Positions 1 through 64,000 of a stretch of DNA of 64,000 bases are shown piece by piece. The notes under the pieces are model-generated. The model saw only the letters and a list, made by a program, of their open reading frames with translations, searched no databases and was not told the DNA's origin. The DNA is taken from NCBI RefSeq assembly GCF_000144625.1, contig NC_014376.1:2294001-2358000 (forward strand), read 5' to 3'. The DNA comes from [Clostridium] saccharolyticum WM1. GTDB lineage: Bacteria; Bacillota; Clostridia; Lachnospirales; Lachnospiraceae. Position numbers and translations under genes: made by a program. Within the stretch, counting starts at the first letter, position 1. Each line of letters begins with the position of its first letter.

Positions 1-674
1 CAAAGCTGTCTGCGGGCTTCCTGGCGTTTCGCATGGATCTCCATGTGCATATCCACGTTTTCCCTGGCGTGGCGGTACGCCTTTCCGCTTCCCTTTTTTA
101 CGATATCGACAAAAGATTTTTCCGTAATGCAGACTGCGGATATGACAAGAAGAACTCCTATCACCAGATAGGCCCCCACAACGCCGATCATGGAGGTAAG
201 TCCACCGGCCAGCAGACCGCCGATAACACCGCCGCCTCTCCCGCTGACAGAAGCTTCAAAATAAATGTCGGCAAGTCCCATTCTCTCGCCGGCTTTTGTT
301 CCAAAAAGGAGCTGTAAAAATCCACACAAAGAAACCAGCGCCAGAATAAAAGACGCCAGTTTAAAAGCGGCCCTGGGATTTCCCTGATTGGAAATGTAAA
401 ATGCGGTTCCTGCAAACATCAGCACAGGGGCAATATATCCCACACTTCCAAATATTCCAAGCTGTATGCTCCGCAGAAAATCCCCTACCACGCCGCATAA
501 GTGAAAGTTACTTAAAAACAGAATGGCCGCAGCCAAAAATGACATAATGATCACTACTTCTGAATGGATAAATTCCGGTTCCGGCAATATCACATTTTTT
601 TTTGCACCGGAGTTTCTTGTTCTCCCGTTTTTTCCTTTTTTTGCTGTTGTCCGTTTCTTCGTCGTCTCAGGCAC
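1..674 (-). CDS. FtsK/SpoIIIE DNA translocase, N-terminal part (runs off the left edge)
   Basis: An open frame begins at a GTG codon (672-674) behind a GGGGGA ribosome-binding site and stays open to base 1, so only about the first 224 residues are present. The product has a basic N-terminal tail rich in Lys/Arg/Thr, then hydrophobic stretches at about residues 40-60, 75-95, 105-125 and 165-185, and then a charged segment rich in His/Arg/Glu. That is the membrane-anchor and linker layout of FtsK/SpoIIIE, the hexameric motor that pumps chromosome through the division or sporulation septum. The ATPase domain lies outside the window. The neighbour upstream is a TepA-like protease, as beside spoIIIE in Bacillus. 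FtsK and SpoIIIE cannot be separated from this part alone. Confidence 0.8.
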   Translation of the reverse strand, partial: MPETTKKRTTAKKGKNGRTRNSGAKKNVILPEPEFIHSEVVIIMSFLAAAILFLSNFHLCGVVGDFLRSIQLGIFGSVGYIAPVLMFAGTAFYISNQGNPRAAFKLASFILALVSLCGFLQLLFGTKAGERMGLADIYFEASVSGRGGGVIGGLLAGGLTSMIGVVGAYLVIGVLLVISAVCITEKSFVDIVKKGSGKAYRHARENVDMHMEIHAKRQEARRQL

Positions 675-735
675 AATACTTCCCCCTTCTATCCGTTGGT
701 AACAGTATACAAAAAAATCAGGAGAATTGCAACGA

Positions 736-1518
736 TTAACGGGAAGCAGTTTCCATCAGTTCATATAATTTTTTCAAGGCATCCTTAATTCCGCCCACCT
801 CGTTGATCAGACCTTCTTTTACGGTTTCTTCGCCTACCAGCACCGTACCCAAGTCTCTGGTAAGCATTTCCGTATTCAGCATAAGACGCTTTAACTGGTC
901 ATAGGCAATCTTTGCGTGATTGGAAACAAAGCTTAGAATCCGGTCCTGTATCATTTCAAAATATTCATAAGTCTGGGAAGCACCGATTACCATTCCTGTC
1001 ATTCTCACCGGATGGATCATCATGGTTCCGGTAGGCACAATAAATGAATAATCCGTGCAGACCGCCAGGGGAACTCCAATAGAATGGCTTCCCCCAAGGA
1101 CCAGGGATACGGTTGGGATGCTTAAAGAAGCGATCATCTCCGCAATGGCAAGGCCTGCATCCACATCGCCGCCGGAAGTATTTAAGAGTACCAAAAGCCC
1201 TTCCACGGAATCGTCGTCCTCAATCTCAGCCAGTTTCGGAAGTATGTGGTCATATTTTGTGGCCTTGCTGTTGCCGGATAAATTCTCATGGCCTTCTACT
1301 TCGCCGATTATGGTAATCAGATGGATCTTCCGCTTGTTTGCATTGTCATCCAAAGTAACCTGGCCATACTCTTCCAGCTTTTCATCCTCTTTCTGTTCTA
1401 TATCCTTTTCAGTCTTTTTCTCATCAAGGTTTTCCTTGCGTGTATTGTCGGCGGGCCTATTCTGCCTTTCGTCCGCATCTTCCTTCTTTTCAAGATCATT
1501 ATTCTGATGTTCTCTCAC
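736..1518 (-). CDS. tepA: ClpP-class serine protease, TepA-like
   Basis: 260 residues. The first 60 are highly charged (Glu/Lys/Asp repeats) and probably unstructured; the rest is a ClpP/crotonase-type fold. The segment L-N-T-S-G-G-D-V-D-A-G resembles the oxyanion region, G-G-S-H-S-I-G carries the likely nucleophilic serine, and M-M-I-H-P-V the catalytic histidine. TepA of Bacillus (YmfB) is a cytosolic ClpP-like protease once linked to preprotein translocation and sits next to spoIIIE, as here: the stop is about 60 bases before the ftsK/spoIIIE start. Cotranscription is likely. It differs from true ClpP by the long acidic/basic N-terminus. The substrate is unknown. Confidence 0.8.
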   Translation of the reverse strand: MREHQNNDLEKKEDADERQNRPADNTRKENLDEKKTEKDIEQKEDEKLEEYGQVTLDDNANKRKIHLITIIGEVEGHENLSGNSKATKYDHILPKLAEIEDDDSVEGLLVLLNTSGGDVDAGLAIAEMIASLSIPTVSLVLGGSHSIGVPLAVCTDYSFIVPTGTMMIHPVRMTGMVIGASQTYEYFEMIQDRILSFVSNHAKIAYDQLKRLMLNTEMLTRDLGTVLVGEETVKEGLINEVGGIKDALKKLYELMETASR

Positions 1519-1681
1519 CTTAAAAACCTCCTGTTTTACTCTGAATTTGGTATTTCCTTATGATGTGGAGAAAACCATAAAAATATGCTTGAAAATCTTT
1601 AAACCGGTTTTGCACTGATATAACCTGCCAGTCTACATCCTGACGCAATAACAATATTTTAACTGTGATTGTAACAAGTTA

Positions 1682-1710
1682 TTGACTTTGATACTTTTCC
1701 ATGGTAAACT
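1682..1710 (+). promoter_or_regulatory. Sigma-A-type promoter for citrate synthase operon
   Basis: TTGACT (1682-1687), 17 bases, TAAACT (1705-1710). It lies about 130 bases before the citrate synthase start in the 324-base gap between tepA (leftward) and citrate synthase (rightward). The rest of that gap holds only an AT-rich stretch and the hairpin listed separately. Confidence 0.5.
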
Positions 1711-1748
1711 ACCAAACAACTAAAAAAGTCACATTCTTGCCAATGAAG

Positions 1749-1781
1749 GCAGCGCCGGAGAGATCCTTTTGCGCTGCTTTT
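1749..1781 (+). terminator. Hairpin with T-tail in the citrate synthase leader
   Basis: GCAGCGC (1749-1755) pairs with GCGCTGC (1771-1777) and is followed by TTTT. It lies downstream of the predicted promoter and 60 bases before the gene start, so it could act as a leader attenuator. No antiterminator partner is obvious. Confidence 0.35.
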
Positions 1782-1842
1782 CTATAAACGGATCCATATT
1801 CGATCTGCGGTGGCTTAACGAAAAAAAAGGAGAGATCGACCC

Positions 1843-3174
1843 ATGAACAATTTTTTTATCGCACAAACCTTTGGCAAATCCTCGAATTTCACGGATATTC
1901 CAAACCACTTATTTAAAGAACACAATGTAAAAAAGGGGCTACGCAACGATGACGGTACCGGTGTCCGGGTGGGGCTCACCCGTGTATCTGATGTAGTCGG
2001 CTATGAAATTGAAGATGGAAAAAAAGTCAACGTACCCGGCAAGCTCTATTACCGCGGCATTGAGATCGGCGATCTGGTAAGCGGTAAAAACGGTGATCGC
2101 TACGGCTTTGAGGAAACTTCGTTTTTGCTCCTTTTTGGCTATCTTCCATCCAAAAAGGAATTAAGGGAGTTCACAACCACTTTAAGCCAGAACTACCACC
2201 TTCCCGATGAGTTCCTGGAAAAAAATATGCTCCGTTCTCCTTCCCGTAATTTGATGAACAGCCTTCAGCGGAACATTCTTTCGCTTTACGATTATGACGA
2301 GGAGCCGGATAACGTGGATCCTTATCAGACATTATTAAAAGGAATCAATATCCTGGCAAAGCTTCCATCCCTTTCCGTTTATGCTTACCAGAGCAAGGTT
2401 CATCACTATGACAGGGACAGCCTGATCATACATTATCCAAAGCAAGAATATTCCATGGCAGAAAACATTCTTCACATGCTGCGGCGGGATGGGGTTTTTA
2501 CCCAACAGGAAGCAGATCTGTTGGATGTGATGCTGATGATCCATGCAGACCATGGCGGCGGAAACAACTCCACCTTTACCAATGTTGTCATATCTTCCAC
2601 CGGAACTGATATCTATTCGGCAATTTCCGCTTCCATCGGCTCCTTAAAAGGTCCGAAGCACGGTGGCGCCAATATATGCTGCAGTGAAATGATCAAAGCC
2701 ATAGAAAAAGAAATCGGGTTAAAAGCAACGGAAAACCAGATGAAGGGTGTGATCCAGAAGATCCTTGCTAAAGATTTTTACGATAATTCCGGCCTTGTTT
2801 ACGGACTTGGCCATGCAGTTTATACCATCTCCGATCCCAGAGCGGATTTATTAAAGATCTGCTGCGAAAAGCTGGCCAAACAGAAAAACAGGGAAGAGGA
2901 ATATGAATTCCTGACAAAATTTGAGAAGGTAGCCAAAGCCTTCCTGGCCGGCAACGGAAAAACCCTGTCAAACAATGTGGACTTCTACAGCGGATTCGCT
3001 TATAATATGTTACAGATACCGGAAGATATGTATACGCCTCTGTTTGTCTGCTCACGTATGGCAGGCTGGCTGGCGCATAATATCGAAAATAAGCTGTACG
3101 ACGGAAGAATCATGCGTCCGGCAACAAAATACGTAGGAGAAACTTTTTCCTACAAAAAAAGAGAGGAAAGATAG
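1843..3174 (+). CDS. gltA: Citrate synthase
   Basis: 443 residues, normal for a bacterial type citrate synthase of the clostridial group. It condenses acetyl-CoA with oxaloacetate to citrate. The family's active-site regions are visible: M-L-M-I-H-A-D-H-G-G-G-N-N-S (first His), G-P-K-H-G-G-A-N, and G-L-G-H-A-V-Y-T with the second His, followed by the region with the catalytic Asp. The start is the ATG after AAAGGAGAG. The aconitase-family gene follows after three bases, so the two form an operon making isocitrate, presumably for 2-oxoglutarate and glutamate synthesis in an anaerobe without a full cycle. No isocitrate dehydrogenase is in the window. Confidence 0.93.
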   Translation: MNNFFIAQTFGKSSNFTDIPNHLFKEHNVKKGLRNDDGTGVRVGLTRVSDVVGYEIEDGKKVNVPGKLYYRGIEIGDLVSGKNGDRYGFEETSFLLLFGYLPSKKELREFTTTLSQNYHLPDEFLEKNMLRSPSRNLMNSLQRNILSLYDYDEEPDNVDPYQTLLKGINILAKLPSLSVYAYQSKVHHYDRDSLIIHYPKQEYSMAENILHMLRRDGVFTQQEADLLDVMLMIHADHGGGNNSTFTNVVISSTGTDIYSAISASIGSLKGPKHGGANICCSEMIKAIEKEIGLKATENQMKGVIQKILAKDFYDNSGLVYGLGHAVYTISDPRADLLKICCEKLAKQKNREEEYEFLTKFEKVAKAFLAGNGKTLSNNVDFYSGFAYNMLQIPEDMYTPLFVCSRMAGWLAHNIENKLYDGRIMRPATKYVGETFSYKKREER

Positions 3175-3177
3175 CAT

Positions 3178-5493
3178 ATGGTGAAATTGTATGACGGCGG
3201 TGCTTATCTTGTTCATGGAAGGGAACTGGTTCCGGAACAGGAAGCTTTAAAAGTGGCTGCCCTTACAGGAAAGGCTGCAGATAAGGCTGAGGCAAGAAAG
3301 GGTACCATCGCCTATTCCATTTTAAAGGAGCATAATACTTCGGATGATATGAATCATTTGAAGCTTCGTTTTGACTCTATGGCCTCCCACGACATTACAT
3401 TTGTAGGGATTATCCAGACTGCCCGGGCATCAGGGCTTAATGAATTTCCCATTCCATACGTTATGACCAACTGCCACAACTCCCTGTGCGCAGTTGGCGG
3501 TACCATTAATGAGGATGATCATGTATTCGGACTTTCTGCCGCAAAAAAATACGGCGGGATTTTTGTTCCCCCTCACATTGCCGTTATCCATCAGTACATG
3601 CGGGAAATGATGGCCGGCTGCGGGCGCATGATTCTCGGCTCCGACAGCCATACCCGATATGGTGCCCTGGGGACCATGGCCATTGGAGAAGGCGGCGGAG
3701 AACTGGTAAAGCAGCTTCTGAGAGACACCTATGATGTGGCCTATCCGGGCGTTGTTGCCATTTATCTTACCGGATGCCCTTCCCCTTTTGTCGGTCCTCA
3801 TGATGTGGCTCTGGCCATTATCGGGGCGGTCTTTCAAAGCGGCTATGTCAAGAACAAGATCATGGAATTTGTAGGGCCAGGAGTGTCTTCCATGGATACG
3901 GATTACCGGAACGGCGTGGATGTCATGACAACGGAAACCACCTGCCTTTCTTCCATCTGGAAAACCGACGAGGACACAAAGGCGTATCTGGATCTCCATG
4001 GGCGCAGAGATGCTTACAAGGAACTGAACCCTGAGGAAGTGGCTTATTACGACGGAGTCGTTTACGTGGATTTAAGCACCATCAAGCCCATGATCGCCCT
4101 GCCCTTCCATCCCAGCAATACGTATGAGATCAACCAGCTGAACGAAAACCTGGGCGACATTCTCCGGACCGTGGAAAAGGAAGCAGAGCGCATGGCAGGA
4201 AGTTCCAAGGCCAGCCTTTCTCTCACCGACAAGATTGTAAATGGAAAGCTTATGGTTCAGCAGGGCGTGATCGCAGGCTGCGCCGGAGGCAACTACTCCA
4301 ATGTTATGGCAGCTGCCCATCTTTTATCGGGGAAAAATTGTGGAAATGATATCTTTAATTTATCCGTATATCCTTCCTCTCAGCCGGTATATATGGATCT
4401 GGTGAAAAAGGGAGCCATTTCGGAACTGATGGCAGCCGGAGCAACCGTAAGGACAGCTTTCTGCGGCCCATGCTTTGGAGCAGGAGATACTCCTTCCAAC
4501 AATTCCTTAAGCATCCGCCACACCACAAGAAACTTCCCCAACAGGGAAGGCTCCAAGCCGGGGAGCGGACAGATATCCTGTGTCGCTCTCATGGATGCCC
4601 GTTCCATCGCGGCAACGGCGGCAAACGGCGGCTACCTGACTTCTGCAGAAGGGTATGGAGAGGATTACCTTGTACCTGCTTATGAATTCGATTCCTCGTC
4701 CTATGACAGGCGGGTATATCAGGGCTTTGGTAAGGCTTTGCCTGAGACTCCCCTGATTTACGGACCAAATATCAAGGACTGGCCGGCCATGAGTGCTTTG
4801 ACAGAGAACATCCTTTTACGGGTATGCGCAAAGATCATGGATCCTGTAACTACCACCGATGAGCTGATTCCTTCCGGTGAAACCTCCTCCTACCGCTCCA
4901 ACCCTCTCGGTCTTGCGGAATTTACCTTGTCCCGCCGGGATCCGGAATACGTGGAACGTTCCAAGAAAGTAAATGAACTGGAGCAAAATAGAAAATCCGG
5001 AAAAGCCCCCTTAGAAGCCGGTCAGCCACTGGAATCCGTTTTTCAAGCCCTGGGCACTTACTTAAACCAGTCAAAGCAGATGGCGGCGGAAACTGAGATC
5101 GGAAGCATAATCTATGCAGTAAAACCGGGTGACGGATCTGCACGGGAACAGGCAGCCAGCTGCCAGAGAGTCCTGGGCGGCCTGGCAAATATTGCCAAAG
5201 AGTATGCTACCAAGCGCTACCGTTCCAATGTTATGAACTGGGGGATGCTCCCCTTCCTTCTGGATGAAGAACCTGATTTTGAAGTAGGAGACTTCATTTA
5301 TGTTCCGGGAATCCGTACCGCCCTTGACGGTGATATGAAGCATATCCCTGCTTATGTGGTGAAAAACAGGGAAGGATATCCGATTCATGAAATTGGACTG
5401 CACATCGCCGATATGACCCCGGAAGAACGGGAAATCGTAAAGGCCGGTTGTCTGATCAACTATAACAGAAATAAAAACCAGCAGAAATCTTAA
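3178..5493 (+). CDS. Aconitase-family hydratase
   Basis: 771 residues. The protein carries aconitase-type cluster cysteines, visible around [14 protein letters not shown] and G-P-C-F-G-A-G-D, plus G-S-D-S-H-T near residue 158. It belongs to the clostridial 'hydratase' branch of the aconitase superfamily (related to E. coli YbhJ) rather than to classic AcnA/AcnB. Its position three bases after citrate synthase, with its own GAGGAAAG site, argues that it converts citrate to isocitrate. That is inference; other hydroxyacid substrates are possible. A strong bidirectional terminator follows. Confidence 0.85.
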
Positions 5494-5500
5494 AATACTG

Positions 5501-5550
5501 ATCCCCCGGACATGGAACTTGTGCAAAAGTCAGATCCATGTCCGGGGGAT
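5501..5550. terminator. Bidirectional terminator between convergent operons
   Basis: A perfect 16-base inverted repeat: 5501-5516 (ATCCCCCGGACATGGA) and 5535-5550. It sits between the aconitase gene (rightward) and the binding-protein gene (leftward). T-rich sequence follows on the plus strand. Confidence 0.85.
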
Positions 5551-5558
5551 ATATTTAT

Positions 5559-6695
5559 TTATCTGAGGATTTTTTCCAACTGTGCATCATCAAGAGATAC
5601 ATGATAAAACAGTTCGTAGAAATTCTTCACTTCCTGTTTGATATCAACATTATACAGTTGCGGATATACAAGATTGCCCAGCCACTGAATCCCGATCATC
5701 CGGTTTACAGAAGGCGGGCTGCTCATAAAGCTGTACGGAACGGAAGGTATCTCATAAACCTTTCCCTCTTTCACTGCATTTAATTCTGCCCAGACCTTAT
5801 CCGTTGTTATGGTTTGATACAGGGCATCAGAATCTGCAATGATAATATCCGGCTGCCACAGAAGAAGCTGTTCAAAGGATACTTCACTTCCGCCGCCGCT
5901 TGATACCTTTTCAACCTTGGCTGCATTTTCCGCTCCGATCTGTTCGATGACCCGGGCATGAATGGAACCCTCTGCATTGGTGTGAAGGCCATCATCTCCA
6001 GAAGCATAATAAACCGATTTCTTTTCTGCTATCTGCTCCTTGGCTGTTTCAGCCTTTTTCATTAGGTTATTGCAATAGTCCGCCAGTTTCTTTGCCTGAT
6101 CAGTTTCTCCGGTAAGCTCTCCCAGCTTTTCATAAGCAGAACTCATGGTATCTAAATCTGCCTCGATAAAGATGACTGGCATGTTTAGCTGTTCCTGAAG
6201 GGCATCCATATCCTGTTTTACCGTTTTTTTCGCTTCGCCGATATCAATGATTACATCCGGACTTTCTGCAATAAGTGCCTCCATGTTAAGGTTTGCATTC
6301 TTCCCATAAAACTGGCCGAATTTAGGAAGTCCCCAATATTTTTCATCGATATACTGCTTTGCACCTTCAGAAAAGTCAGAAGCAAGTCCAGACAGCTTAT
6401 CCGGACAAAAGGTATAAAGCACAATCTGTGCCAATGGCCCGGAAGGAGCAATCTTGTTAATTTCCTTTGGCAGCGTAACTTCTCTTCCTGCTGAATCCGT
6501 AAATATTCTGGTGTCTGACTGCGACTCTGTTTCGCCCGCCTTTTCTGTTTCTGTTTGAGTTTCTGCATTTACAGACGCAGTTGACTCCGCCGGGCTGGCA
6601 GGAACCTCCTTACCGCTTTCCTTCTGGCAGCCATTTGCCAGTACTGCAGCAGCAAAGAATGCAGCCAGTACCAGCCCTTTTCTCGTTTTTTTCAT
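5559..6695 (-). CDS. FecB/BtuF-type ABC transporter substrate-binding lipoprotein
   Basis: 378 residues. There is a lysine-rich signal peptide with lipobox L-A-N-G-C (Cys23), then an acidic Ser/Thr/Glu linker to about residue 60, then a periplasmic-binding-protein fold of the iron-siderophore/cobalamin/molybdate class (I-F-T-D-S-A-G-R-E-V-T-L-P is the typical start). It is the last gene of the six-gene operon from 10924. The ligand is not readable from the sequence; the XdhC neighbour and ModE-like operator point to molybdate or tungstate. Haemophilus MolA is the precedent for a FecB-fold molybdate binder. Confidence 0.88.
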   Translation of the reverse strand: MKKTRKGLVLAAFFAAAVLANGCQKESGKEVPASPAESTASVNAETQTETEKAGETESQSDTRIFTDSAGREVTLPKEINKIAPSGPLAQIVLYTFCPDKLSGLASDFSEGAKQYIDEKYWGLPKFGQFYGKNANLNMEALIAESPDVIIDIGEAKKTVKQDMDALQEQLNMPVIFIEADLDTMSSAYEKLGELTGETDQAKKLADYCNNLMKKAETAKEQIAEKKSVYYASGDDGLHTNAEGSIHARVIEQIGAENAAKVEKVSSGGGSEVSFEQLLLWQPDIIIADSDALYQTITTDKVWAELNAVKEGKVYEIPSVPYSFMSSPPSVNRMIGIQWLGNLVYPQLYNVDIKQEVKNFYELFYHVSLDDAQLEKILR

Positions 6696-6731
6696 ATAAT
6701 CTCCCTTTTCCGCCGCTTTTGCGGCTAATAC

Positions 6732-7475
6732 TTATTTTTGGGAAAGCCTTACCGGCAGTCCGGAACGGATTACCGCCTTGTGCTCTCCTTTTTTCACAAA
6801 TTCCTCTGTAAGCTTTTTCTCTGTAATAAGCGTACCTGCCAGCTCCCACACGCCAAAATCAAAAAGTCCAGGAGCCAGAGCCACACTTGGCCCCACTAAT
6901 ATGACTTTGGCATTCCGCGACAACTCTAAAAGCCTTGGAAGCGTTTTATTAACCAGGGTAAACCCGGTGATAAACACAAAATCTCTGTCCGAAAGTATGT
7001 ATTCACAGGCACTGTCCGGATAATCCCCATTCATTGGATTCCGTTCCAGAATTACACAGGATTTCGCTTCCTTCAAATATTTGCCAGCAAAGCGAAAGTG
7101 TCCGATGGTCGCTACTTTTTTTCCTTTCATATCCTCACGATGGGCCATAAAGGCATCTTCCTTAGAGAGCTGTCTGATTGCGCCTTTCCTTTCCAGCCTG
7201 CTGATCCGGTCCGGCTGATTATAAAAAGCATTTACTGCTGCCGCACCTATGCTGGCTTCTGTAAAATTCCATGATTTTATCAACCCTGCCGCTTCCTTCC
7301 ATGACATATCCAGAATGTTTTTTTCAGTTCTTGGAATGGTCTGAAGCGGATTAGTCGCTGCCGCACCGGTACAACCACCGGCAGTCACCGAAGTCCACTG
7401 GATTCCGGCAAAATAATCTTCTATTTTCACGTCATCCGGTATTGGCTCTATCAGATTGTCATAAATTTCCCACAT
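6732..7475 (-). CDS. DUF364/DUF4213 putative metal-chelation protein
   Basis: About 247 residues. The N-terminal domain (to about residue 95, with T-A-G-G-C-T-G and the A-A-A-V-N-A region) matches DUF4213, and the C-terminal Rossmann-like half, K-K-V-A-T-I-G-H-F onward, matches DUF364. These families occur next to FecCD-type importers and are thought to bind or sense heavy metals; no reaction has been established as far as I know. The ATG at 7475 is preferred because AAAGG lies about 8 bases before it; ATG 7481 and GTG 7484 are also in frame. It overlaps the end of the ATPase gene by 17 bases. Confidence 0.75.
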   Translation of the reverse strand: MWEIYDNLIEPIPDDVKIEDYFAGIQWTSVTAGGCTGAAATNPLQTIPRTEKNILDMSWKEAAGLIKSWNFTEASIGAAAVNAFYNQPDRISRLERKGAIRQLSKEDAFMAHREDMKGKKVATIGHFRFAGKYLKEAKSCVILERNPMNGDYPDSACEYILSDRDFVFITGFTLVNKTLPRLLELSRNAKVILVGPSVALAPGLFDFGVWELAGTLITEKKLTEEFVKKGEHKAVIRSGLPVRLSQK

Positions 7476-8253
7476 ACTCATCACCTTTCCCAGGCATACA
7501 CACTTTTTTACCGCTTCTTAAATCTTCATAAATCTCTATAGGCACCTGATAAACACCTTCCAGAAGTTCTTTTGTCAGGATCTTGTCCGGCTTACCCAAA
7601 GCCCTTATCGTTCCATCCATCATCACCAGTGCTTTATGGGCAAAATGAAAGACATGCTCCGGATTATGGGTGGACTGCACAATTAAATATCCCTTTTCTG
7701 ACAGGCTACGCAGTTCCTTCATAACCCGGATCTGATTGCCGTAATCTAAACTGGAACATGGTTCATCCATAATCAGAATTTTTGCCTCCTGGGCGATTGC
7801 CCTTGCAATCAGCACAAGCTGCTGTTCTCCGCCGCTGAGCTGCCCGAATATACGGTCCTTTAGACCGGCTATCCTTAAAAGCTTCAGCGCATTCAATGCC
7901 CTGTCTTTTTCTTTTTTCCCCGGATTCGCAAAGCGGGGCAGGGATGCGGTTGTTCCCATCAGCACCATATCCAGAACTGAAAAGGAGAATGCAGTATTGT
8001 GATTCTGGGGGATATAGGCAATCCTTCCGGCCAAATCCCTCTCTGAGAAGTGCCGGCGTTCCGTTCCATCGATCAGAATCTCTCCCTGGTACCCCTTTAG
8101 CAAACCTAACAGGCAGCGAAAAAGCGTACTCTTTCCTGCACCGTTTTTTCCAAGAACACAGACCAGCTCTCCCTTGTTAAACGAGAAACTGATCCCTTTT
8201 AATACTGGAAAACAATGATAGCTGAATTCCAGATCTTTTACCGTCAGCTCCAT
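7459..8253 (-). CDS. ABC transporter ATPase, FepC/BtuD class
   Basis: About 264 residues from the ATG after AGGAGGAG. Walker A is G-K-N-G-A-G-K-S-T (residues about 36-44), the signature is L-S-G-G-E-Q-Q, and Walker B is I-L-I-M-D-E-P. The D-loop and the switch His (S-T-H-N-P) are present, so it is a complete nucleotide-binding subunit. It pairs with the FecCD permease encoded immediately upstream (11-base gap). An upstream in-frame extension to 8319 overlaps the permease gene and lacks a ribosome-binding site. Confidence 0.92.
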   Translation of the reverse strand: MELTVKDLEFSYHCFPVLKGISFSFNKGELVCVLGKNGAGKSTLFRCLLGLLKGYQGEILIDGTERRHFSERDLAGRIAYIPQNHNTAFSFSVLDMVLMGTTASLPRFANPGKKEKDRALNALKLLRIAGLKDRIFGQLSGGEQQLVLIARAIAQEAKILIMDEPCSSLDYGNQIRVMKELRSLSEKGYLIVQSTHNPEHVFHFAHKALVMMDGTIRALGKPDKILTKELLEGVYQVPIEIYEDLRSGKKVCMPGKGDEYVGNL

Positions 8254-8263
8254 AACTCCTCCT

Positions 8264-9280
8264 CTATAGCCTGTTTCCTTCCCGCAAAATAAGATATAAA
8301 AAGAAGGGCGCACCAACAAATGCAGTCAATATGCCAATAGGAACCTCACTGGTAGCCAATAATCTGGCAAAATTGTCCACAAGCAGCAGAAAACTGCCGC
8401 CCATAAGCAGAGAGGCCGGCAACAGCCTTCGGTAATCACTTCCCACCAGCATTCTGGCAAAATGAGGAATCACAAGTCCCACCCATCCGATATGACCGCT
8501 GACTGAAACTGCTGCTGAGGTAATTAAAGTTGCGCTGACTACAATGATCAAGCGGAGCCTCCCCGCATTGATTCCCATGCTCCTTGCTTCCTCTTCACCA
8601 AGGCTTAATACATTGATCCGCCACCGGAGAAGATAAATCGGAAGAATCCCCGTCAGGATCCATGGAGCAGCAAACATAGCGTCTTTCTGCCGGATGGATG
8701 CCAGGCTTCCCATCAGCCAGTAGGTAATGACCGGAAGGGTATTGGTGGGATCCGCAACCAGTTTTAAAAAAGAAACTGCTGCGGAAGCAAGAGAGCTTAT
8801 CATCATGCCGGACAGCACCAGTCCCAATACTGGATTATACTTTACCCGGCTGCTAATGAGGCAGACAAGCCCTACCGCGCAAAGGCCAAAGAGAAAGGCA
8901 CTGGTTGTTACTCCGTTGTAACCGAATGAAAAAAACAATCCCAGGGCAGCACCTAATCCTGCCCCTGAGGATGCACCCAGAACGTCCGGTGAGACCATGG
9001 GATTCTTAAAAATCCCCTGATATGCCGCTCCTGCGCAGGATAATCCCCCGCCGATCAATGCAGCCATAAATACTCTGGGAAGACGGACTTGAAAAACAAC
9101 AGTCTCTATTTGGGCAGGCCAGGTAACTTCTACGGGGAAAACTGCAGAAAAAAGAACCTTTAAAAGCGTGTCCGGATATACTGGATAACGTCCAAGCAGG
9201 AAAGAACCAAAAAAACAGACAAAAAACAAGAGCACAATAATACCAAAACGTTTTTTATAGATCCAGTCCCTTTCTGTCAT
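8264..9280 (-). CDS. FecCD-family ABC transporter permease
   Basis: About 338 residues with nine to ten hydrophobic segments. Typical family motifs are R-L-P-R-V and G-A-A-Y-Q-G-I-F-K-N-P-M-V-S-P-D-V-L-G. It is one subunit of a homodimeric type II importer, the fold used for siderophores, cobalamin, haem and, in MolB, molybdate. The start at 9280 follows GGAAAGGAAACAC; it overlaps the end of the NTPase gene by 26 bases, showing tight translational coupling. Confidence 0.92.
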   Translation of the reverse strand: MTERDWIYKKRFGIIVLLFFVCFFGSFLLGRYPVYPDTLLKVLFSAVFPVEVTWPAQIETVVFQVRLPRVFMAALIGGGLSCAGAAYQGIFKNPMVSPDVLGASSGAGLGAALGLFFSFGYNGVTTSAFLFGLCAVGLVCLISSRVKYNPVLGLVLSGMMISSLASAAVSFLKLVADPTNTLPVITYWLMGSLASIRQKDAMFAAPWILTGILPIYLLRWRINVLSLGEEEARSMGINAGRLRLIIVVSATLITSAAVSVSGHIGWVGLVIPHFARMLVGSDYRRLLPASLLMGGSFLLLVDNFARLLATSEVPIGILTAFVGAPFFLYLILREGNRL

Positions 9281-9893
9281 GTGTTTCCTTTCCTTCCTTT
9301 TCCGTACATTCACTCAAAAATTCCATTATTTCTGCCCGAATGTATTCTTTTTTTTCACGATCAAAGGTGAAGACCCGGCCATTTGTCCGATTTTCCAGTT
9401 TTTCTTCCAAATCCAAAAGAAGTTTGTCCGAATCTGGCTGTATGGGAACTCTGGTTTTCATGGCCTTCAGATTTTTATGGCTTTTTAACACTCCGATGCA
9501 TGGAACCGGACGATCAATGCAGCGAAGAACCTCCTCCATAAATTCTGGTACAAACAGCTCTACCCCGCCTATTTCATCCATAAGGCAGAGCCTGCTATGT
9601 GCGGAGGCGCGAAGAATTTCTAATCCTTCGGTTACAAAAAATTCGGGATATTTATGGAATCCATGTTCCGTCCGCTGAATAAATACATTGGTCATTCCTT
9701 TTTTATAGAAAGCTGCCGGAATCCATTCTTCCTGTGCCGGGACCATACGAAATCCCATCGTCCTTCCTTCTTCACTTACCAAACGTTGGGAATAGAACCC
9801 TCCAATCATCTGGTGCATGGGTTTTAAGCATTCAAAAAGCAGGGTTGTCTTTCCTTCTCCGGAATCACCTTTTAAGAACAGGAATTTCCCCAT
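9255..9893 (-). CDS. THEP1-like P-loop nucleoside-triphosphatase
   Basis: 212 residues. The P-loop G-D-S-G-E-G-K-T-T is at residues 9-17 and Walker B is L-C-L-M-D-E-I-G-G-V-E-L around residue 102, which matches the NTPase_1/THEP1 family. Its cellular role is poorly defined. It overlaps xdhC by one base (stop TAA / start ATG), so the two are translated together. Location between XdhC and a FecCD importer suggests a helper role in Mo/W cofactor metabolism or uptake, by inference only. Confidence 0.78.
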   Translation of the reverse strand: MGKFLFLKGDSGEGKTTLLFECLKPMHQMIGGFYSQRLVSEEGRTMGFRMVPAQEEWIPAAFYKKGMTNVFIQRTEHGFHKYPEFFVTEGLEILRASAHSRLCLMDEIGGVELFVPEFMEEVLRCIDRPVPCIGVLKSHKNLKAMKTRVPIQPDSDKLLLDLEEKLENRTNGRVFTFDREKKEYIRAEIMEFLSECTEKEGKETHDRKGLDL

Positions 9894-10924
9894 TATTTTT
9901 TTCGCCCTTCCCGCTGTGCTCTGACAGCAATCAGTTCTCCCGCCACGCTGATGGCGATCTCAGCCGGTGTTTCTGCATAGATCTCCAGACCGATAGGGCT
10001 GTGACAGCTGTCTATTTGTTCTCTGGAAACGCCGTCTGCCATGAGTTTTTCAGCCAGAGTTTCCAGTTTCCTGCGGCTGCCAATCACACCGATATAGCAG
10101 GCGCTTTTCGTAAGGACTTGTCTTTGAACCAAATAATCCGACTGGTGTCCTCTGGTCATAACACAAATATAATCACATTCTCTTATTTGAAGGTAATCAA
10201 AAATCCGTTCATAATCCCCAGCAATGGTCTTCTCTGCCTGGGGAAACAGTTTTTCATTGGCAAATTCCGGCCGGTCATCAAAAACAGTACACCGGAATCC
10301 AACATGCTCCAGAACCGGTACCAATTCCTGCGCCACATGTCCGCCTCCGAAAATATAGACACTGCCGGCCCTGACCAGAGGTTCGCAGTAATACTTACGT
10401 TCACCAAAGTTTTTCTGTACCGCTTTATTCTGAAGAAGACATTTCCTTTCTTCTTCTGTAATTCCTTTTATTCCTGCAAATCCCGCTGATTTGCACCAGA
10501 TGCCCAACCCCCAAGTGGATTCATTGGTAATATCCATAATAAGCCAGCTGTCCTCATCCTTATCATAGGCTTCTTCTATCTTCCTGCACAAGTCCTTGAA
10601 TTCCTGGTTCTCATGATCCAGATACTGGAAGTAAACCACCACATCACCACCGCAGATCATACCCAGATCAGCTACCTGTTCTTTTCCCAGTACAAAGCTG
10701 TGGATATAGGAGGACTTTTCCTCAATCGCTTTTTGAGACCTCTGTATGGACCGGTATTCCACCGCTCCCCCTCCGATGGTACCTTCCGTGGTTCCGTCCC
10801 GTCTTACCAGCATATGAGATCCTGCACCTCTGGGAGTGGATCCGGAACTTGCAATAATGGTTACCAAAACCCCCTCTTCGCCCTTTTCCATTGTTTCCAA
10901 AACCGCTTTAAACAGCTTCCTCAT
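9893..10924 (-). CDS. xdhC: XdhC/CoxI-family molybdoenzyme maturation factor
   Basis: 343 residues. The N-terminal XdhC/CoxI domain shows S-G-S-T-P-R-G-A-G, E-G-T-I-G-G-G-A-V-E and M-I-C-G-G-D-V. The C-terminal Rossmann domain starts at Y-I-F-G-G-G-H-V-A and ends with the conserved C-H-S-P-I-G-L and T-P-A-E-I-A-I-S segment. XdhC binds molybdenum cofactor and promotes its sulfuration before insertion into xanthine-dehydrogenase-type hydroxylases. No such hydroxylase is in the window. It is the first gene of the operon, with AAGGGGG before the ATG, and lies behind the ModE-like palindrome. Confidence 0.88.
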   Translation of the reverse strand: MRKLFKAVLETMEKGEEGVLVTIIASSGSTPRGAGSHMLVRRDGTTEGTIGGGAVEYRSIQRSQKAIEEKSSYIHSFVLGKEQVADLGMICGGDVVVYFQYLDHENQEFKDLCRKIEEAYDKDEDSWLIMDITNESTWGLGIWCKSAGFAGIKGITEEERKCLLQNKAVQKNFGERKYYCEPLVRAGSVYIFGGGHVAQELVPVLEHVGFRCTVFDDRPEFANEKLFPQAEKTIAGDYERIFDYLQIRECDYICVMTRGHQSDYLVQRQVLTKSACYIGVIGSRRKLETLAEKLMADGVSREQIDSCHSPIGLEIYAETPAEIAISVAGELIAVRAQREGRKK

Positions 10925-11008
10925 TCCAATACCCCCTTAAAATATTTCATAAACAGTTCTTCTGATTTTTTATATAACTCTTTACCATGCTTAAGAACCG
11001 CTGCTTTT

Positions 11009-11034
11009 CCGTTATATTTTCAAATATATAACGG
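11009..11034 (-). promoter_or_regulatory. ModE-box-like operator palindrome
   Basis: CCGTTATAT (11009-11017), 8-base spacer, ATATAACGG (11026-11034): perfect 9-base arms. It resembles the ModE operator form CGTTATAT-N-ATATAACG known from molybdate-responsive promoters. It begins 8 bases past the -10 box, so a bound protein would cover the transcription start, as a repressor would. Confidence 0.6.
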
Positions 11035-11042
11035 CATTCATT

Positions 11043-11071
11043 ATTATAATCCTTTTTCCAGAATTTGTAAA
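11043..11071 (-). promoter_or_regulatory. Sigma-A promoter of the xdhC / ABC importer operon
   Basis: On the minus strand, TTTACA (11071-11066), 17 bases, TATAAT (11048-11043). Perfect -10 and good -35. It is about 120 bases upstream of xdhC. Confidence 0.7.
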
Positions 11072-11096
11072 CCATAGAAAAAGATTTTAAAAAAGA

Positions 11097-11146
11097 CTCC
11101 CGGATTGAAATTTAATCAAAACATCCATTAAATTTCAATCCGGGAG
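11097..11146 (-). terminator. Terminator of the SH3/NlpC gene
   Basis: 19-base perfect arms (11097-11115 and 11128-11146). On the minus strand the hairpin is followed by TCTTTTTT. It lies just after the stop of the NlpC gene and insulates the xdhC promoter. Confidence 0.85.
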
Positions 11147-11153
11147 CCTTACA

Positions 11154-12755
11154 TCAATCACCGATCATATTACGGATCTTTACCGGTGTCCGGTAATTCC
11201 ATGTAGATATTTTTATACCGCTCCGTCTGCTGGCTGCATGTACGATCTGGCCGTTTCCAATATACATGGCAACATGGTTGATCTTCCCTCCGCTGCTTGC
11301 GTAATAGATCAGATCCCCTGGTCTCATCTCTCCGGATTTCACAGCCTTGCCCATTCCTGCCTGAGCGCCGGAATAATGAGGCAGTCCAATGCCAAAGTGA
11401 GCGTAAACAGATAAAGTAAAGCCGGAACAGTCCGCCCCTTTTGTAAGGCTGGTTCCTCCCCACACATAAGGATTTCCCAAAAACTGCAGAGCATAATTTA
11501 CAATTTGAGTCCTGAGAGATGCCTGTGCATTGGCCTTCTCCTCCAACGGAGAAAACTTGATGGCCTCAGGCAGGGCATACCGCACATCAACATAATCTGT
11601 GGATACGAAAGCACTGCTGTTTTCCTCCAGCTCAATCTCTATCCAGCCATCAATCTGCTTTAATACAGGATACCGTTCGTTGTTGGATATCTGTGTCCAG
11701 ATCTTTGCATCCGTGGAAGGCTCGGTTCTGGCGTTTAACATATCTGTGTTAACAATCGCCATCAGCTCTGCTACCTGCAGGGCTTCATCCTTTGCCGCAG
11801 GTCCTGTGAGGATATAATCGGACTTTACATAGCCGGTGATATTACCGGACTGGATCTTATACCAGCCGTCATCCGTAGATTCCAGAATATTTCCTGCAGC
11901 TTTGCTGGGCATCTTTGCAATGACCTTGCCGTTTTCGTTCGGTTCATCTCGTACATTTAAATAATTATCCACATCGGAAATACCGATATTTTTATAGAGA
12001 TTAAACACCATTGCCTTTAAATCCAGCTTCCTGGCTTCATTTAGTCCGTATTCCAGTTTTACATAGTCAGAAGACAAATATCCGGCAGTAGTCTGTACCC
12101 AGCCTTCTGTCTGGTTTACCACCTCATACCGCTCATTTAATAGCGCCTGGCCTACTACGTCCGAACTGGTGGAAGGCTCCTTCCTGATGTTCATACTTTC
12201 GGTCTGGACCACCGCTCTCAGTTTTACGAAGTCCAATGCTTTTGCTTTTGCTTCTTCTCCAGTCAGGACATATTCGGAGTTAATGTATCCTTCAATTCCT
12301 CCGGAAGATATTTTATACCAGCCGGATTCCGTTTTTTCCAGAATGTCACAGGCGCTGTCACCCTGAAGCTTTCCGACCACATCTTCCTCGGTTCCCGGTG
12401 CTTTTCTCACGTTCAAATAGCCCGACACCTGGATAATTCCCAAATTTTTATAGGAATTTACTGTCTTCTCTTTTTCCTCTTTTTCTTTTACAGCCTGAGC
12501 CTCCGATTCAGCCTCCGACATGGAAGCTGCGGATTCTTCAGTCTTTTCCGCAAAGGCCTCCGATCCTGTGGCAAGGCCTGCCGGTTTCGCACCCATTTGT
12601 TTCTTCACAGCCATACCTGCGGCTGAAAGAACTGCAACACAAAGAACCGCTGCACCTCCCAGTGTCAATAATTTCTTATAATCATTCTGGCTGCGTTTCT
12701 TTCTGGCTTTATCCAGACGGATTATATAATCTTTTTTCTCATGATTGTTTTCCAT
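11154..12755 (-). CDS. Membrane-anchored SH3b / NlpC-P60 cell-wall hydrolase
   Basis: About 533 residues from the ATG at 12755 (GGAGAG 10 bases before; the upstream ATG 12773 sits directly on its Shine-Dalgarno). A basic N-terminus and one hydrophobic segment (about residues 28-50) form a signal anchor, followed by a Glu/Ser-rich linker. Four SH3b repeats follow, recognisable by Y-L-N-V-R-K/D, M-N-I-R-K and L-N-A-R-T motifs near residues 113, 190, 265 and 345. The C-terminal NlpC/P60 domain has the nucleophile in G-A-D-C-S-G-F and the His in K-I-N-H-V-A-M-Y. Expected to cut stem-peptide D-Glu-diamino-acid bonds in peptidoglycan. Monocistronic, with its own terminator. Confidence 0.9.
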   Translation of the reverse strand: MENNHEKKDYIIRLDKARKKRSQNDYKKLLTLGGAAVLCVAVLSAAGMAVKKQMGAKPAGLATGSEAFAEKTEESAASMSEAESEAQAVKEKEEKEKTVNSYKNLGIIQVSGYLNVRKAPGTEEDVVGKLQGDSACDILEKTESGWYKISSGGIEGYINSEYVLTGEEAKAKALDFVKLRAVVQTESMNIRKEPSTSSDVVGQALLNERYEVVNQTEGWVQTTAGYLSSDYVKLEYGLNEARKLDLKAMVFNLYKNIGISDVDNYLNVRDEPNENGKVIAKMPSKAAGNILESTDDGWYKIQSGNITGYVKSDYILTGPAAKDEALQVAELMAIVNTDMLNARTEPSTDAKIWTQISNNERYPVLKQIDGWIEIELEENSSAFVSTDYVDVRYALPEAIKFSPLEEKANAQASLRTQIVNYALQFLGNPYVWGGTSLTKGADCSGFTLSVYAHFGIGLPHYSGAQAGMGKAVKSGEMRPGDLIYYASSGGKINHVAMYIGNGQIVHAASRRSGIKISTWNYRTPVKIRNMIGD

Positions 12756-12957
12756 CCTGTATTTTCTCTCCATCTCCCTCTATTCTAGCGGAAAGCCGAT
12801 TCAGGCTATGAGCCTATCTGTCTAAGTATAGCATAAAATGTCATACTTTGCGATATTGGTCCTGCAAAAAATTATTAAGATTATGTTACAAACTATGAAA
12901 TAATCCATCCTAAGACACTTTAATAAATAAGATTCCGTACATTAATCAAGAAAAAGA

Positions 12958-12986
12958 ACCGGAAAAGCCTGTGAGGGGCTTCCGGT
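12958..12986 (-). terminator. Terminator of the TrpX-type ABC operon
   Basis: Arms ACCGGAAAAGCC (12958-12969) and GGCTTCCGGT (12977-12986). On the minus strand TTCTTTTTCTT follows. It sits 14 bases after the ATPase stop. Confidence 0.75.
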
Positions 12987-12999
12987 CCCGAATTTTTTC

Positions 13000-13797
13000 C
13001 TATTTCGCCAGTATCATTCTGTCATTGGAGAATTCCTCGCCGCTGGCCTCTTCAAACTTCTTTAAAAGGTCCTCCACTTCCAGCTTCTTTTTTTCTTCCC
13101 CTGCTATATCATATATAATGCGGCCTTCATGCATCATCACAAGCCGGTTGCCGATCTGGATGGCATCCTTCATGTTATGGGTGATCATGAGGGTGGTAAG
13201 ATTCTGTTCTTTCACAATCTCCTCAGTGATATCCAGTACCTTTCTGGCAGTCTTTGGATCAAGTGCAGCAGTATGTTCATCAAGCAGAAGAAGTTTTGGT
13301 TTCTTTAAGGTCGCCATGAGTAGTGTAAGAGCCTGTCTCTGGCCTCCGGAGAGAAGGCCCACCTTGTTGGTCATCCGGTCCTGAAGCCCAAGTCCAAGTT
13401 TTTTAAGAGCCTCATGGTAAAATGCTTTTTCATTGGTCCTGATCCCCCAGGCAAGTCCCCTTCCCTGACCCCTGCGGTAAGCCAGCGCCATATTTTCCTG
13501 AATTTCCATTCCGGCTGCGGTACCCATCATGGGATCCTGAAATACCCTTCCAATGTACTTGGCCCTCTTATACTCCGGATCCCTGGAAATATTAATACCA
13601 TCGATCTGGATTTTTCCGGAGTCAATGGGGTACACTCCTGCAATCATATTTAACATTGTGGATTTACCTGCACCATTTCCGCCGATTACAGTAACGAAAT
13701 CACCTTCATTTAAATGAAGGTCAATGCCATTCAAGGCTTTCTTTTCATTGATGGTATTTTTATTAAACGTTTTTCTCACATTCTTAATATCCAGCAC
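13000..13797 (-). CDS. ABC transporter ATPase (TrpZ-like)
   Basis: 265 residues from a GTG start preceded by GGAGGAG. Walker A G-G-N-G-A-G-K-S-T, signature L-S-G-G-Q-R-Q, Walker B L-L-L-L-D-E-H and switch His I-T-H-N-M are all present. It partners the permease whose stop is 3 bases upstream and the PF04392-type binding protein. Related systems in streptococci (TrpXYZ) are proposed to import tryptophan or other amino-acid-like compounds. No T-box leader is seen here, so the substrate is open. Confidence 0.88.
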   Translation of the reverse strand: MLDIKNVRKTFNKNTINEKKALNGIDLHLNEGDFVTVIGGNGAGKSTMLNMIAGVYPIDSGKIQIDGINISRDPEYKRAKYIGRVFQDPMMGTAAGMEIQENMALAYRRGQGRGLAWGIRTNEKAFYHEALKKLGLGLQDRMTNKVGLLSGGQRQALTLLMATLKKPKLLLLDEHTAALDPKTARKVLDITEEIVKEQNLTTLMITHNMKDAIQIGNRLVMMHEGRIIYDIAGEEKKKLEVEDLLKKFEEASGEEFSNDRMILAK

Positions 13798-13800
13798 GGT

Positions 13801-14718
13801 TTATTCTCCTCCCTCCGTATAAGCTTTCCTGATGCGCCATTTGTTTGCCATGACCGGTACGCAAAGTGCTACGGCTACAATCACAGCCGACAACAGCTTC
13901 ATATCGTTGGCATCCATGCCCATTCTCAAAACCACGGCACGGATTACAAAATATATCACGGAACCAACTACCGCCGATGTAAGCTTACTTCCGAAAGAGC
14001 GTAATTTCCCCATGAGTACGTCACCGATAACGATAGCTGCCAGGCCGATGACAATGGCACCCGTACCCATACCGATATCTGCATATTTTTGACTCTGGCA
14101 TACCAGTCCTCCGGAAAGCCCCACAAGACCGTTGCTGATGGCCAGGGCCAGAAGCTTCGTCCAATTGGTATTGACACCCTGAGCACGGATCATCGCCTGA
14201 TTATTCCCGGTCGCCCGCATGGCACTTCCGATTTCCGTTCCAAAGAACCAGTAAAGGAGCGCGATCATAATTATCGCCACCCCAATCCCAATGACCATAG
14301 CGGAAGCCTGTTTGCTTAATCCAGTTACCGCAACGAATTTAGACATAATCGTATCCGTTTTTAAAAGCGGTACATTGCTCTTTCCTCCCATGATGCGGAG
14401 ATTTATAGACCAAAGTCCGATCTGAGTCAGGATTCCGGCCAGAATCGCCGGTATCTCAAAGATTGTATGTAATAATCCGGTCACCCCTCCGGCCGCTATC
14501 CCGGCTATGGTCGCAGCCCCTAAGGCGATCCAGGGATCTACGTGAAAATTCAGTATCATGACCGCACATACGCAGCCGCCCATGGCAAAGCTGCCATCTA
14601 CCGTTAAATCAGCAATATCCAACAGTTTATAGGTAATATAAACCCCTAAAACCATGACCCCCCATAAAACTCCCTGAACAACTGCATCCTGAAGGGATAC
14701 CAGTAAACCACTCATCAA
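13801..14718 (-). CDS. ABC transporter permease (BPD_transp_2 type, TrpY-like)
   Basis: 305 residues, eight or more hydrophobic segments. V-Y-I-T-Y-K-L-L-D-I-A-D-L-T-V-D-G is typical of this permease group, which is distantly related to the branched-chain amino acid and sugar permeases. Start ATG after GGAGGAAT. Second gene of the three-gene operon. Confidence 0.88.
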   Translation of the reverse strand: MMSGLLVSLQDAVVQGVLWGVMVLGVYITYKLLDIADLTVDGSFAMGGCVCAVMILNFHVDPWIALGAATIAGIAAGGVTGLLHTIFEIPAILAGILTQIGLWSINLRIMGGKSNVPLLKTDTIMSKFVAVTGLSKQASAMVIGIGVAIIMIALLYWFFGTEIGSAMRATGNNQAMIRAQGVNTNWTKLLALAISNGLVGLSGGLVCQSQKYADIGMGTGAIVIGLAAIVIGDVLMGKLRSFGSKLTSAVVGSVIYFVIRAVVLRMGMDANDMKLLSAVIVAVALCVPVMANKWRIRKAYTEGGE

Positions 14719-14935
14719 TCATTCCTCCGCGTGTTTTCTATTTTCATAGTTCCTGCCGATGTATTTTGGCAGGTCCACCCCGTTTTACGGGCGGAAAATT
14801 ATGCCCCTAAGGCGTACATAGGCATAAATGCCTTACATAAAAAATGAAAGCCACATTCTTTATGTAAAGCATCTATGGATAGCAGGCGGCCAGTCATACA
14901 GGCACCGCCTGCCGCTCATTGCTGTTTCAATCCGC

Positions 14936-15973
14936 CTATTTAAGGCCGGAAACATCGATTCCAAGGATTTTGGCTGTTTCCTCATTGACAGTCAGCTTGC
15001 ACTTATCTGCAGGAAGGTATTCAATAGGCATCTTTGAGATGTCTGCACCGTCTTTTAAGATTTTTACTGCCTGCTGTCCCGTTAAGTAACCAAGTTCATA
15101 ATAGTCAATACCATATGTAGCAAGTCCGCCGGCATTAACCATGCCTTCTTCACCGCAGATCACAGGGATCCCGTTTTCATTGGCTACCATACTTACCGTT
15201 GCCATACCTGCGGCAATGGTATTATCCGTAGGTGCATAAAGGGCATTTACCTTGCCAACCATGGAGGTAACAACTGTCTGGATTTCATTGGAATTGGATA
15301 CGGTGTAATCCACTGCAGTCATGCCTTCTGCTTCAATGGCTTCTTTTGCCATCTTTGCCTGGATCTCAGAGTTGGACTCTGCGGAGCAGTAAAGGATTCC
15401 TACGGTTTTAGCATCAGGAAGGATCTTTTTTAACAGGGAAATCTGTTCTTTGACCGGAGTCAAATCAGAGGTGCCGCTTACATTTCCTCCCGGATTATCA
15501 TTGCTTTCTACCAAATCTGATGATGCAGGGTCAGTGACCGCTGTCACCAGGACCGGGATATCGCTTGTAGCTCCTGCAACGGCCTGTGCTGCCGGTGTTG
15601 CAATGGCAAGAATCAAATCGTCTTTATCATTGACCAGCTTGCTGGCAATGGTCTGGCATGTAGGCTGGTCGCCGGATGCATTCTGCTGGTCAACCGTATA
15701 GTTAATACCTGCATCATCAAGGGCCTGGATAAACCCTTTATTGGACGCATCCAGAGCCGCATGCTGCACAAGCTGGAGAACACCGATTTTATACTGTTTT
15801 CCGTCTGCAGTTTTATCTGCCGTGGATTCTGCTGCTTCACTTGTCTTCGCTTCTGACGTAGTGGTCTCCGGTGCCCCTGTTGTAGTATCCGGGGCTTTAC
15901 TGCCGCATGCCGTTAAAGACATCATCATGGCCCCGGCAACCACCAGTGATAATACTTTTGATGTTTTTTTCAT
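14936..15973 (-). CDS. ABC transporter substrate-binding lipoprotein (TrpX-like, PF04392 type)
   Basis: About 345 residues. Start ATG 15973 after GAGGAGAG. Signal peptide with lipobox L-T-A-C (about Cys24), then a Thr/Ser/Glu-rich linker, then the two-lobed fold with K-I-G-V-L-Q-L-V-Q-H-A-A-L-D and the D-D-L-I-L-A-I-A-T-P-A-A-Q region typical of the family. It is the first gene of the operon. A 217-base spacer to the permease contains an 8-base GC-rich hairpin (14882-14889 / 14905-14912) without T-run, which may stabilise the binding-protein message. Confidence 0.88.
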   Translation of the reverse strand: MKKTSKVLSLVVAGAMMMSLTACGSKAPDTTTGAPETTTSEAKTSEAAESTADKTADGKQYKIGVLQLVQHAALDASNKGFIQALDDAGINYTVDQQNASGDQPTCQTIASKLVNDKDDLILAIATPAAQAVAGATSDIPVLVTAVTDPASSDLVESNDNPGGNVSGTSDLTPVKEQISLLKKILPDAKTVGILYCSAESNSEIQAKMAKEAIEAEGMTAVDYTVSNSNEIQTVVTSMVGKVNALYAPTDNTIAAGMATVSMVANENGIPVICGEEGMVNAGGLATYGIDYYELGYLTGQQAVKILKDGADISKMPIEYLPADKCKLTVNEETAKILGIDVSGLK

Positions 15974-16026
15974 AATCTTCTCTCCTCTTCCTTCCAAAAT
16001 ATCGTCCTTTCTGGAACTTAATTCGT

Positions 16027-16055
16027 ATCATACTACAAAAAAGACATGCCGTCAA
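16027..16055 (-). promoter_or_regulatory. Sigma-A promoter of the TrpX-type operon
   Basis: Minus strand TTGACG (16055-16050), 17 bases, TATGAT (16032-16027), 54 bases before the start codon. The leader is too short for a T-box. Confidence 0.65.
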
Positions 16056-16154
16056 TTTTATTACTTTAATTTTATGTGTTTTTAAAGCGTTAAAGTGCAT
16101 TTTTGTGAAAAATGACGGTTTCAAAACCCGCATCTGCTGTCTTATCCATCAAAA

Positions 16155-16182
16155 AAACCAGAGAATATAAATTCTCCGGTTT
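16155..16182 (-). terminator. Terminator of the yitT-family gene
   Basis: Arms AAACCAGAGAAT (16155-16166) and ATTCTCCGGTTT (16171-16182), one G-U pair. On the minus strand a run of seven T follows the stem. Lies 4 bases after the stop. Confidence 0.75.
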
Positions 16183-16185
16183 CTT

Positions 16186-17049
16186 TTAATTGGCCAGAAA
16201 GCCCTTACCTATAATCTCGCTGGAATTGGAAATCAGGATAAATGCAGTTGGCTCAACGGTCCGTATATAATTTTTAAGCTTAAGAGCCTGGGAGCGTTTC
16301 ATGGTCGTTAAGATGACTGTTTTCTTATGATGGCTGAAAGCGCCCTGTGCCTCATAAACCGTGGCACTCCGGTTTAATCCATGAATGATATATTCGCAGA
16401 TCGGTGCAGGATCATCACAGATGATGCTGAAGCACTTGCACAGGTTGATATTCTCAATGACATCACCGATAACAAGAGATTTTGCCATTAAGCCCAGGGA
16501 AGAAAATAATCCTGTCTCCGGCCCGAATACAAAATAGGCCATAATGACGCCCGTTACATCCACCAGCAAAAGCACTGTCCCTATATTAAGGCATGTGTAT
16601 CGCTTCAGTATCATGGCAATAATATCTGTTCCTCCGCTGGAAGCTCCTGTATTAAAAAGGATGGCAGAGCCAACACTTGGCAAAAGAATCGCAAAAATCA
16701 ATTCCAGAAGCGGTTCTCCTGTGAGAGGTCTTGTAATAGGATACAGCTTTTCTAACATATAGAGGAAAATGGACATCAGGATGCTGGCATAAACTGTCTT
16801 TATCCCAAAGTTCCGTCCCAGAAACAGAAAGCCTATTACCAAAAGAGCCGTGTTCACAATGTTTGTAAATTCACTGGCCGACCAATGGGTCAATGCACTG
16901 ATAACTGTTGCAAACCCTGTAACGCCTCCGAATGCAAAATTATTGGGGAATTTGAAAAAATAGATCCCTACCACCATAATCCAGATGCTGAAGGTAATCA
17001 TTCCATACTCCGCAAGCGTTCTCAGTGTTTTGTTTTCTATCTGCTTCAT
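16186..17049 (-). CDS. YitT family membrane protein (DUF161 + DUF2179)
   Basis: 287 residues. Five or six transmembrane segments fill residues 10-190 (G-G-V-T-G-F-A-T-V and T-G-A-S-S-G-G-T-D-I-I-A repeats of the DUF161 type), and the C-terminal soluble DUF2179 domain (from about 205) has G-R/L-N-R-S-A-T-V-Y-E-A-Q-G-A-F. The family is widespread in Firmicutes and its function is not established. It stands alone between two unrelated genes. Confidence 0.88.
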   Translation of the reverse strand: MKQIENKTLRTLAEYGMITFSIWIMVVGIYFFKFPNNFAFGGVTGFATVISALTHWSASEFTNIVNTALLVIGFLFLGRNFGIKTVYASILMSIFLYMLEKLYPITRPLTGEPLLELIFAILLPSVGSAILFNTGASSGGTDIIAMILKRYTCLNIGTVLLLVDVTGVIMAYFVFGPETGLFSSLGLMAKSLVIGDVIENINLCKCFSIICDDPAPICEYIIHGLNRSATVYEAQGAFSHHKKTVILTTMKRSQALKLKNYIRTVEPTAFILISNSSEIIGKGFLAN

Positions 17050-17195
17050 GACTGTTTATCTGTCCCCCTCCGGCTCTTTCCGCCGGTTCCGTATGTTTTT
17101 GAGTGAATACATAACTTCCCTTCACTCCCACTCGAATATACCTCAAAGGGGCCATAATTACAAACACCAATCCATCTGACATTCTCACAGTCTTT

Positions 17196-18713
17196 TTATT
17201 GTGAACAAGAGATAAATCCAACGCTGGCCAGGAACCGTACGAATCCTCTCCGTCCCTGTTCGTTGCATTTATAAACGCCCGAGTCCTCCAGCACCCGTTC
17301 AAATACAAGGCCTACTTCCTTCTTTAAAATTTCCTCCACATTTTCTTTTGTCACTTTCTCGTATTTCCTTAGAAATTCCTCCGCCCAATCTCCATGCTTT
17401 TCTATGGCTTTTACATCTCTGATATTTTTACCTTCCACAAGACATTGGGCCAGAAGGTTCAGCTCCTCCTTAAGCCTTGAAGGCAGAACTGCCAATCCCA
17501 TAACTTCAATTAATCCGATATTTTCTTTCTTGATGTGGTGAAGCTCCTGATGGGGATGGTAAACACCAAGAGGGAATTCCTCTGTTGTAATGTTGTTTCT
17601 TAAAACCAGATCCAGTTCGTAAACGCCATCACGCATTCTGGCTATTGGGGTAATGGTGTTATGAGGCTCTCCTTCCGTTTCTGCAAAAATAAAGAACTCT
17701 TCATCTGAATAAGCCCTCCAGGCATCCAAAACCTTAGTTCCCAGATCTATCAATTTCTCCGGATTCTTGCTTCTGATACGCAGCACTGACATGGGCCACT
17801 TTACGATCCCGGCTTCTACGCCGTCAAAGCCCTGGAACCTGAAATAAGCCTCAACGGGAGACTTTGCCATGGCAAAATCATAATTCCCTCCCTGAAAATG
17901 ATCATGGGAAAGAATGGAGCCGCCCACAATGGGCAGATCCGCATTGGAGCCTAGAAAATAATGCGGAAACAACCTGACAAAATCGAACAATTTCACAAAG
18001 GTATCTCTCTCAATTTTCATAGGGATATGCTTTCCGTTGAAAACAATACAATGTTCCTTATAATAAACATAAGGGGAATACTGAAACCCCCATTGGCTGT
18101 TATTGATGGTAAGCCGGATGACCCTGTGATTGTTTCTGGCCGGATGGTTGGTCCTCCCAGCATAACCTTCATTCTCCATACAAAGCTGACACTTTGGATA
18201 GCCGCTTTGCTTTGCCAGCTTTGCCGCCGCAATGGCCTTTGGATCCTTCTCCGGCTTTGATAAGTTTACTGTAATGTCCAGATCTCCATATTTGGTAGAT
18301 GTCACCCACCGCATGTCCTTTTTGATCCGGTAGCGTCTGATATAATCGGAATCCTGGCTCAGCTTATAATAATATCCGGTTGCCGCCTGAGGTGACTGGC
18401 TATGGTACAGCTGCCAGAATGTCTTTTCTATTTCGCTGGGTCTGGGCATCAGACAATTCATCAGCTTTGTATCAAACAGATCCCGGTATGTAACACTGTC
18501 TTCCTCTATAATCCCGGTCTGGCAGGCATAATCAAGCAATTCCTGCAAAACCTCTTCCAGCTCTATTTCCCCAAATTCTCCAGATTGTTCCTCATACTCG
18601 TCCATCATCATTACATCGAGGATCTGGTTTAAGGCGTAATACCGGTCTGTTTCCCCGATCAAGCCTGTGTCAAGTCCATACTGTACCAGTTTCTTAATTG
18701 CCTCATCAATCAT
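17196..18713 (-). CDS. galT: UDP-glucose--hexose-1-phosphate uridylyltransferase (class II)
   Basis: 505 residues, the length of the Firmicutes class II GalT rather than the ~350-residue class I enzyme. It exchanges UMP between UDP-glucose and galactose-1-phosphate in the Leloir pathway. Visible: P-A-R-N-N-H-R-V-I-R, the nucleotidyl-transfer histidines in G-G-S-I-L-S-H-D-H-F-Q-G-G, and C-x2-C at Q-L-C-M. The N-terminal 60 residues are helical and charged, as in relatives. No galK or galE is adjacent. Confidence 0.93.
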   Translation of the reverse strand: MIDEAIKKLVQYGLDTGLIGETDRYYALNQILDVMMMDEYEEQSGEFGEIELEEVLQELLDYACQTGIIEEDSVTYRDLFDTKLMNCLMPRPSEIEKTFWQLYHSQSPQAATGYYYKLSQDSDYIRRYRIKKDMRWVTSTKYGDLDITVNLSKPEKDPKAIAAAKLAKQSGYPKCQLCMENEGYAGRTNHPARNNHRVIRLTINNSQWGFQYSPYVYYKEHCIVFNGKHIPMKIERDTFVKLFDFVRLFPHYFLGSNADLPIVGGSILSHDHFQGGNYDFAMAKSPVEAYFRFQGFDGVEAGIVKWPMSVLRIRSKNPEKLIDLGTKVLDAWRAYSDEEFFIFAETEGEPHNTITPIARMRDGVYELDLVLRNNITTEEFPLGVYHPHQELHHIKKENIGLIEVMGLAVLPSRLKEELNLLAQCLVEGKNIRDVKAIEKHGDWAEEFLRKYEKVTKENVEEILKKEVGLVFERVLEDSGVYKCNEQGRRGFVRFLASVGFISCSQ

Positions 18714-18800
18714 TGTGGTATTCCTCCTGGTTTTTTCTCCTAATTGCCTATCTCATTATACCTTTCCTGTTGTAGCAAAACAATACGATATATTTTGATA

Positions 18801-19316
18801 TTATTGCATTTTTTTAATAAAATCTTGGATCCTGCTTATAATCATACCGCCCAGGATCCCTATGACAAGCCCAGCGGCCGTACCGGCGATTAAAAGCATG
18901 GGAAGATAATAGAAAACTCCTGCCTGTCTGACTACAAGGGCAGCCACACAAACCTGTCCGATGTTATGTCCGACACCTCCCAGAATACTGGTACCCGTTG
19001 TCCCCATCCAGTTTGTTTTCCTGCAAAGGACCATTAAAAGCAGGCTTAAACTCCAGCCACCCAGACTGTACAGCATGGCAAATAAGTTCCCAAAGGTAAA
19101 CCCGGTGAGAACGATACGCAAAAGGGAGACGATGACTGTGCCACCTGCTCCTACCGTGTAGAGCCCCACAACTGTGACCAGATTGGCAAGTCCCAGCTTT
19201 ACTCCGGGCACCCCAAGAGAAATGGGAATCAGGGTTTCCACAAAGCTGAGAACAAATGCCAGTGCAATCAGCATCCCATACAACGCTGCCACATGTGCTG
19301 AATTTTTTCCTTTCAT
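18801..19316 (-). CDS. Gx transporter / heptaprenyl diphosphate synthase component I family protein
   Basis: 171 residues, about five hydrophobic segments. V-E-T-L-I-P-I and G-V-P-G-V-K-L-G-L-A-N-L-V-T are the family hallmarks (PF07456). Despite the older synthase name, the protein looks like an ECF-type small membrane transporter. The start follows AAAGGAGAACTC. No NusG-domain or FMN-binding partner is next to it, unlike in many Clostridia. Confidence 0.82.
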   Translation of the reverse strand: MKGKNSAHVAALYGMLIALAFVLSFVETLIPISLGVPGVKLGLANLVTVVGLYTVGAGGTVIVSLLRIVLTGFTFGNLFAMLYSLGGWSLSLLLMVLCRKTNWMGTTGTSILGGVGHNIGQVCVAALVVRQAGVFYYLPMLLIAGTAAGLVIGILGGMIISRIQDFIKKMQ

Positions 19317-19382
19317 AAGAGTTCTCCTTTTTTCTGCATTCCGTCTCTATTTTAACACACTTTGACATTTATGTAAAAGAAA

Positions 19383-19427
19383 ATCCCGGAGAGCCTCCTA
19401 GCAATTAGGAAAACCCCTCTCCGGGAT
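19383..19427 (-). terminator. Terminator of the degV-family gene
   Basis: Perfect 11-base arms ATCCCGGAGAG (19383-19393) and CTCTCCGGGAT (19417-19427). On the minus strand TTTTCTTTT follows. Confidence 0.8.
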
Positions 19428-19474
19428 ATTACAATTAATTTCTGCCTCATTTGGAAAAGCAATCCGTTTTTCGT

Positions 19475-20362
19475 CTAATCCACTCGTTTGTCCCCCCAGA
19501 AAAACAGAGCTACGGTACCAGGTCCTGTATGGGAGCCGATGACAGCACCGATGCTGTTTACCAGCACCCTCCCGGAAAGTCTGGGGAAACGCTCCTCCAC
19601 CAGAGCTGCCACCTCCCTGGCGTCATTTTCACAGGCGGAATAAGAGAGATGACATTTACCGCTGTAATTCTTTCCGTCTATTGCATGGGCCTCCATCGTG
19701 TGAACGATCTCCTGGATGGCCTTCTTTTTGGTGCGGATCTTCTGCCTTGGAATCAAATGTCCCTTGTCATCAATGCTCATAAGCGGGCAGATGTTAAGCA
19801 CCGTGCCAAGCATTGCTGATGTGGCCGAAATCCTGCCACCACGCTTAAAGCTGGTCAGATCCGTAGAAAAAAACCAATGGTGTACCAATAGCTTGTTGTT
19901 TTCCGTCCACTCTGCCGCTTCTTCCAGCGCAGCACCTTTGTCCCTTAGATCAGCCACCGCATCGGTCAAAAGACCGTAACCGGCTGATGCGCCCAGGGTA
20001 TCCACAATGACGATCTTTCTATCCGGATATCTGGAACTCATCTCTTCCCTGGCCACGCATGCAGAATTATAGGTTCCTGAAATACCGGAGGAAAGGGTAA
20101 GGTGGAGAATATCCTTACCTTCCTTTAAAAACGGTTCAAAAAAATCACAATATTCATCTACATTAACCTGGGAAGTCACAGGTGTGGCTCCTTTGGCGAT
20201 CCGGTCATAAAACTCCGGAAAGGGAATGCTCTGTCCCAAGTCATCCGGGTAGGTAACGCCATCCATTGTATAGTGAAAACACACATAGGGAATCTGGCGC
20301 TGTTCAAAAAATTCCTTCTTCATATCCACCGTTGAACAGCAGGTTAATATAAAATTTCCCAT
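19475..20362 (-). CDS. DegV family fatty-acid-binding protein
   Basis: 295 residues. Family marks are the N-terminal S-T-V-D strand, T-S-Q-V-N-V-D-E-Y, L-T-L-S-S-G-I-S-G-T-Y-N-S-A, and S-F-K-R-G-G-R-I-S. DegV proteins bind a long-chain acyl group and, as FakB, present fatty acids to the kinase FakA; which acyl chain cannot be read here. Start after AGGAGGTG. The histidine kinase gene lies 34 bases upstream, so cotranscription is possible. Confidence 0.9.
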   Translation of the reverse strand: MGNFILTCCSTVDMKKEFFEQRQIPYVCFHYTMDGVTYPDDLGQSIPFPEFYDRIAKGATPVTSQVNVDEYCDFFEPFLKEGKDILHLTLSSGISGTYNSACVAREEMSSRYPDRKIVIVDTLGASAGYGLLTDAVADLRDKGAALEEAAEWTENNKLLVHHWFFSTDLTSFKRGGRISATSAMLGTVLNICPLMSIDDKGHLIPRQKIRTKKKAIQEIVHTMEAHAIDGKNYSGKCHLSYSACENDAREVAALVEERFPRLSGRVLVNSIGAVIGSHTGPGTVALFFWGDKRVD

Positions 20363-20396
20363 ATCTGCACACCTCCTATCATTTACTGAATCAATA

Positions 20397-21800
20397 TTAA
20401 CATATTTTTTCCTGAATTGGAATCTTTACGACAAATTCCGTCCCCACATCAAGCTCTGACCGGACGGTAATCGTCCCATGATAGAAATTTACAATGTGCT
20501 TTACAATGGAAAGCCCCAGGCCGGTCCCGCCCTGCTTCTTGCTCCGTCCTTTGTCTACCCTGTAAAAACGTTCAAAAATGCGGCCTAAGGATTCTTTGGG
20601 AATTCCCATTCCGTTATCCTTTACACGGATAATCACATTGCGGTTCTCCTCTGTCACGGTTACCCATACCTGACCGCCGGGTTTGTTATACTTTATGGCA
20701 TTGCTGATGAGGTTCCCAAAAAGCTCTTTCATCTGCTGCCCATTGGCATAGATGCAAAGGGGCTTGCAGTCCACATGGATCATAACTTCATGGGAGGCTG
20801 CCAGGGGTTTTAAGGATTCAACAATATCGTCTAATAGAATGGACAGGCGCACATCATTTTTTAAAACCTCTGCTTCTTTTGCTTCAAGACGGGAAATCAT
20901 GAGGATGTCATTGATGAGATGATTCATATTGACCGCTTCTTTTTTGATGCGTCTTATGAAATCCATCTTCTGCTCCTCGTCCTGAATGATTCCGCTTTCC
21001 AGAAGCTCCGCATATCCCTGAACCGATGTGATAGGTGTTTTCAGTTCATGGGAGGCATTGCTGAAAAATTCCTGGCGGATCTGTTTTTCAAGTTCAATCT
21101 GATTTAAATATTCTTTTACATTCTTAGACATTTCAGTGGTCGTTTCCGCAATAATATTAATTTCCGGATATTGGTAGGTTTCAAAGGAGAGATCCGTATA
21201 ATCCCCGTTTACTTTAAGCATCTCCTGAGAGATTTCCTTTAAAGGCCTTGTTATGGATTTTGAAAAGCTGTCTGCGGAAAATGCAGAATACATAATAGCC
21301 ATAAGAAAGCTGAGCCAGATGGCAGGCAGAAGAAGCATCAGATATTCTTTCATTCCGGAATAAGGAATAGCCATACGAAGTATATAATCAGCCCGTGAGG
21401 AGCAGATAGCCACATAAAGCATGTTTTCTTTCAGGGTATCCGAGTAACGCCTGGCCGTTCCGGTCCCTTCTGCCAGGGCCTCTTTTACCTCTTCCCTGTC
21501 TAAATGATTATCCAGGGAAGCGGCCGGTACGTTTCCAGTATCGGCCGCAACGCTTCCATCCATACGTATTATCGTAAAACGGCTTTGACTTTCACTGAGG
21601 GTCTGCTTAAGATCCTCTATCTCACCGTCAAGACTGCCGGTATAATCCAGGATCTCATCCATGGCTTTCAGTGTGTAGGTCATATCCTGTCTGGAGTTTT
21701 TAAGCAATGCACTGCTGGAAGCAATGTAAAAAACAGTACTGCTGAGTATCAGAACAACCAAAATGATCTGTATGAATTTCTTAAAGATCACACTTCTCAT
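20397..21800 (-). CDS. Sensor histidine kinase (PhoR-like)
   Basis: About 467 residues from the ATG at 21800, which is four bases past GGAGGTG (the ATG at 21812 overlaps that site). Two transmembrane helices (about 8-30 and 155-180) bracket an extracytoplasmic domain. A HAMP-like region follows, then the HisKA box S-H-E-L-K-T-P (His about 255) and the HATPase_c boxes N-A-I-K-Y-N, D-N-G-M-G-I-P and G-T-G-L-G-L-S. It autophosphorylates and passes phosphate to the regulator encoded 45 bases upstream. A Na/Pi transporter with Pho-box-like repeats is adjacent, which supports a phosphate-sensing role. Confidence 0.9.
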   Translation of the reverse strand: MRSVIFKKFIQIILVVLILSSTVFYIASSSALLKNSRQDMTYTLKAMDEILDYTGSLDGEIEDLKQTLSESQSRFTIIRMDGSVAADTGNVPAASLDNHLDREEVKEALAEGTGTARRYSDTLKENMLYVAICSSRADYILRMAIPYSGMKEYLMLLLPAIWLSFLMAIMYSAFSADSFSKSITRPLKEISQEMLKVNGDYTDLSFETYQYPEINIIAETTTEMSKNVKEYLNQIELEKQIRQEFFSNASHELKTPITSVQGYAELLESGIIQDEEQKMDFIRRIKKEAVNMNHLINDILMISRLEAKEAEVLKNDVRLSILLDDIVESLKPLAASHEVMIHVDCKPLCIYANGQQMKELFGNLISNAIKYNKPGGQVWVTVTEENRNVIIRVKDNGMGIPKESLGRIFERFYRVDKGRSKKQGGTGLGLSIVKHIVNFYHGTITVRSELDVGTEFVVKIPIQEKIC

Positions 21801-21845
21801 AGACACCTCCATTCCGGGGTATTCGCAGCCAGGACATACAATTTC

Positions 21846-22535
21846 CTACTCTTCCGTCTTAATAAAACGATAGCCTACACCACGGACCGTCTTAATGCAG
21901 GAACCGCCGTTTTCTCCCAGCTTTTGCCGCAGGGTGCGGATATGCATGTCCAGGGTTCTTGTTTCTCCATCGTAATCATATCCCCAGATGTGATTTAAGA
22001 GCTCATCTCTGGTGACGACCTTATTATGATTCTCCATCAGATACTGTAAAAGCTCAAATTCTTTTAAGGTCAGTTCAACTTTCATGCCGTCACAGTGAAC
22101 CTCTCTGGTTTTTTTGTTTAAATTTAAACAATACTGGTTCAACTCGTTTGATTCTGCCTGGTCCCTGGTACTGCGGCGCAGAAGGCTTCGGATCCTGGCA
22201 GCCAGTTCCATGACTCCAAAAGGCTTTGTCATGTAGTCGTCGGCTCCTCCATCCAATCCTGCCACCTTATCAAACTCCCTGTCTTTCGCAGTCAGAATAA
22301 GAATAGGGATATCTTTTAACGATTCATTTTTCCGAATCCTGCGGATAGCTGTCAGGCCATCCATACCGGGAAGCATCAGATCAAACACAGCCAGGGCAGG
22401 CTGATCTGACTCAATGTGCCGCAAGGCATCCTCCGCCATCTCAAAGGCGGATACTTCATAGCCAAAACCTTCCAGAGCGATTTTTATTAAATCCCTGATG
22501 TTGTCATCGTCTTCAATCACATAGATAAGTTCCAT
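21846..22535 (-). CDS. OmpR/PhoB-family response regulator (PhoP-like)
   Basis: 229 residues. Receiver domain with acidic pocket E-D-D, phospho-acceptor in V-F-D-L-M-L-P (Asp about 53), Thr and Lys in L-T-A-K-D and T-K-P-F-G. The C-terminal winged helix has R-D-E-L-L-N-H-I-W-G-Y and R-T-L-D-M-H-I-R-T-L-R-Q-K-L. It forms a pair with the kinase. The best candidate targets are the TTTACAT repeats before the Na/Pi transporter gene. Confidence 0.92.
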   Translation of the reverse strand: MELIYVIEDDDNIRDLIKIALEGFGYEVSAFEMAEDALRHIESDQPALAVFDLMLPGMDGLTAIRRIRKNESLKDIPILILTAKDREFDKVAGLDGGADDYMTKPFGVMELAARIRSLLRRSTRDQAESNELNQYCLNLNKKTREVHCDGMKVELTLKEFELLQYLMENHNKVVTRDELLNHIWGYDYDGETRTLDMHIRTLRQKLGENGGSCIKTVRGVGYRFIKTEE

Positions 22536-22629
22536 ACAGTCTCCTTTCCGTTTTTCCGCCTGGGCATTTCAGAAGAAAGATATGCCCTCAGGGCGTTCCG
22601 TCATGAAGAAAAAGCCATGCCGCCTTTTG

Positions 22630-24285
22630 TTACATTTCATCTCTCACATAACCGGCGATATTATGGGCATGGTCCGAAATACGTTCCAGATTGCTCAGAG
22701 CATCCAAAAAGATCACTCCGTTCTCCGGCTTGCAGGTCTGAGCCGATAAACGTTCGATATGGCGTTCCCTTAATTCTTCTTCCAGACTGTCCACACGTTC
22801 TTCACATTGGACTACGGCACGGACCTCAGACATGTCAGAGGTCTCCCTTGCTTTTATGGCATGCTCCAGAGATGCCCTGACTTCTTTGATCATTTCCTTT
22901 ATCTCATTTTCTGCTTCCTTTGAAAAAACAATGTTCCGGTTGGCCTTTTCCACCGCCAGCTCCGATAGGTTCTCACAGTGATCACTGACCCTTTCAAAAT
23001 CGCTGACCGTGTAAAATAAATTTTTAACAAGAAGATGCTGCTCTTCGTTTAAAGACTGGTTATTGATCTTTACCAGATAATCAATTAATATTTTTTCATA
23101 ATTATTGATTTTCTGTTCCATTTTTTCCACCAGCTCTGCCTCTGTTTTGTTACTGCCCAGAAGAGCCGCCGCTGCAAGGTCCAAGTTTTCCATGGCTGCA
23201 TAGCCCATGTTCACTACTTCATGATTTACGTTTTCGATTGCAAAGGAAGGAGTTTCCAGAATTCTTTCATCCAGATGACGTTTCATCTGGCCATCAGTAT
23301 CCATAGGAGCTTCCTTTTTATCCTCATGAACAAGGATACCGGAAGCCTTTACCAATAGCCCGGCAAAGGGGAATAAAATTACGGTATTGCTCACATTAAA
23401 AATGGTATGGAAGATGGATATTCCCACACTGCTGATTCGTGATGCGGCAAAAACCGGATTCAGCCGAAACATAACAAACATGATGCATCCGAAAATCACA
23501 GCGCCCGTCACATTAAAAAGAAGGTGAATCACAGCAGCACGCTTTGCGGTTTTATTTGCTCCCACACTGGAAAGCAGGGCAGTGACACAGGTACCGATAT
23601 TTTGTCCTAAAGTGATATAAATCGCTGACTGCCAGTTTACAATTCCATTGAGTGCCAAAGTCTGTAAAATTCCCACGGAAGCCGAAGAACTTTGAATGAT
23701 GCCCGTCACTACAAGACCAGCTAAAATTCCAAGAAACGGATTTTTTCCTAATACGGAGAATGCCTGACTGAAAATCGGAGCGTTCCGGTAAGGAGTGATG
23801 GAATCTGACATAAACGAAAGTCCTATGAACAGTACACCGAAGCCCACAAGAATTTCTCCGATCTGCTTCTTTTTGCCGCTTCCGGTAAAAAGGCTTAAAA
23901 CTGCGCCTACCCCTACCAGTGCCGGAGCGAAAAACTCGGGCTTAAGCATTTCTCCCCATTCGCTCATGGATACGATCCAGCTGGTAACAGTAGTACCGAT
24001 ATTTGCTCCCATAATAATGCCGACAGCCTGGCCCAGATTGATGATTCCAGCATTAACAAAACCAACTACCATGACTGTGGTAGCCGAGCTGCTTTGTATT
24101 ATGGCAGTAATTCCGGTTCCCAAAAGTACGCCCATAAGCCGGTTGCTGGTGAGAAAGCCTAAAAGCTGCTGCATTTTATGGCCTGCGGACTTTTGAAGTC
24201 CATCAGCCATGGCATCCATCCCATAGAGGAACATCCCCAGCCCTCCGATGAATTTAAATAGCATTTGTATCTCTGTGATTGACAT
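22630..24285 (-). CDS. Na/Pi cotransporter family protein with PhoU-like domain
   Basis: 551 residues. The membrane half (to about residue 310) holds the two inverted PF02690 repeats, each with the Q-S-S-S-A signature (I-I-Q-S-S-S-A-T-T and I-I-Q-S-S-S-A-S-V). The C-terminal 180 residues are helical with E/R-rich PhoU-like repeats (F-E-R-V-S-D-H-C-E-N and L-E-R-I-S-D-H-A-H-N). It imports phosphate with sodium; the PhoU-like tail probably senses phosphate state. The two-component genes follow 94 bases downstream, giving a likely autoregulated phosphate unit. Confidence 0.92.
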   Translation of the reverse strand: MSITEIQMLFKFIGGLGMFLYGMDAMADGLQKSAGHKMQQLLGFLTSNRLMGVLLGTGITAIIQSSSATTVMVVGFVNAGIINLGQAVGIIMGANIGTTVTSWIVSMSEWGEMLKPEFFAPALVGVGAVLSLFTGSGKKKQIGEILVGFGVLFIGLSFMSDSITPYRNAPIFSQAFSVLGKNPFLGILAGLVVTGIIQSSSASVGILQTLALNGIVNWQSAIYITLGQNIGTCVTALLSSVGANKTAKRAAVIHLLFNVTGAVIFGCIMFVMFRLNPVFAASRISSVGISIFHTIFNVSNTVILFPFAGLLVKASGILVHEDKKEAPMDTDGQMKRHLDERILETPSFAIENVNHEVVNMGYAAMENLDLAAAALLGSNKTEAELVEKMEQKINNYEKILIDYLVKINNQSLNEEQHLLVKNLFYTVSDFERVSDHCENLSELAVEKANRNIVFSKEAENEIKEMIKEVRASLEHAIKARETSDMSEVRAVVQCEERVDSLEEELRERHIERLSAQTCKPENGVIFLDALSNLERISDHAHNIAGYVRDEM

Positions 24286-24326
24286 AGTATCCTCCTGATT
24301 TTCATGTTAAGACATGCTATGTAAGT

Positions 24327-24380
24327 ACTATATCAAATCTATGTAAAGTAACATGCACATAAATGTAAAATTTATGTAAA
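24327..24380 (-). promoter_or_regulatory. Pho-box-like TTTACAT repeats and -10 box before the Na/Pi gene
   Basis: On the minus strand TTTACAT occurs at 24380-24374, 24369-24363 and 24347-24341, spaced by 11 and 22 bases (one and two helical turns). A -10 box TATAGT (24332-24327) follows, with no -35 match at the usual distance. PhoP of Bacillus binds TT(A/T/C)A(C/T)A repeats at 11-base steps and replaces the -35 contact, which fits this arrangement. A fourth copy at 24392-24398 lies inside the dipeptidase 3' end. Confidence 0.5.
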
Positions 24381-24388
24381 TTTTTGTC

Positions 24389-25381
24389 TTAATGTAAAAT
24401 TTCCTTATAAACCCGTAAAACATTTCCATAAAAGACCGCTTCAATTTCGCTTTCTGAAAACCCTTCCTTTTTCATATAAGCTTCCATAAGAGGCAGATCT
24501 TCCGGAGATTTCACCTCCAAATTTCCTCCGATGCCGTCAAAATCCGACCCGAGGCCAATGCACTGGATGCCGCCCACCTGCTTCATGTGCTTTATATGGG
24601 AAACCATATCCTCCATCCGGCTTAAAACTCCTTCTCCCTTTTTCCAGTCATGAAGGAAATCGGCGCAGTAATTGATTCCGGCCACACCGCCACGTTCCGA
24701 AAGGAGTTTTATCATATTATCCGTTAAGTTCCGGGGATTGGAAGCAATGGTCCTGGCATTGGAGTGGCTGGCCACAAAAGGCTTTTCCGTATACCGGAAC
24801 ACGTCATCGATACCGGCATCGGACAAATGAGACACATCTATGATCATTCCCAGTTTTTCCATTTCCTGAACAAACGTGATTCCCATTTCCGTAAGACCAT
24901 GCTCTGTTTCCGGTTGGAAAAAGGCCTCTCCATTTTCCTCCCAGATCCGGTTAGGATGACCCAGTTCATTCTTATAGTTCCAGGTGAGAGTCGCCATACG
25001 GACACCCAAACGGTAAAAATTCCTTAAAAAAGCCAGTTCTCCCTGGAAAACACCGCCTTCCTCTATGGTAAGCAAGGCAGACATCTTTCCATTTTTCCGG
25101 TTCTCTTCAATATCCCGATAGCATTTTACGATGCCAACCATATCCTTATATTTTTCCAGTTCCGTATAGAACAGGTCGGCTAGTTTCATACAATATTCAA
25201 ATGGATGCTCCTGCCTGGCGAGATTTGTAAACATGGCAAAGTTCTGCAGGCAGTAATCCCCTTTTTTCATGCGCTCCAAGTCAATATGACAGTTATTTTT
25301 TAAGATGGAATACTCCTTTCCTTCTTCCTTGCGGTAAAAAAGTTCTGAAATGGTATCACAATGCATATCAACAACCTTCAT
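24389..25381 (-). CDS. Membrane dipeptidase family protein (renal dipeptidase type)
   Basis: 330 residues. The zinc-site motifs are D-M-H-C-D-T near the N-terminus, the bridging Glu in L-L-T-I-E-E-G-G, I-D-V-S-H-L-S and F-V-A-S-H-S-N, and the G-S-D-F-D-G region. It hydrolyses dipeptides (and possibly D-residue-containing ones) in the cytoplasm, since no signal peptide is present. It is a single gene upstream of the MacB terminator. Confidence 0.92.
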   Translation of the reverse strand: MKVVDMHCDTISELFYRKEEGKEYSILKNNCHIDLERMKKGDYCLQNFAMFTNLARQEHPFEYCMKLADLFYTELEKYKDMVGIVKCYRDIEENRKNGKMSALLTIEEGGVFQGELAFLRNFYRLGVRMATLTWNYKNELGHPNRIWEENGEAFFQPETEHGLTEMGITFVQEMEKLGMIIDVSHLSDAGIDDVFRYTEKPFVASHSNARTIASNPRNLTDNMIKLLSERGGVAGINYCADFLHDWKKGEGVLSRMEDMVSHIKHMKQVGGIQCIGLGSDFDGIGGNLEVKSPEDLPLMEAYMKKEGFSESEIEAVFYGNVLRVYKEILH

Positions 25382-25426
25382 AGTATCTGTCCTTTCTCAT
25401 TGATCCTTTCAATTACCTTTCTGCGG

Positions 25427-25461
25427 AAAAGGAGCAGCCCCAAACTATGAGCTACTCCTTT
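25427..25461 (-). terminator. Terminator of the SLH-HlyD-MacAB operon
   Basis: AAAAGGAGCAGC (25427-25438) pairs with GCTACTCCTTT (25451-25461) with one G-U. On the minus strand the stem ends in TTTT. Confidence 0.65.
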
Positions 25462-25518
25462 GGTAATTATGCAAATAGTATCATCAATATGATATATTTG
25501 CAACAAAATGTTAGGATC

Positions 25519-26703
25519 CTATTCGCTGCGCAAAGCATCGATGGGGTTCAAATTCGCTGCACGGCTGGCCGGCATATAGCCAAAGAGCAGACCGATTCCC
25601 ACCGATACGCTGAAAGAAACAATAACTGCTCCAGGGGTAGGCGATACCGTCATTCCCATGGCTGTCCCAATGACCGTAGTCGCCACAGAACCCACCAGGA
25701 TGCCGGCAACGCCGCCAAACGAGCTGGTAACCGCTGCTTCTATGACAAACTGCTGCATGATGTTGCTCTTTTTCGCCCCTAGTGCTTTCCGGATTCCGAT
25801 TTCTCTGGTACGCTCCGTTACGGATACCAGCATGATGTTCATAACCCCCACACCGGCTACTAAAAGAGAGATTCCGGCTATCCCACCAAGCATCATGGAC
25901 ATCATGGATATCATGGAATTTAAGGAATCCAGCAGTTCGCTCATGGCAGTCACACGGTACAAATCATCATCCTTGAATATATGAAAGAGAAACGTGTTAA
26001 TAACTTCTTTGGCTTCTGTTGTATGATCCATATCTGCGGTTGCAAAAACATAGCTGCTGATATTGGCATTGTTGCTCATCTTGGCGGCGCAGCTGTAAGG
26101 AAGATACAGCACGTCATCCGTGCCGCCGTCCTCCAGTTCCTCCTCATCCTGCCTGGAAATTACACCTACAATCCGGAATGGGTAACCATTGATTTTTATC
26201 GTCTGGTCAATGGCCTTTTCCACACCTCCGTATAGATCCCATGCCACATAATAGCCTACAACACACACCTTTTGTCTGGAAACTATGTCAGAATACTGGA
26301 GGAAGCGGCCGGAATCCAGGGTTTGATCCTTCATATCCAGATAATCTTCGCTTACACCAGTCACGGTGGTTCCGGTCAGGGATTCCGTTCCGTTTTTTAT
26401 GGTAGAGGTCAGCGTGACCTTGGGAGTCATCTGAGCAAAAAGTTCCTTATGCTTGTCATAAAACTGATACATCTCATCCACAGATAAAGACCTGGAGGAA
26501 AGATTGGAAACATTTACATTAATCTGATTGGTTCCCATACTTGCAAAGCTCTCTGTCATATAGGACATCTGACCGTTCACAAGACTTACCAGAATAATAA
26601 CCGAAGCTACGCCTATAATGATTCCAAGCATGGTGAGAAAGGAACGCATTTTGTTGCTCCATATGCTCTTAAGAGCCATTTTAAAGGATTGCAGAATATT
26701 CAT
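25519..26703 (-). CDS. MacB-type ABC transporter permease
   Basis: 394 residues. One transmembrane helix at about 20-42, a large extracellular MacB periplasmic-core domain, then three helices in the C-terminal FtsX domain. R-E-I-G-I-R-K-A-L-G-A-K and the closing N-P-I-D-A-L-R-S-E are standard. It works with the LolD-like ATPase (overlap 23 bases) and the HlyD-type adaptor as a mechanotransmission exporter. The substrate could be a peptide or drug; it is not readable. Confidence 0.92.
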   Translation of the reverse strand: MNILQSFKMALKSIWSNKMRSFLTMLGIIIGVASVIILVSLVNGQMSYMTESFASMGTNQINVNVSNLSSRSLSVDEMYQFYDKHKELFAQMTPKVTLTSTIKNGTESLTGTTVTGVSEDYLDMKDQTLDSGRFLQYSDIVSRQKVCVVGYYVAWDLYGGVEKAIDQTIKINGYPFRIVGVISRQDEEELEDGGTDDVLYLPYSCAAKMSNNANISSYVFATADMDHTTEAKEVINTFLFHIFKDDDLYRVTAMSELLDSLNSMISMMSMMLGGIAGISLLVAGVGVMNIMLVSVTERTREIGIRKALGAKKSNIMQQFVIEAAVTSSFGGVAGILVGSVATTVIGTAMGMTVSPTPGAVIVSFSVSVGIGLLFGYMPASRAANLNPIDALRSE

Positions 26704-27388
26704 TTACATCTCCGTCGAAATTAATCTTTCCGTCATGTACCCGGACCACCCGCCGGGCTTCCCTTGCTATGGTGCTGTCATGGGTAATCATAACAATGGT
26801 ATTACCTTCATCATTTAACTTGTTTAAAAAGTTTAAAACATCCCGGCTTGTTTTGGAGTCCAAAGCTCCCGTAGGTTCATCAGCCAGAATCAGGGATGGG
26901 GCTCCTGCCAGGGCCCTGGCTATGGAAACCCTTTGCTGCTGGCCGCCGGAAAGCTGATTCGGCAGATTTTTCCACTTTTCCGCCAAGCCTACACGCTCTA
27001 AAGAACTCATGGCCTTTTCTTTTCGTTCACTGGCAGCTATCCCTGCATACAGAAGAGGCAGCTCCACATTTTCCAGGAGATTTAATCTCGGCAGAAGATT
27101 GTATTGCTGAAATATGAAGCCAATCATCCTATTCCGAATCTGAGCCAGTTGGTTTTCAGACATGCTCCCTACATCCTCACCACCCAGCAGATACTCTCCT
27201 GAGGTGGGAACATCCAGTGCACCTATAATATTCATAAGCGTGGACTTTCCGCTTCCCGACTTTCCCACAATGGCCACGAATTCCCCCCGGCAGATGGTTA
27301 AAGATATTCCGTCACTTGCACGTACCTCCTCATCTCCCATCTGGTATACCTTATGGATATCTTTTAATTCAATTATGGGTTCTTCCAC
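26681..27388 (-). CDS. MacA/LolD-type ABC transporter ATPase
   Basis: 235 residues. Walker A G-K-S-G-S-G-K-S-T, signature L-S-G-G-Q-Q-Q-R-V, Walker B L-I-L-A-D-E-P-T-G-A-L-D. These are the LolD/MacB-family forms. It is tightly coupled to the permease gene by overlap and lies 30 bases after the adaptor gene. Confidence 0.93.
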   Translation of the reverse strand: MEEPIIELKDIHKVYQMGDEEVRASDGISLTICRGEFVAIVGKSGSGKSTLMNIIGALDVPTSGEYLLGGEDVGSMSENQLAQIRNRMIGFIFQQYNLLPRLNLLENVELPLLYAGIAASERKEKAMSSLERVGLAEKWKNLPNQLSGGQQQRVSIARALAGAPSLILADEPTGALDSKTSRDVLNFLNKLNDEGNTIVMITHDSTIAREARRVVRVHDGKINFDGDVNEYSAIL

Positions 27389-27418
27389 CTTTCTGTCCTC
27401 CTGCTGTTAGGATTCTGG

Positions 27419-29158
27419 TCAGCCGCCATTAGCACCATTGCCCCCGTTGCCGGATCTCCTGACCCCGGAACCACCTCCGGCAGGACCTCCGCCCATGCCC
27501 CCCATACCGCCTGGGATCATGATGTTCTGCGAGTTGCTTACCGTAGATTGGGCCACATAAACTTCCTGATTTTCTTCAAGTCCACTGGTAATTTCCACGT
27601 AATCGCTGCTTATTAACCCTGTGGTTACTTCAACTGCGCGGAAGCCTGCCGGTATATTTCCCTGTGATTCTTTTACGGTTTCATCCTTTACATAGACCTG
27701 ATTTCCCCGTACCAGCGCATCAGCAGGCACTGACAGCACATCCTTTGCTTCATCCAGAATGATCACTCCATCTACATTCATACCCGGAAGCAGTTCATCC
27801 ATACCGTCATTTAATGTGACGGTTACGGGATAATTGGTAACCCCATTGGAGGTGGAGCTTTGCAGGCTTACATTGCTGACCGTACCGGTAAAAGTCTTAC
27901 CGGTTACTGCGTCAGCGGTAATAACTACGGTCTGTCCTACTTCAACTGATTTTACATCCAACTCATCCACGGACATTTCAAAGGTGTAATTGGACATATC
28001 ATATATGACTGCAAGCGTTGTGCTACCATTGGTGCTTTTGGAAATCTTATCTCCTGCCTTTCCAGTTTTGGTAATGACTTTACCGGAAATGGGCGCTGTA
28101 ATGGTATAGTTGTCGTAGGTATCCTGAGTACTTTCCAGTTTACTCTTGGCTGTTTCCAGAGACTCTTCTGCTTTTTCCAGGGTTTCTTTATAGGTACGTA
28201 TCAGCCGTTCTGCAGACTTTCTTTCCATTGTAAAAATGGGAGTCCCCTTTGTTACATAGTCTCCCTCCTGTACCAAAAGAGTTCCGACCTCAACACCAGA
28301 GGATACGTCTGCTTTCATGGTGGTTTCAAGCTTTGGTTCAAACGTTGCCTCCATGCTGCAGACAAAATCCCCCACCATTGCTGTGGCAGCAGTTTCCGTG
28401 GTAAGACCGCCTGGATTTGTCACTTCAATGGTAACATAACGGACAATGCGCCCGCCGGTGAGGGTCACATCCATATTACTGACAGAAGAAACCGTACCCC
28501 GGATCTGTTCTCCCGTATCCGTAAGTGTTAAAACCGCCCCATTCCCGGCTGCCATCCGGGATGCCTCACCAGAAAGAAATGGGATCTTGATTTTCATAGT
28601 CTTATCATCATAAACAGAGGCAATTTCCGTGTTGCTGCTGACTTTGTCTCCTTCTTTTATAGATAAAGATTTTATGTAGCCGTTTTCCGTGGATTTGTAG
28701 GTATTTCCACTATAATTGCTTAAGGCGGTATTATAATCATCCAAAGCGATTTCATAGCTTTCCTGGGATCTTTCCAGTGAGTTCTTGATTGATGTCATCT
28801 CCGATTCCATAGAAGAGGTGTCAATCTGGTAAAGGACCTGGCCCTTTTCCACCGTATCCCCTTCTTCAAATTCCGCTGCTACGACTTCACCTTCCACCAG
28901 AGAGGTTATATCATAAGTATCTTTTGGAGAAATGGTACCTGAGGAAGAAAGCTCAGACGTGATATCCCGTTTTGTCGCCGTGGCTGTCCGGACGCTTTTG
29001 GCCTCTGAGGAAGCCTGCCTGGATTTTTTTATACTTACGGCTGCAGTAACCACGGCCAGAGCCGCAAGGATGAGGCTCAGGATGATTAAGGCCGTTTTCC
29101 CTTTCTTCCGGCCTTTCTTTTTATCTTTTGAAAAAAACTTCTGGATGATTTTATTCAT
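27419..29158 (-). CDS. HlyD/MFP-type efflux adaptor with glycine-rich tail
   Basis: 579 residues. Lys-rich N-terminus and one transmembrane helix (about 20-42), biotinyl-lipoyl half-motifs around E-G-D-T-V-E-K-G-Q and A-G-D-K-I, a helical hairpin (about 320-350, E-K-A-E-E-S-L-E-T-A-K-S-K-L) and beta-barrel domains. The last 35 residues are almost only Gly, Met, Ser, Asn and Arg. In Gram-positive cells such adaptors span the wall next to MacB-type exporters. It is longer than MacA because two lipoyl-like regions are visible. Confidence 0.88.
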   Translation of the reverse strand: MNKIIQKFFSKDKKKGRKKGKTALIILSLILAALAVVTAAVSIKKSRQASSEAKSVRTATATKRDITSELSSSGTISPKDTYDITSLVEGEVVAAEFEEGDTVEKGQVLYQIDTSSMESEMTSIKNSLERSQESYEIALDDYNTALSNYSGNTYKSTENGYIKSLSIKEGDKVSSNTEIASVYDDKTMKIKIPFLSGEASRMAAGNGAVLTLTDTGEQIRGTVSSVSNMDVTLTGGRIVRYVTIEVTNPGGLTTETAATAMVGDFVCSMEATFEPKLETTMKADVSSGVEVGTLLVQEGDYVTKGTPIFTMERKSAERLIRTYKETLEKAEESLETAKSKLESTQDTYDNYTITAPISGKVITKTGKAGDKISKSTNGSTTLAVIYDMSNYTFEMSVDELDVKSVEVGQTVVITADAVTGKTFTGTVSNVSLQSSTSNGVTNYPVTVTLNDGMDELLPGMNVDGVIILDEAKDVLSVPADALVRGNQVYVKDETVKESQGNIPAGFRAVEVTTGLISSDYVEITSGLEENQEVYVAQSTVSNSQNIMIPGGMGGMGGGPAGGGSGVRRSGNGGNGANGG

Positions 29159-29172
29159 TTACAGCTCTCCTG

Positions 29173-30264
29173 CTAATCTTCTATATAATCAATGACTGTC
29201 CTCGTTTCGTTTCCTTCATTGCCGGTTGACATCGTATAAACCAAAACCACCGTATCTCCTACCCGCAGACTGCCATAAGATGAAAATGCAAACTGCATTT
29301 CGGTGCTTGTAAGCTCATAGGTATTGCCATCATCCAGAATGATGGCACTTGGTGTCATCAAATCGGCAGAGTTGTAAACAACATTGCTGATTTCTCCAAA
29401 AACAGCTGACCGGCCGCTTTCATTCTCATTTCCAACGGTATAAAGCCATATGGTCTTGGAAAGGCTGTGGTAATAAACCAGAACTCCATTCGAGCTTTCC
29501 AACGCAACATTTACTGCATCACTGGAATTGGATACAGACTCGCCGTCAAGAGAAACATTGGCTTCCCCCAGCTTAAAGGGCAGATAGGATTTAAGGCTGC
29601 TCTTGCTTCTTACGATCTTCGGTCCCTTAAGGCTGTTGTCTACCATGGTAAAAGGGTTAATCTCACCATCGGCTGTCAGTTCACAGTCCAGACTTTTTCC
29701 GAACATGGTTCCTGACTTGGTGTCCGTCTTTAACAGATTATAAAAGAGGTTTATGCAGTCCTCCTTCTTTAAAACCTCTTCAGCCTCTTTATTCAGGTTC
29801 TCATCCAACTCCAGAAAATGGTACTTGGAAAGCCTGGAGCCTGACTGGTCCCCAGTAAAATCGGAATTACCGTATCCCAACAAACCCAGAACGCCCTTGG
29901 CTGCATCCTGAAGCGTTACGGATTCTTCCGGTTTAAAGTCTCCTCCCAGATATCCATTCATCCAGCCCTGTTCCGCCGCAATGCGGATACAAGCTGCATA
30001 TTCATGGTTTCTGGGTACATCAGCAAATACCGAGGTATTGCTGATCCCGCTAACCGTACTCCGGTAAGAAGATGCATTTACCAGCATGCTGGCGAATTCT
30101 CCACGCGTTACCGTCATATTCGGATTTGCAGTACTCATAATCCCTGAAACTCCGATTACCTTTTTCCTTAAATCAAAATTAGCCGATGCTTCTGCTGTCA
30201 TAGTGCTGACTGACGTCACAGTCAGTACAACAGCGAGGGAAGCCACTATTTCCCGTCCATTCAT
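29173..30264 (-). CDS. SLH-domain surface protein, first gene of the export operon
   Basis: About 363 residues from the ATG at 30264 after GAGGAGAAAA. A cleavable signal peptide (cut near A-E-A-S-A) is followed by two S-layer-homology-like repeats: V-T-R-G-E-F-A-S-M-L and F-A-D-V-P-R-N-H-E-Y-A-A-C-I-R-I-A-A-E-Q-G with G-Y-L-G-G-D-F-K-P. The C-terminal 200 residues are beta-rich and unfamiliar. SLH repeats bind pyruvylated wall polymers. Its position 14 bases before the adaptor gene suggests that it is the wall-anchored outermost part or a sensor of the exporter. Confidence 0.82.
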   Translation of the reverse strand: MNGREIVASLAVVLTVTSVSTMTAEASANFDLRKKVIGVSGIMSTANPNMTVTRGEFASMLVNASSYRSTVSGISNTSVFADVPRNHEYAACIRIAAEQGWMNGYLGGDFKPEESVTLQDAAKGVLGLLGYGNSDFTGDQSGSRLSKYHFLELDENLNKEAEEVLKKEDCINLFYNLLKTDTKSGTMFGKSLDCELTADGEINPFTMVDNSLKGPKIVRSKSSLKSYLPFKLGEANVSLDGESVSNSSDAVNVALESSNGVLVYYHSLSKTIWLYTVGNENESGRSAVFGEISNVVYNSADLMTPSAIILDDGNTYELTSTEMQFAFSSYGSLRVGDTVVLVYTMSTGNEGNETRTVIDYIED

Positions 30265-30337
30265 CCGGTTTTCTCCTCTCATCTTCAAATCTGCTGCTTA
30301 TTGTAACAGGTTCCTATGTCCGTTTTGTGACTGGTAC

Positions 30338-30434
30338 CTGAAATTAGTCTGAAACTGTCACAGGGGTCCCTAATCTCTTGCCCTAATCTGGTTTGGGGTA
30401 TATTTTACCATTTTTATCTGAAAATAGCCTGAAG
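30338..30434. promoter_or_regulatory. Paired 11-bp direct repeats in the divergent regulator/exporter region
   Basis: CTGAAA-TTAGT-CTGAAA (30338-30354) and CTGAAA-ATAGC-CTGAAG (30418-30434), each a tandem pair at 11-base step, set exactly 80 bases apart. This spacing is typical of OmpR/PhoB-type regulators binding as head-to-tail dimers. The region separates the SLH-HlyD-MacAB operon (leftward) from the response regulator gene (rightward). The rest of this ~330-base gap is AT-rich promoter DNA, plus a 9-base repeat CCCTAATCT at 30368 and 30381. Confidence 0.5.
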
Positions 30435-30520
30435 TCCATCTTCAGGAACTTCGTCTGCAGAAAGCCCTTCCTTTCAGCATAATTTAAGCTTCATTCTTTA
30501 TAATAAAAGCAAATGTAAGA

Positions 30521-30549
30521 TTGCCTAATAAGCAGTCTCAACTTATAAT
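30521..30549 (+). promoter_or_regulatory. Sigma-A promoter of the two-component genes
   Basis: TTGCCT (30521-30526), 17 bases, TATAAT (30544-30549), 48 bases before the regulator start. Confidence 0.6.
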
Positions 30550-30596
30550 AGTTATCAACCGCTTCATCATAAAAAGATTGAAAGGAGAAGGGAATC

Positions 30597-31271
30597 ATGA
30601 AGGTACTGATTGCAGAAGACGAAATAAGATTAGCCGATGCTCTGGGACAGATTATGAAGGAACAGCATTACCAGGCTGATATTGTATATAACGGAACTGA
30701 CGGCCTTTACTGCGGCCTGTCCGGTGAATACGACATCATCATTTTGGATGTGATGCTTCCGGGAGAAAATGGTTTTCATGTGGTTCAGAAGCTGAGAGAG
30801 GCTCACATCCAGACTCCTGTTCTCATGCTGACAGCACGGGATGATATCCACGATAAGGTAACAGGTCTTGATAAAGGTGCCGATGATTATATGACAAAGC
30901 CGTTTGTGCCAGAAGAGCTTCTTGCCCGCATCCGCGCGCTCTCCCGCCGACAGGGGGAAGTGATTGTAGAAGAAATGAAATATGGAGATTTCATTCTCAA
31001 CCTGTCAGCCAATGATTTATGCTGCGGCTCTAAATCCATTCATTTGGGATATAAGGAATTTGAAGTATTAAAAATTCTCATGAATAATTCCGGAAAGATC
31101 ATCTCAAAGGAGATCCTCATATCAAAGGTATGGGGCAGTGATTCTGACGCAGAGGATAACAATGTGGAGGCATATATTTCCTTCCTTCGGAAAAAGCTGA
31201 AATTTATCGGTTCAAAAGTAGAGATTGGAACTGTCCGTAAAGTCGGATACCGGCTGGAGGAAATTGTATGA
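30597..31271 (+). CDS. OmpR-family response regulator
   Basis: 224 residues. Receiver with E-D-E pocket, phospho-acceptor in I-I-L-D-V-M-L-P-G (Asp about 51), L-T-A-R-D, and T-K-P-F-V; winged-helix domain with the W-G-S and V-E-A-Y-I-S-F-L-R-K-K-L segment. Start after AAAGGAGAAGGG. It overlaps the kinase gene by four bases (ATGA). Being divergent from the SLH-HlyD-MacAB operon, it most likely controls that exporter through the CTGAAA repeats. Confidence 0.93.
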   Translation: MKVLIAEDEIRLADALGQIMKEQHYQADIVYNGTDGLYCGLSGEYDIIILDVMLPGENGFHVVQKLREAHIQTPVLMLTARDDIHDKVTGLDKGADDYMTKPFVPEELLARIRALSRRQGEVIVEEMKYGDFILNLSANDLCCGSKSIHLGYKEFEVLKILMNNSGKIISKEILISKVWGSDSDAEDNNVEAYISFLRKKLKFIGSKVEIGTVRKVGYRLEEIV

Positions 31272-32524
31272 TAAAAGAGTTAAGAAGAAGGTTTGTTCTG
31301 ATCAATATGGCCTTTGTCATAAGCATCCTTTCCGCTGTTTTAGGAGTCTTCTACTATGCCAATTCAAAACGCATTGAACGGCAGACCGTCTTGTCCCTGA
31401 TGCAGGCCATTGACCATGACAGGCAGGGAAGACTGCCGGATAAGGTGGAATTCGGCCGCAGACCCCCCAAAAACCTGCCCCCTCTCATCCCCTCTTTTGT
31501 GGTGACCATAAACAACCGCAGCTCCATTGATAATATTAAGGAAAATAACATTACCGTTACAAAGGAGCTGGCCTCCACTTTGGTGAAATTAGCAGAAGCC
31601 GGAGACTCCTCTGAAGGGGAGCTTAAGGATTATTCCCTTCGCTACCTTAAGGTTACGAATGCAGAAGGCATAAAAATAGGGTTTGCAGACCAAAGTTATG
31701 AACGGAATAATTTAAGAACCCTGTTCATGAGCTGTTTTTGGGTTTTTTTAGGGGCAGTCTTTTTGTTTTTTATCCTCAGCATGTATCTTTCACGACTGGC
31801 ACTAAGACCTGTGGAAAATGCATGGCGGATGCAGAACCAGTTCATCGCCGATGCATCCCACGAATTAAAAACACCCCTCACTGTGATTCTGGCCAATTTA
31901 CAGATTCTGGCCCTTCATAAGGAATGTACCGTCAGGGAACAGCAAAAATGGCTGGACAATACAAAAGAAGAGGCAGAGCGAATGAAACAGCTTGTGGAGG
32001 AGCTTCTCTTCTTGGCCCGCTCCGATGCAGAATCCGTACAGACCCCTCAGTCAGCAAAGGAATCTCTGGATTTCAGCGACATGGTGTTAAACGGGGTCTT
32101 GCTTTTTGAATCCGTTGCCTTTGAACACAAGGTGAATCTTGAAAATGAAATTGAAGCAGGTATAAGACTGGAAGGCTGGGAAGCTTCTCTAAAACAGTTA
32201 ATCACCATTTTACTGGACAATGCCTGCAAATACGCAGGTAAACAAGGTTCTGTATTTGTCAGCTTAAAAAAAACTTCCCATAATGCAGTTTTAACCGTTC
32301 AGAATACAGGAGATCCTATTCCAGAAAAGGAACGGGACCATGTTTTCGAGCGTTTTTACCGGACAGATAAATCAAGAGTGAGGAAAGAAGGGGGATACGG
32401 CCTTGGCCTTTCCATTGCAAAAACCATCGTTGACCACCATAAGGGAAGGATCAGCCTGACCAGCGGTCCTGAGACAGGAACAGTTTTTATTATCAGCCTG
32501 CCTCTGCCTTCCCGGCAGCAATGA
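31268..32524 (+). CDS. Sensor histidine kinase
   Basis: 418 residues. Two transmembrane helices (about 10-30 and 155-180) with a 120-residue extracellular loop, then HisKA S-H-E-L-K-T-P-L-T (His near 200) and HATPase_c boxes D-N-A-C-K-Y and G-Y-G-L-G-L-S. The loop lacks a recognisable ligand domain. It forms a pair with the preceding regulator. Confidence 0.92.
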   Translation: MIKELRRRFVLINMAFVISILSAVLGVFYYANSKRIERQTVLSLMQAIDHDRQGRLPDKVEFGRRPPKNLPPLIPSFVVTINNRSSIDNIKENNITVTKELASTLVKLAEAGDSSEGELKDYSLRYLKVTNAEGIKIGFADQSYERNNLRTLFMSCFWVFLGAVFLFFILSMYLSRLALRPVENAWRMQNQFIADASHELKTPLTVILANLQILALHKECTVREQQKWLDNTKEEAERMKQLVEELLFLARSDAESVQTPQSAKESLDFSDMVLNGVLLFESVAFEHKVNLENEIEAGIRLEGWEASLKQLITILLDNACKYAGKQGSVFVSLKKTSHNAVLTVQNTGDPIPEKERDHVFERFYRTDKSRVRKEGGYGLGLSIAKTIVDHHKGRISLTSGPETGTVFIISLPLPSRQQ

Positions 32525-32537
32525 ACCATAATATAAG

Positions 32538-32578
32538 AGAAGGGAGCAATTAGGGGTTTTCCCAATTACTCCCTTCTT
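32538..32578. terminator. Bidirectional terminator after the two-component genes
   Basis: GAAGGGAGCAATT and its near-complement AATTACTCCCTTC form a stem around a GGTTTTCC loop. It lies between the kinase gene (rightward) and the RelQ-like gene (leftward). T-rich on the plus side. Confidence 0.65.
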
Positions 32579-32582
32579 CTAT

Positions 32583-33293
32583 TTATTTAGTAACGGAAAT
32601 TCCATGATCCTCAATCTTTTTTCTGATATTGAGCATCCGTTCGTCTGTCTGAGCGATTACATCCGCACATTCTCTCAGTTCTTCACTGATTTCCTGGGAA
32701 TACGTTTCCACTTCTTTCTTATATTTCAACTGGTGATCCAGGCTGGCCCAGAAATCCATGGCAATGGTACGGATCTGGACTTCAGCCCTCATCCACTTTT
32801 TCTGATCCGAAAAGAACACGGGAATCTCTACGATCATATGATAGCTGCGGTATCCGTTTTTCTTCGGATGCCGGATATAATCCTTAATGGCTATGATATG
32901 CACATCATCCTGGCGGGCCAGCATCTCAGCAACCGCATAAATATCATCCAGAAAGGAACAGATAACACGGATCCCTGCAACATCATCCAGGTTGTCCATC
33001 ATGGATTCCAAAGAAACCGGCAGCCCTCTTCTCTGCAGCTTCTCCACAATGCTTATGGGCTTTTTGACTCTGGATTTGACCAATTCTATAGGGTTTCTGG
33101 AGTTTCTCACTGACAGCTCGTCGTTAAGGACCTCCAGCTTTGTCTTAATCTCCCGAATCGCACAGGTATACATCATCATAGCTTCCTGAAACTGGTATGC
33201 CTGCTTCATAAGGGGATCCGGGACTTGAACCAGATTAGGAACATTTACTATGGACTGGTTCAATTCACTATTGGGGTTCATACTGATGTTCAT
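32583..33293 (-). CDS. Small alarmone synthetase, GTP pyrophosphokinase family (RelQ/RelP-like)
   Basis: 236 residues, a single RelA/SpoT synthetase domain without hydrolase or regulatory domains. Visible motifs are D-D-V-A-G-I-R-V-I-C-S-F, the H-P-K-K-N-G-Y-R-S-Y-H substrate loop and E-V-Q-I-R-T-I-A-M-D-F-W-A-S-L-D-H. It makes (p)ppGpp from ATP and GDP/GTP. Start after GAGGAAT. It is followed upstream by the Mrp ATPase gene in the same direction (24-base gap). Confidence 0.92.
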   Translation of the reverse strand: MNISMNPNSELNQSIVNVPNLVQVPDPLMKQAYQFQEAMMMYTCAIREIKTKLEVLNDELSVRNSRNPIELVKSRVKKPISIVEKLQRRGLPVSLESMMDNLDDVAGIRVICSFLDDIYAVAEMLARQDDVHIIAIKDYIRHPKKNGYRSYHMIVEIPVFFSDQKKWMRAEVQIRTIAMDFWASLDHQLKYKKEVETYSQEISEELRECADVIAQTDERMLNIRKKIEDHGISVTK

Positions 33294-33317
33294 TCTTATT
33301 CCTCGAAATGTATTAAC

Positions 33318-34154
33318 TTAAACTTTTTCGGCTGCCGAAACTGCTTCAAGAAGCCACTGAGCCTCTAAAAATTCAATGGTTCCCTCATCCACTGCTGCCG
33401 CGATCCTTGGATCAATGGGAATCTTTGCCAACACGGTAAGGCCGTTGTTTTTAGCAGCTTCATCCACACGGCTTTCTCCAAATACCGAAATCTGTTTACC
33501 GCAGTCCGGGCAAATTAAATAGCTCATATTTTCCACCAGGCCAAGGATTGGTATATTCATCTTTTTCGCCATATTTACCGCTTTTTCTACGATCATGGTA
33601 ACCAGCTCCTGAGGGGAGGTCACAATGATGATTCCGTCCACAGGCAGAGACTGGAACACAGTCAGAGGCACATCTCCTGTTCCAGGAGGCATGTCCACGA
33701 ACATGTAGTCAATGTCTTCCCAAAGGGCTTCCTGCCAGAACTGCTTGACTGCTCCTGCGATGACAGGTCCTCTCCAGATAACCGGATCCGTCTCATGATC
33801 CAGGATCAGATTTGCCGACATTACTTCAATTCCCGTTGCAGTGGTGGCAGGAATCATAAGGCCGTTTGGTGTCATGCCCACACCGTAATCCGAAAGACCA
33901 AAGGATTTCGGAATCGACGGACCGGTAATATCCGCATCTAAAATGGCTGTTTTATATCCCTTGGCATTCATGCCCACAGCCATCATGGAAGTCACCAGGG
34001 ATTTTCCCACCCCACCCTTTCCGCTTACAACGCCGATTACCTTTTTGACTGTGCTGGAAGGATTAAGGGGTTCCAAAAAACTTGCCTGCTCCCCCCGGCT
34101 GCTGCAGGTCTCACCACAGCTATTGCAGTTATGTGTACAATTTACCTCACTCAT
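33318..34154 (-). CDS. Mrp/NBP35-type P-loop ATPase (iron-sulfur carrier)
   Basis: 278 residues. An N-terminal Cys cluster (C-T-H-N-C-N-S-C-G-E-T-C) precedes the deviant Walker A G-K-G-G-V-G-K-S, and a C-P-D-C-G pair near residue 220 is the dimer-interface Fe-S site. D-M-P-P-G-T-G-D is the Walker B region. The family (ApbC/Mrp) scaffolds or transfers 4Fe-4S clusters. The extra N-terminal cysteines are like Nbp35 proteins of anaerobes. A HAD phosphatase gene follows 12 bases upstream. Confidence 0.92.
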   Translation of the reverse strand: MSEVNCTHNCNSCGETCSSRGEQASFLEPLNPSSTVKKVIGVVSGKGGVGKSLVTSMMAVGMNAKGYKTAILDADITGPSIPKSFGLSDYGVGMTPNGLMIPATTATGIEVMSANLILDHETDPVIWRGPVIAGAVKQFWQEALWEDIDYMFVDMPPGTGDVPLTVFQSLPVDGIIIVTSPQELVTMIVEKAVNMAKKMNIPILGLVENMSYLICPDCGKQISVFGESRVDEAAKNNGLTVLAKIPIDPRIAAAVDEGTIEFLEAQWLLEAVSAAEKV

Positions 34155-34166
34155 GAATCATTCCTC

Positions 34167-34961
34167 CTAATTTAAATCTAATATATGGAAGACGGCCTTT
34201 TTTAAGCCATCTGCGTCTATAGAATCTGTTATATATCCGGCGGTATCTTTAACCTCGTCAGAAGCATTTCCCATGGCAATCCCAAGACCAGCGCCGGTGA
34301 TCATGGAGATATCATTTTTGCCGTCTCCAATGGCAGCCATTTCATGGGCAGAGAAACCATAATGCTCAGCCATTTTTAAGATTCCGTTCCATTTGCTACC
34401 CCCTGCCGGAATCACATCAATGGCCATCTCATCATGCCACCGTATAAATTCACAGCCTGCAAGACACTTTCTCAGCCTGTTTTCCATGTCCGTAGAAATG
34501 TATGGAATCATCTGGTAGATGGGGTGATTTCTGGCTCGTTCCACATTGAAAACCGGCGGAATCCTGGTGCCGATTTCCAGCTGGACCTGTTCCACCATGG
34601 AATTCACCATATTAATGTACATGCAGTCCCCTTCCATAAAGAGGCACGGAAAAGGCTCCTCCTCCAACAGTGCCAGCGTCCTCTCAACTTCCACAGGATC
34701 TATGGGAAAATCATAAATAACCCTGTCTTTGCAATAGCAATACTGACCGTTTAATGTCACATAACCGTCAAAGGTAATTCCCTCTAAAAGATTTTCCTCT
34801 TCCATTTCCAGCTTATGACGTCCTGTTGCAATAAAAAGCAGGATCCCCGCCTTTCTGGCTTCCAAAAGGGCCTCCTTTGCACTGTCCGGAACCCTTCCTG
34901 TTTGAAAATCCCGCAGCGTACCGTCAATGTCAAAAAAAATAGCCTTAATCCGTCTTCCCAT
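34167..34961 (-). CDS. HAD-superfamily Cof-type sugar phosphatase
   Basis: 264 residues. Motif I is F-F-D-I-D-G-T-L (residues 9-16), then F-I-A-T-G-R, and motif IV A-I-G-D-G-K-N-D-I-S-M. The large C2B cap is typical of Cof/YidA-type hydrolases acting on sugar phosphates or flavin/pyridoxal phosphates. The exact substrate cannot be assigned. Confidence 0.9.
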   Translation of the reverse strand: MGRRIKAIFFDIDGTLRDFQTGRVPDSAKEALLEARKAGILLFIATGRHKLEMEEENLLEGITFDGYVTLNGQYCYCKDRVIYDFPIDPVEVERTLALLEEEPFPCLFMEGDCMYINMVNSMVEQVQLEIGTRIPPVFNVERARNHPIYQMIPYISTDMENRLRKCLAGCEFIRWHDEMAIDVIPAGGSKWNGILKMAEHYGFSAHEMAAIGDGKNDISMITGAGLGIAMGNASDEVKDTAGYITDSIDADGLKKAVFHILDLN

Positions 34962-35064
34962 TTACCGTCATTCCTTTTTAATCTGATGATTCTTATCCGC
35001 CTGATGATGCAAACACTTATGATTATAATATGAAAGAAGGCTTCTGTCTACGAAATTCATTGTT

Positions 35065-35104
35065 AAAAAGGCCTGTGCCGTCATTCATGACGCTACAGGC
35101 CTTT
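35065..35104 (-). terminator. Terminator of folT
   Basis: AAAAAGGCCTGT (35065-35076) with ACAGGCCTTT (35095-35104), extended by an inner CGTCAT/ATGACG stem. On the minus strand TTTTT ends the hairpin. Confidence 0.75.
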
Positions 35105-35109
35105 GTACA

Positions 35110-35682
35110 TTATTTTGTTCCAACGGTCCGTGTTCTGCGGATTGCCTTAAAGACCCCCATGGTATCAAGCGCTTTTGCCATGGTATAAAAAATCATGGAG
35201 TCAATGGGCCACATGACCAAGTTTTTAAATACCCTGGCCGGAAGAAGGACCATAAAGCCTTTTCCATACAGGACGGAAAGACACATGGTATTAAGAATCA
35301 CATTACAGACCAGCATGACCAGGAACTTGGAAACCAGGACCCTTCTTAAGGTGACAGGCTTCCGGTAATACATGCAGCCGTACATGATGCCTGACAGAAC
35401 TGTAACCAGAGTCAGCCCCGGAAAAAATGCACCCGCAGGCTTTAGCAGGTATTTGAGAATATCCATGCTGCCGGAAAACAGGCCTCCTACAACCGGACCA
35501 AACAGGTAGGAAACCATTCCATTGGGTATGGAAGAAAAACTGACCCGAATGTAACTTCCCATGTTAATGGAAAACATACCTAAAACTATTGCTACTGCGC
35601 CAAACATGGCCGAGGTGGTGATGGTCCTTACAGATTTCAGCTCTCTGTAAGAATCGGTGAACAAAGTAACGAATTTTTTCAT
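35110..35682 (-). CDS. folT: Folate ECF transporter S component
   Basis: 190 residues from ATG 35682 after AAAGGAGG; the longer reading frame to 35826 merely runs through the riboswitch. Six hydrophobic segments. The family pattern S-I-P-N-G-M-V-S-Y-L-F-G-P-V-V-G-G-L-F-S-G-S-M-D is typical of FolT. It captures folates for a shared ECF energising module that is not in this window. The tetrahydrofolate riboswitch in its leader independently supports the substrate. Confidence 0.9.
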   Translation of the reverse strand: MKKFVTLFTDSYRELKSVRTITTSAMFGAVAIVLGMFSINMGSYIRVSFSSIPNGMVSYLFGPVVGGLFSGSMDILKYLLKPAGAFFPGLTLVTVLSGIMYGCMYYRKPVTLRRVLVSKFLVMLVCNVILNTMCLSVLYGKGFMVLLPARVFKNLVMWPIDSMIFYTMAKALDTMGVFKAIRRTRTVGTK

Positions 35683-35741
35683 AAAAAATACCTCCTTTGC
35701 AGACCTCAAACTACAACCGGAGATAATAATCCTATCTTCTG

Positions 35742-35842
35742 ATGCAGCGGGATGCGACCGGTGTACCGCAAGAAAATCTTTTCGTCCGGCTGACAACTCC
35801 CTGTTCAGCCGGCACTTAACGCACACGGGTCTACTCTGCGAC
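35742..35842 (-). ncRNA. Tetrahydrofolate (THF) riboswitch
   Basis: On the minus strand the leader contains AGAGTAGAC, GCGTTAAGTG, CAGGGAGTTGTC flanked by the complementary CCGGCTGA/TCAGCCGG stem, CTTGCGGT and a closing GGTCGCATCCCGCTGC. These are the conserved blocks of the THF class, in the right order. It lies 60 bases before folT. A hairpin-plus-T-run terminator is not evident between aptamer and gene, so control is probably at translation. Confidence 0.85.
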
Positions 35843-35869
35843 TATGAAATTGTGTTTTGTAACGCCATC

Positions 35870-35897
35870 AGTATATCACAGATCCACTGGAAAGCAA
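35870..35897 (-). promoter_or_regulatory. Promoter of the THF riboswitch / folT transcript
   Basis: Minus strand TTGCTT (35897-35892), 16 bases, TATACT (35875-35870). The -35 box overlaps the 3' end of the PAP2 gene. Confidence 0.45.
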
Positions 35898-36448
35898 GTA
35901 TTTTTTTTAGAAATTCTTATATTTTCCACTGTGGAATGAACAAAAACAGCAATTAAAATGCCCAGGATCATACCTCCCAGCACATCCGTTGGAAAATGAA
36001 CAAACAGATACATCCTGGAGACACTAATGAGAGCCGCAAGGATCAGGGCGGCAGCTCCCCATTTCCGGTTATAAAGCCAGATGCTGACAGCACCTTCAAA
36101 GGAGGCCAGTGTATGCCCGGAGGGGAAGGAGTAATCCTTTGGATTTCTAATCAGAAGGGGGATGCTGTCATCAATCCAGCAGGGCCTTTCTCTGGCGATC
36201 ATATTTTTCAGAACCATGTTTCCGATCAAAAGTCCGGCCGCCAGAGAAAACAAAATGCAAAGACCTATAAATCTTGTCTTTTTAAAGCACAGCAAAACAA
36301 CGCCGGCAGCGATCCAGAAGATCCCGTGGTCTCCCAGACTGGTTATCTCCTTCATAAACACATCCAGCCAGGAAGTATGTAACGATTGTAAAAAATATAG
36401 AATGCCGAATTCAATTCCAGCCATTACGGTTTTCTGCTCCTTTTCCAT
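35876..36448 (-). CDS. PAP2-family membrane phosphatase (undecaprenyl-diphosphatase type)
   Basis: 190 residues, five to six hydrophobic segments. The three phosphatase motifs are present: K-N-M-I-A-R-E-R-P, P-S-G-H-T, and S-R-M-Y-L-F-V-H-F-P-T-D-V. It probably recycles lipid carrier pyrophosphate or dephosphorylates phosphatidate at the membrane. Single gene. Confidence 0.88.
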   Translation of the reverse strand: MEKEQKTVMAGIEFGILYFLQSLHTSWLDVFMKEITSLGDHGIFWIAAGVVLLCFKKTRFIGLCILFSLAAGLLIGNMVLKNMIARERPCWIDDSIPLLIRNPKDYSFPSGHTLASFEGAVSIWLYNRKWGAAALILAALISVSRMYLFVHFPTDVLGGMILGILIAVFVHSTVENIRISKKNTCFPVDL

Positions 36449-36517
36449 TCATGCCCCTATTATACCCTGACTCCCCCAAATTTGCCATCAAAAAATGAAT
36501 CAAGTCAATAAAACCAT

Positions 36518-36546
36518 TTGACAAGCCCTATATTTAAGTTTAGGAT
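36518..36546 (+). promoter_or_regulatory. Sigma-A promoter of lrgAB
   Basis: TTGACA (36518-36523), 17 bases, TAGGAT (36541-36546), 42 bases before the lrgA start. Confidence 0.6.
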
Positions 36547-36588
36547 AAACCATAGTTGAAAAAGTATGGTAACAAAGGAGGCTTTGCA

Positions 36589-36972
36589 ATGAAATACATC
36601 AGACAATTTACCATTATTCTTTTCCTATCCCTGGCTGGAGAAATCTTACATCTGTTTGTCCCCCTGCCTGTGCCGGCAAGTATTTATGGACTGCTGATCC
36701 TGCTGTTCGGGCTAAAAACAAAATGGATCCCATTAGAGGCAGTTGAGGAAGCCAGTACATTTCTCATAGACATTATGCCTTTGATGTTTATACCGGCTGC
36801 CGTCGGATTACTGGATTCCTGGGGGGTCCTCCGGCCTATTTTAATTCCTTTTCTGGTCATCACCCTGCTCTCCACTGTGATAGTGATGGTCATCACCGGA
36901 AAAGTAACCCAGTTTTTTATCAAAAGCAACCGCAATAGAAAGGCAGAAAAAGATGAGCAATGCAGTAAGTGA
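36589..36972 (+). CDS. lrgA: CidA/LrgA-family holin-like protein
   Basis: About 127 residues from the ATG after AAAGGAGG. Four hydrophobic segments with V-P-L-P-V-P-A-S-I-Y-G-L and M-P-L-M-F-I-P-A-A-V-G hallmarks. LrgA/CidA proteins form small membrane assemblies that affect murein hydrolase activity or export of small metabolites. It overlaps lrgB by 20 bases. Confidence 0.9.
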   Translation: MKYIRQFTIILFLSLAGEILHLFVPLPVPASIYGLLILLFGLKTKWIPLEAVEEASTFLIDIMPLMFIPAAVGLLDSWGVLRPILIPFLVITLLSTVIVMVITGKVTQFFIKSNRNRKAEKDEQCSK

Positions 36973-37645
36973 TTTTTTATTTTTTGGTGCGGTATTGAGC
37001 CTCTTAAGCTATGAGCTGGGGCTTCGTTTGAAAAAAAGATTCAAATGGGCCGTCTTTAATCCGTTATTCATTTCCATTTGTATTGTCATGGCGTTTTTGT
37101 ACGTATTTCATATTGATTATGAAGTATACAACAAAAGTGCCAAATACATCAGCTATCTTCTGACTCCTGCAACGATTTGTCTGGCTATCCCCCTTTACCG
37201 CCAGCTGGAACTGCTTAGGAAGCATTCCAAGGCGATTGTGGCCGGTACCCTGACTGGAGTCTTCACCACAATGGTCACCGTACTGCTTCTGGCCCTTGTT
37301 TTTGGCTTAAACCACCAGGAGTACGTTACCTTTCTGCCGAAATCCATTACCACAGCCATTGCTATGGGCATTTCAGAGGAAATGAAGGGATATGTGACCA
37401 TAACGGTTGCCAGCATCATTATCACCGGCATTCAGGGAAGCATCATTGCAGAAACCGTATGCAGAATATTTAAAATTACGGAGCCCATTGCCAAGGGCAT
37501 TGCCATTGGCTCCGCAGCTCATGCCGTAGGGACCACGAAAGCTATGGAAATGGGCGAAATCGAAGGGGCTATGAGCAGCCTTGCCATTGCAACCTCCGGA
37601 CTATGCACCGTTTTATTTGCTTCTGTTTTCTCTAATTTTCTATAG
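36953..37645 (+). CDS. lrgB: LrgB/CidB-family membrane protein
   Basis: 230 residues, about seven hydrophobic segments. F-L-P-K-S-I-T-T-A-I-A-M and G-S-A-A-H-A-V-G-T-T-K-A are family hallmarks. It acts with LrgA. No LytTR regulator is adjacent. Confidence 0.92.
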   Translation: MSNAVSDFLFFGAVLSLLSYELGLRLKKRFKWAVFNPLFISICIVMAFLYVFHIDYEVYNKSAKYISYLLTPATICLAIPLYRQLELLRKHSKAIVAGTLTGVFTTMVTVLLLALVFGLNHQEYVTFLPKSITTAIAMGISEEMKGYVTITVASIIITGIQGSIIAETVCRIFKITEPIAKGIAIGSAAHAVGTTKAMEMGEIEGAMSSLAIATSGLCTVLFASVFSNFL

Positions 37646-37692
37646 AGGGCCATAAGGCAACTCCTGTATTCAAAAGAAACATCACAGGATAA

Positions 37693-37733
37693 CAGGAATC
37701 ACTCAGGCATTGTGTAAGCCTGAATGATTCCTG
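37693..37733. terminator. Probable terminator between lrgB and the FliB-like gene
   Basis: CAGGAATCACTCAGGC (37693-37708) and GCCTGAATGATTCCTG (37718-37733) pair with one G-T mismatch. T-run weak, so efficiency is uncertain. Confidence 0.5.
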
Positions 37734-37757
37734 CAGCCGCTGTTTCTTCTTCCAATT

Positions 37758-38918
37758 TTAAAGCAGCCGTAGGATCTCTTCCAGGCCAAAGCTTTTCTCC
37801 GTACAAAATATTTTCTCCAAAGTATTTAGGTTCACGTCCGAATGCTCCACCTCTCTGGAGAACCGGTGGGACAGGTGTACAAATTCCTTAAAATCCAGCC
37901 TGCCTTTCTTTCTTTTAAAAACTGACTGTGCCATTTCCTGGATAAGAAGTGTGCTGACCGCGGCAAGCTTTACTTTTGCATAGGGGTTTCCGTCATAAAC
38001 AGCCCCGCAGAAGTACGTATAGATAAAATACACCATAAGCTGTTCGCTCCAAAGTTCCCACTGGCGTTTTCGATCTTCCTCTTCTATTAAGTACCGGTCA
38101 AAAGCAATCCTGTTTTCTTCGTAGCTCTCCGCTCCGGCGTCAAATAATTCCCGTACAATGCTGCCCATATATTGAGGCCAGTCCGGGTTTAGGACTTCAA
38201 GCTTTCTGAATAAAGTAAACCACTCCTTCATTTTTTCATAGCGCATCCTGTTTTGGATCCTGCATCCGGTCAATTTCTTTACCACAAACTCCCTTCCCGA
38301 CGTTCCCTCATACCTCTTCATCAATCCATCTAATTGGTACAGCTTTTCCTCACGGATTCTCCTCTGCATGTCATGAGAAAAGCCCAAAACCATGGCAATT
38401 CGCAAGCGGCAGTCCAGGTCCCGGTTTTGCAGAATGGAAAAAATCAAGTCTCTTCCATCCATGAGCTTTGTAAAGAAGAAAAAATCAAAATCAGGATAAG
38501 ACTCTACTCTTCCATCCTCTTTCGTCAGAAAGTGTACAGGCTCCTGGCATCCAAGGATCAGTCCGGCCGCTTCCTCACAGGATAAAGACAGGGAAATCTC
38601 CCGGACTCCTTCGTATTCCTCCGTATGCCTTGGATAGTCTCTGCAGGTTTTACAAAGCATTCCCGGTCCGGCCTCCCTGTAAATATCACACAGATTGTCC
38701 GCATTTAAAAATGCACACCGCCTGCCGTACTGCTTAAAGGAGCTATTTTTCCAGTCAATAGAATGATAAAGTCTCCTGCCGAAAGCATCCTTTCGCATCC
38801 GATACCGTTTTTTTGTAGAATCGTCGATCATAATGGTCCAGCCTGCACAGCAGGTATCCTGACATGCTCCCGCCACACAGTGAAATTTATTATAATAATG
38901 TGGAATAGTAACCTGCAT
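37758..38918 (-). CDS. FliB-family lysine-N-methylase-like protein
   Basis: About 386 residues from ATG 38918 (AGGAG nine bases before). The N-terminal cysteine array C-V-A-G-A-C-Q-D-T-C-C-A-G-W, then R-C-A-F-L, L-C-D-I-Y and L-C-K-T-C-R-D-Y-P-R, is the metal/Fe-S-like signature of FliB (YkgJ-type) proteins. FliB of Salmonella methylates flagellin lysines. No flagellar gene is nearby, so the target here is open. Flanked by terminators on both sides. Confidence 0.8.
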   Translation of the reverse strand: MQVTIPHYYNKFHCVAGACQDTCCAGWTIMIDDSTKKRYRMRKDAFGRRLYHSIDWKNSSFKQYGRRCAFLNADNLCDIYREAGPGMLCKTCRDYPRHTEEYEGVREISLSLSCEEAAGLILGCQEPVHFLTKEDGRVESYPDFDFFFFTKLMDGRDLIFSILQNRDLDCRLRIAMVLGFSHDMQRRIREEKLYQLDGLMKRYEGTSGREFVVKKLTGCRIQNRMRYEKMKEWFTLFRKLEVLNPDWPQYMGSIVRELFDAGAESYEENRIAFDRYLIEEEDRKRQWELWSEQLMVYFIYTYFCGAVYDGNPYAKVKLAAVSTLLIQEMAQSVFKRKKGRLDFKEFVHLSHRFSREVEHSDVNLNTLEKIFCTEKSFGLEEILRLL

Positions 38919-38960
38919 AAATGATTGCTCCTGTTTTTGATAACGATTATACCCCATTTA

Positions 38961-39002
38961 AAAATGAGGTGCAACTCATTTAAAGAGCAGCACCTCATTT
39001 TT
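38961..39002. terminator. Hairpin between FliB-like gene and ytaF
   Basis: AAAATGAGGTGC (38961-38972) with GCACCTCATTTT (38990-39001); T/A-rich on both sides. It would stop leftward transcription from ytaF. Confidence 0.75.
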
Positions 39003-39013
39003 GAGTCAGAAGA

Positions 39014-39634
39014 TTATAATTTTCCAAATGCCAGAAACAAGAACAGTATACCGCTGACCCAGGTCAGGTCCCAGCCCTTCAGTGCAGCAATTTTATGCCC
39101 CAGGAACAGGCCGATGTACATGACGGCAATTCCTATCACCAGAGCGGAAAGTGCCGTAAGTCCGGGGGAAATCATTAAAAATCCGGATAAAGCCCCGGCT
39201 ACCAGACTGTCCAAAGACATGGCCAGAGAGAACATAATGGTTTCCTTCCAGGAGAGAGACTTGGAGTGGTCCCAGTCCGCTGCCATGGGATTTCCGTAAA
39301 TATTTATGATGATGCTCAGTCCGGAAATAGAAAATGTCAGATCCTTGTGAATATTCACATGGCTGTTGATATATTTTTTTATGGTATAATCCAGAAGCTT
39401 TATGATCCCCAGAAGAAACAAGCAGGAAAAAGCCGCTCCCTTCGCAAATCCCTCCGGCACCAATCCGCTGATCATGGTTCCAAAAACTAGTGCAGCTCCC
39501 AGACAGCCGCTGCAGATCCCATTGACCGCAATCACTTTTCCGAAGGATATTTTCAGACGGTTTGCCCCATAGGCAATGCTGGCAACAAAGGTATCAGTGC
39601 TTAGTGCCAGCACAAGAATGAATATATCACGCAT
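39014..39634 (-). CDS. ytaF: Sporulation membrane protein YtaF (MntP-like fold)
   Basis: 206 residues. Six hydrophobic helices in two related halves, each with a small acidic signature: A-L-S-T-D-T-F-V-A-S and A-M-S-L-D-S-L-V-A-G. That repeat is shared by MntP manganese exporters and YtaF. The middle extension (about residues 85-130) fits YtaF. The gene is reported as sporulation-associated in Bacillus; the transported ion is not established. Confidence 0.8.
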   Translation of the reverse strand: MRDIFILVLALSTDTFVASIAYGANRLKISFGKVIAVNGICSGCLGAALVFGTMISGLVPEGFAKGAAFSCLFLLGIIKLLDYTIKKYINSHVNIHKDLTFSISGLSIIINIYGNPMAADWDHSKSLSWKETIMFSLAMSLDSLVAGALSGFLMISPGLTALSALVIGIAVMYIGLFLGHKIAALKGWDLTWVSGILFLFLAFGKL

Positions 39635-39781
39635 ATCCTGTCGAACTTACCTTTTTATTTTAATATATTCACCCGGGCTCCGTTTGGCCCCCTGAAAATC
39701 ACCAGATTTCTCAATACTGAAGAATCCCGGCTAAAATCCTCATATTTCCTGCCCGGTATTAAGCCGTTTCCCAGGGACAAA

Positions 39782-39813
39782 AAAAGCAGGGGCATCAATT
39801 CGCCCCTGCTTTT
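39782..39813 (-). terminator. Terminator of the PTS operon
   Basis: Perfect 12-base arms AAAAGCAGGGGC (39782-39793) and GCCCCTGCTTTT (39802-39813), 11 bases after the EIICB stop; T-run on the minus strand. Confidence 0.85.
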
Positions 39814-39824
39814 CCTATTATTTA

Positions 39825-41261
39825 TTACTGGCACAGCTTCTTAAATTCATCTGCTACAAACTGCACCTGCGGTCCTACAATAACCTGTACACTGGTTTTA
39901 CCTGGCCGGATAATGCCTGCAACACCTGAAGATTTGATCTTCTTTTCATCTACAAGAGTATAATCCTTAATCTCCAGTCTTAATCTCGTGATGCAGTTAT
40001 CAATGCTGGTAATGTTATTCTTACCGCCAAGTCCTTCCAGAATAATGGCAGCAACTGCCGTATAGTTGTTATTGGAAAGAGTAACTGTGTTTTCATCCAT
40101 ATCATCATCTTCCCGTCCCGGAGTCTTAAAGTTAAACGCTAAAATTGCAAGGCGGAATACGAAGTAATAAATAGCCGCATAAACTAGGCCCAGCGGAATA
40201 ATAAGCAGCGGATTTACAGCCATAGGTGCCTTAAAGCTTAAGAACCAGTCAACGAAACCTGCGCTGAAGTTAAAGCCTGCACGAACAGGAAGCAGGGAGC
40301 AGATCGTTAAAGAAATGCCGGTTAAAATTGCATGGATTAAGTAAAGGCCTGGTGCAAGGAACATGAAAGCAAATTCCAAAGGCTCTGTTACACCTGTAAA
40401 AAAGGAACAAACTGCTGCTGCAAGCAATAAACCATATGCATTTTTCTTTTTACCAGGCTTTGCGGTATGATACATAGCCAAAGCTGCGGCTGGAAGGCCG
40501 AACATCATTACCGGGAAGAAACCTGTCATGTACTGACCCGTCTGGCCCAGAACACCATTTCCTGACCAGAAATTACCAAGGTCGTTCACTCCTGCAACGT
40601 CAAACCAGAATACGGAATTCAGTGCATGGTGCAGGCCTACAGGAATAAGAAGACGGTTAAAGAAGCCATAAATACCTGCTCCAATCGCCCCAAGTCCAAG
40701 GATGCCCTTACCAAAAGCCACCAGTCCGGAATATACCACCGGCCATATGAAGAATAAAACAAGGCAGGCGACTAATGAAACAAGAGCGGTAACAATAGCA
40801 ACAGACCGTTTGCCGCTGAAAAATGCCAGGGCATCGGGAAGCTTGGTGTTTTTAAACTTGTTGTAACAGGTAGAACCAATGATACCGGATACAATACCGA
40901 TAAACTGGTTTCCGATCTTACTGAATGCCGGATTTACTGCAGCGACATCAATGCCCTTTAACATGGCAACAACGCCGGGAGAAAGAATCGTCTGAATCAT
41001 CAGCCAGGAAACAATGGCAGCCAGTGCGGATGTACCCTCATGATCATCTGCCATACCAACGCCAACACCGATTGCAAACAGAATTGCCATGTTGTCAATG
41101 ATCGCGCCTCCAGCCTTAATTAAAAAGGCCGCAATGGCACTGTTTGCTCCCCAGCCGGTGGGGTCAATCCAATAACCGATCCCCATCAGGATACCTGCCG
41201 CTGGCAAACATGCCACCGGAAGCATCAATGACTTACCTAGTTTTTGCAAATACTTCATCAT
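39825..41261 (-). CDS. PTS EIICB component, glucose/N-acetylglucosamine class
   Basis: About 478 residues. The IIC domain (to about 375) has ten hydrophobic segments and the P-x-G-L-H-H-A-L-N-S-V-F-W pattern of the glucose superfamily. The IIB domain follows with the phosphocysteine in I-D-N-C-I-T-R-L-R-L-E. It lacks a fused IIA, which is encoded separately upstream in the operon. The start ATG-ATG (41261/41258) follows AAGGGG. Glucose or N-acetylglucosamine are both possible substrates. Confidence 0.9.
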   Translation of the reverse strand: MMKYLQKLGKSLMLPVACLPAAGILMGIGYWIDPTGWGANSAIAAFLIKAGGAIIDNMAILFAIGVGVGMADDHEGTSALAAIVSWLMIQTILSPGVVAMLKGIDVAAVNPAFSKIGNQFIGIVSGIIGSTCYNKFKNTKLPDALAFFSGKRSVAIVTALVSLVACLVLFFIWPVVYSGLVAFGKGILGLGAIGAGIYGFFNRLLIPVGLHHALNSVFWFDVAGVNDLGNFWSGNGVLGQTGQYMTGFFPVMMFGLPAAALAMYHTAKPGKKKNAYGLLLAAAVCSFFTGVTEPLEFAFMFLAPGLYLIHAILTGISLTICSLLPVRAGFNFSAGFVDWFLSFKAPMAVNPLLIIPLGLVYAAIYYFVFRLAILAFNFKTPGREDDDMDENTVTLSNNNYTAVAAIILEGLGGKNNITSIDNCITRLRLEIKDYTLVDEKKIKSSGVAGIIRPGKTSVQVIVGPQVQFVADEFKKLCQ

Positions 41262-41332
41262 AATAAAGAAACCCCTTTCTTTTTGTCCTTGCGGACATAT
41301 TTTATCCACTCCTGCTTTATTGCAGGTTCAGA

Positions 41333-41587
41333 TCAAATTTTTTCCAAAACGGCCCGAATCCCAGTTATAGCCGCATCCTCATCCTCCCCGTCAAACTTAA
41401 ACCGGATGACACTGCCACCTGTTACTCCAAGTCCCATTAAACTCAAAAGGCTTTTACAGTCCGCTTTGTCTGATTCCCAATGGGCTTCTATGCTGCAGCA
41501 ATACTTCCTTGCTTCCATGAAAATCAGGGAAGCCGGCCTGGCATGAAGTCCCATGGGATCATTTAATTCATACAAATACTCCCTCAT
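41333..41587 (-). CDS. HPr-family phosphocarrier protein
   Basis: 84 residues. The active His is in M-G-L-H-A-R-P-A-S (His15) and S-L-L-S-L-M-G-L lies at the regulatory serine region. It differs from a housekeeping HPr at several positions, such as the cysteines C-C after K-Y, so it may be an operon-specific copy. It lies 8 bases after the EIIA gene. Confidence 0.88.
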   Translation of the reverse strand: MREYLYELNDPMGLHARPASLIFMEARKYCCSIEAHWESDKADCKSLLSLMGLGVTGGSVIRFKFDGEDEDAAITGIRAVLEKI

Positions 41588-41595
41588 TTAGATAC

Positions 41596-42090
41596 CTACA
41601 ATTCAATGATTGGTTCCAGTTCTTTTACCTGCATCCCTGTGTGGCAAACCATATCCGGATAATTCAGGGTATTGCATATAATGACCGGAGTGATCACCTC
41701 ATAACCGGCTTCCTTTATGGCTGCCATATCAAACTCCAAAAGAAGCTCCCCTGCTTTCACTTTGTCGCCCTGTTTTTTATAAGCAGTATAATGCTCTCCT
41801 TTTAAATTCACCGTATCAAGCCCCACATGGACAATGATCTCAGCACCACCCTGGGTCGTAATGCTGACCGCATGCTTTGTCTCAAACATCACCGTCAGGA
41901 TCCCGTCGGCCGGTGCAACAACTCTTCCCTTTGCCGGAATAATTGCAACTCCTTTTCCAAGGATCTCCTGGCTAAATGTGGGATCATTGACTTCACTTAA
42001 GGGGACAGCCGTGCCTTCAACCGGTGACAGGATTTTTTCTTTTTCTGCTTCACCGCCTCCCCCAAAAATTTTTTTTAATGAATCAAACAT
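41596..42090 (-). CDS. PTS EIIA component, glucose (Crr) class
   Basis: 164 residues. The phosphorylated His is in I-I-V-H-V-G-L-D-T-V-N-L-K-G; the second active-site His is in the E-T-K-H-A-V-S segment. It accepts phosphate from HPr and passes it to the separate EIICB two genes on. Start after AAGGAGG. Confidence 0.92.
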   Translation of the reverse strand: MFDSLKKIFGGGGEAEKEKILSPVEGTAVPLSEVNDPTFSQEILGKGVAIIPAKGRVVAPADGILTVMFETKHAVSITTQGGAEIIVHVGLDTVNLKGEHYTAYKKQGDKVKAGELLLEFDMAAIKEAGYEVITPVIICNTLNYPDMVCHTGMQVKELEPIIEL

Positions 42091-42109
42091 AAAAAAAACC
42101 TCCTTTCAG

Positions 42110-42937
42110 CTATAACCTCATTCTCTTAATATGGACCGCCAGATATGCGGTTTCCTCTTCTGTAACATCGTGATGGTAGGTTTCCATTATATAATCCTTG
42201 ATTTTTAAACTGCACCCGTATTCCTCCGGGTACATCTGGGATATTAAATGGTTAAATTCGCCATTCCCGCTGTTTAAAAGCTCCTTTGTTACGATTCTCT
42301 GCGCCAAAAACCTTAAATGGGTGACAAACCGCTGATAATTCAAAGAGGTTTCATCAGGCTCCATGGAAAAATATTCCTTTACGATCCCGACGGTGTTCTG
42401 AATCAGGTTCGTAATATCTATGGTATCCCGCATGGCTGTATTGAATTCCGCGTTGACGATGTGGAATGCAATGAACCCAGCCTCATCCACAGGAAGGGAT
42501 ATGCCTATTCTTCGCTCAATCAAAGCAATGGCGTATTCACCGATTAAGTATTCCTCTTTATAAAAGGTCTTTATCTCATTAAGCAGAGGATTTGAAAATT
42601 TCATTTTCTGCTTAAAACGGTGAATGGCAAAATTAATGTGATCCGTCAGTGTTATGTATATGTTTTGATTAAGAGTCCTGTTTAATACACTTTTTGCGTA
42701 ATTAATGATTTCCGCCGAAACCTGGATATGCTCAAGAGGTAAGTTTACCAGCAATTCCTTAAACTTATCAACATTGTTCTGGCTGTCCAGGCGGAACACC
42801 TTTTCTACAGCACCTTCCGGGATTTCCTTTCCCGGCTTCATGCCAAAGCCGATACCTCTGCCCATGACAATGATTTCTTTTCCATCCGGTTCCAGTGCAC
42901 TGACAATATTGTTATTGATGATTTTGTCAATTTTCAT
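42110..42937 (-). CDS. BglG/LicT/GlcT-family transcription antiterminator
   Basis: About 275 residues from ATG 42937. The N-terminal 55 residues are the RNA-binding CAT domain (M-K-I-D-K-I-I-N-N-N-I-V start, G-R-G-I-G-F). Two PTS-regulation domains follow with the phosphorylatable histidines in L-T-D-H-I-N-F-A-I-H-R and F-I-A-F-H-I-V-N-A-E in PRD1, and V-T-H-L-R-F-L-A-Q-R and A-V-H-I-K-R in PRD2. It binds the RAT in its own leader and prevents termination when the sugar PTS is active. First gene of the PTS operon. Confidence 0.92.
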   Translation of the reverse strand: MKIDKIINNNIVSALEPDGKEIIVMGRGIGFGMKPGKEIPEGAVEKVFRLDSQNNVDKFKELLVNLPLEHIQVSAEIINYAKSVLNRTLNQNIYITLTDHINFAIHRFKQKMKFSNPLLNEIKTFYKEEYLIGEYAIALIERRIGISLPVDEAGFIAFHIVNAEFNTAMRDTIDITNLIQNTVGIVKEYFSMEPDETSLNYQRFVTHLRFLAQRIVTKELLNSGNGEFNHLISQMYPEEYGCSLKIKDYIMETYHHDVTEEETAYLAVHIKRMRL

Positions 42938-42961
42938 ACAAAGTCCCATCCTATAAAATAA

Positions 42962-43040
42962 AAAACCAATTTTGACCACGAAAATAGAATATCATTTCCC
43001 ATAATCAAAATTGGTTTTGCCTGCTTTCCAGTAACAACCC
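42962..43040 (-). promoter_or_regulatory. RAT antiterminator and overlapping leader terminator
   Basis: On the minus strand the RAT runs 43040-43013 (GGGTTGTTACTG...GCAGGCAAAACC), close to the LicT/GlcT consensus. Its 3' end is also the 5' arm of a terminator: AAAACCAATTTTGA (43018-43005) pairs with TCAAAATTGGTTTT (42975-42962), followed by T-rich sequence. Protein-bound RAT excludes the terminator, which is the classic mechanism. Confidence 0.85.
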
Positions 43041-43063
43041 ACTCAATATTTATCCTTGCTTGA

Positions 43064-43092
43064 ACTATAGCAGTTTTTTTCCAAAAAGTCAA
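43064..43092 (-). promoter_or_regulatory. Sigma-A promoter of the PTS operon
   Basis: Minus strand TTGACT (43092-43087), 17 bases, TATAGT (43069-43064), about 24 bases before the RAT. Confidence 0.75.
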
Positions 43093-43134
43093 TAAAAATT
43101 TATACATTTTATACATTTTTTACAAATTCAATTT

Positions 43135-43503
43135 TTATATGGTGTTTTTCTTAAGTTCATCTCTCAGCCTCTCTAAGGCCTTCTTTTCAAGGCGGGAAAC
43201 GTAGGATCTGGATATTCCCATAACATCCGCTATCTCTCGCTGGGTATATTCCTTTCCTCCGTGCAATCCATATCTCATTCCAATGATGGTTTTTTCATTG
43301 TCCTTCAAACAACTGTCAAATGCCTCATACAGCTCCTTAATATCCTGCTTTAAAATAATCGTTTCCAGTGTTTCCTTATTTTCCATTTCAATAACATCGA
43401 CAAGACTTACGGTCTCTCCATCCTTGTCTACGCCGATCGGTTCAAACAGAGATACCTCTTTTGAATATTTTTTATTTGCGCGAAGAAGCATTAGGATTTC
43501 ATT
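43135..43503 (-). CDS. sigK: Sigma-K, C-terminal part (separated from its start by the skin element)
   Basis: This segment encodes 121-122 residues from (N)-E-I-L-M onward: the linker with V-S-L-F-E-P-I-G-V-D-K-D-G-E, then region 4 with T-Q-R-E-I-A-D-V-M-G-I-S-R-S-Y-V-S-R-L-E-K-K-A. That is the second half of the late mother-cell sigma factor. It has no start codon of its own; the frame continues upstream to 43578 only through recombinase DNA. Excision joins it in frame to the N-terminal part at 49478-49211, giving a 210-residue protein ending in K-K-N-T-I. Confidence 0.93.
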   Translation of the reverse strand, partial: NEILMLLRANKKYSKEVSLFEPIGVDKDGETVSLVDVIEMENKETLETIILKQDIKELYEAFDSCLKDNEKTIIGMRYGLHGGKEYTQREIADVMGISRSYVSRLEKKALERLRDELKKNTI

Positions 43504-43505
43504 TG
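43494..43505 (-). other. Recombination core at the recombinase end of the skin element
   Basis: Minus strand 43503-43492 reads AATGAAATCCTA. It matches the other end (AATGGTATCCTA) in 10 of 12 positions. The AAT is codon 89 of rebuilt SigK, and the TG is part of the recombinase stop codon TGA (43501-43499). Confidence 0.8.
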
Positions 43506-45187
43506 CTATCGTCACCAAGCGGCTCCTGCTGTTCAGAATTTCCTGAGCCCAACAAATACAGATGGACATTCTGTCCATCCCATATGACCTTATCTACCAA
43601 GGTACGGACAGCCGCCCGCTTCTGCCGGACATCCATAAGGCCGATCACATTCCCAAAGGATGATAAGGCCTGCTTCAGGAGCTGGAACTCCTGGCCGGAA
43701 AGTTCATTGCTTCCCGCAGCCTGAGAAAGCGCCCATATCCGCTGTTCTGTTTTTTCCTTCTTTTTATGAAGACCACCGATTTGTTTTATGATGTATCCTT
43801 CGGCTCCGGTTCCCCCTGCTTTTCCAAGGGAGGCTACCAGACCGTTGATTTCCTCTTCCATATTCTTAAGCTGCTCCTGCAAACGGGATATATCCCATTC
43901 CAGTTCCTGCCTGCTCTCTGCCACTGCCTTGCTGTTATAACAAAGCTGCCTCTGATATTCATCATGGTCTTCCGTTATTTTTCTTATTTCCTCAAGAACC
44001 ATCTGATCCAGCATATTTCCGTTTACATTCTTCATCCCACAGCATTTCATACGGCTTTTTTCCTTCATGGTACATAAATAGGAATAAACTTGCTCCCCCT
44101 GATCATTGTACCGGCCGGATAGTTTTGGGCGCATGTAATCTCCGCAGCCGCCGCAAAAGAGGATTCCTGACAAAAGGGCCACATTGCTGCGGGGTTTCCT
44201 GTAACTTTTCGATTTATTCTGATCCAGCAGAAGCTGGACCCTGACCCAAAGGGAACCTGGGATCACGCCTTCATGCTTCCCAACCGCCACCACCCACTCT
44301 TCCATATCTTTCAACTCGTGGGTTTTTCCAGCCCTTTGAAGGGTTCGGTTATATGCTATCACTCCATGGCTCCCGTCAAAGGCTTCCTTTTCCGCAAACA
44401 GATCCACCCTTTTTTTCCGCAGATATTCATAAGACTCCTGGTCCGCAGCCGTATAGACCGGATTTGTCAATATTCCCTTTATTGCAAAACGGCTGAACTG
44501 TCGGCCGTATTTTGTTTTATAACCGTTTTGCAGCAAAAAGGTTTCCGTCTGTGTCAGAGAGCCTGTTTCAAGAAATTTTTCGTAAATCAGTTTAACCAGC
44601 TTTGCTTCTTCCGGAATCAGTTTTAGCTTATAGGCTTTTTTCACTTTTCCGTCTATGGTCACTGAAGACACACTTTCTGAGGTATAACCGGTGGGAGTAT
44701 TTCCGCCCAGCCACCTTCCGCTTTTAGACAGCTCGAGCATGTTATCCCGTATACGCTCCGCTATTGTCTCTCTTTCCAGCTGAGAAAAAACAGAAGCAAT
44801 GTACATCATAGCCCTGCCCATGGGAGAAGAGGTGTCAAACTGCTCTTTTATTGAAATAAAGGAAATTTGCAGATCGTTAAGCTCTTCAATGAGATTTGCA
44901 AAATCACCGATATTACGGCTTATCCGGTCCAGACGGTAGCACACTACCGCCGTAAATTTCTTTTTTTTCGCCTCCTGCATCATGGCTTTAAACTGTGGCC
45001 GTTCTAGATTTCCTCCGGAAAATCCCTCGTCCTCATAAATACAGGCGTTGTCGGCAAAACACTTTCCATAATGTTCAGAAATATATTGCCTGCACAGCTC
45101 GATCTGGTTGCCGATGCTCTCTCCCTTTCCAGTAAATTTTGATTTTCTTGAATAAATCGCAAACCGCTCTTTTCCGGCTTCCACCAA
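43499..45187 (-). CDS. spoIVCA: Large serine recombinase (SpoIVCA-type skin excisionase)
   Basis: 562 residues. Resolvase domain with the catalytic Ser in A-I-Y-S-R-K-S (Ser13), V-C-Y-R-L-D-R-I-S-R and the arginines of S-Q-L-E-R-E-T-I-A-E-R-I; recombinase domain through about 280; zinc ribbon C-G-G-C...L-C...K-C-C near 345-380; coiled coil at about 425-490. Such enzymes recombine short att sites by double-strand cleavage with a 2-base overlap. Start TTG (GTG 45184 also possible) after AGGAGGAAGG. The stop TGA lies inside the crossover core, so excision changes its C-terminus. The enzyme is oriented like sigK, as in Bacillus. Confidence 0.93.
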   Translation of the reverse strand: MVEAGKERFAIYSRKSKFTGKGESIGNQIELCRQYISEHYGKCFADNACIYEDEGFSGGNLERPQFKAMMQEAKKKKFTAVVCYRLDRISRNIGDFANLIEELNDLQISFISIKEQFDTSSPMGRAMMYIASVFSQLERETIAERIRDNMLELSKSGRWLGGNTPTGYTSESVSSVTIDGKVKKAYKLKLIPEEAKLVKLIYEKFLETGSLTQTETFLLQNGYKTKYGRQFSRFAIKGILTNPVYTAADQESYEYLRKKRVDLFAEKEAFDGSHGVIAYNRTLQRAGKTHELKDMEEWVVAVGKHEGVIPGSLWVRVQLLLDQNKSKSYRKPRSNVALLSGILFCGGCGDYMRPKLSGRYNDQGEQVYSYLCTMKEKSRMKCCGMKNVNGNMLDQMVLEEIRKITEDHDEYQRQLCYNSKAVAESRQELEWDISRLQEQLKNMEEEINGLVASLGKAGGTGAEGYIIKQIGGLHKKKEKTEQRIWALSQAAGSNELSGQEFQLLKQALSSFGNVIGLMDVRQKRAAVRTLVDKVIWDGQNVHLYLLGSGNSEQQEPLGDDSK

Positions 45188-45239
45188 ATCCTTCCTCCTA
45201 ATTAAGACAAAATGCTGATCCCTTTATTCCCCAACATAG

Positions 45240-45268
45240 AGGACATGGGAAACATCATACATTATAAT
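45240..45268 (+). promoter_or_regulatory. Possible promoter of the small divergent gene
   Basis: AGGACA (45240-45245), 17 bases, TATAAT (45263-45268). A start near 45275 would favour the internal ATG at 45293 for the small gene. Confidence 0.35.
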
Positions 45269-45292
45269 AAGAGTATATATCAGGTCCTTGGA

Positions 45293-45454
45293 ATGAATAT
45301 GATCGTACATCAACCAAAAACCGAAGAAGGCAGGAAAGAATTAGAAAAAAAAGCCGCCTGCCTCCATAGCCATGCCGTCCTTCAATATTTACAGCAGCTT
45401 TCCTGCCCTACGGATCAAAAACAGGCTCTTATAGAGGAGCTTCACACAAGCTGA
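45293..45454 (+). CDS. Small uncharacterised protein divergent from the recombinase
   Basis: 53 residues from ATG 45293; an 80-residue form from ATG 45212 is also open but begins before the predicted promoter start. The sequence is hydrophilic with a compact look: V-H-Q-P-K-T-E-E-G-R-K-E-L, then H-S-H-A-V-L-Q-Y-L-Q-Q-L-S-C-P-T-D-Q-K-Q-A-L. It is the only gene of the element on this strand, and its 3' end overlaps the large-subunit gene by 13 bases. I do not recognise a family with certainty. The position beside the recombinase suggests a directionality or accessory factor, which is speculation. Confidence 0.5.
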   Translation: MNMIVHQPKTEEGRKELEKKAACLHSHAVLQYLQQLSCPTDQKQALIEELHTS

Positions 45455-46818
45455 ATTGTATTCCTATGCTTCCCGCCGGAAAAAACATGTGTGGCACAGG
45501 ATACGCAGGGGTCAAAGGAACGTATGATCCTTCCGATTTCCACAGGTGCTTCCAGTTGATTGACAGGCGCTCCTATGAGTGCCTGCTCTCCGGTTCCCTT
45601 CATCCCGTTTGATTGGGTTGATAAATTCCATGCAGACGGCGTTATGATCTGATAAAAAGCGATTGTCCTGTTTTCAATATAGAGCCAGTGGCCAAGAGCT
45701 CCCCGTGTCGTATCTACCAGTCCCTTTCCCGATGATTGCAATGGAATCTCATACTCCTCCTGCATAGGCACTCCGGGAATCAGGTTGTCGATGAGCGTTT
45801 GCATGATTTCCACAATCTTTTTGGCTTCCAACACTCTCGCAATGGTCCGGTCCATGGCTGATATCCCGTTTCCATACTCGCCGGAAAGCCACTGCCTTGC
45901 AAGTGGTCCTACCTCGTAAGGGATATTGTCATATCTCGGCGCCTTAACCCAGGAATATGCCTGGGGTTTGTTTCTGTCAGGTTCATCATTTTCATTAAAC
46001 CAGGCATACTCATCTTCCTGAGACAGGAGGCCAGGATCAAAGGAGCTGGTTTTTCCTTGTGAGTAAACAAGTGGATTCACATAGAGGGTTCCTAAATCCT
46101 TATAATTGTTAAAACACCCGTAACTCAACAGGTTTCCATAGCCTCCCCCCATATGGTAATACTCCGGGTAATAAGTACCTATGGTGTACACATCGGGGAT
46201 CATCTTTTCTGTAATAAACTGCCCTATGCCATATAGAATGGATTTTATGCTGATGATCTTATCTGCCGAAATGGGTGATGTGATTCCTCCGATAAATACT
46301 CCGTGGTTATGAGGTGCTTTTCCTCCCAGGATGGCTAACATCTGATGGGAATTCCGGCTGAACTCCAGGGAATCAAAGTAATCCTTTACCATTTTATCAT
46401 TAATATCCTTGGGAAGCCTGAAATCATCATGCTCCCTTTTAAACAGGGGATAGTCTTCCGGAAGCTTTACATAGTCCGGAAGGGTAAGCTGATAAAAATG
46501 CCTTAAGTGGTTTTGCAGAAATTCACAAGCATGAAGGAGATCTCTGAGATACCTTCCCTGCTCAGAAGGAACAATGTTCAGTGCTTCTTCCAGGGCAAGC
46601 GCTGAAGCCATGGAATGAGCGGTGGAACATATCCCGCAAATGCGCTGTGTAAAATAGACCGCATCAAACGGGCTTCTTCCCTGGAGCATTTTTTCAAATC
46701 CCCGAAACATCATACCTTTCGTTCTCGCATCCACAATGGATTGGTTCTCAATGTCTGCATCAATTTCCATGTATCCATTAATACGGGTAATGGGATTTAT
46801 GGTTACTCTTTCAGCCAT
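45442..46818 (-). CDS. [NiFe]-hydrogenase large (catalytic) subunit
   Basis: 458 residues. The N-terminal I-N-P-I-T-R-I-N-G-Y-M-E-I-D is the usual beginning of group 1-like large subunits. L1 nickel motif R-I-C-G-I-C-S-T-A-H and L2 motif D-P-C-V-S-C-A-T-H supply the four cysteine ligands. The tail V-F-S-G-G-K-H-R-N-T-I-Q-L-V after the last His is the peptide removed by the maturation protease, so the subunit is a complete precursor. Start ATG 46818 after GAGGAGTAGG; the longer frame to 46890 overlaps the small-subunit gene. The small-subunit stop is two bases upstream. Confidence 0.95.
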   Translation of the reverse strand: MAERVTINPITRINGYMEIDADIENQSIVDARTKGMMFRGFEKMLQGRSPFDAVYFTQRICGICSTAHSMASALALEEALNIVPSEQGRYLRDLLHACEFLQNHLRHFYQLTLPDYVKLPEDYPLFKREHDDFRLPKDINDKMVKDYFDSLEFSRNSHQMLAILGGKAPHNHGVFIGGITSPISADKIISIKSILYGIGQFITEKMIPDVYTIGTYYPEYYHMGGGYGNLLSYGCFNNYKDLGTLYVNPLVYSQGKTSSFDPGLLSQEDEYAWFNENDEPDRNKPQAYSWVKAPRYDNIPYEVGPLARQWLSGEYGNGISAMDRTIARVLEAKKIVEIMQTLIDNLIPGVPMQEEYEIPLQSSGKGLVDTTRGALGHWLYIENRTIAFYQIITPSAWNLSTQSNGMKGTGEQALIGAPVNQLEAPVEIGRIIRSFDPCVSCATHVFSGGKHRNTIQLV

Positions 46819-46820
46819 GC

Positions 46821-47723
46821 CTACTCCTCTCTCATGGTATCGTAAATAATAAACGGCTCCATGGCATCTGGAAATCCGAACTGGGCACATCCAATACAGG
46901 GAGAATCATCACCAACCGGCCAGTTGACATGCCCGTTCCACTGGCGTATGGGGCAATCGATCTGAGTGACCGGCCCTTTACAGCCCATCATGAACATACA
47001 GGTTTCTTCCCCAAGGGAAGAGGCAAATATACCATTGTCGTAATAAGACCTCCTGGGGCATCTGTCATGTATGGTGGTACTGTAAAACATCAGAGGGCGG
47101 TCCCTGCTGTCAAGAGGGGGCTCTCCATACAATATCAGATAGGCCAGAGTCCCCATAAACCAGTCCGGATGACAGGGACATCCTGTCAGCTTGATCACCT
47201 TCCGCCCTAATACCTCCTGAATCCCCACACATTGTGTAGGGTTGGGCCTGGCTGCAGACACTCCCCCGTGAGAAGCGCAGGCTCCCACAGCAATCACATG
47301 GGCTGCACGTTCTCCCAGTCTTGTAATGGCTTCCAATCCCGTAATTTCCCTGCCGTTATGCCTGCCTACGGTCTGGTAGGAACCGTTGTCTTTTAATGAT
47401 ACCGCGCCTTCCGCGGCCAGGATATAATCGCTGCCTATGATGCCAAACAACTGGTCCATGGCATCATTTCCTTCAGAAGCTACGAGGGTGTTGCTGTAAA
47501 TGAAATTAGTCATTTGAGTCAACAGATACTGAAAGTCCGGATTTTGGCCATCAAGAAGGGAAATGGTATTACCTGTACATCCGTTTAATTCAAGCCAGAC
47601 CAGGTTCTGCTTTGGCCGTACATGATTGGCAATATCGTTCTTTACCCTGTTCACAAGGCTTTCCGTTGTTTTTAACTTACTTTCCTGATAAGGACATTTA
47701 AAGCTTTCACAACCCAAATTCAT
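46821..47723 (-). CDS. [NiFe]-hydrogenase small (iron-sulfur) subunit, no Tat signal
   Basis: About 300 residues from ATG 47723 (8 bases after the upstream stop). There is no twin-arginine signal, so the enzyme should be cytoplasmic. Proximal-cluster region L-N-G-C-T-G-N has Asn where most relatives have the second Cys of CxxC; V-G-A-C-A-S-H-G-G and L-T-G-C-P-C-H-P-D are present. The distal and medial sites are I-H-D-R-C-P, E-E-T-C-M-F-M-M-G-C-K-G-P, D-C-P-I-R-Q-W-N and D-S-P-C-I-G-C. No membrane anchor is present. The frame extends to 47858 but without a ribosome-binding site. Confidence 0.93.
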   Translation of the reverse strand: MNLGCESFKCPYQESKLKTTESLVNRVKNDIANHVRPKQNLVWLELNGCTGNTISLLDGQNPDFQYLLTQMTNFIYSNTLVASEGNDAMDQLFGIIGSDYILAAEGAVSLKDNGSYQTVGRHNGREITGLEAITRLGERAAHVIAVGACASHGGVSAARPNPTQCVGIQEVLGRKVIKLTGCPCHPDWFMGTLAYLILYGEPPLDSRDRPLMFYSTTIHDRCPRRSYYDNGIFASSLGEETCMFMMGCKGPVTQIDCPIRQWNGHVNWPVGDDSPCIGCAQFGFPDAMEPFIIYDTMREE

Positions 47724-47731
47724 CACCAGCT

Positions 47732-48208
47732 TTACACTAAAGTCAGATAGCCTACTACCGGCAATCTGGTTAAGACCATTGCTCCCGGATGACAGGTTTG
47801 AAATTCGTAGGTTAAATCTCTTCCGGGAAAAAGGCCGAAATGACTGTCCCCCATCCAAACGGAATTATTTGTAACATCATACACCACTCCGTTTACCGCA
47901 ACATAAGCAGGAGCCCCGTTCTTGCCGTCATATTGGGATAATTCATTCATAGTAAAGTATCTTGGGGGGTTGTTTTCTTCCTGGGTCTGACTTGCATAGA
48001 CGGCCTCATAGGGATTTTGGATTTCATCCATACTTAGCTGGTTTGACTGGGTGAAATACTTGATGTGGCTTTCCAGCATGACTACTTCACTGCTTAAATG
48101 ATCCAATACTGCTCCGCTGTCATGCTGACTGGAATAGAGCTTTTCAACATCTTCGTTTATTTGTCTTATGCTGTTTCCTACATAATCTAAAAACAAATTT
48201 AATTCCAT
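47732..48208 (-). CDS. Cytochrome-b5-like haem-binding domain protein
   Basis: 158 residues. Residues 1-75 are helical and charged; from about 83 a cytochrome-b5/steroid-binding-like fold follows: R-Y-F-T-M-N-E-L-S-Q-Y-D-G, A-Y-V-A-V-N-G-V-V-Y-D-V-T and the two candidate haem histidines in D-S-H-F-G-L and T-C-H-P-G-A. No signal peptide or anchor. Its place directly before the hydrogenase subunits suggests that it is the electron partner or a third subunit. Family identity is by pattern; haem binding is inferred. Confidence 0.8.
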   Translation of the reverse strand: MELNLFLDYVGNSIRQINEDVEKLYSSQHDSGAVLDHLSSEVVMLESHIKYFTQSNQLSMDEIQNPYEAVYASQTQEENNPPRYFTMNELSQYDGKNGAPAYVAVNGVVYDVTNNSVWMGDSHFGLFPGRDLTYEFQTCHPGAMVLTRLPVVGYLTLV

Positions 48209-48267
48209 ATATAACCTCCAAAATAATCAGAATTGTTGATATGCTGTACCGATGGTATAAGCCTCCC

Positions 48268-48525
48268 TTATTGAAATATTTCCCCATCAATTTCATCTAT
48301 CACCGCAGTAAGAGGCTCTATTTCCTGTCTTTGTACCTGAATGTTTGTCCAGTCCCCTACAAGGGAATTTTTTCGTTCAGTAAAATATTCCCGAATACTG
48401 GATTCACTTATATGACTGTGTGTATGTACCGTAATTGTCAGCTTTAAGATCTTTGCAATGGCGTTTTCATTGCATATATCAATGACTGACTCATATAAAT
48501 TCTGGTTCAAGAAAGTGTCATGCAT
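48268..48525 (-). CDS. HypA-like mini protein (hydrogenase nickel-chaperone N-domain)
   Basis: 85 residues. It starts M-H-D, matching the M-H-E nickel-binding start of HypA, and continues L-K-L-T-I-T-V-H-T-H-S-H-I-S-E-S-S-I-R-E-Y-F, like the HypA beta-sheet and helix. The four-cysteine zinc domain of HypA is absent, and full-length HypA has about 115 residues. It overlaps the protease gene by 8 bases. It may deliver nickel to this one hydrogenase or be a structural subunit derived from HypA. Confidence 0.55.
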   Translation of the reverse strand: MHDTFLNQNLYESVIDICNENAIAKILKLTITVHTHSHISESSIREYFTERKNSLVGDWTNIQVQRQEIEPLTAVIDEIDGEIFQ

Positions 48526-48979
48526 GAATGGTTTCCTCCCATAGGATTTTTTGAATTACATTTTCAATTTCCCTGCAGATTTGGGGCAGCTTATGATTCA
48601 GAACTGCACTGAGTTCATAACCGATACCGATTTCGGATATTTCAATTCCGATGAGATAGCCCTGAAATTGGACTCCGTACAGCTTCATGAGCTCTACCAT
48701 GCTCATATCATGCTGCATGGAAAACAAGGAAGGCTGCGAAATTACATCTTTAAGGCTGAAAAGATGAACTTTTCCAGGTTCTTCTCTTGGGGAAAGTGCG
48801 TCAAGTATCAATATAAAATCATCCTCATCCAGTAAATAAAAACAGTGTTGAAAATCGGTTTCTCCAATGATTACATGGACATCCTGTTGGGTCAGCCGGT
48901 CTTCCAGCATTTCGGCAGCTTTAATTGCTATAGCGTCATCCTTCATAAACCGGTTGCCGATAGCAACTAACTTCACCAT
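48518..48979 (-). CDS. Hydrogenase maturation protease (HyaD/HybD family)
   Basis: 153 residues. The N-terminal A-I-G-N-R-F-M-K-D-D-A-I matches the G-x-G-N-x-x-x-x-D-D family motif, with the nickel-sensing acid there, a second acid in I-L-D-A-L-S-P and His in S-M-Q-H-D-M-S. It cleaves the C-terminal peptide of the large subunit after nickel insertion. First gene of the hydrogenase operon; start after GGAAGGAGG. HypBCDEF are not in the element and must be encoded elsewhere. Confidence 0.9.
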   Translation of the reverse strand: MVKLVAIGNRFMKDDAIAIKAAEMLEDRLTQQDVHVIIGETDFQHCFYLLDEDDFILILDALSPREEPGKVHLFSLKDVISQPSLFSMQHDMSMVELMKLYGVQFQGYLIGIEISEIGIGYELSAVLNHKLPQICREIENVIQKILWEETIHA

Positions 48980-49014
48980 ATTCTTGCCTCCTTCCCTAAA
49001 TTTGTCATTTATCC

Positions 49015-49043
49015 ATATATATGTTGGACATAGTCAAATATTC
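49015..49043 (-). promoter_or_regulatory. Promoter region of the hydrogenase operon, sigma-E-like
   Basis: Minus strand GAATATT (49043-49037), 13 bases, CATATATAT (49023-49015). The first box fits the Bacillus sigma-E -35 (KMATATT) exactly and the second is close to CATACA-N-T. An overlapping sigma-A reading, TTGACT (49037-49032) with 17 bases to GGATAA (49014-49009), has a poorer -10. The boxes are 36 bases before the protease start. Confidence 0.4.
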
Positions 49044-49133
49044 TTTACCGGAACAAGATCAGAGTAAAAATCACAGTGTTTTTTCTTGCCAAAGGGACAG
49101 CCTGGTAAACATAAGAAAAAACAGCTAGTCAAA

Positions 49134-49170
49134 ACCGGTGTATGCCTGTTATATCAAGGCATACACCGGT
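49134..49170 (-). terminator. Hairpin just inside the sigK N-part end of the skin element
   Basis: Perfect 14-base arms ACCGGTGTATGCCT (49134-49147) and AGGCATACACCGGT (49157-49170). On the minus strand TTTT follows. It would stop transcripts that run through the truncated sigK into the hydrogenase operon, and is removed with the element. Confidence 0.65.
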
Positions 49171-49196
49171 TCCCTAATTTCTATGGTATGGAGCCG

Positions 49197-49478
49197 TCAT
49201 GATAGGATACCATTCTCCACACATTTGGCCGCATAAGTGGCCAGCCTGGAGCCTCTGTCCGGATGAAAGGTATTAACGGCTTTGATTAGTCCTATGGTCC
49301 CTACGGAAAGAAGGTCTTCCATATCATAATCCGTATTCTGATACTTTTTTGCCACATGTGCCACCAGGCGCATATTCCGCTCGATGAGTGTGGCTCTCGC
49401 CTCCCGATCCCCTTCCTGGTATCGTTCCAGACACTCTCGTTCTTCTCGCGCAGTTAAAGGTTTGGGAAAAGTCTTCAA
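49197..49478 (-). CDS. sigK: Sigma-K, N-terminal part (interrupted)
   Basis: 93 residues as it stands; 89 belong to SigK. Region 1.2/2 motifs are E-R-N-M-R-L-V-A-H-V-A-K-K-Y, D-M-E-D-L-L-S-V-G-T-I-G-L-I-K-A-V and R-L-A-T-Y-A-A-K-C-V-E-N, after which the reading runs into G-I-L-S and a stop from the element. The start is TTG 49478, six bases after AAGGTGG. The protein begins M-K-T-F-P-K-P-L-T, aligned with mature sigma-K, so no inhibitory pro-sequence is encoded, as in Clostridioides difficile. An in-frame TAA 27 bases upstream excludes a longer form. Confidence 0.93.
   Translation of the reverse strand: MKTFPKPLTAREERECLERYQEGDREARATLIERNMRLVAHVAKKYQNTDYDMEDLLSVGTIGLIKAVNTFHPDRGSRLATYAAKCVENGILS
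49203..49214 (-). other. Recombination core at the hydrogenase end of the skin element
   Basis: Minus strand 49214-49203 reads AATGGTATCCTA, within the last codons of the sigK N-part; an in-frame stop follows at 49199-49197. See the matching core at the recombinase end. Confidence 0.8.
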
Positions 49479-49648
49479 AGAAAGCCACCTTAAACTTACT
49501 TACTCTCATTTTATGCCGCCCCTCTCTCTAAAGTGCTTTTACAAGAAATATTGGCTGGTACTTATTTTCCCTCTCTACCGCAGAACAGGCAATCAAAGCG
49601 GGCTCAGCTCAGACGCCATGTACAGGATCGAACCCATCCGTCTTCGTA

Positions 49649-50827
49649 TCAATGGTGAAACAGGCGGACACCGGTAAAGGCCATAGCCATGCCGTATTTA
49701 TTGCAGGTTTCAATCACCTGGTCATCCCGGACCGAGCCTCCTGGCTGGGCCACATACCGTACACCGCTTTTATAAGCACGGTCTATGTTGTCACCGAAGG
49801 GGAAGAAGGCGTCAGAACCCAGAGAGACTCCTGTCAGCCTGTCCAGCCATGCACGCTTCTCTTCTCTCGTAAATACTGCAGGCTTCACCCTGAAGATATT
49901 TTCCCATCTGCCATCCGAAATTATATCCATAGAATCGTCTCCGATGTAGACATCAATGGCATTGTCTCTGTCCGCACGGCCAATTCCATCTACAAAGGGA
50001 AGTTCTAATACCTGAGGAGCCTGGCGCAAAAACCAGTTATCCGCCTTATTTCCTGCCAGTCTGGTACAGTGGATACGGGACTGCTGCCCCGCCCCGATGC
50101 CGATGGCCTGTCCGTCTTTTGCAAAGCAAACGGAGTTGGACTGAGTGTATTTTAAAGTAATAAGGGAAATGATCAGATCAATTTTTGCTGTTTGAGGAAT
50201 TTCCTTGTTCTCTGTGACTATATTTTTAAAAAGTCCTTCATCAATCCTCCCTTCATTTCTTCCCTGCTCAAAGATGATCCCATAAACCTGTTTTCTCTCA
50301 AGAAGCTCCGGCTCATACTCCGGATCAATCTGGATAATATTATAGCTTCCGTTCTTTTTGGATTTTAGAAGTTCCAAAGCTTCCGGTTCATATCCAGGAG
50401 CGATGACACCGTCAGACACTTCCCGCTTGATAATCCTGGCAGTATCTTTATCGCAGATATCAGAAAGGGAAATAAAATCCCCAAAGGAAGACATGCGGTC
50501 AGCACCTCTTGCTCTGGCATAAGCACAGGCCAGAGGAGAAAGACCTTCCATGTCCTCAACCCGGCAAATCCTTGCAAGCACCGGATCCAGCGGAAGTCCC
50601 ACAGCTGCTCCCGCCGGGGACACATGCTTAAAAGAAGCAGCTGCAGGAAGGCCGGTGGCTTCCTTCATTTCCTTTACCAGCTGCCAGCCATGAAAGGCAT
50701 CCAGGAAATTAATATATCCCGGACGGCCGCTTAAGACCTGAATGGGAAGCTCTTTTCCCTGGGGCATAAAAATCCTGGAAGGTTTCTGATTCGGGTTACA
50801 TCCATATTTTAATTCCAGCTCGTTCAT
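49649..50827 (-). CDS. purH: Stand-alone AICAR transformylase
   Basis: About 392 residues from ATG 50827 after AGGAG. It corresponds only to the C-terminal, formyl-transferring half of bifunctional PurH: L-K-Y-G-C-N-P-N-Q-K-P at the N-terminus, S-F-K-H-V-S-P-A-G-A with the catalytic Lys-His pair, Y-T-Q-S-N-S-V-C-F-A and D-A-F-F-P-F-G-D near the end. It converts AICAR (ZMP) and formyl-tetrahydrofolate to FAICAR. The ring-closing step is supplied by the separate PurO-type enzyme encoded immediately upstream. Confidence 0.92.
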   Translation of the reverse strand: MNELELKYGCNPNQKPSRIFMPQGKELPIQVLSGRPGYINFLDAFHGWQLVKEMKEATGLPAAASFKHVSPAGAAVGLPLDPVLARICRVEDMEGLSPLACAYARARGADRMSSFGDFISLSDICDKDTARIIKREVSDGVIAPGYEPEALELLKSKKNGSYNIIQIDPEYEPELLERKQVYGIIFEQGRNEGRIDEGLFKNIVTENKEIPQTAKIDLIISLITLKYTQSNSVCFAKDGQAIGIGAGQQSRIHCTRLAGNKADNWFLRQAPQVLELPFVDGIGRADRDNAIDVYIGDDSMDIISDGRWENIFRVKPAVFTREEKRAWLDRLTGVSLGSDAFFPFGDNIDRAYKSGVRYVAQPGGSVRDDQVIETCNKYGMAMAFTGVRLFHH

Positions 50828-50841
50828 CTTTTGTACTCCTG

Positions 50842-51555
50842 TCATTGATTTTTATTCACGATCCGGGTCTCATAATCTCCGGTTTCTATGTCAATATACC
50901 TTACAAAGAGAGAAATCTTATTATCCCCGTGCAGGCTTTCCCATATCATGGCAGTAAATTCATCCAGATCATCAAGGGCTGCCACCAGCTTCGGCTCCCC
51001 TTCAAAGCTTGGCAATGGAGTTCCATCATGCATATAGGTGTGAAGGAAATGAGCTTCACCTGCCGCCGGATTGTCATAAGCAAAGGTATAGCGGTTGCAG
51101 GAATCCGGATCCCCATGATTGCTCTTTATGAGAGACATGGCATAATTAAAACGTCCTCCCTCTATATGCATGATTCCGGAAATGCGTGGAGTGTAATTTG
51201 GATTGTCCGGCTCAAATTCCCTGCACCGCAAGGATTGCTCAAAGGTCAGCTGGATATCCATTCCCTCATAGATGGTGTCGGTCTGATCTCCGTTTGTGAC
51301 AATGGTTTTATTTCCCATGACCCGCACCGGGGCGTAAATAATAAGGCTTGGGTCCGTGACCTTGGAAGGGTCGAAGGCCTGGGTGCGGATACCTTCCCCG
51401 TCCTCTACAAAAACACGGTTGCGGCTGTTTTCGCTTCTCCCCATAATGAAATAAGCGGCAACCGCCTTTGTTCCATCCGGTGTTTTTCCCATTATAATGC
51501 CTCTTCCCGGATAGGAATTGCTCCTTAAATCGTCTTGCAAAGAAATCAAATTCAT
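50842..51555 (-). CDS. purO: IMP cyclohydrolase, archaeal PurO type
   Basis: About 237 residues from ATG 51555 (GGAGA nine bases before). S-Y-P-G-R-G-I-I-M-G and the R-N-R-V-F region fit the PurO family (PF07826, NTN-hydrolase-like fold), first known from methanogenic archaea and also found in Clostridia. It closes FAICAR to IMP. The ribosome-binding site of the transformylase gene overlaps its stop (AATCAATGACAGG), so the two steps are coupled. A ZTP riboswitch lies in the leader. Confidence 0.88.
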   Translation of the reverse strand: MNLISLQDDLRSNSYPGRGIIMGKTPDGTKAVAAYFIMGRSENSRNRVFVEDGEGIRTQAFDPSKVTDPSLIIYAPVRVMGNKTIVTNGDQTDTIYEGMDIQLTFEQSLRCREFEPDNPNYTPRISGIMHIEGGRFNYAMSLIKSNHGDPDSCNRYTFAYDNPAAGEAHFLHTYMHDGTPLPSFEGEPKLVAALDDLDEFTAMIWESLHGDNKISLFVRYIDIETGDYETRIVNKNQ

Positions 51556-51630
51556 GAGATCTGGTCTCCTTTCTGAATGAAAACAAATTGTTTTTGATTT
51601 ACAGGACATGGTTTTCTGCAAATCAAAAAA

Positions 51631-51662
51631 CCGCCTGGACATCCCTTAGGGTGCCCAGGCGG
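51631..51662 (-). terminator. Riboswitch expression-platform terminator
   Basis: CCGCCTGG (51655-51662 side) and CCAGGCGG (51631-51638 side) on the minus strand form the stem, followed by TTTTTT. Its 5' arm is the conserved CCGCCTGGGC of the ZTP aptamer, so ligand binding should prevent the hairpin. Confidence 0.85.
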
Positions 51663-51726
51663 CCGGCTTTTATTGTATCGTGCTCCCCGTGGTATTACTC
51701 CACTTATCCGCCAGTCGCACGTACCT
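51645..51726 (-). ncRNA. ZTP riboswitch (pfl motif)
   Basis: Minus strand blocks in order: GTGCGACTGGCGG, GGGGAGCACGA (closing P1) and GCCGG-CCGCCTGGGCA, the diagnostic 3' end of the pfl motif. It senses ZMP/ZTP, the AICAR compound consumed by the downstream transformylase. High ZMP should switch the operon on. Confidence 0.9.
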
Positions 51727-51734
51727 TATTTAAC

Positions 51735-51763
51735 ATCATATTATATTCTACAAAAAAATGCAA
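51735..51763 (-). promoter_or_regulatory. Promoter of the ZTP riboswitch-purO-purH transcript
   Basis: Minus strand TTGCAT (51763-51758), 17 bases, TATGAT (51740-51735), placing the start just before the aptamer. Confidence 0.65.
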
Positions 51764-51781
51764 GTCTCTTTTGTAAATCAG

Positions 51782-53143
51782 CTATTCATTTCGGATAGCG
51801 GCAAGAGGGCTCAGCTTCATGGCCCTTAAAGCAGGGAAAAATCCTGCCGCCATGCCTACAAAAATTGCAAAACCAACGGCTGTCAAGGAAAGCCATGCCG
51901 GGATTCTGGAAAGATCGCCGGGCATACCTGCCATAAAGCGGCCGGAAAGAAACTTATTTATGAGGAATGATACTCCATAGCTGAACAGGATTCCCGTTAT
52001 TCCTCCTAAAAATCCGATAAAACCGGATTCCAGAAGGAACATATTCCTGATATTATTCATATCACATCCCAAAACCTTCAGGATCCCGATTTCCTTTGTT
52101 CTTTCATAAATGGACATCATCATGGTATTGGCAATGCCGATGGCCGCCACGAACAGGGATACGGCTCCGATCCCTCCCAATAGGGCCTGAACCATTTGAG
52201 CCTGCTTCTGGGATTGTTCCAGCCATTCCATATTGCTGTTGGCCTGATAGCCCATATCTGTAATGGTTTTCTGTACCGCCGTCACATGGTTCATATCATC
52301 CACTTCCACAATGGCCTGCTGGTAAATAAAATAGTTGTAGGGTTTCCCCTTTTTATTGGTTGGCTGATTGGGAATGGGCTTCTTTTTAAAAATCTGTTTT
52401 AACTGGGCCTTTAAGGCATCCAGGTCCACATAAACGTTATAGCTGTAACTATTCCATTCTTCGGTTCCTCCTGCTACCAGTCCTGCCGTTGGAATTAAAT
52501 ACTTTTTGGGAGGTTTGACGGTTTTACCTCCCTCTCCCGTTCCCCCGTTCTGAGATTGGTAATAGGCATCCATATCAAAAATCACAAATAAGGGCCTATT
52601 CATGAAATCAATGTTTGGAATGCTGGATGGATCCTCATAATAGTCGTTGCGGTTGCTTTTTGGGTTGTTAAAATTTCTGGCCACCATATTCCCTACGATC
52701 ATCTGAAGATCCCTTTTTCCCGGTTCCGGGATGCCGCCTTCCTTTAAGGGAATATTCTTCATATACTCCTGGGTGACTCCAATAAGGTTGATATAAGCCT
52801 GATAAGCCCCCTGGGTCATCAAAACATTGGTCTCCAAAAGGGGAGAAGCTGCAGTAACGTGCTCCAGCTTACCAAATTGGGCGATCACATCGTCGGTCAT
52901 ATAATTGGGGTCCTTGCTGTTCTCATTACCTCCCCACATGGCGTTGGAATATACGGAAATTTCTGTAAGGCTTCCGTAGGAAGCGATCTGTTCCATGGTA
53001 AGTTCATTAAAACCGATCCCCAAAGACACCATGACAACAATGGAAGCCGTACCGATCAAAACTCCCAGAACCGTTAAAAATGTCCTTAGCTTCCTGCGTC
53101 TTAAATTGTTGACACTCATGGAAAGCAAATCGCTAAATCTCAT
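51782..53143 (-). CDS. MacB/FtsX-type ABC transporter permease
   Basis: About 453 residues from ATG 53143 after AAGAGGAAAA. N-terminal L-R-T-F-L-T-V-L-G-V-L-I-G-T-A helix, a large extracellular core of about 280 residues, and three C-terminal helices with R-T-K-E-I-G-I-L-K-V-L-G and P-L-A-A-I-R-N-E. It overlaps the surface-protein gene by 11 bases. The exported or shed substrate is unknown. Confidence 0.9.
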   Translation of the reverse strand: MRFSDLLSMSVNNLRRRKLRTFLTVLGVLIGTASIVVMVSLGIGFNELTMEQIASYGSLTEISVYSNAMWGGNENSKDPNYMTDDVIAQFGKLEHVTAASPLLETNVLMTQGAYQAYINLIGVTQEYMKNIPLKEGGIPEPGKRDLQMIVGNMVARNFNNPKSNRNDYYEDPSSIPNIDFMNRPLFVIFDMDAYYQSQNGGTGEGGKTVKPPKKYLIPTAGLVAGGTEEWNSYSYNVYVDLDALKAQLKQIFKKKPIPNQPTNKKGKPYNYFIYQQAIVEVDDMNHVTAVQKTITDMGYQANSNMEWLEQSQKQAQMVQALLGGIGAVSLFVAAIGIANTMMMSIYERTKEIGILKVLGCDMNNIRNMFLLESGFIGFLGGITGILFSYGVSFLINKFLSGRFMAGMPGDLSRIPAWLSLTAVGFAIFVGMAAGFFPALRAMKLSPLAAIRNE

Positions 53144-54968
53144 TGTTATTTTCCTCTTCCAATGCTTCCTTTTTCCGTTTGCGCCTCTTAAGCACAAATA
53201 CCGTTCCAAAGGTTCCTATAACCAGGGCAGCAACCACTGCCGGAATGATGAGCTTTCCATATTTGGAAGAGCCTTCCGGCTCTGTTACCGCCGGGAAATC
53301 TCCTGAACCATCCATTCCGGGATCCTGATCCATCTGTTCTGTTACCGTTAAAGACAGTTCCTTTTCAATGGGTTCGCTGACGGCACCGTTTTCATCCTCG
53401 TAGGTGATCATAACCTTGATTTTCCCATCATCCATGGTTGGAGCTGATCCGGTGATCATAGCATCTACATTCCCGGATTCTCCCGGCTTAATATTTCCTA
53501 CATAGCTGTTGGTCTGTTGTATAGAATCCCCCACAAAGGCTACCATGACATTGTAGAGGAGCACCTTTCCCGTGTTATTGATGGGAAACATCACATTTGT
53601 CTCAGAGCCTACGGAAATTGTATCCGGCATTACCTCAATGGTGCCCGTGTTCAACCGGGAGACCTGTTTGACAGGAATGTTCACCGTTACCTTTTCTTCG
53701 GCGTTTTTAAACTCAGGGCTGTCATATTTTTCATTAATGGTAATGGCATAGGTCCTTTGGTCCACCCAGGCTCCGGCCCGCAGCTTCACCTTAACATCCG
53801 TGGTCTGGCCTGCGGAAAGGGAGTTCACAACTATGGATGAGGAACCGGAATCCAAGGTAAATACTGCACTGTCCGTAACTTTTTCTGATTCCAGGTTAAA
53901 AAGAATGTTGCTTGCGGCGACGTTTTCAGAGGCGTTTTTCATATGAAGGATCATTTCAAACTCCTCCCCGGCATAGACCGTCTCAGGATTCGTCTGAAAC
54001 CCATCCACAATGATTCTGGCTTTTGTCCTGTCGTTGGCGTTAAAATCACCGGTCTCCTCTTCCTTGTCTTTATTCTGAACCTTTACATAAAAGGATTCTT
54101 CCGCTTTCTGGACATCCCCCTCAGTGCTGTCACGATATTCAATAGTAAAAGTGATGGGATAATATCCGCTGTAAACATCCTTGCGGATATTCATACTGTA
54201 TGGAACCTCCACTGTCTCACCACCACCGATCCGGTCGTAGTGCCTGGTGTAGTTTCCGTCATTAATGTCAAAAGGGAACTTGGTGCTGTCCTGGTTCAGC
54301 CCCATCCGGATGTCTACATCAAAAGCGGTAATATTGGAAGAGTTACGGAAATTTATTTTAAAATTCATGGTTTCTGGAAAAATACCAGATGGCGTATTCT
54401 GGTTTTCTCCAAGTTCAAACTGAATCGTCCCTTCATCTTTCCCGGATTCCGTGGTTGAGGTGGATTTTGTGATCCAGATGTTGACCTTTTCATAGCTGGC
54501 ATGGGCACCATCATCTTTTTTGGTTGCATCTGTTAATACTTCCAAAGGTACCAGGTAATAGCCCTCTGCAATGTCTCGGCGGACCCTTGCAGTGAGAGAA
54601 ATGCTCTTAGAAGTTCCACTCTTTACTGTTCCCAGTTTTTTGTTATCAAAGGTATTGGACGTAATTTCAAAAGGAAAGATGGCTCCGGAATACTTTGTCT
54701 CTTCGTCTGCATTTTCTGTCGCCTGATATTCCTGCTCTGCCAGATCCCGGTCAAACCTCACCGCTACGTTGTTTAAATCACTGTTGCCATTGTTTGTAAA
54801 AACCATATTAATAGTAACGGTCTCTCCAGTCTTTCCAGATGGAGACTTTTTTACATCAATGTAGGTATTTCTGCTTAAATCATACTGGGCAAAAGCCGCA
54901 CCAGGCATAGTTCCAATGACCATAAGAGCCGCAAGCAGCCACAGAAGTCCTTTCCTACCCTTCTTCAT
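53133..54968 (-). CDS. Signal-bearing CARDB/COG1361-like surface protein with C-terminal anchor
   Basis: About 611 residues from ATG 54968. Signal peptide cut near A-A-F-A-Q, then four to five Ig-like CARDB/NEW3 repeats each built around N-N-G/N-S-S/N-A-S/N-T-G turns after a hydrophobic strand (about 45, 205, 355, 500), a Pro/Gly-rich stretch, one transmembrane helix (about 575-598) and a basic K-R-R-K-R-K-K stop-transfer tail. It lies between ATPase and permease genes, so it may take the place of the HlyD adaptor in this exporter. It overlaps the ATPase gene by 14 bases. Confidence 0.8.
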   Translation of the reverse strand: MKKGRKGLLWLLAALMVIGTMPGAAFAQYDLSRNTYIDVKKSPSGKTGETVTINMVFTNNGNSDLNNVAVRFDRDLAEQEYQATENADEETKYSGAIFPFEITSNTFDNKKLGTVKSGTSKSISLTARVRRDIAEGYYLVPLEVLTDATKKDDGAHASYEKVNIWITKSTSTTESGKDEGTIQFELGENQNTPSGIFPETMNFKINFRNSSNITAFDVDIRMGLNQDSTKFPFDINDGNYTRHYDRIGGGETVEVPYSMNIRKDVYSGYYPITFTIEYRDSTEGDVQKAEESFYVKVQNKDKEEETGDFNANDRTKARIIVDGFQTNPETVYAGEEFEMILHMKNASENVAASNILFNLESEKVTDSAVFTLDSGSSSIVVNSLSAGQTTDVKVKLRAGAWVDQRTYAITINEKYDSPEFKNAEEKVTVNIPVKQVSRLNTGTIEVMPDTISVGSETNVMFPINNTGKVLLYNVMVAFVGDSIQQTNSYVGNIKPGESGNVDAMITGSAPTMDDGKIKVMITYEDENGAVSEPIEKELSLTVTEQMDQDPGMDGSGDFPAVTEPEGSSKYGKLIIPAVVAALVIGTFGTVFVLKRRKRKKEALEEENNNEI

Positions 54969-55674
54969 TTTCCATATCCTCCTTCGTATCCTCATGATGC
55001 TGTTCTTCGATTTTAACGATTTTTCCATCTACTATATGGAATTGTCTGTCTGCAAACTTTGCAATATAATTATCATGAGTAACCATGACCAGAGTCTGAT
55101 TCTGTTCTCTCACGATTCTCTGCATCAGGCTTAATATTTCCCTGGTGGTCTTTGAATCTAAGTTTCCAGTTGGTTCATCCGCAAAGATGATCCGGGGATC
55201 TACCGCCAAAGCTCTTGCAATTCCGACTCTCTGCTGCTGGCCGCCTGACATTTCATTGGCCATATGTTTCATCTGCTTTTCAAGACCCACCAGTTTTATG
55301 TATTCCCTTGCCTTTTCATTCCTTACTTTTCTAGGGACTCCCCGGAACGACAGTGGCAAAGCCACATTCTCCACCGCATTCATAGTCTTTAACAGATTGT
55401 AGGACTGGAAAATAAAACCAACATGTTTTCTGCGGAATGATACCAGTTGATTTTCCGATAGCTTCTCTATATGGCTCCCGCCAATAACGATCTCACCCTT
55501 TGACGGCTTTTCAAGACCAGCAAGCATATTTAAAAGAGTGGATTTACCGGAGCCGGAGGGGCCTACGATCGCACAAAATTCCCCTTTGTATATGGTAAAG
55601 TCCACGCCGTTTAACGCATAGACCTTTGTGTTTCCCACTTTGTACACCTTATAAAGATTCTTAACCTGAATCAT
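54955..55674 (-). CDS. LolD/MacB-type ABC transporter ATPase
   Basis: About 239 residues from ATG 55674. Walker A G-P-S-G-S-G-K-S-T, signature M-S-G-G-Q-Q-Q-R-V, Walker B I-I-F-A-D-E-P-T-G-N-L-D. The acidic C-terminus (E-D-M-E-N-E-E-G) is unusual. The longer frame to 55779 has no ribosome-binding site. First gene of the three-gene operon. Confidence 0.9.
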   Translation of the reverse strand: MIQVKNLYKVYKVGNTKVYALNGVDFTIYKGEFCAIVGPSGSGKSTLLNMLAGLEKPSKGEIVIGGSHIEKLSENQLVSFRRKHVGFIFQSYNLLKTMNAVENVALPLSFRGVPRKVRNEKAREYIKLVGLEKQMKHMANEMSGGQQQRVGIARALAVDPRIIFADEPTGNLDSKTTREILSLMQRIVREQNQTLVMVTHDNYIAKFADRQFHIVDGKIVKIEEQHHEDTKEDMENEEG

Positions 55675-55956
55675 AGGTGCCTTACCTTCCTCCAAAACAG
55701 ACACCCCCTTTCTATATATTTGCAAGCAATGAGCCAGGCACAGGAATGTAAGCATGCCTGCAACTGGCAAATGTTGCAAGGATCAATAGCCTGCAACTAG
55801 CAGGACATATGACTTTGCATACACATTATACAACAAGATATTTCCATCGGTCATTCTTTATTTTCTTACACTTCCTTAAATATTCCTTACAGGACCCTCT
55901 TCCAATTCCTGGAAAAAACCGCAGGTTTAGATTATATCATAAATTTTAAAAAAGTG

Positions 55957-55985
55957 TTGAAATATTTTAACTAATACTGTATAGT
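55957..55985 (+). promoter_or_regulatory. Sigma-A promoter of pyrBI
   Basis: TTGAAA (55957-55962), 17 bases, TATAGT (55980-55985), 49 bases before pyrB. The short leader has no attenuator hairpin. Confidence 0.65.
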
Positions 55986-56034
55986 AGATGGGATAGAATT
56001 TTAAACCTTAATTTAGTGGATAAAGGAGATTCTT

Positions 56035-56949
56035 ATGAGACATTTACTTAACCCGTTAGACTTTAGTGTGGAAGAGACAGGGCAGCTTTTGGATCTGGCC
56101 AAAGATATCGAAGAAAATCTTCCAAAATATTCTCATGTATGCGATGGAAAAAAATTAGCGACATTATTTTATGAGCCAAGTACAAGAACTCGTTTGAGTT
56201 TCGAGGCTGCCATGTTGAATCTGGGCGGCAGTGTACTAGGCTTTTCTTCTGCTGACTCCAGTTCTGCCGCAAAAGGAGAAAGTGTTGCTGACACCATTCG
56301 GGTCCTTTCCTGCTACGCAGACATATGTGCCATGAGACATCCCAAAGAAGGAGCTCCGCTGGTTGCTGCTAACCATTCCAGCATACCGGTAATCAATGCC
56401 GGAGACGGAGGACACCAGCATCCGACCCAGACCCTTACTGATCTTCTTTCCATACGTTCTTTAAAAGGCCGCTTAAATGATCTGACCATCGGCCTCTGCG
56501 GTGATTTAAAATTCGGCCGAACGGTCCACTCTCTGATTAATGCTCTTGTACGATACGAAAACATTAAATTCATCTTGATTTCTCCCCCTGAACTGCGAGT
56601 ACCTGAATACATCCGTGAAGATGTGTTAAAGGCCAACAACATCGAATTTATGGAAATGGACAGCCTTGACGAAGCGATGCCGTCTCTTGATATCCTGTAC
56701 ATGACCCGTGTGCAAAAGGAGCGCTTCTTTAATGAAGAGGATTACATCCGTTTGAAGGACTGTTATATTCTGGACAAAAAGAAAATGAAACTGGCAAAAC
56801 AAGATATGTATGTTCTTCACCCCCTTCCAAGAGTCAACGAAATTTCCGTGGAGATTGACGAAGATCCCAGAGCCGCCTACTTTAAGCAGGCGAAATACGG
56901 CGTGTATGTGCGCATGGCCCTTATCATGACATTATTGGAGGTAAAATAA
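56035..56949 (+). CDS. pyrB: Aspartate carbamoyltransferase, catalytic chain
   Basis: 304 residues. Carbamoyl-phosphate site [13 protein letters not shown], then H-P-x-Q-T-L-T-D-L and H-P-L-P-R-V-N-E-I near the end. It makes carbamoyl-aspartate, the committed step of pyrimidine synthesis. Start after AAAGGAGA. pyrI follows after two bases, indicating an allosteric holoenzyme of the E. coli type. Confidence 0.96.
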
Positions 56950-56951
56950 TC

Positions 56952-57377
56952 ATGTTAAATATCAGCGGATTAAAAGAAGGAATCGTTTTAGATCACATAG
57001 AAGCAGGAAAAAGCTTAGAAATATATTATAACCTGGGTCTGGACAAGCTGGACTGTCAGGTGGCTATCATCAAGAATGCCAAAAGCAATAAGATGGGGAA
57101 AAAGGATATTATAAAAATTGAAGGCGGCTTAGACCACATTGATCTGGAAATCCTGGGCTATATTGACCATAACATAACGGTCAACATCATTAAGGACAAT
57201 CTGATTGTGGAAAAGAAGGCATTAAGCCTGCCGAAAAAGATCACAAATGTTATACATTGCAAGAATCCCCGCTGTATCACCTCCATAGAACAAGGACTCC
57301 CTCATGTGTTCTATCTTGCCGATGAGGACAAAGAAGTTTACCGCTGCATGTATTGCGAAGAAAAATATACGAAATAA
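56952..57377 (+). CDS. pyrI: Aspartate carbamoyltransferase, regulatory chain
   Basis: 141 residues. N-terminal nucleotide-binding domain (G-I-V-L-D-H-I-E-A-G-K), C-terminal zinc domain with four cysteines, C-K-N-P-R-C...C-M-Y-C. It binds CTP/ATP and gives feedback control. Ends in E-E-K-Y-T-K. Confidence 0.95.
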   Translation: MLNISGLKEGIVLDHIEAGKSLEIYYNLGLDKLDCQVAIIKNAKSNKMGKKDIIKIEGGLDHIDLEILGYIDHNITVNIIKDNLIVEKKALSLPKKITNVIHCKNPRCITSIEQGLPHVFYLADEDKEVYRCMYCEEKYTK

Positions 57378-57427
57378 ACAGCAGGCTTAGACAGTCCCTG
57401 GTGAAACAACACGGAATCCAGTCTAAC

Positions 57428-57457
57428 AATGGCGCAGCTTTTATGCTGCGCCATTTT
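57428..57457. terminator. Terminator after pyrI
   Basis: Perfect 11-base arms AATGGCGCAGC (57428-57438) and GCTGCGCCATT (57445-57455), then TTTAC-TATTTTT. On the other strand it lies 34 bases past the 3' end of RNase P RNA and may end that transcript too. Confidence 0.8.
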
Positions 57458-57488
57458 ACTATTTTTAATATTTTATTTACTTCTGAAA

Positions 57489-57935
57489 GTTTTGAGCAAG
57501 ACGATAAGCCGGGTTATGTCGTTGAATGGCCATCTATCTAGGCCTGCCGTCGCCGGCAGGCTCCAGCGACCTACCCGGGAGCAGACGGGCCGCCTTATGC
57601 TCCCTGTTCGGTCTTGCTTCGGATGGGGTTTACATGGGCCCCTCCTGTTACCAGAAGGGCGGTGGTCTCTTACACCACCATTCCACCCTTACCGCAGATC
57701 AAATACCTCGCAGCAAGCTGCGGAGTATTTTACCCCACGAACATTCGCCAAATTGCCGTGCAAACGTCCATTTGGCTCGTTGCCTTCGTGAGAATTGCGG
57801 CGGTATATTTCTGTTGCACTATCCCTAGAGTCGCCTCCGCCAGACGTTATCTGGCATCCTGCCCTGTGAAGCCCGGACTTTCCTCATCTGCAGCCTTTCG
57901 GCTTTGCAGCTGCGGCCATTTGTCTTACTCAAAAC
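57489..57935 (-). ncRNA. rnpB: RNase P RNA
   Basis: On the minus strand the terminal P1 arms GTTTTGAGTAAGAC (57935-57922) and GTCTTGCTCAAAAC (57502-57489) pair. Between them are the conserved blocks GAGGAAAGTCCGGGC, ACAGAAATATACCGCC, GGTAAGGGTGGAATGGTG, AAGAGACCACC and the CCCGGCTTAT end. This is the catalytic RNA of tRNA 5' processing, about 447 bases, class A-like layout (inference). All reading frames in this stretch are chance. Confidence 0.95.
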
Positions 57936-57983
57936 TGTAATAGCATATCATATATTTGTTCATTTGTAAAGCCGTTTTCCATC

Positions 57984-59645
57984 CTAAACTTTGAAGCAGC
58001 TTCCTCCGATAAACTCTCTGACAATGGAATTACGGGGAATATCCTCACTGTTGACCCCAAGAAAATAATCAAGGAACTTCAGCAGGCGCTTTGCTTCCAA
58101 ATATTCCTGAGAGTCTCTGGGGATTCCGAATAACAGAGGCTCAGCAAACTGCTTCAGCACAGACAGCTCATAGACTGTTGCGGAATTAAACATCATATCG
58201 GCCGATTCCTGGAATGGGAAAATATACTCTTCCTCTCCTTGCCTCACCGACGGCCACATACGTATGGTATCCTGTGCGGAAGCACCTCTTGTTCTTGCAT
58301 CCCGCACCATCCGCCGGATCAGGCGGCAATCGGTTGTGGGAATCCTGTTGTGTTCATCAATATTCAACTGAGTCAGGGCACTTACATATACCCGGAATTT
58401 ACTTTCTTTCGGAAGAGAATAAGAAAGCCTGTCATTGAGACAATGAATCCCTTCTATTACCAGTATATCGTCCTTACCCAGCTTTAAATAATCGCCTCTG
58501 TATTCACGGACCCCTGTTTTAAACTGATACCGGGGCATTTCTACAGTTTCTCCGGCCAAAAGAGCCGTCATGTCTTTATTAAACTGTTCAATATCCAGAC
58601 ATTCCAGAACCTCATAATTATAGCTTCCATCCGGATTTCTTGGACTATCGACCCGGTTTATAAAATAATCGTCTACGGCAATGGGATGGGGGATCATTCC
58701 CTGAGCTTTTAACTGCACAGACAAGCGGTGGGAAAAGGTGGTTTTTCCGGATGAGGACGGGCCGGCAATCATAACAAATTTCTTACTCCGGTCAGCGCCT
58801 ATTTTTCCTGCGATCTCAGCAATTTTCTTTTCCTGTAGCGCTTCCTGAATTAATATCAGTTCATTGATGTTACCGGATGCAATTTCTTCGTTAAGGGCTC
58901 CTACATGAGAAACATTCAGCCGTTCCCCCCATTTTATGCTTTCCTTTAACACACGGAACAGCTTCTGCTTTGCCTCTGCCTCAAATACAGGTACCTCTTT
59001 GGGGTTTTCCTTTTGTGGCAGCATGAGCATAAATCCGTCATCATAGGGAATTAAGTCAAAATATTTGATGTATCCGGTATTTTGTACCATGTATCCATAA
59101 TAGTAATCTTCAAAGCCGCCTATGCTGTAGATGTTGACACGGGACACCCGGCGGTACCGGAACAGTCTCTCCTTATCATACATCCGGTGCTTGTGGAACA
59201 GTTCAATGGCTTCGTCAGTGTGTACATTCCTCTTCATAATGGGAAGTTTCTGGCTCACATATTCCTCCATGCGGGCCTTTACCCGGGAAAGCAGTTCCTC
59301 CGTCAGTTCAACCTTTCCATGGGCCTCAATATAATAGCCTTTTCCTAAAGAAAAATCCACAGTCACCTTTTCAATGTTTTCCGCTCCTGCCACGTCATAA
59401 AAGGCTTTCATCATAAGAAAAATAGCGCTTCTGTGATAAGTCTGAATCCCTGGCTGATCTTTCCCTGTAAAAAAATGAAGGCTGCTGTCAAACTGGACTG
59501 TTTTATGGAGTTCACTAAGTTTTCCGTTTACACTGACCAGTAAAATATCATTTTCAAACCGGGGCTGATACTCCTTTGCAATTTCTTGATAAGACGTCCC
59601 TATGGGGTATTCCTTTGCCACACCGTCAATTGTAACTATCGCCAT
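57984..59645 (-). CDS. TGS-domain nucleoside (uridine) kinase
   Basis: 553 residues. An N-terminal TGS-like segment (I-D-G-V-A-K-E-Y-P-I-G-T-S-Y) and a threonyl-tRNA-synthetase second-domain-like part (to about 200) precede a phosphoribulokinase/uridine-kinase domain with P-loop A-G-P-S-S-S-G-K-T-T (about 295) and A-V-D-D-Y-F. This fusion is common in Clostridia next to the rpoD-trmK-nif3 block. It likely phosphorylates a nucleoside; the role of the synthetase-like part is unknown. Start after TAAGGAGGAAG. Confidence 0.88.
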   Translation of the reverse strand: MAIVTIDGVAKEYPIGTSYQEIAKEYQPRFENDILLVSVNGKLSELHKTVQFDSSLHFFTGKDQPGIQTYHRSAIFLMMKAFYDVAGAENIEKVTVDFSLGKGYYIEAHGKVELTEELLSRVKARMEEYVSQKLPIMKRNVHTDEAIELFHKHRMYDKERLFRYRRVSRVNIYSIGGFEDYYYGYMVQNTGYIKYFDLIPYDDGFMLMLPQKENPKEVPVFEAEAKQKLFRVLKESIKWGERLNVSHVGALNEEIASGNINELILIQEALQEKKIAEIAGKIGADRSKKFVMIAGPSSSGKTTFSHRLSVQLKAQGMIPHPIAVDDYFINRVDSPRNPDGSYNYEVLECLDIEQFNKDMTALLAGETVEMPRYQFKTGVREYRGDYLKLGKDDILVIEGIHCLNDRLSYSLPKESKFRVYVSALTQLNIDEHNRIPTTDCRLIRRMVRDARTRGASAQDTIRMWPSVRQGEEEYIFPFQESADMMFNSATVYELSVLKQFAEPLLFGIPRDSQEYLEAKRLLKFLDYFLGVNSEDIPRNSIVREFIGGSCFKV

Positions 59646-59656
59646 TTACTTCCTCC

Positions 59657-60469
59657 TTATATGAATGTTTCAGGAAATTCGATTTCTGCCTTGCAGATTT
59701 CTATTGTTTCTCCTGCTTCTCTCTTTAGATATTCTTCTATAAAATCTAAAAACAGGTATTCCAAGCCATAATGACCTGCATCAATGACAGCCATTTGGTT
59801 TGCAGCAGCATCGATACCGATATGATGACCGATATCACCGGTTATAAAGACTTTCACACCAGCATCTAACGCCGGTTTCATAAGACTTCCCCCTGATCCC
59901 GGACTGATACCCACAAATCGTACGGCCTTACCCGGAGCAGACTCCCCGTAAACCGTTACAAATGGAAGGCAAAACCGTTCTTTTACAAAAGCGGCGATCT
60001 CCCTTACCGTCATTTCTTCCTTAAGATACCCTGTTTTCCCGATTCCGTATATCGTCTCCTCCAGTCCTTCCCCACGCATTACACCTTCTTTTTCCAGAAC
60101 ATTTATATTTGTGAGTCCCAGCCTCTCTGCAGCCGCATCTGCCATACAACCTGGTGCTGCATCAAAATTCGTATGCATGGCGTAGCAGGAGATATCATGG
60201 CGGATCAGCTTTATTATACGCCGGGATATAAAGTCCTTATCATTGATTTTTTTTAATGACTTAAAAATCAGGGGATGGTGAGTGATCAATAAATCAGCCC
60301 CCCACCGGACAGCGTTCTCCACTACCTCATCGGTAGCATCTAAGGCAATGAAAACCTTTTTCACTTCTTTGTCGCTGCGCCCTGCCAGGAGGCCTACATT
60401 ATCCCAATCACAGGCACATCCCGGCGGTGCCAGTTGTTCCAGCTTCTCTATTAATTCATCGCATCGCAT
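59657..60469 (-). CDS. Nif3-like dinuclear metal centre protein
   Basis: 270 residues. Metal ligands in L-I-T-H-H-P-L-I-F, A-M-H-T-N-F-D-A and G-D-I-G-H-H, plus D-A-G-H-Y-G-L-E near the C-terminus. The family has been linked to GTP cyclohydrolase I-like and chaperone roles without settled function. It overlaps trmK by 14 bases, an arrangement conserved in Firmicutes. Confidence 0.93.
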   Translation of the reverse strand: MRCDELIEKLEQLAPPGCACDWDNVGLLAGRSDKEVKKVFIALDATDEVVENAVRWGADLLITHHPLIFKSLKKINDKDFISRRIIKLIRHDISCYAMHTNFDAAPGCMADAAAERLGLTNINVLEKEGVMRGEGLEETIYGIGKTGYLKEEMTVREIAAFVKERFCLPFVTVYGESAPGKAVRFVGISPGSGGSLMKPALDAGVKVFITGDIGHHIGIDAAANQMAVIDAGHYGLEYLFLDFIEEYLKREAGETIEICKAEIEFPETFI

Positions 60470-61166
60470 CCTGTGCCTCCTTATTGTAGGACAAATCCAG
60501 CTTCAGCTCTTCCATTCTTCTGGCTGCAGCCTCTGTCCCCATGGCAGAAAGTCCAGCCAAGATCTGTTCCAGCTGTTCCTCTTCCTTTTTTAAGTACTCC
60601 ATTAAGACAGGATCCTTTGCTTCCAGAAGCATCTTGCCATAACGGTAGGAAATCTCCCTGTCATTTTTTCCCTGAATAAAGGGATCCTCCGGCTTTCTGC
60701 TGACTCCAATGACGGAATAATATTTTCCTTCTTCTTTTATCATAGTCTCCCGCAAAGTGAAAAATGACTCTTTCTCCAGGAATCTGCGCACCTTCCCAAG
60801 TTCCGAATGGGGGGATAGGACCCAGTAAGGAATACCTTCCCACAAATCACGGCCTCCTTCCAGGATATGTATCATCAGCTCTCCGCCCATGCCTGCTATG
60901 ACAACACAGTCTGCCTCGTTTTGCTCTAATTTTAAAAGTCCGTCGCTTAAACGGACTTCCACACAATCTTGTAAGCCTGCCTCCTGGATATGGGCCCGGG
61001 CCCGTAACAAGGGGCCCTCCCTCACATCCATGGCAATGGCATGTTTTGCTTTTCCTTCCCGTACCAGATGGATCGGAACATAACCATGATCTGTTCCAAT
61101 ATCAGCTACTCTGCTTCCTTCCGGAACAAAGGAAGCAATGGTTTCCAAACGTCTTGATAACTTCAT
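60456..61166 (-). CDS. trmK: tRNA (adenine(22)-N1)-methyltransferase
   Basis: 236 residues. SAM-binding V-A-D-I-G-T-D-H-G-Y-V-P-I-H, A-M-D-V, V-I-A-G-M-G-G-E-L-M-I-H-I-L and W-V-L-S-P-H-S-E typical of TrmK, then a C-terminal coiled coil (about 180-225). It methylates A22 of tRNA. It lies 20 bases after rpoD. Confidence 0.93.
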   Translation of the reverse strand: MKLSRRLETIASFVPEGSRVADIGTDHGYVPIHLVREGKAKHAIAMDVREGPLLRARAHIQEAGLQDCVEVRLSDGLLKLEQNEADCVVIAGMGGELMIHILEGGRDLWEGIPYWVLSPHSELGKVRRFLEKESFFTLRETMIKEEGKYYSVIGVSRKPEDPFIQGKNDREISYRYGKMLLEAKDPVLMEYLKKEEEQLEQILAGLSAMGTEAAARRMEELKLDLSYNKEAQDAMR

Positions 61167-61186
61167 GCTAAACTCCGTCTTATGTC

Positions 61187-62392
61187 TTAATCATCCAGAT
61201 AGTCCTTCAGCTTTTTGCTTCTGCTGGGATGGCGCAGTTTACGCAATGCTTTTGCCTCTATCTGGCGAATTCGTTCTCTCGTAACATTAAATTCCTTTCC
61301 TACCTCTTCCAGGGTTCTGGGCCGGCCGTCATCAAGACCGAAGCGCAGCTTTAAAACCTTCTGCTCCCGCTCTGTCAGAGTGTCAAGCACCTCCATCAGT
61401 TGTTCGTGGAGCATGGTAAAGGTAGCAGCATCAGCCGGAACGGCTACCTGCTCATCCTGAATGAAATCTCCTAAGTGACTGTCCTCTTCTTCTCCGATGG
61501 GCGTTTCCAAGGATACCGGTTCCTGTGACACCTTCATGATCTCCCTGACCCGGTCCACCTGCATATCTGCCCTGGCTGCAATCTCTTCCGGCACCGGTTC
61601 CCGTCCCAGCTCCTGCAACAGCTGTCTGGACACACGAACCAGACGGTTGATGGTTTCCACCATGTGAACCGGGATGCGGATGGTACGTGCCTGGTCCGCA
61701 ATGGCACGGGTGATCGCCTGTCTGATCCACCAGGTCGCATAAGTGCTGAATTTATAACCTTTCCGGTAATCAAACTTTTCAACGGCCTTAATAAGCCCTA
61801 AGTTTCCCTCCTGAATTAAGTCTAAAAACTGCATTCCCCGCCCAACATAGCGTTTGGCAATGCTGACCACCAGGCGTAGGTTGGCCTCCGTCAGCCTCTG
61901 CTTTGCATCATCATCACCCAGCTCGATCTTTTTGGCAAGCTCAATTTCATCTTCACTGGAAAGAAGGGGGACTTTCCCGATCTCTTTCAAATACATGCGG
62001 ACCGGATCCTCCACGCTGATACCTTCAGGAACAGACAGGTCGATACTTTCCATATCAATCTCTTCTTCATCCTCGATATCTTCCTCTATGAAAAGATCCT
62101 CATCCAGTTCCAGATCCTCGCCGCCGATTTGAAGAACATCCACTTTATTGTTTTCCAGAAAATCAAAAATCTGGTCCAGCTTGTCTGAGTCTAAATTCTC
62201 TCCCACAAAAAAATCCAGAATCTCCTGATTTTCCAGCACATTCCGTTTCTTTTTTGCTAAAAGCAGAAGCTGATTTAATTTTTCCTCGAATGCAGCGGCT
62301 GTCTCTGCAGCCTTAGCCTCCACAGCCTGTTCCTCTTCAGTTTTTCTTGATCCCACCATCTTATCTGCTGTCTTCTTCACATTCTCGTCCAT
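61187..62392 (-). CDS. rpoD: Primary sigma factor RpoD (sigma-A)
   Basis: About 401 residues from ATG 62392, six bases after AAGGATGG. Acidic region 1.1 ([11 protein letters not shown]), region 1.2-2.4 with [17 protein letters not shown] and [14 protein letters not shown], region 3, and region 4 [21 protein letters not shown]. It directs housekeeping transcription. It lies 39 bases after dnaG. Confidence 0.97.
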
Positions 62393-62431
62393 GTTTTTCC
62401 ATCCTTCCACAGCCTGCCTATAGTGTACACC

Positions 62432-64000
62432 CTAATCCAGCGAAATATGCAAATCCTTTAGCGCAGCCTGTTCCTTTATAATATTCTGCAGTTCTAAAAT
62501 TCCTGCTGCATGGCGGCTGGCATGATCCAGACTATTTTTTTTCACCTTCATAATCGTTTCCGAAAACGCTTTTTTTTGTTCTTCATTATCTAGGGACTCT
62601 TTTAAGTTCGCATGAAAAAGACCTGCGACTGCCCGGTATTGATCTTCATCATGAATAAAATGATTCAAGATCTCAGCCGGATTCAATGTTCCGGCAGCGT
62701 GTCCGTCAAAAACCATCCGTGCCACCTTGTGATACAGTTCTTCTATAAAATCATCCGGAGAGATTACTCCGTTAATCTTATCAAACAGTAATGGATTTTC
62801 AATGAGCCAGGTAAGAAGCAGCCTTTGGGATTGCTTTACGCCGTCTTCTTTTTCCTTTTTTCTCTGGTTTTTAAGAATACCTTCTTCCCGCGGTATCGAA
62901 ACAGACGGTCCCAGAGAAGCCCCCAAACGGTTGACCAGTCGTTTTAAATCCTCATAATTAATATAATACTCCCTGGAGACCGCCTCCAAATAATTCTCCC
63001 GTTCCAGAGCCTCTGGAAATTCCAGAAGTTTTCTGGCCACCTGATTGTAAAATTCAGTTTTCTGCTCCGGATCCTCCATTTGGTAATTCTTTTTCAGCAC
63101 ATCAATTTCAAACAGGAAGCTGTTGCGGGCCTCTTCTATTCGCTGTCGGAAAGCCTCAGCTCCCAGATTCTTTATAAATTCATCAGGATCTTTGTAAGGC
63201 TGCATGGTGAGTACGCGGATGGACATGCCTGCTTCTTTGAGAATGGGAATCGCACGGAGGGCAGCCTTGACCCCCGCGCCGTCGCTGTCATAAGTGAGAA
63301 CTACTTTATCCGTATACCGTTTTAAAAGCTGGGCATGCTGAGAGGTAAAGGCCGTTCCCAGGGAAGCCACCGCATTGGTGAACCCTGCCTGGTGCATTGC
63401 AATCACATCCATGTAACCCTCGCAGATCAATATGTATTTTTCCCGTGAAAGTCTGGCATAATTTAGCCCGTATAAATTCCGGCTTTTATCAAAAAGCTTT
63501 GTCTCAGGGGAATTTAGATACTTTGGCTCCCCGGCTCCCATGACCCGGCCTCCGAAACCAATGACCCGGTTATTCACATCCATAATGGGAAACATCACCC
63601 GGTTCCAGAACTTATCAAAGGTTCCACGTTCTTCAATGGTCACCAGCCCTGTCTGCTTTAACAGACTGTCATCATATCCCTTGCTTTTCAAATACCGGTA
63701 AAGGTCGCTGCTGGTTTTGTTGGAATACCCAAGCCCAAACCTGGTTATGGTTTCATCACTTAGCTGCCTGTCCCTTAAATAGCGGTAGCCTGCCTCCCCC
63801 TGGGGGTTTTTAAGCTGATAATAAAAATAACTGGCAGCCAGCTTATTGATCTCCAAAAGAGCGGACCGAAGATCTTCCTGCTCCCTGGCCTCCTTGCTGT
63901 ACTCTGCCGCAGGAAGCTTCACACCTGACCGGTCTGCCAGGACCTTTAACGCCTCAGAAAAGGAATAATTTTCATATTCCATGACAAACGTCAATACGTT
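62432..64000 (-). CDS. dnaG: DNA primase DnaG (5' end outside the window)
   Basis: The frame is open to the last base, so about 522 C-terminal residues are seen and the N-terminal zinc-binding domain is missing. Visible: F-G-G-R, the TOPRIM acids in L-I-C-E-G-Y-M-D-V and T-Y-D-S-D-G-A-G-V-K-A, and the C-terminal helicase-interaction part. It makes replication primers and belongs to the dnaG-rpoD operon. Confidence 0.95.
   Translation of the reverse strand, partial: NVLTFVMEYENYSFSEALKVLADRSGVKLPAAEYSKEAREQEDLRSALLEINKLAASYFYYQLKNPQGEAGYRYLRDRQLSDETITRFGLGYSNKTSSDLYRYLKSKGYDDSLLKQTGLVTIEERGTFDKFWNRVMFPIMDVNNRVIGFGGRVMGAGEPKYLNSPETKLFDKSRNLYGLNYARLSREKYILICEGYMDVIAMHQAGFTNAVASLGTAFTSQHAQLLKRYTDKVVLTYDSDGAGVKAALRAIPILKEAGMSIRVLTMQPYKDPDEFIKNLGAEAFRQRIEEARNSFLFEIDVLKKNYQMEDPEQKTEFYNQVARKLLEFPEALERENYLEAVSREYYINYEDLKRLVNRLGASLGPSVSIPREEGILKNQRKKEKEDGVKQSQRLLLTWLIENPLLFDKINGVISPDDFIEELYHKVARMVFDGHAAGTLNPAEILNHFIHDEDQYRAVAGLFHANLKESLDNEEQKKAFSETIMKVKKNSLDHASRHAAGILELQNIIKEQAALKDLHISLD

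Follow-up and report, generated by a model that had tools for sequence, protein, structure and literature searches.

Elements that interrupt sigK (skin elements) are mostly regarded as defective prophages that time SigK, and that of Bacillus subtilis is, to our knowledge, a defective prophage without a hydrogenase. Hydrogenase and developmental excision also meet in heterocyst-forming cyanobacteria, where hupL is interrupted by a developmentally excised element; there the hydrogenase gene is what is interrupted, whereas the locus described here has its hydrogenase as cargo within the interrupter. According to the available text of the cited papers, the B. subtilis skin is a 48-kb sigK-intervening element that a serine recombinase excises in the mother cell (PMC3416734), and skinCd of Clostridioides difficile, described as prophage-like, has a 53-aa directionality factor, CD1234, under sigma-E and SpoIIID (PMC5025042; PMC10747680). 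Further elements excise from sporulation genes other than sigK, namely yin (yabG, C. botulinum), gin (gerE, B. cereus), and SP-beta (spsM) (PMC10747680; PMC5595907; PMC4191935); the available portions of these descriptions mention no hydrogenase, and gin, which they describe as non-prophage, is the nearest in kind to the element reported here. Among clostridial hydrogenases, the [NiFe] clusters of C. beijerinckii and C. acetobutylicum (mbhSL) show stationary-phase expression (PMC6362236; PMC2530871), and the available text describes no sigK location for either cluster and a single-gene sigK in C. acetobutylicum; the C. beijerinckii large subunit carries there the same motifs (RICGICSTAH, DPCxSCATH) as the hupL product described below. 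In C. difficile, an iron hydrogenase is under sigma-E control.

In [Clostridium] saccharolyticum WM1, sigK is interrupted by an element of ~5.7 kb (about 43500–49214 of the window, i.e. the whole 64,000-nucleotide stretch analysed). With skinCd it shares a split sigK, a large serine recombinase, and the rebuilding of sigK by excision (predicted here); it differs from that prophage-like element in its small size, in having no phage gene that we could see, and in carrying a metabolic operon. The B. subtilis skin, likewise sigK-intervening, is ~8 times larger. We found no published description of hydrogenase cargo in a sigK element in the open-licence literature.

The element and the split sigK gene

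The features of the locus, in window coordinates, are:

43135..43503, minus strand: sigK 3' part (region 4), matched by NCBIfam SigK models
43500..43503, minus strand: attR core AATG, right element end
43499..45187, minus strand: large serine recombinase (PF00239, PF07508, PF13408; phrog_95 integrase), stop codon overlapping the att core
45293..45454, plus strand: 53-aa gene conserved in sigK elements
45442..46818, minus strand: hupL, [NiFe]-hydrogenase large subunit (PF00374; RICGIC and DPCVSCATH; 14-residue tail)
46821..47723, minus strand: hupS, [NiFe]-hydrogenase small subunit (PF01058 and PF14720; TIGR00391 over cut-off)
47732..48208, minus strand: cytochrome-b5-like protein gene (PF00173)
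48268..48525, minus strand: HypA-like gene, 85 aa, N-terminal part only
48518..48979, minus strand: hycI-type hydrogenase maturation protease (PF01750, TIGR00072)
49016..49043, minus strand: sigma-E-type promoter of the cargo operon, GAATATT-N13-CATATATA, like the genus spoIVA and spoIIIAA promoters
49133..49171, minus strand: long hairpin
49211..49214, minus strand: attL core AATG, left element end
49215..49478, minus strand: sigK 5' part (region 2), TTG start

Between the sigK parts lie hycI, the HypA-like gene, the cytochrome-b5 gene, hupS, hupL, and the recombinase, with the 53-aa gene on the opposite strand; split sigK, recombinase, and cargo genes are located as in the original prediction, which had read the hydrogenase operon as cargo of a sigK-intervening element. 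Its further claim that the element holds nothing else besides the recombinase and one tiny gene stands as regards content, and the tiny gene itself has been redefined: the 53-aa frame from 45293 is its best reading because relatives align only from there. Pfam, NCBIfam, and PHROG profiles detected no phage genes in the element besides integrase-type PHROG matches to the recombinase. The NCBIfam SigK models are the best match for both halves, region 2 (49197–49478, the frame of the 5' part continuing into the element to a stop at 49197) and region 4 (43135–43503). The joined SigK scores 289.8 bits with the PRK05803 model, above its cut-off of 252, and 288.3 with the stricter TIGR02846 model, just below its cut-off of 298.65. 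In relatives, the interruption likewise sits between the regions of sigK, in a single orientation. The hairpin directly after the 5' part (fold -33.8 kcal/mol, z -4.1), whose stem is kept in G017, G006, G019, G020, and G005, may keep the sigK promoter from acting on the operon; its interpretation as a terminator was dropped, as it is absent from the terminator scan list.

Crossover at AATG would give a single invariant SigK junction, AAKCVENEILMLLRAN, in 19 of 19 genomes, reading ENEILM in every one and leaving a rebuilt SigK frame of typically 209 aa; in 17 of the 19, moreover, the circle junction shows its best symmetry when centred on AATG (the other two favour a different centre). Contig ends stop exactly at AATGA in two draft assemblies (four in G007, L. 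defluvii, and one in G016), breaks of the kind that mixed integrated and excised DNA would produce, which suggests that the element leaves the chromosome, as had been supposed, rather than never excising. Two other candidate cores were rejected: ATCCTA, which would read ENGILM in the WM1 genome itself and is outdone by AATG on the symmetry centre and the G007 break point, and the shared word CAAATG, for which the frames differ. For G007, the predicted empty-site junction is GAGAATGAGATCC and the predicted circle junction GCAAATGATATAC. No joined attB or attP form occurred in the sequences searched, and no circular or mobile form of the element among viral contigs or plasmids; phage records held only three distant hydrogenases (27–28% identity), with no relation to sigK. 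The lack of a joined form is what a fossil element would leave, one that no longer excises and has made sigK a pseudogene in the genus, but we find this scarcely credible in light of a frame and junction preserved in all 19 genomes, sigK halves 90–98% identical to the WM1 sequence across the genus where matched, a recombinase dN/dS of 0.046–0.124 (the same 10 pairs as for hupL), and the contig breaks at the core.

The 53-aa protein, without a Pfam or PHROG match, is a candidate recombination directionality factor. Its gene is conserved in the genus elements and found by tblastn in 6 of 17 stretches from other genera, and its product equals CD1234 in size.

The hydrogenase cargo

The predicted five-gene operon with RICGIC, DPCVSCATH, a C-terminal tail, and its own protease is present, the HypA-like gene being partial. 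The hupL product, for which 5jsu_B is the nearest solved chain, contains the two CxxC motifs that bind nickel, together with a cleavable tail. The small subunit does not have the four-cysteine proximal cluster of a group 1-like [NiFe] small subunit; its proximal-cluster motif is CTGN, the second cysteine of CTGC being replaced by Asn, and C[TS]GN recurs in 23 of the 25 loci scanned (the remaining two did not match the search pattern). The hupS product is without a Tat signal, and we take the enzyme to be cytoplasmic for this reason. The cytochrome-b5-like protein, which has homologues and paired histidines (HF..CH), is its probable heme-binding partner. The HypA-like 85-aa sequence matches the HypA profile partially and below cut-off, with no zinc-type cysteine motif. 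Maturation genes in the genome comprise hycI in the element, hypF, C, D, and E elsewhere in the genome, and hypB. In this one-contig genome, PF00374 marks no hydrogenase locus other than that of the element.

Across 10 pairs, hupL dN/dS is 0.024–0.078, and purifying selection on hupL and hupS matches in strength that on the flanking purH-like gene. A TGA interrupts hupL in G020, and hupS of G004 contains frameshifts; selenocysteine at the TGA was rejected, since a tryptophan codon is replaced there, mid-protein.

Promoter of the cargo operon

Genus promoters served as templates: spoIVA reads GAATAAT-N13-CATATAGT (24-row alignment), spoIIIAA TCATAAT-N13-CATATATT (18 of 24 rows; a wrong start was taken in six), and spoIIID TCATACT-N14-CATAAGTA (25 rows). 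The cargo promoter shares with them a -35 with ATA, a -10 CATA, and 13–14 bp spacing. It occurs at the corresponding place in 19 of 24 elements, the full match being absent in G018, which has GTATATT, and in G002, G022, G023, and G001, which have none; in the clade of WM1, it is the sole well-conserved block upstream of the operon. A pattern derived from spoIVA and spoIIIAA matched 21 times in 391 kb (0.7 in shuffled DNA), and 19 of these matches are the cargo promoter; this pattern was drawn up after the cargo motif was known and with the last -10 position widened to A/T, as the WM1 site required. By weight matrix, the WM1 site ranks third in the window, where 1.4 equal or better sites are expected by chance, so that it is not significant alone. 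A strict B. subtilis-like sigma-E pattern has no match in the window, because the genus promoters use CATATA rather than CATACA. Upstream of the WM1 hypF-C-D-E genes lies only a loose AAATAAA-N13-CATAGGAT.

Such a promoter predicts mother-cell expression, and the original prediction of an enzyme held in all vegetative cells is not supported. The promoter could instead have been recruited for the excision genes, its real role being read-through into the recombinase, with little benefit to the hydrogenase. Operon and recombinase are collinear, the terminator scan shows no terminator on their strand from hupL to the recombinase, and in the hydrogenase-less G010 and G011 the promoter stands ahead of the cytochrome-b5 gene and the recombinase. 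The strength of selection on hupL and hupS, however, and the 250-bp gap between hupL and the recombinase, with an opposite-strand gene in it, make this recruitment quite improbable.

Distribution of the element and proposed role of its cargo

In the genus Lacrimispora, hupL occurs in 17 of 25 genomes. The arrangement exceeds chance, as the recombinase adjoins hupL in 17 of 17 hydrogenase-bearing genomes; in 14 of them, one stretch contains both halves of sigK (contig ends interrupt the other three). None of the 25 genomes has a contiguous sigK (G009, 67% complete, has no sigK match at all), and the same operon beside an uninterrupted sigK, for which these relatives were checked, was found in none. 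Five genus elements are without the hydrogenase, which is therefore dispensable. Outside the genus, 0 of 46 related hydrogenase loci lie in a recognisable sigK element; one (L277) has a contiguous sigK, and the hydrogenase lying ~5 kb away from it is a different one, Tat-exported and with 37% identity. A loose sigma-E match precedes 6 of the 46 operons (background 12/572) and a strict one 3 of 46 (background 2/572); sigma-E control as an ancestral hydrogenase trait, an idea prompted by promising C. punense and C. tunisiense sites, was rejected as not general after this check.

A vegetative or stationary-phase uptake hydrogenase could merely ride in the element as a safe chromosomal site, the mother cell giving its genes up. 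Consistent with this, most related operons outside sigK have no sigma-E motif, the required hyp genes are located elsewhere in the WM1 genome, and sigK elements of other genera hold unrelated cargo (AAA_14/DUF4143, two-component systems, PTS and GH1, ABC transporters), as do several Lacrimispora elements with a GH27-type gene. The conserved upstream block of the WM1 clade is nonetheless of sigma-E type, and the sigma-70 scan upstream of the operon gave only a weak 9-of-12 site overlapping the ribosome-binding region; we consider such a passenger unlikely.

We hypothesize, as the probable explanation, that this sigK element with its own recombinase carries a [NiFe] operon behind a sigma-E-type promoter, encoding a mother-cell hydrogenase that could still be expressed from the post-excision circle. 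Sigma-E would activate the operon and also trigger excision, with the 53-aa protein as directionality factor, and recombination at AATG would restore sigK. Because the promoter lies inside the element, promoter and operon would stay together on the excised circle; contrary to what had been proposed, the mother cell would not lose the genes but would cease to pass them on, the circle not being inherited and the forespore retaining the integrated copy. The cytoplasmic hydrogenase would exchange electrons with H2, the cytochrome-b5 protein being its partner, and might, in the least certain step, aid the redox balance of the non-growing mother cell. More tentatively, and with slightly less than even confidence, we propose that the sigK element is a vehicle for terminal-cell genes, its sigma-E hydrogenase made only in the mother cell, partly from a non-inherited circle, and silent in the germ line within a broken sigK; more broadly, Lachnospiraceae sigK elements may be small cargo islands of non-phage nature, with contents that vary around a constant recombinase, 53-aa gene, and split site.

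The WM1 locus is a sigK element with a conserved metabolic enzyme behind an apparent mother-cell promoter, in a family whose neighbours carry other cargo. The elements of G010 and G011, with only 2.7 kb between the sigK halves, are very small natural excision units for study. In laboratory strains of this harmless genus, the locus makes two questions directly accessible: whether hydrogen fuels the mother cell or is disposed of by it, and whether developmental DNA elements serve to hold genes for a cell without progeny.

Structure and predicted excision of the sigK element

The original prediction placed a [NiFe]-hydrogenase operon inside a sigK-intervening element as cargo, and this arrangement is borne out in WM1, where the split sigK encloses the operon as follows:

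49211-49214, minus strand: break in sigK, after CVEN
49016-49043, minus strand: sigma-E-type site upstream of hycI
46821-47723: hupS, hydrogenase small subunit
45188-45292: conserved block between the recombinase and 53-aa genes
43503, minus strand: sigK resumes

Read in the orientation of sigK, the interval between the halves opens with hycI, a frame resembling HypA, a gene for a cytochrome-b5-like protein, hupS and hupL, continues with a 53-aa gene on the opposite strand and ends with the gene for a large serine recombinase; the stop codon of the latter overlaps the right core. Matches to PF00374 in the WM1 genome (one contig, 4,662,871 bp) are confined to this locus. The overlap of the recombinase stop, TGA, with the att core (43499-43503 and 49211-49214) has a further consequence, as in the WM1 circle the stop would read TGG and the C-terminal end would be 12 residues longer; where the left side of an element reads AATGA, the stop is kept. 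Within 45188-45292, the alignment conserves TGTATG..TGTCC.GTATGT (ACATAC..CATACA on the other strand), which may serve the 53-aa gene as a sigma-E promoter or as a SpoIIID site.

Recombination at AATG in silico yields AAKCVENEILMLLRAN in 19/19 genomes; the integrated sigK 5' halves end variably (NG, ND, NA or NE) and the product is nonetheless invariant. The assembly of one Lacrimispora genome (G007) is broken at precisely these joins: its sigK 5' contig ends in GAGAATGA, its element contig runs from AATGATATAC to GCAAATGA, and AATGAGATCC opens its sigK 3' contig. A shared word of 5 bp leaves an assembly intact; it is alternative joins that break one. These breaks are most simply explained by integrated and excised DNA occurring together, although a second copy elsewhere could also account for them. 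In a metagenome bin (G016), the element contig likewise stops at AATGA and overlaps by 99 bp a contig that continues into sigK, as would be expected if the sequence had another way to go on. No joined form was found in the available sequences.

Distribution and evolution of the hydrogenase cargo

Full-length hupL (at least 73% identity) is present in 17 of the 25 Lacrimispora genomes, and the recombinase adjoins it in all 17; in wider stretches both sigK halves flank the element in 14/17, contig ends intervening in G007, G014 and G016. Contiguous sigK was found in 0/25 genomes, a count in which G009 (67% complete) lacks a sigK match and G001 and G015 show the 5' half only. Five elements (G002, G010, G011, G022 and G023) are hydrogenase-less and retain the recombinase, the 53-aa gene and the cytochrome-b5 gene, and the 11.5-kb element of G018 (stretch L072, 5595-17092) carries hypF, hypC, hypD, hypE and a GH27-type gene in addition to the hydrogenase. 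Among the hydrogenase-less elements, two minimal ones of 2.7 kb (L065 and L066) comprise only the cytochrome-b5 gene, 53-aa gene, recombinase and sigma-E-type promoter; the cytochrome-b5 protein may have a separate function. Most members of the genus encode a second, distant hydrogenase-like large subunit (L074; E about 1e-8 to 1e-10), in several cases ~5 kb from hypD; it is absent from the WM1 genome.

In trees of the recombinase and the flanking purH-like gene (mixed support), hydrogenase-less genomes branch in two places among the carriers, so that presence early on followed by two or more losses would be a simpler history than three gains. The hupL tree places G018 together with extra-genus copies (support 84), so the hydrogenase may have been transferred into the element or out of it. 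dN/dS is 0.024-0.078 for hupL (10 pairs) and 0.053-0.095 for hupS in nine pairs (rising to 0.152 where the frameshifted G004 is one of the two), compared with 0.032-0.132 for the purH-like gene. The cytochrome-b5 gene is looser. Among hydrogenase-element pairs, eight with finite ratios span 0.08-0.26 and one, of very low dS, reaches 0.49; the comparison of G022 with G023, where a repeat-rich linker differs, gives 0.99. The assembled hupL of G020 (L045) has a mid-protein TGA and the hupS of G004 (L048) is frameshifted, reflecting either decay or sequencing error.

Relatives of hupL are scarce beyond the genus (family sample, 3/396 other genomes at E <= 1e-60; order, 17/391, and class, 19/390, at E <= 1e-100). 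Across 46 extra-genus loci (including five named loci; L007 and L224 are one record), examined in stretches of 7-19 kb that contig ends limit in some cases, neither a sigK half nor a recombinase of >40% identity lies beside the operon, except at L277 (class member G926), where contiguous sigK lies ~5 kb from a Tat-exported [NiFe] hydrogenase that is 37% identical; L006 has a recombinase match of 20%. The same operon beside an uninterrupted sigK, the finding that would have refuted the original prediction, did not turn up in the 25 genus genomes, and the hydrogenase at L277 is a different one. The cytochrome-b5 gene adjoins most extra-genus hydrogenase operons, which argues that it arrived together with the hydrogenase.

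The recombinase itself has matches in 30/397 family genomes (E <= 1e-90), and both sigK halves surround it in 8/17 wider stretches from other genera. None of these 17 stretches contains a hupL, hupS or cytochrome-b5 match; their cargo varies (AAA_14/DUF4143; histidine kinase with response regulator; PTS with GH1; ABC transporter with response regulator; Opp transporter).

Cargo of sigK elements in other genera of Lachnospiraceae (L186, L187, L191, L195, L198): ATPase, two-component, PTS/GH1, ABC and Opp genes

Cargo promoter and the predicted timing of the enzyme

Alignment of WM1's clade reveals one conserved block upstream of hycI, AAAGAATATTT...CATATATAT, which resembles the promoter layouts of spoIVA (GAATAAT-N13-CATATAGT), spoIIIAA (TCATAAT-N13-CATATATT) and spoIIID (TCATACT-N14-CATAAGTA) in the same genus. 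A pattern built from the spoIVA and spoIIIAA layouts, relaxed to allow either A or T at its last position, matches 21 times in 391,204 bp (24 genus loci, both strands), compared with 0.7 in shuffled DNA. Nineteen of the 21 matches are the cargo promoter and the other two lie elsewhere in opposite orientation (G019 and G020); the WM1 site taken alone would not stand out. In G010 and G011, whose elements lack the hydrogenase, this site likewise precedes the cytochrome-b5 gene. In Clostridioides difficile, sigma-E and sigma-K promoters are reported to share the -10 and to differ in the -35 (ATA vs AC), and CD1234, a gene of the skin element, is reported to be under sigma-E control together with an iron hydrogenase (PMC3789822). 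Given the genus promoter match and this -35 distinction, sigma-E is, on sequence grounds, the best reading of the cargo promoter.

The nearest solved structures are NiFeSe and NiFe hydrogenases of sulfate reducers. No Tat motif was found in HupS, in which Asn replaces the second proximal-cluster cysteine (C[TS]GN instead of CTGC), as in 23/25 loci scanned, including C. punense, C. tunisiense and other relatives. Since the WM1 genome encodes hypB and hypF-C-D-E, maturation is plausible; upstream of hypF-C-D-E there is only a loose sigma-E-like match. The hypF-C-D-E cluster (L073, 7998-12606) is isolated, far from the hydrogenase, and adjoins an Amidase_3 gene.

Reported expression of the C. beijerinckii [NiFe] cluster, which peaks in stationary phase (PMC6362236), and of C. 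acetobutylicum mbhSL through stationary phase (PMC2530871) supports the phase only. The original prediction of a vegetative enzyme whose genes the mother cell discards is at odds with a cargo promoter matching the sigma-E-type layouts of the genus. Judged from its sequence, the hydrogenase is likely a mother-cell operon brought along by the element rather than a vegetative enzyme, and in the mother cell it might help to balance redox state through H2, with the cytochrome-b5 protein as its partner.
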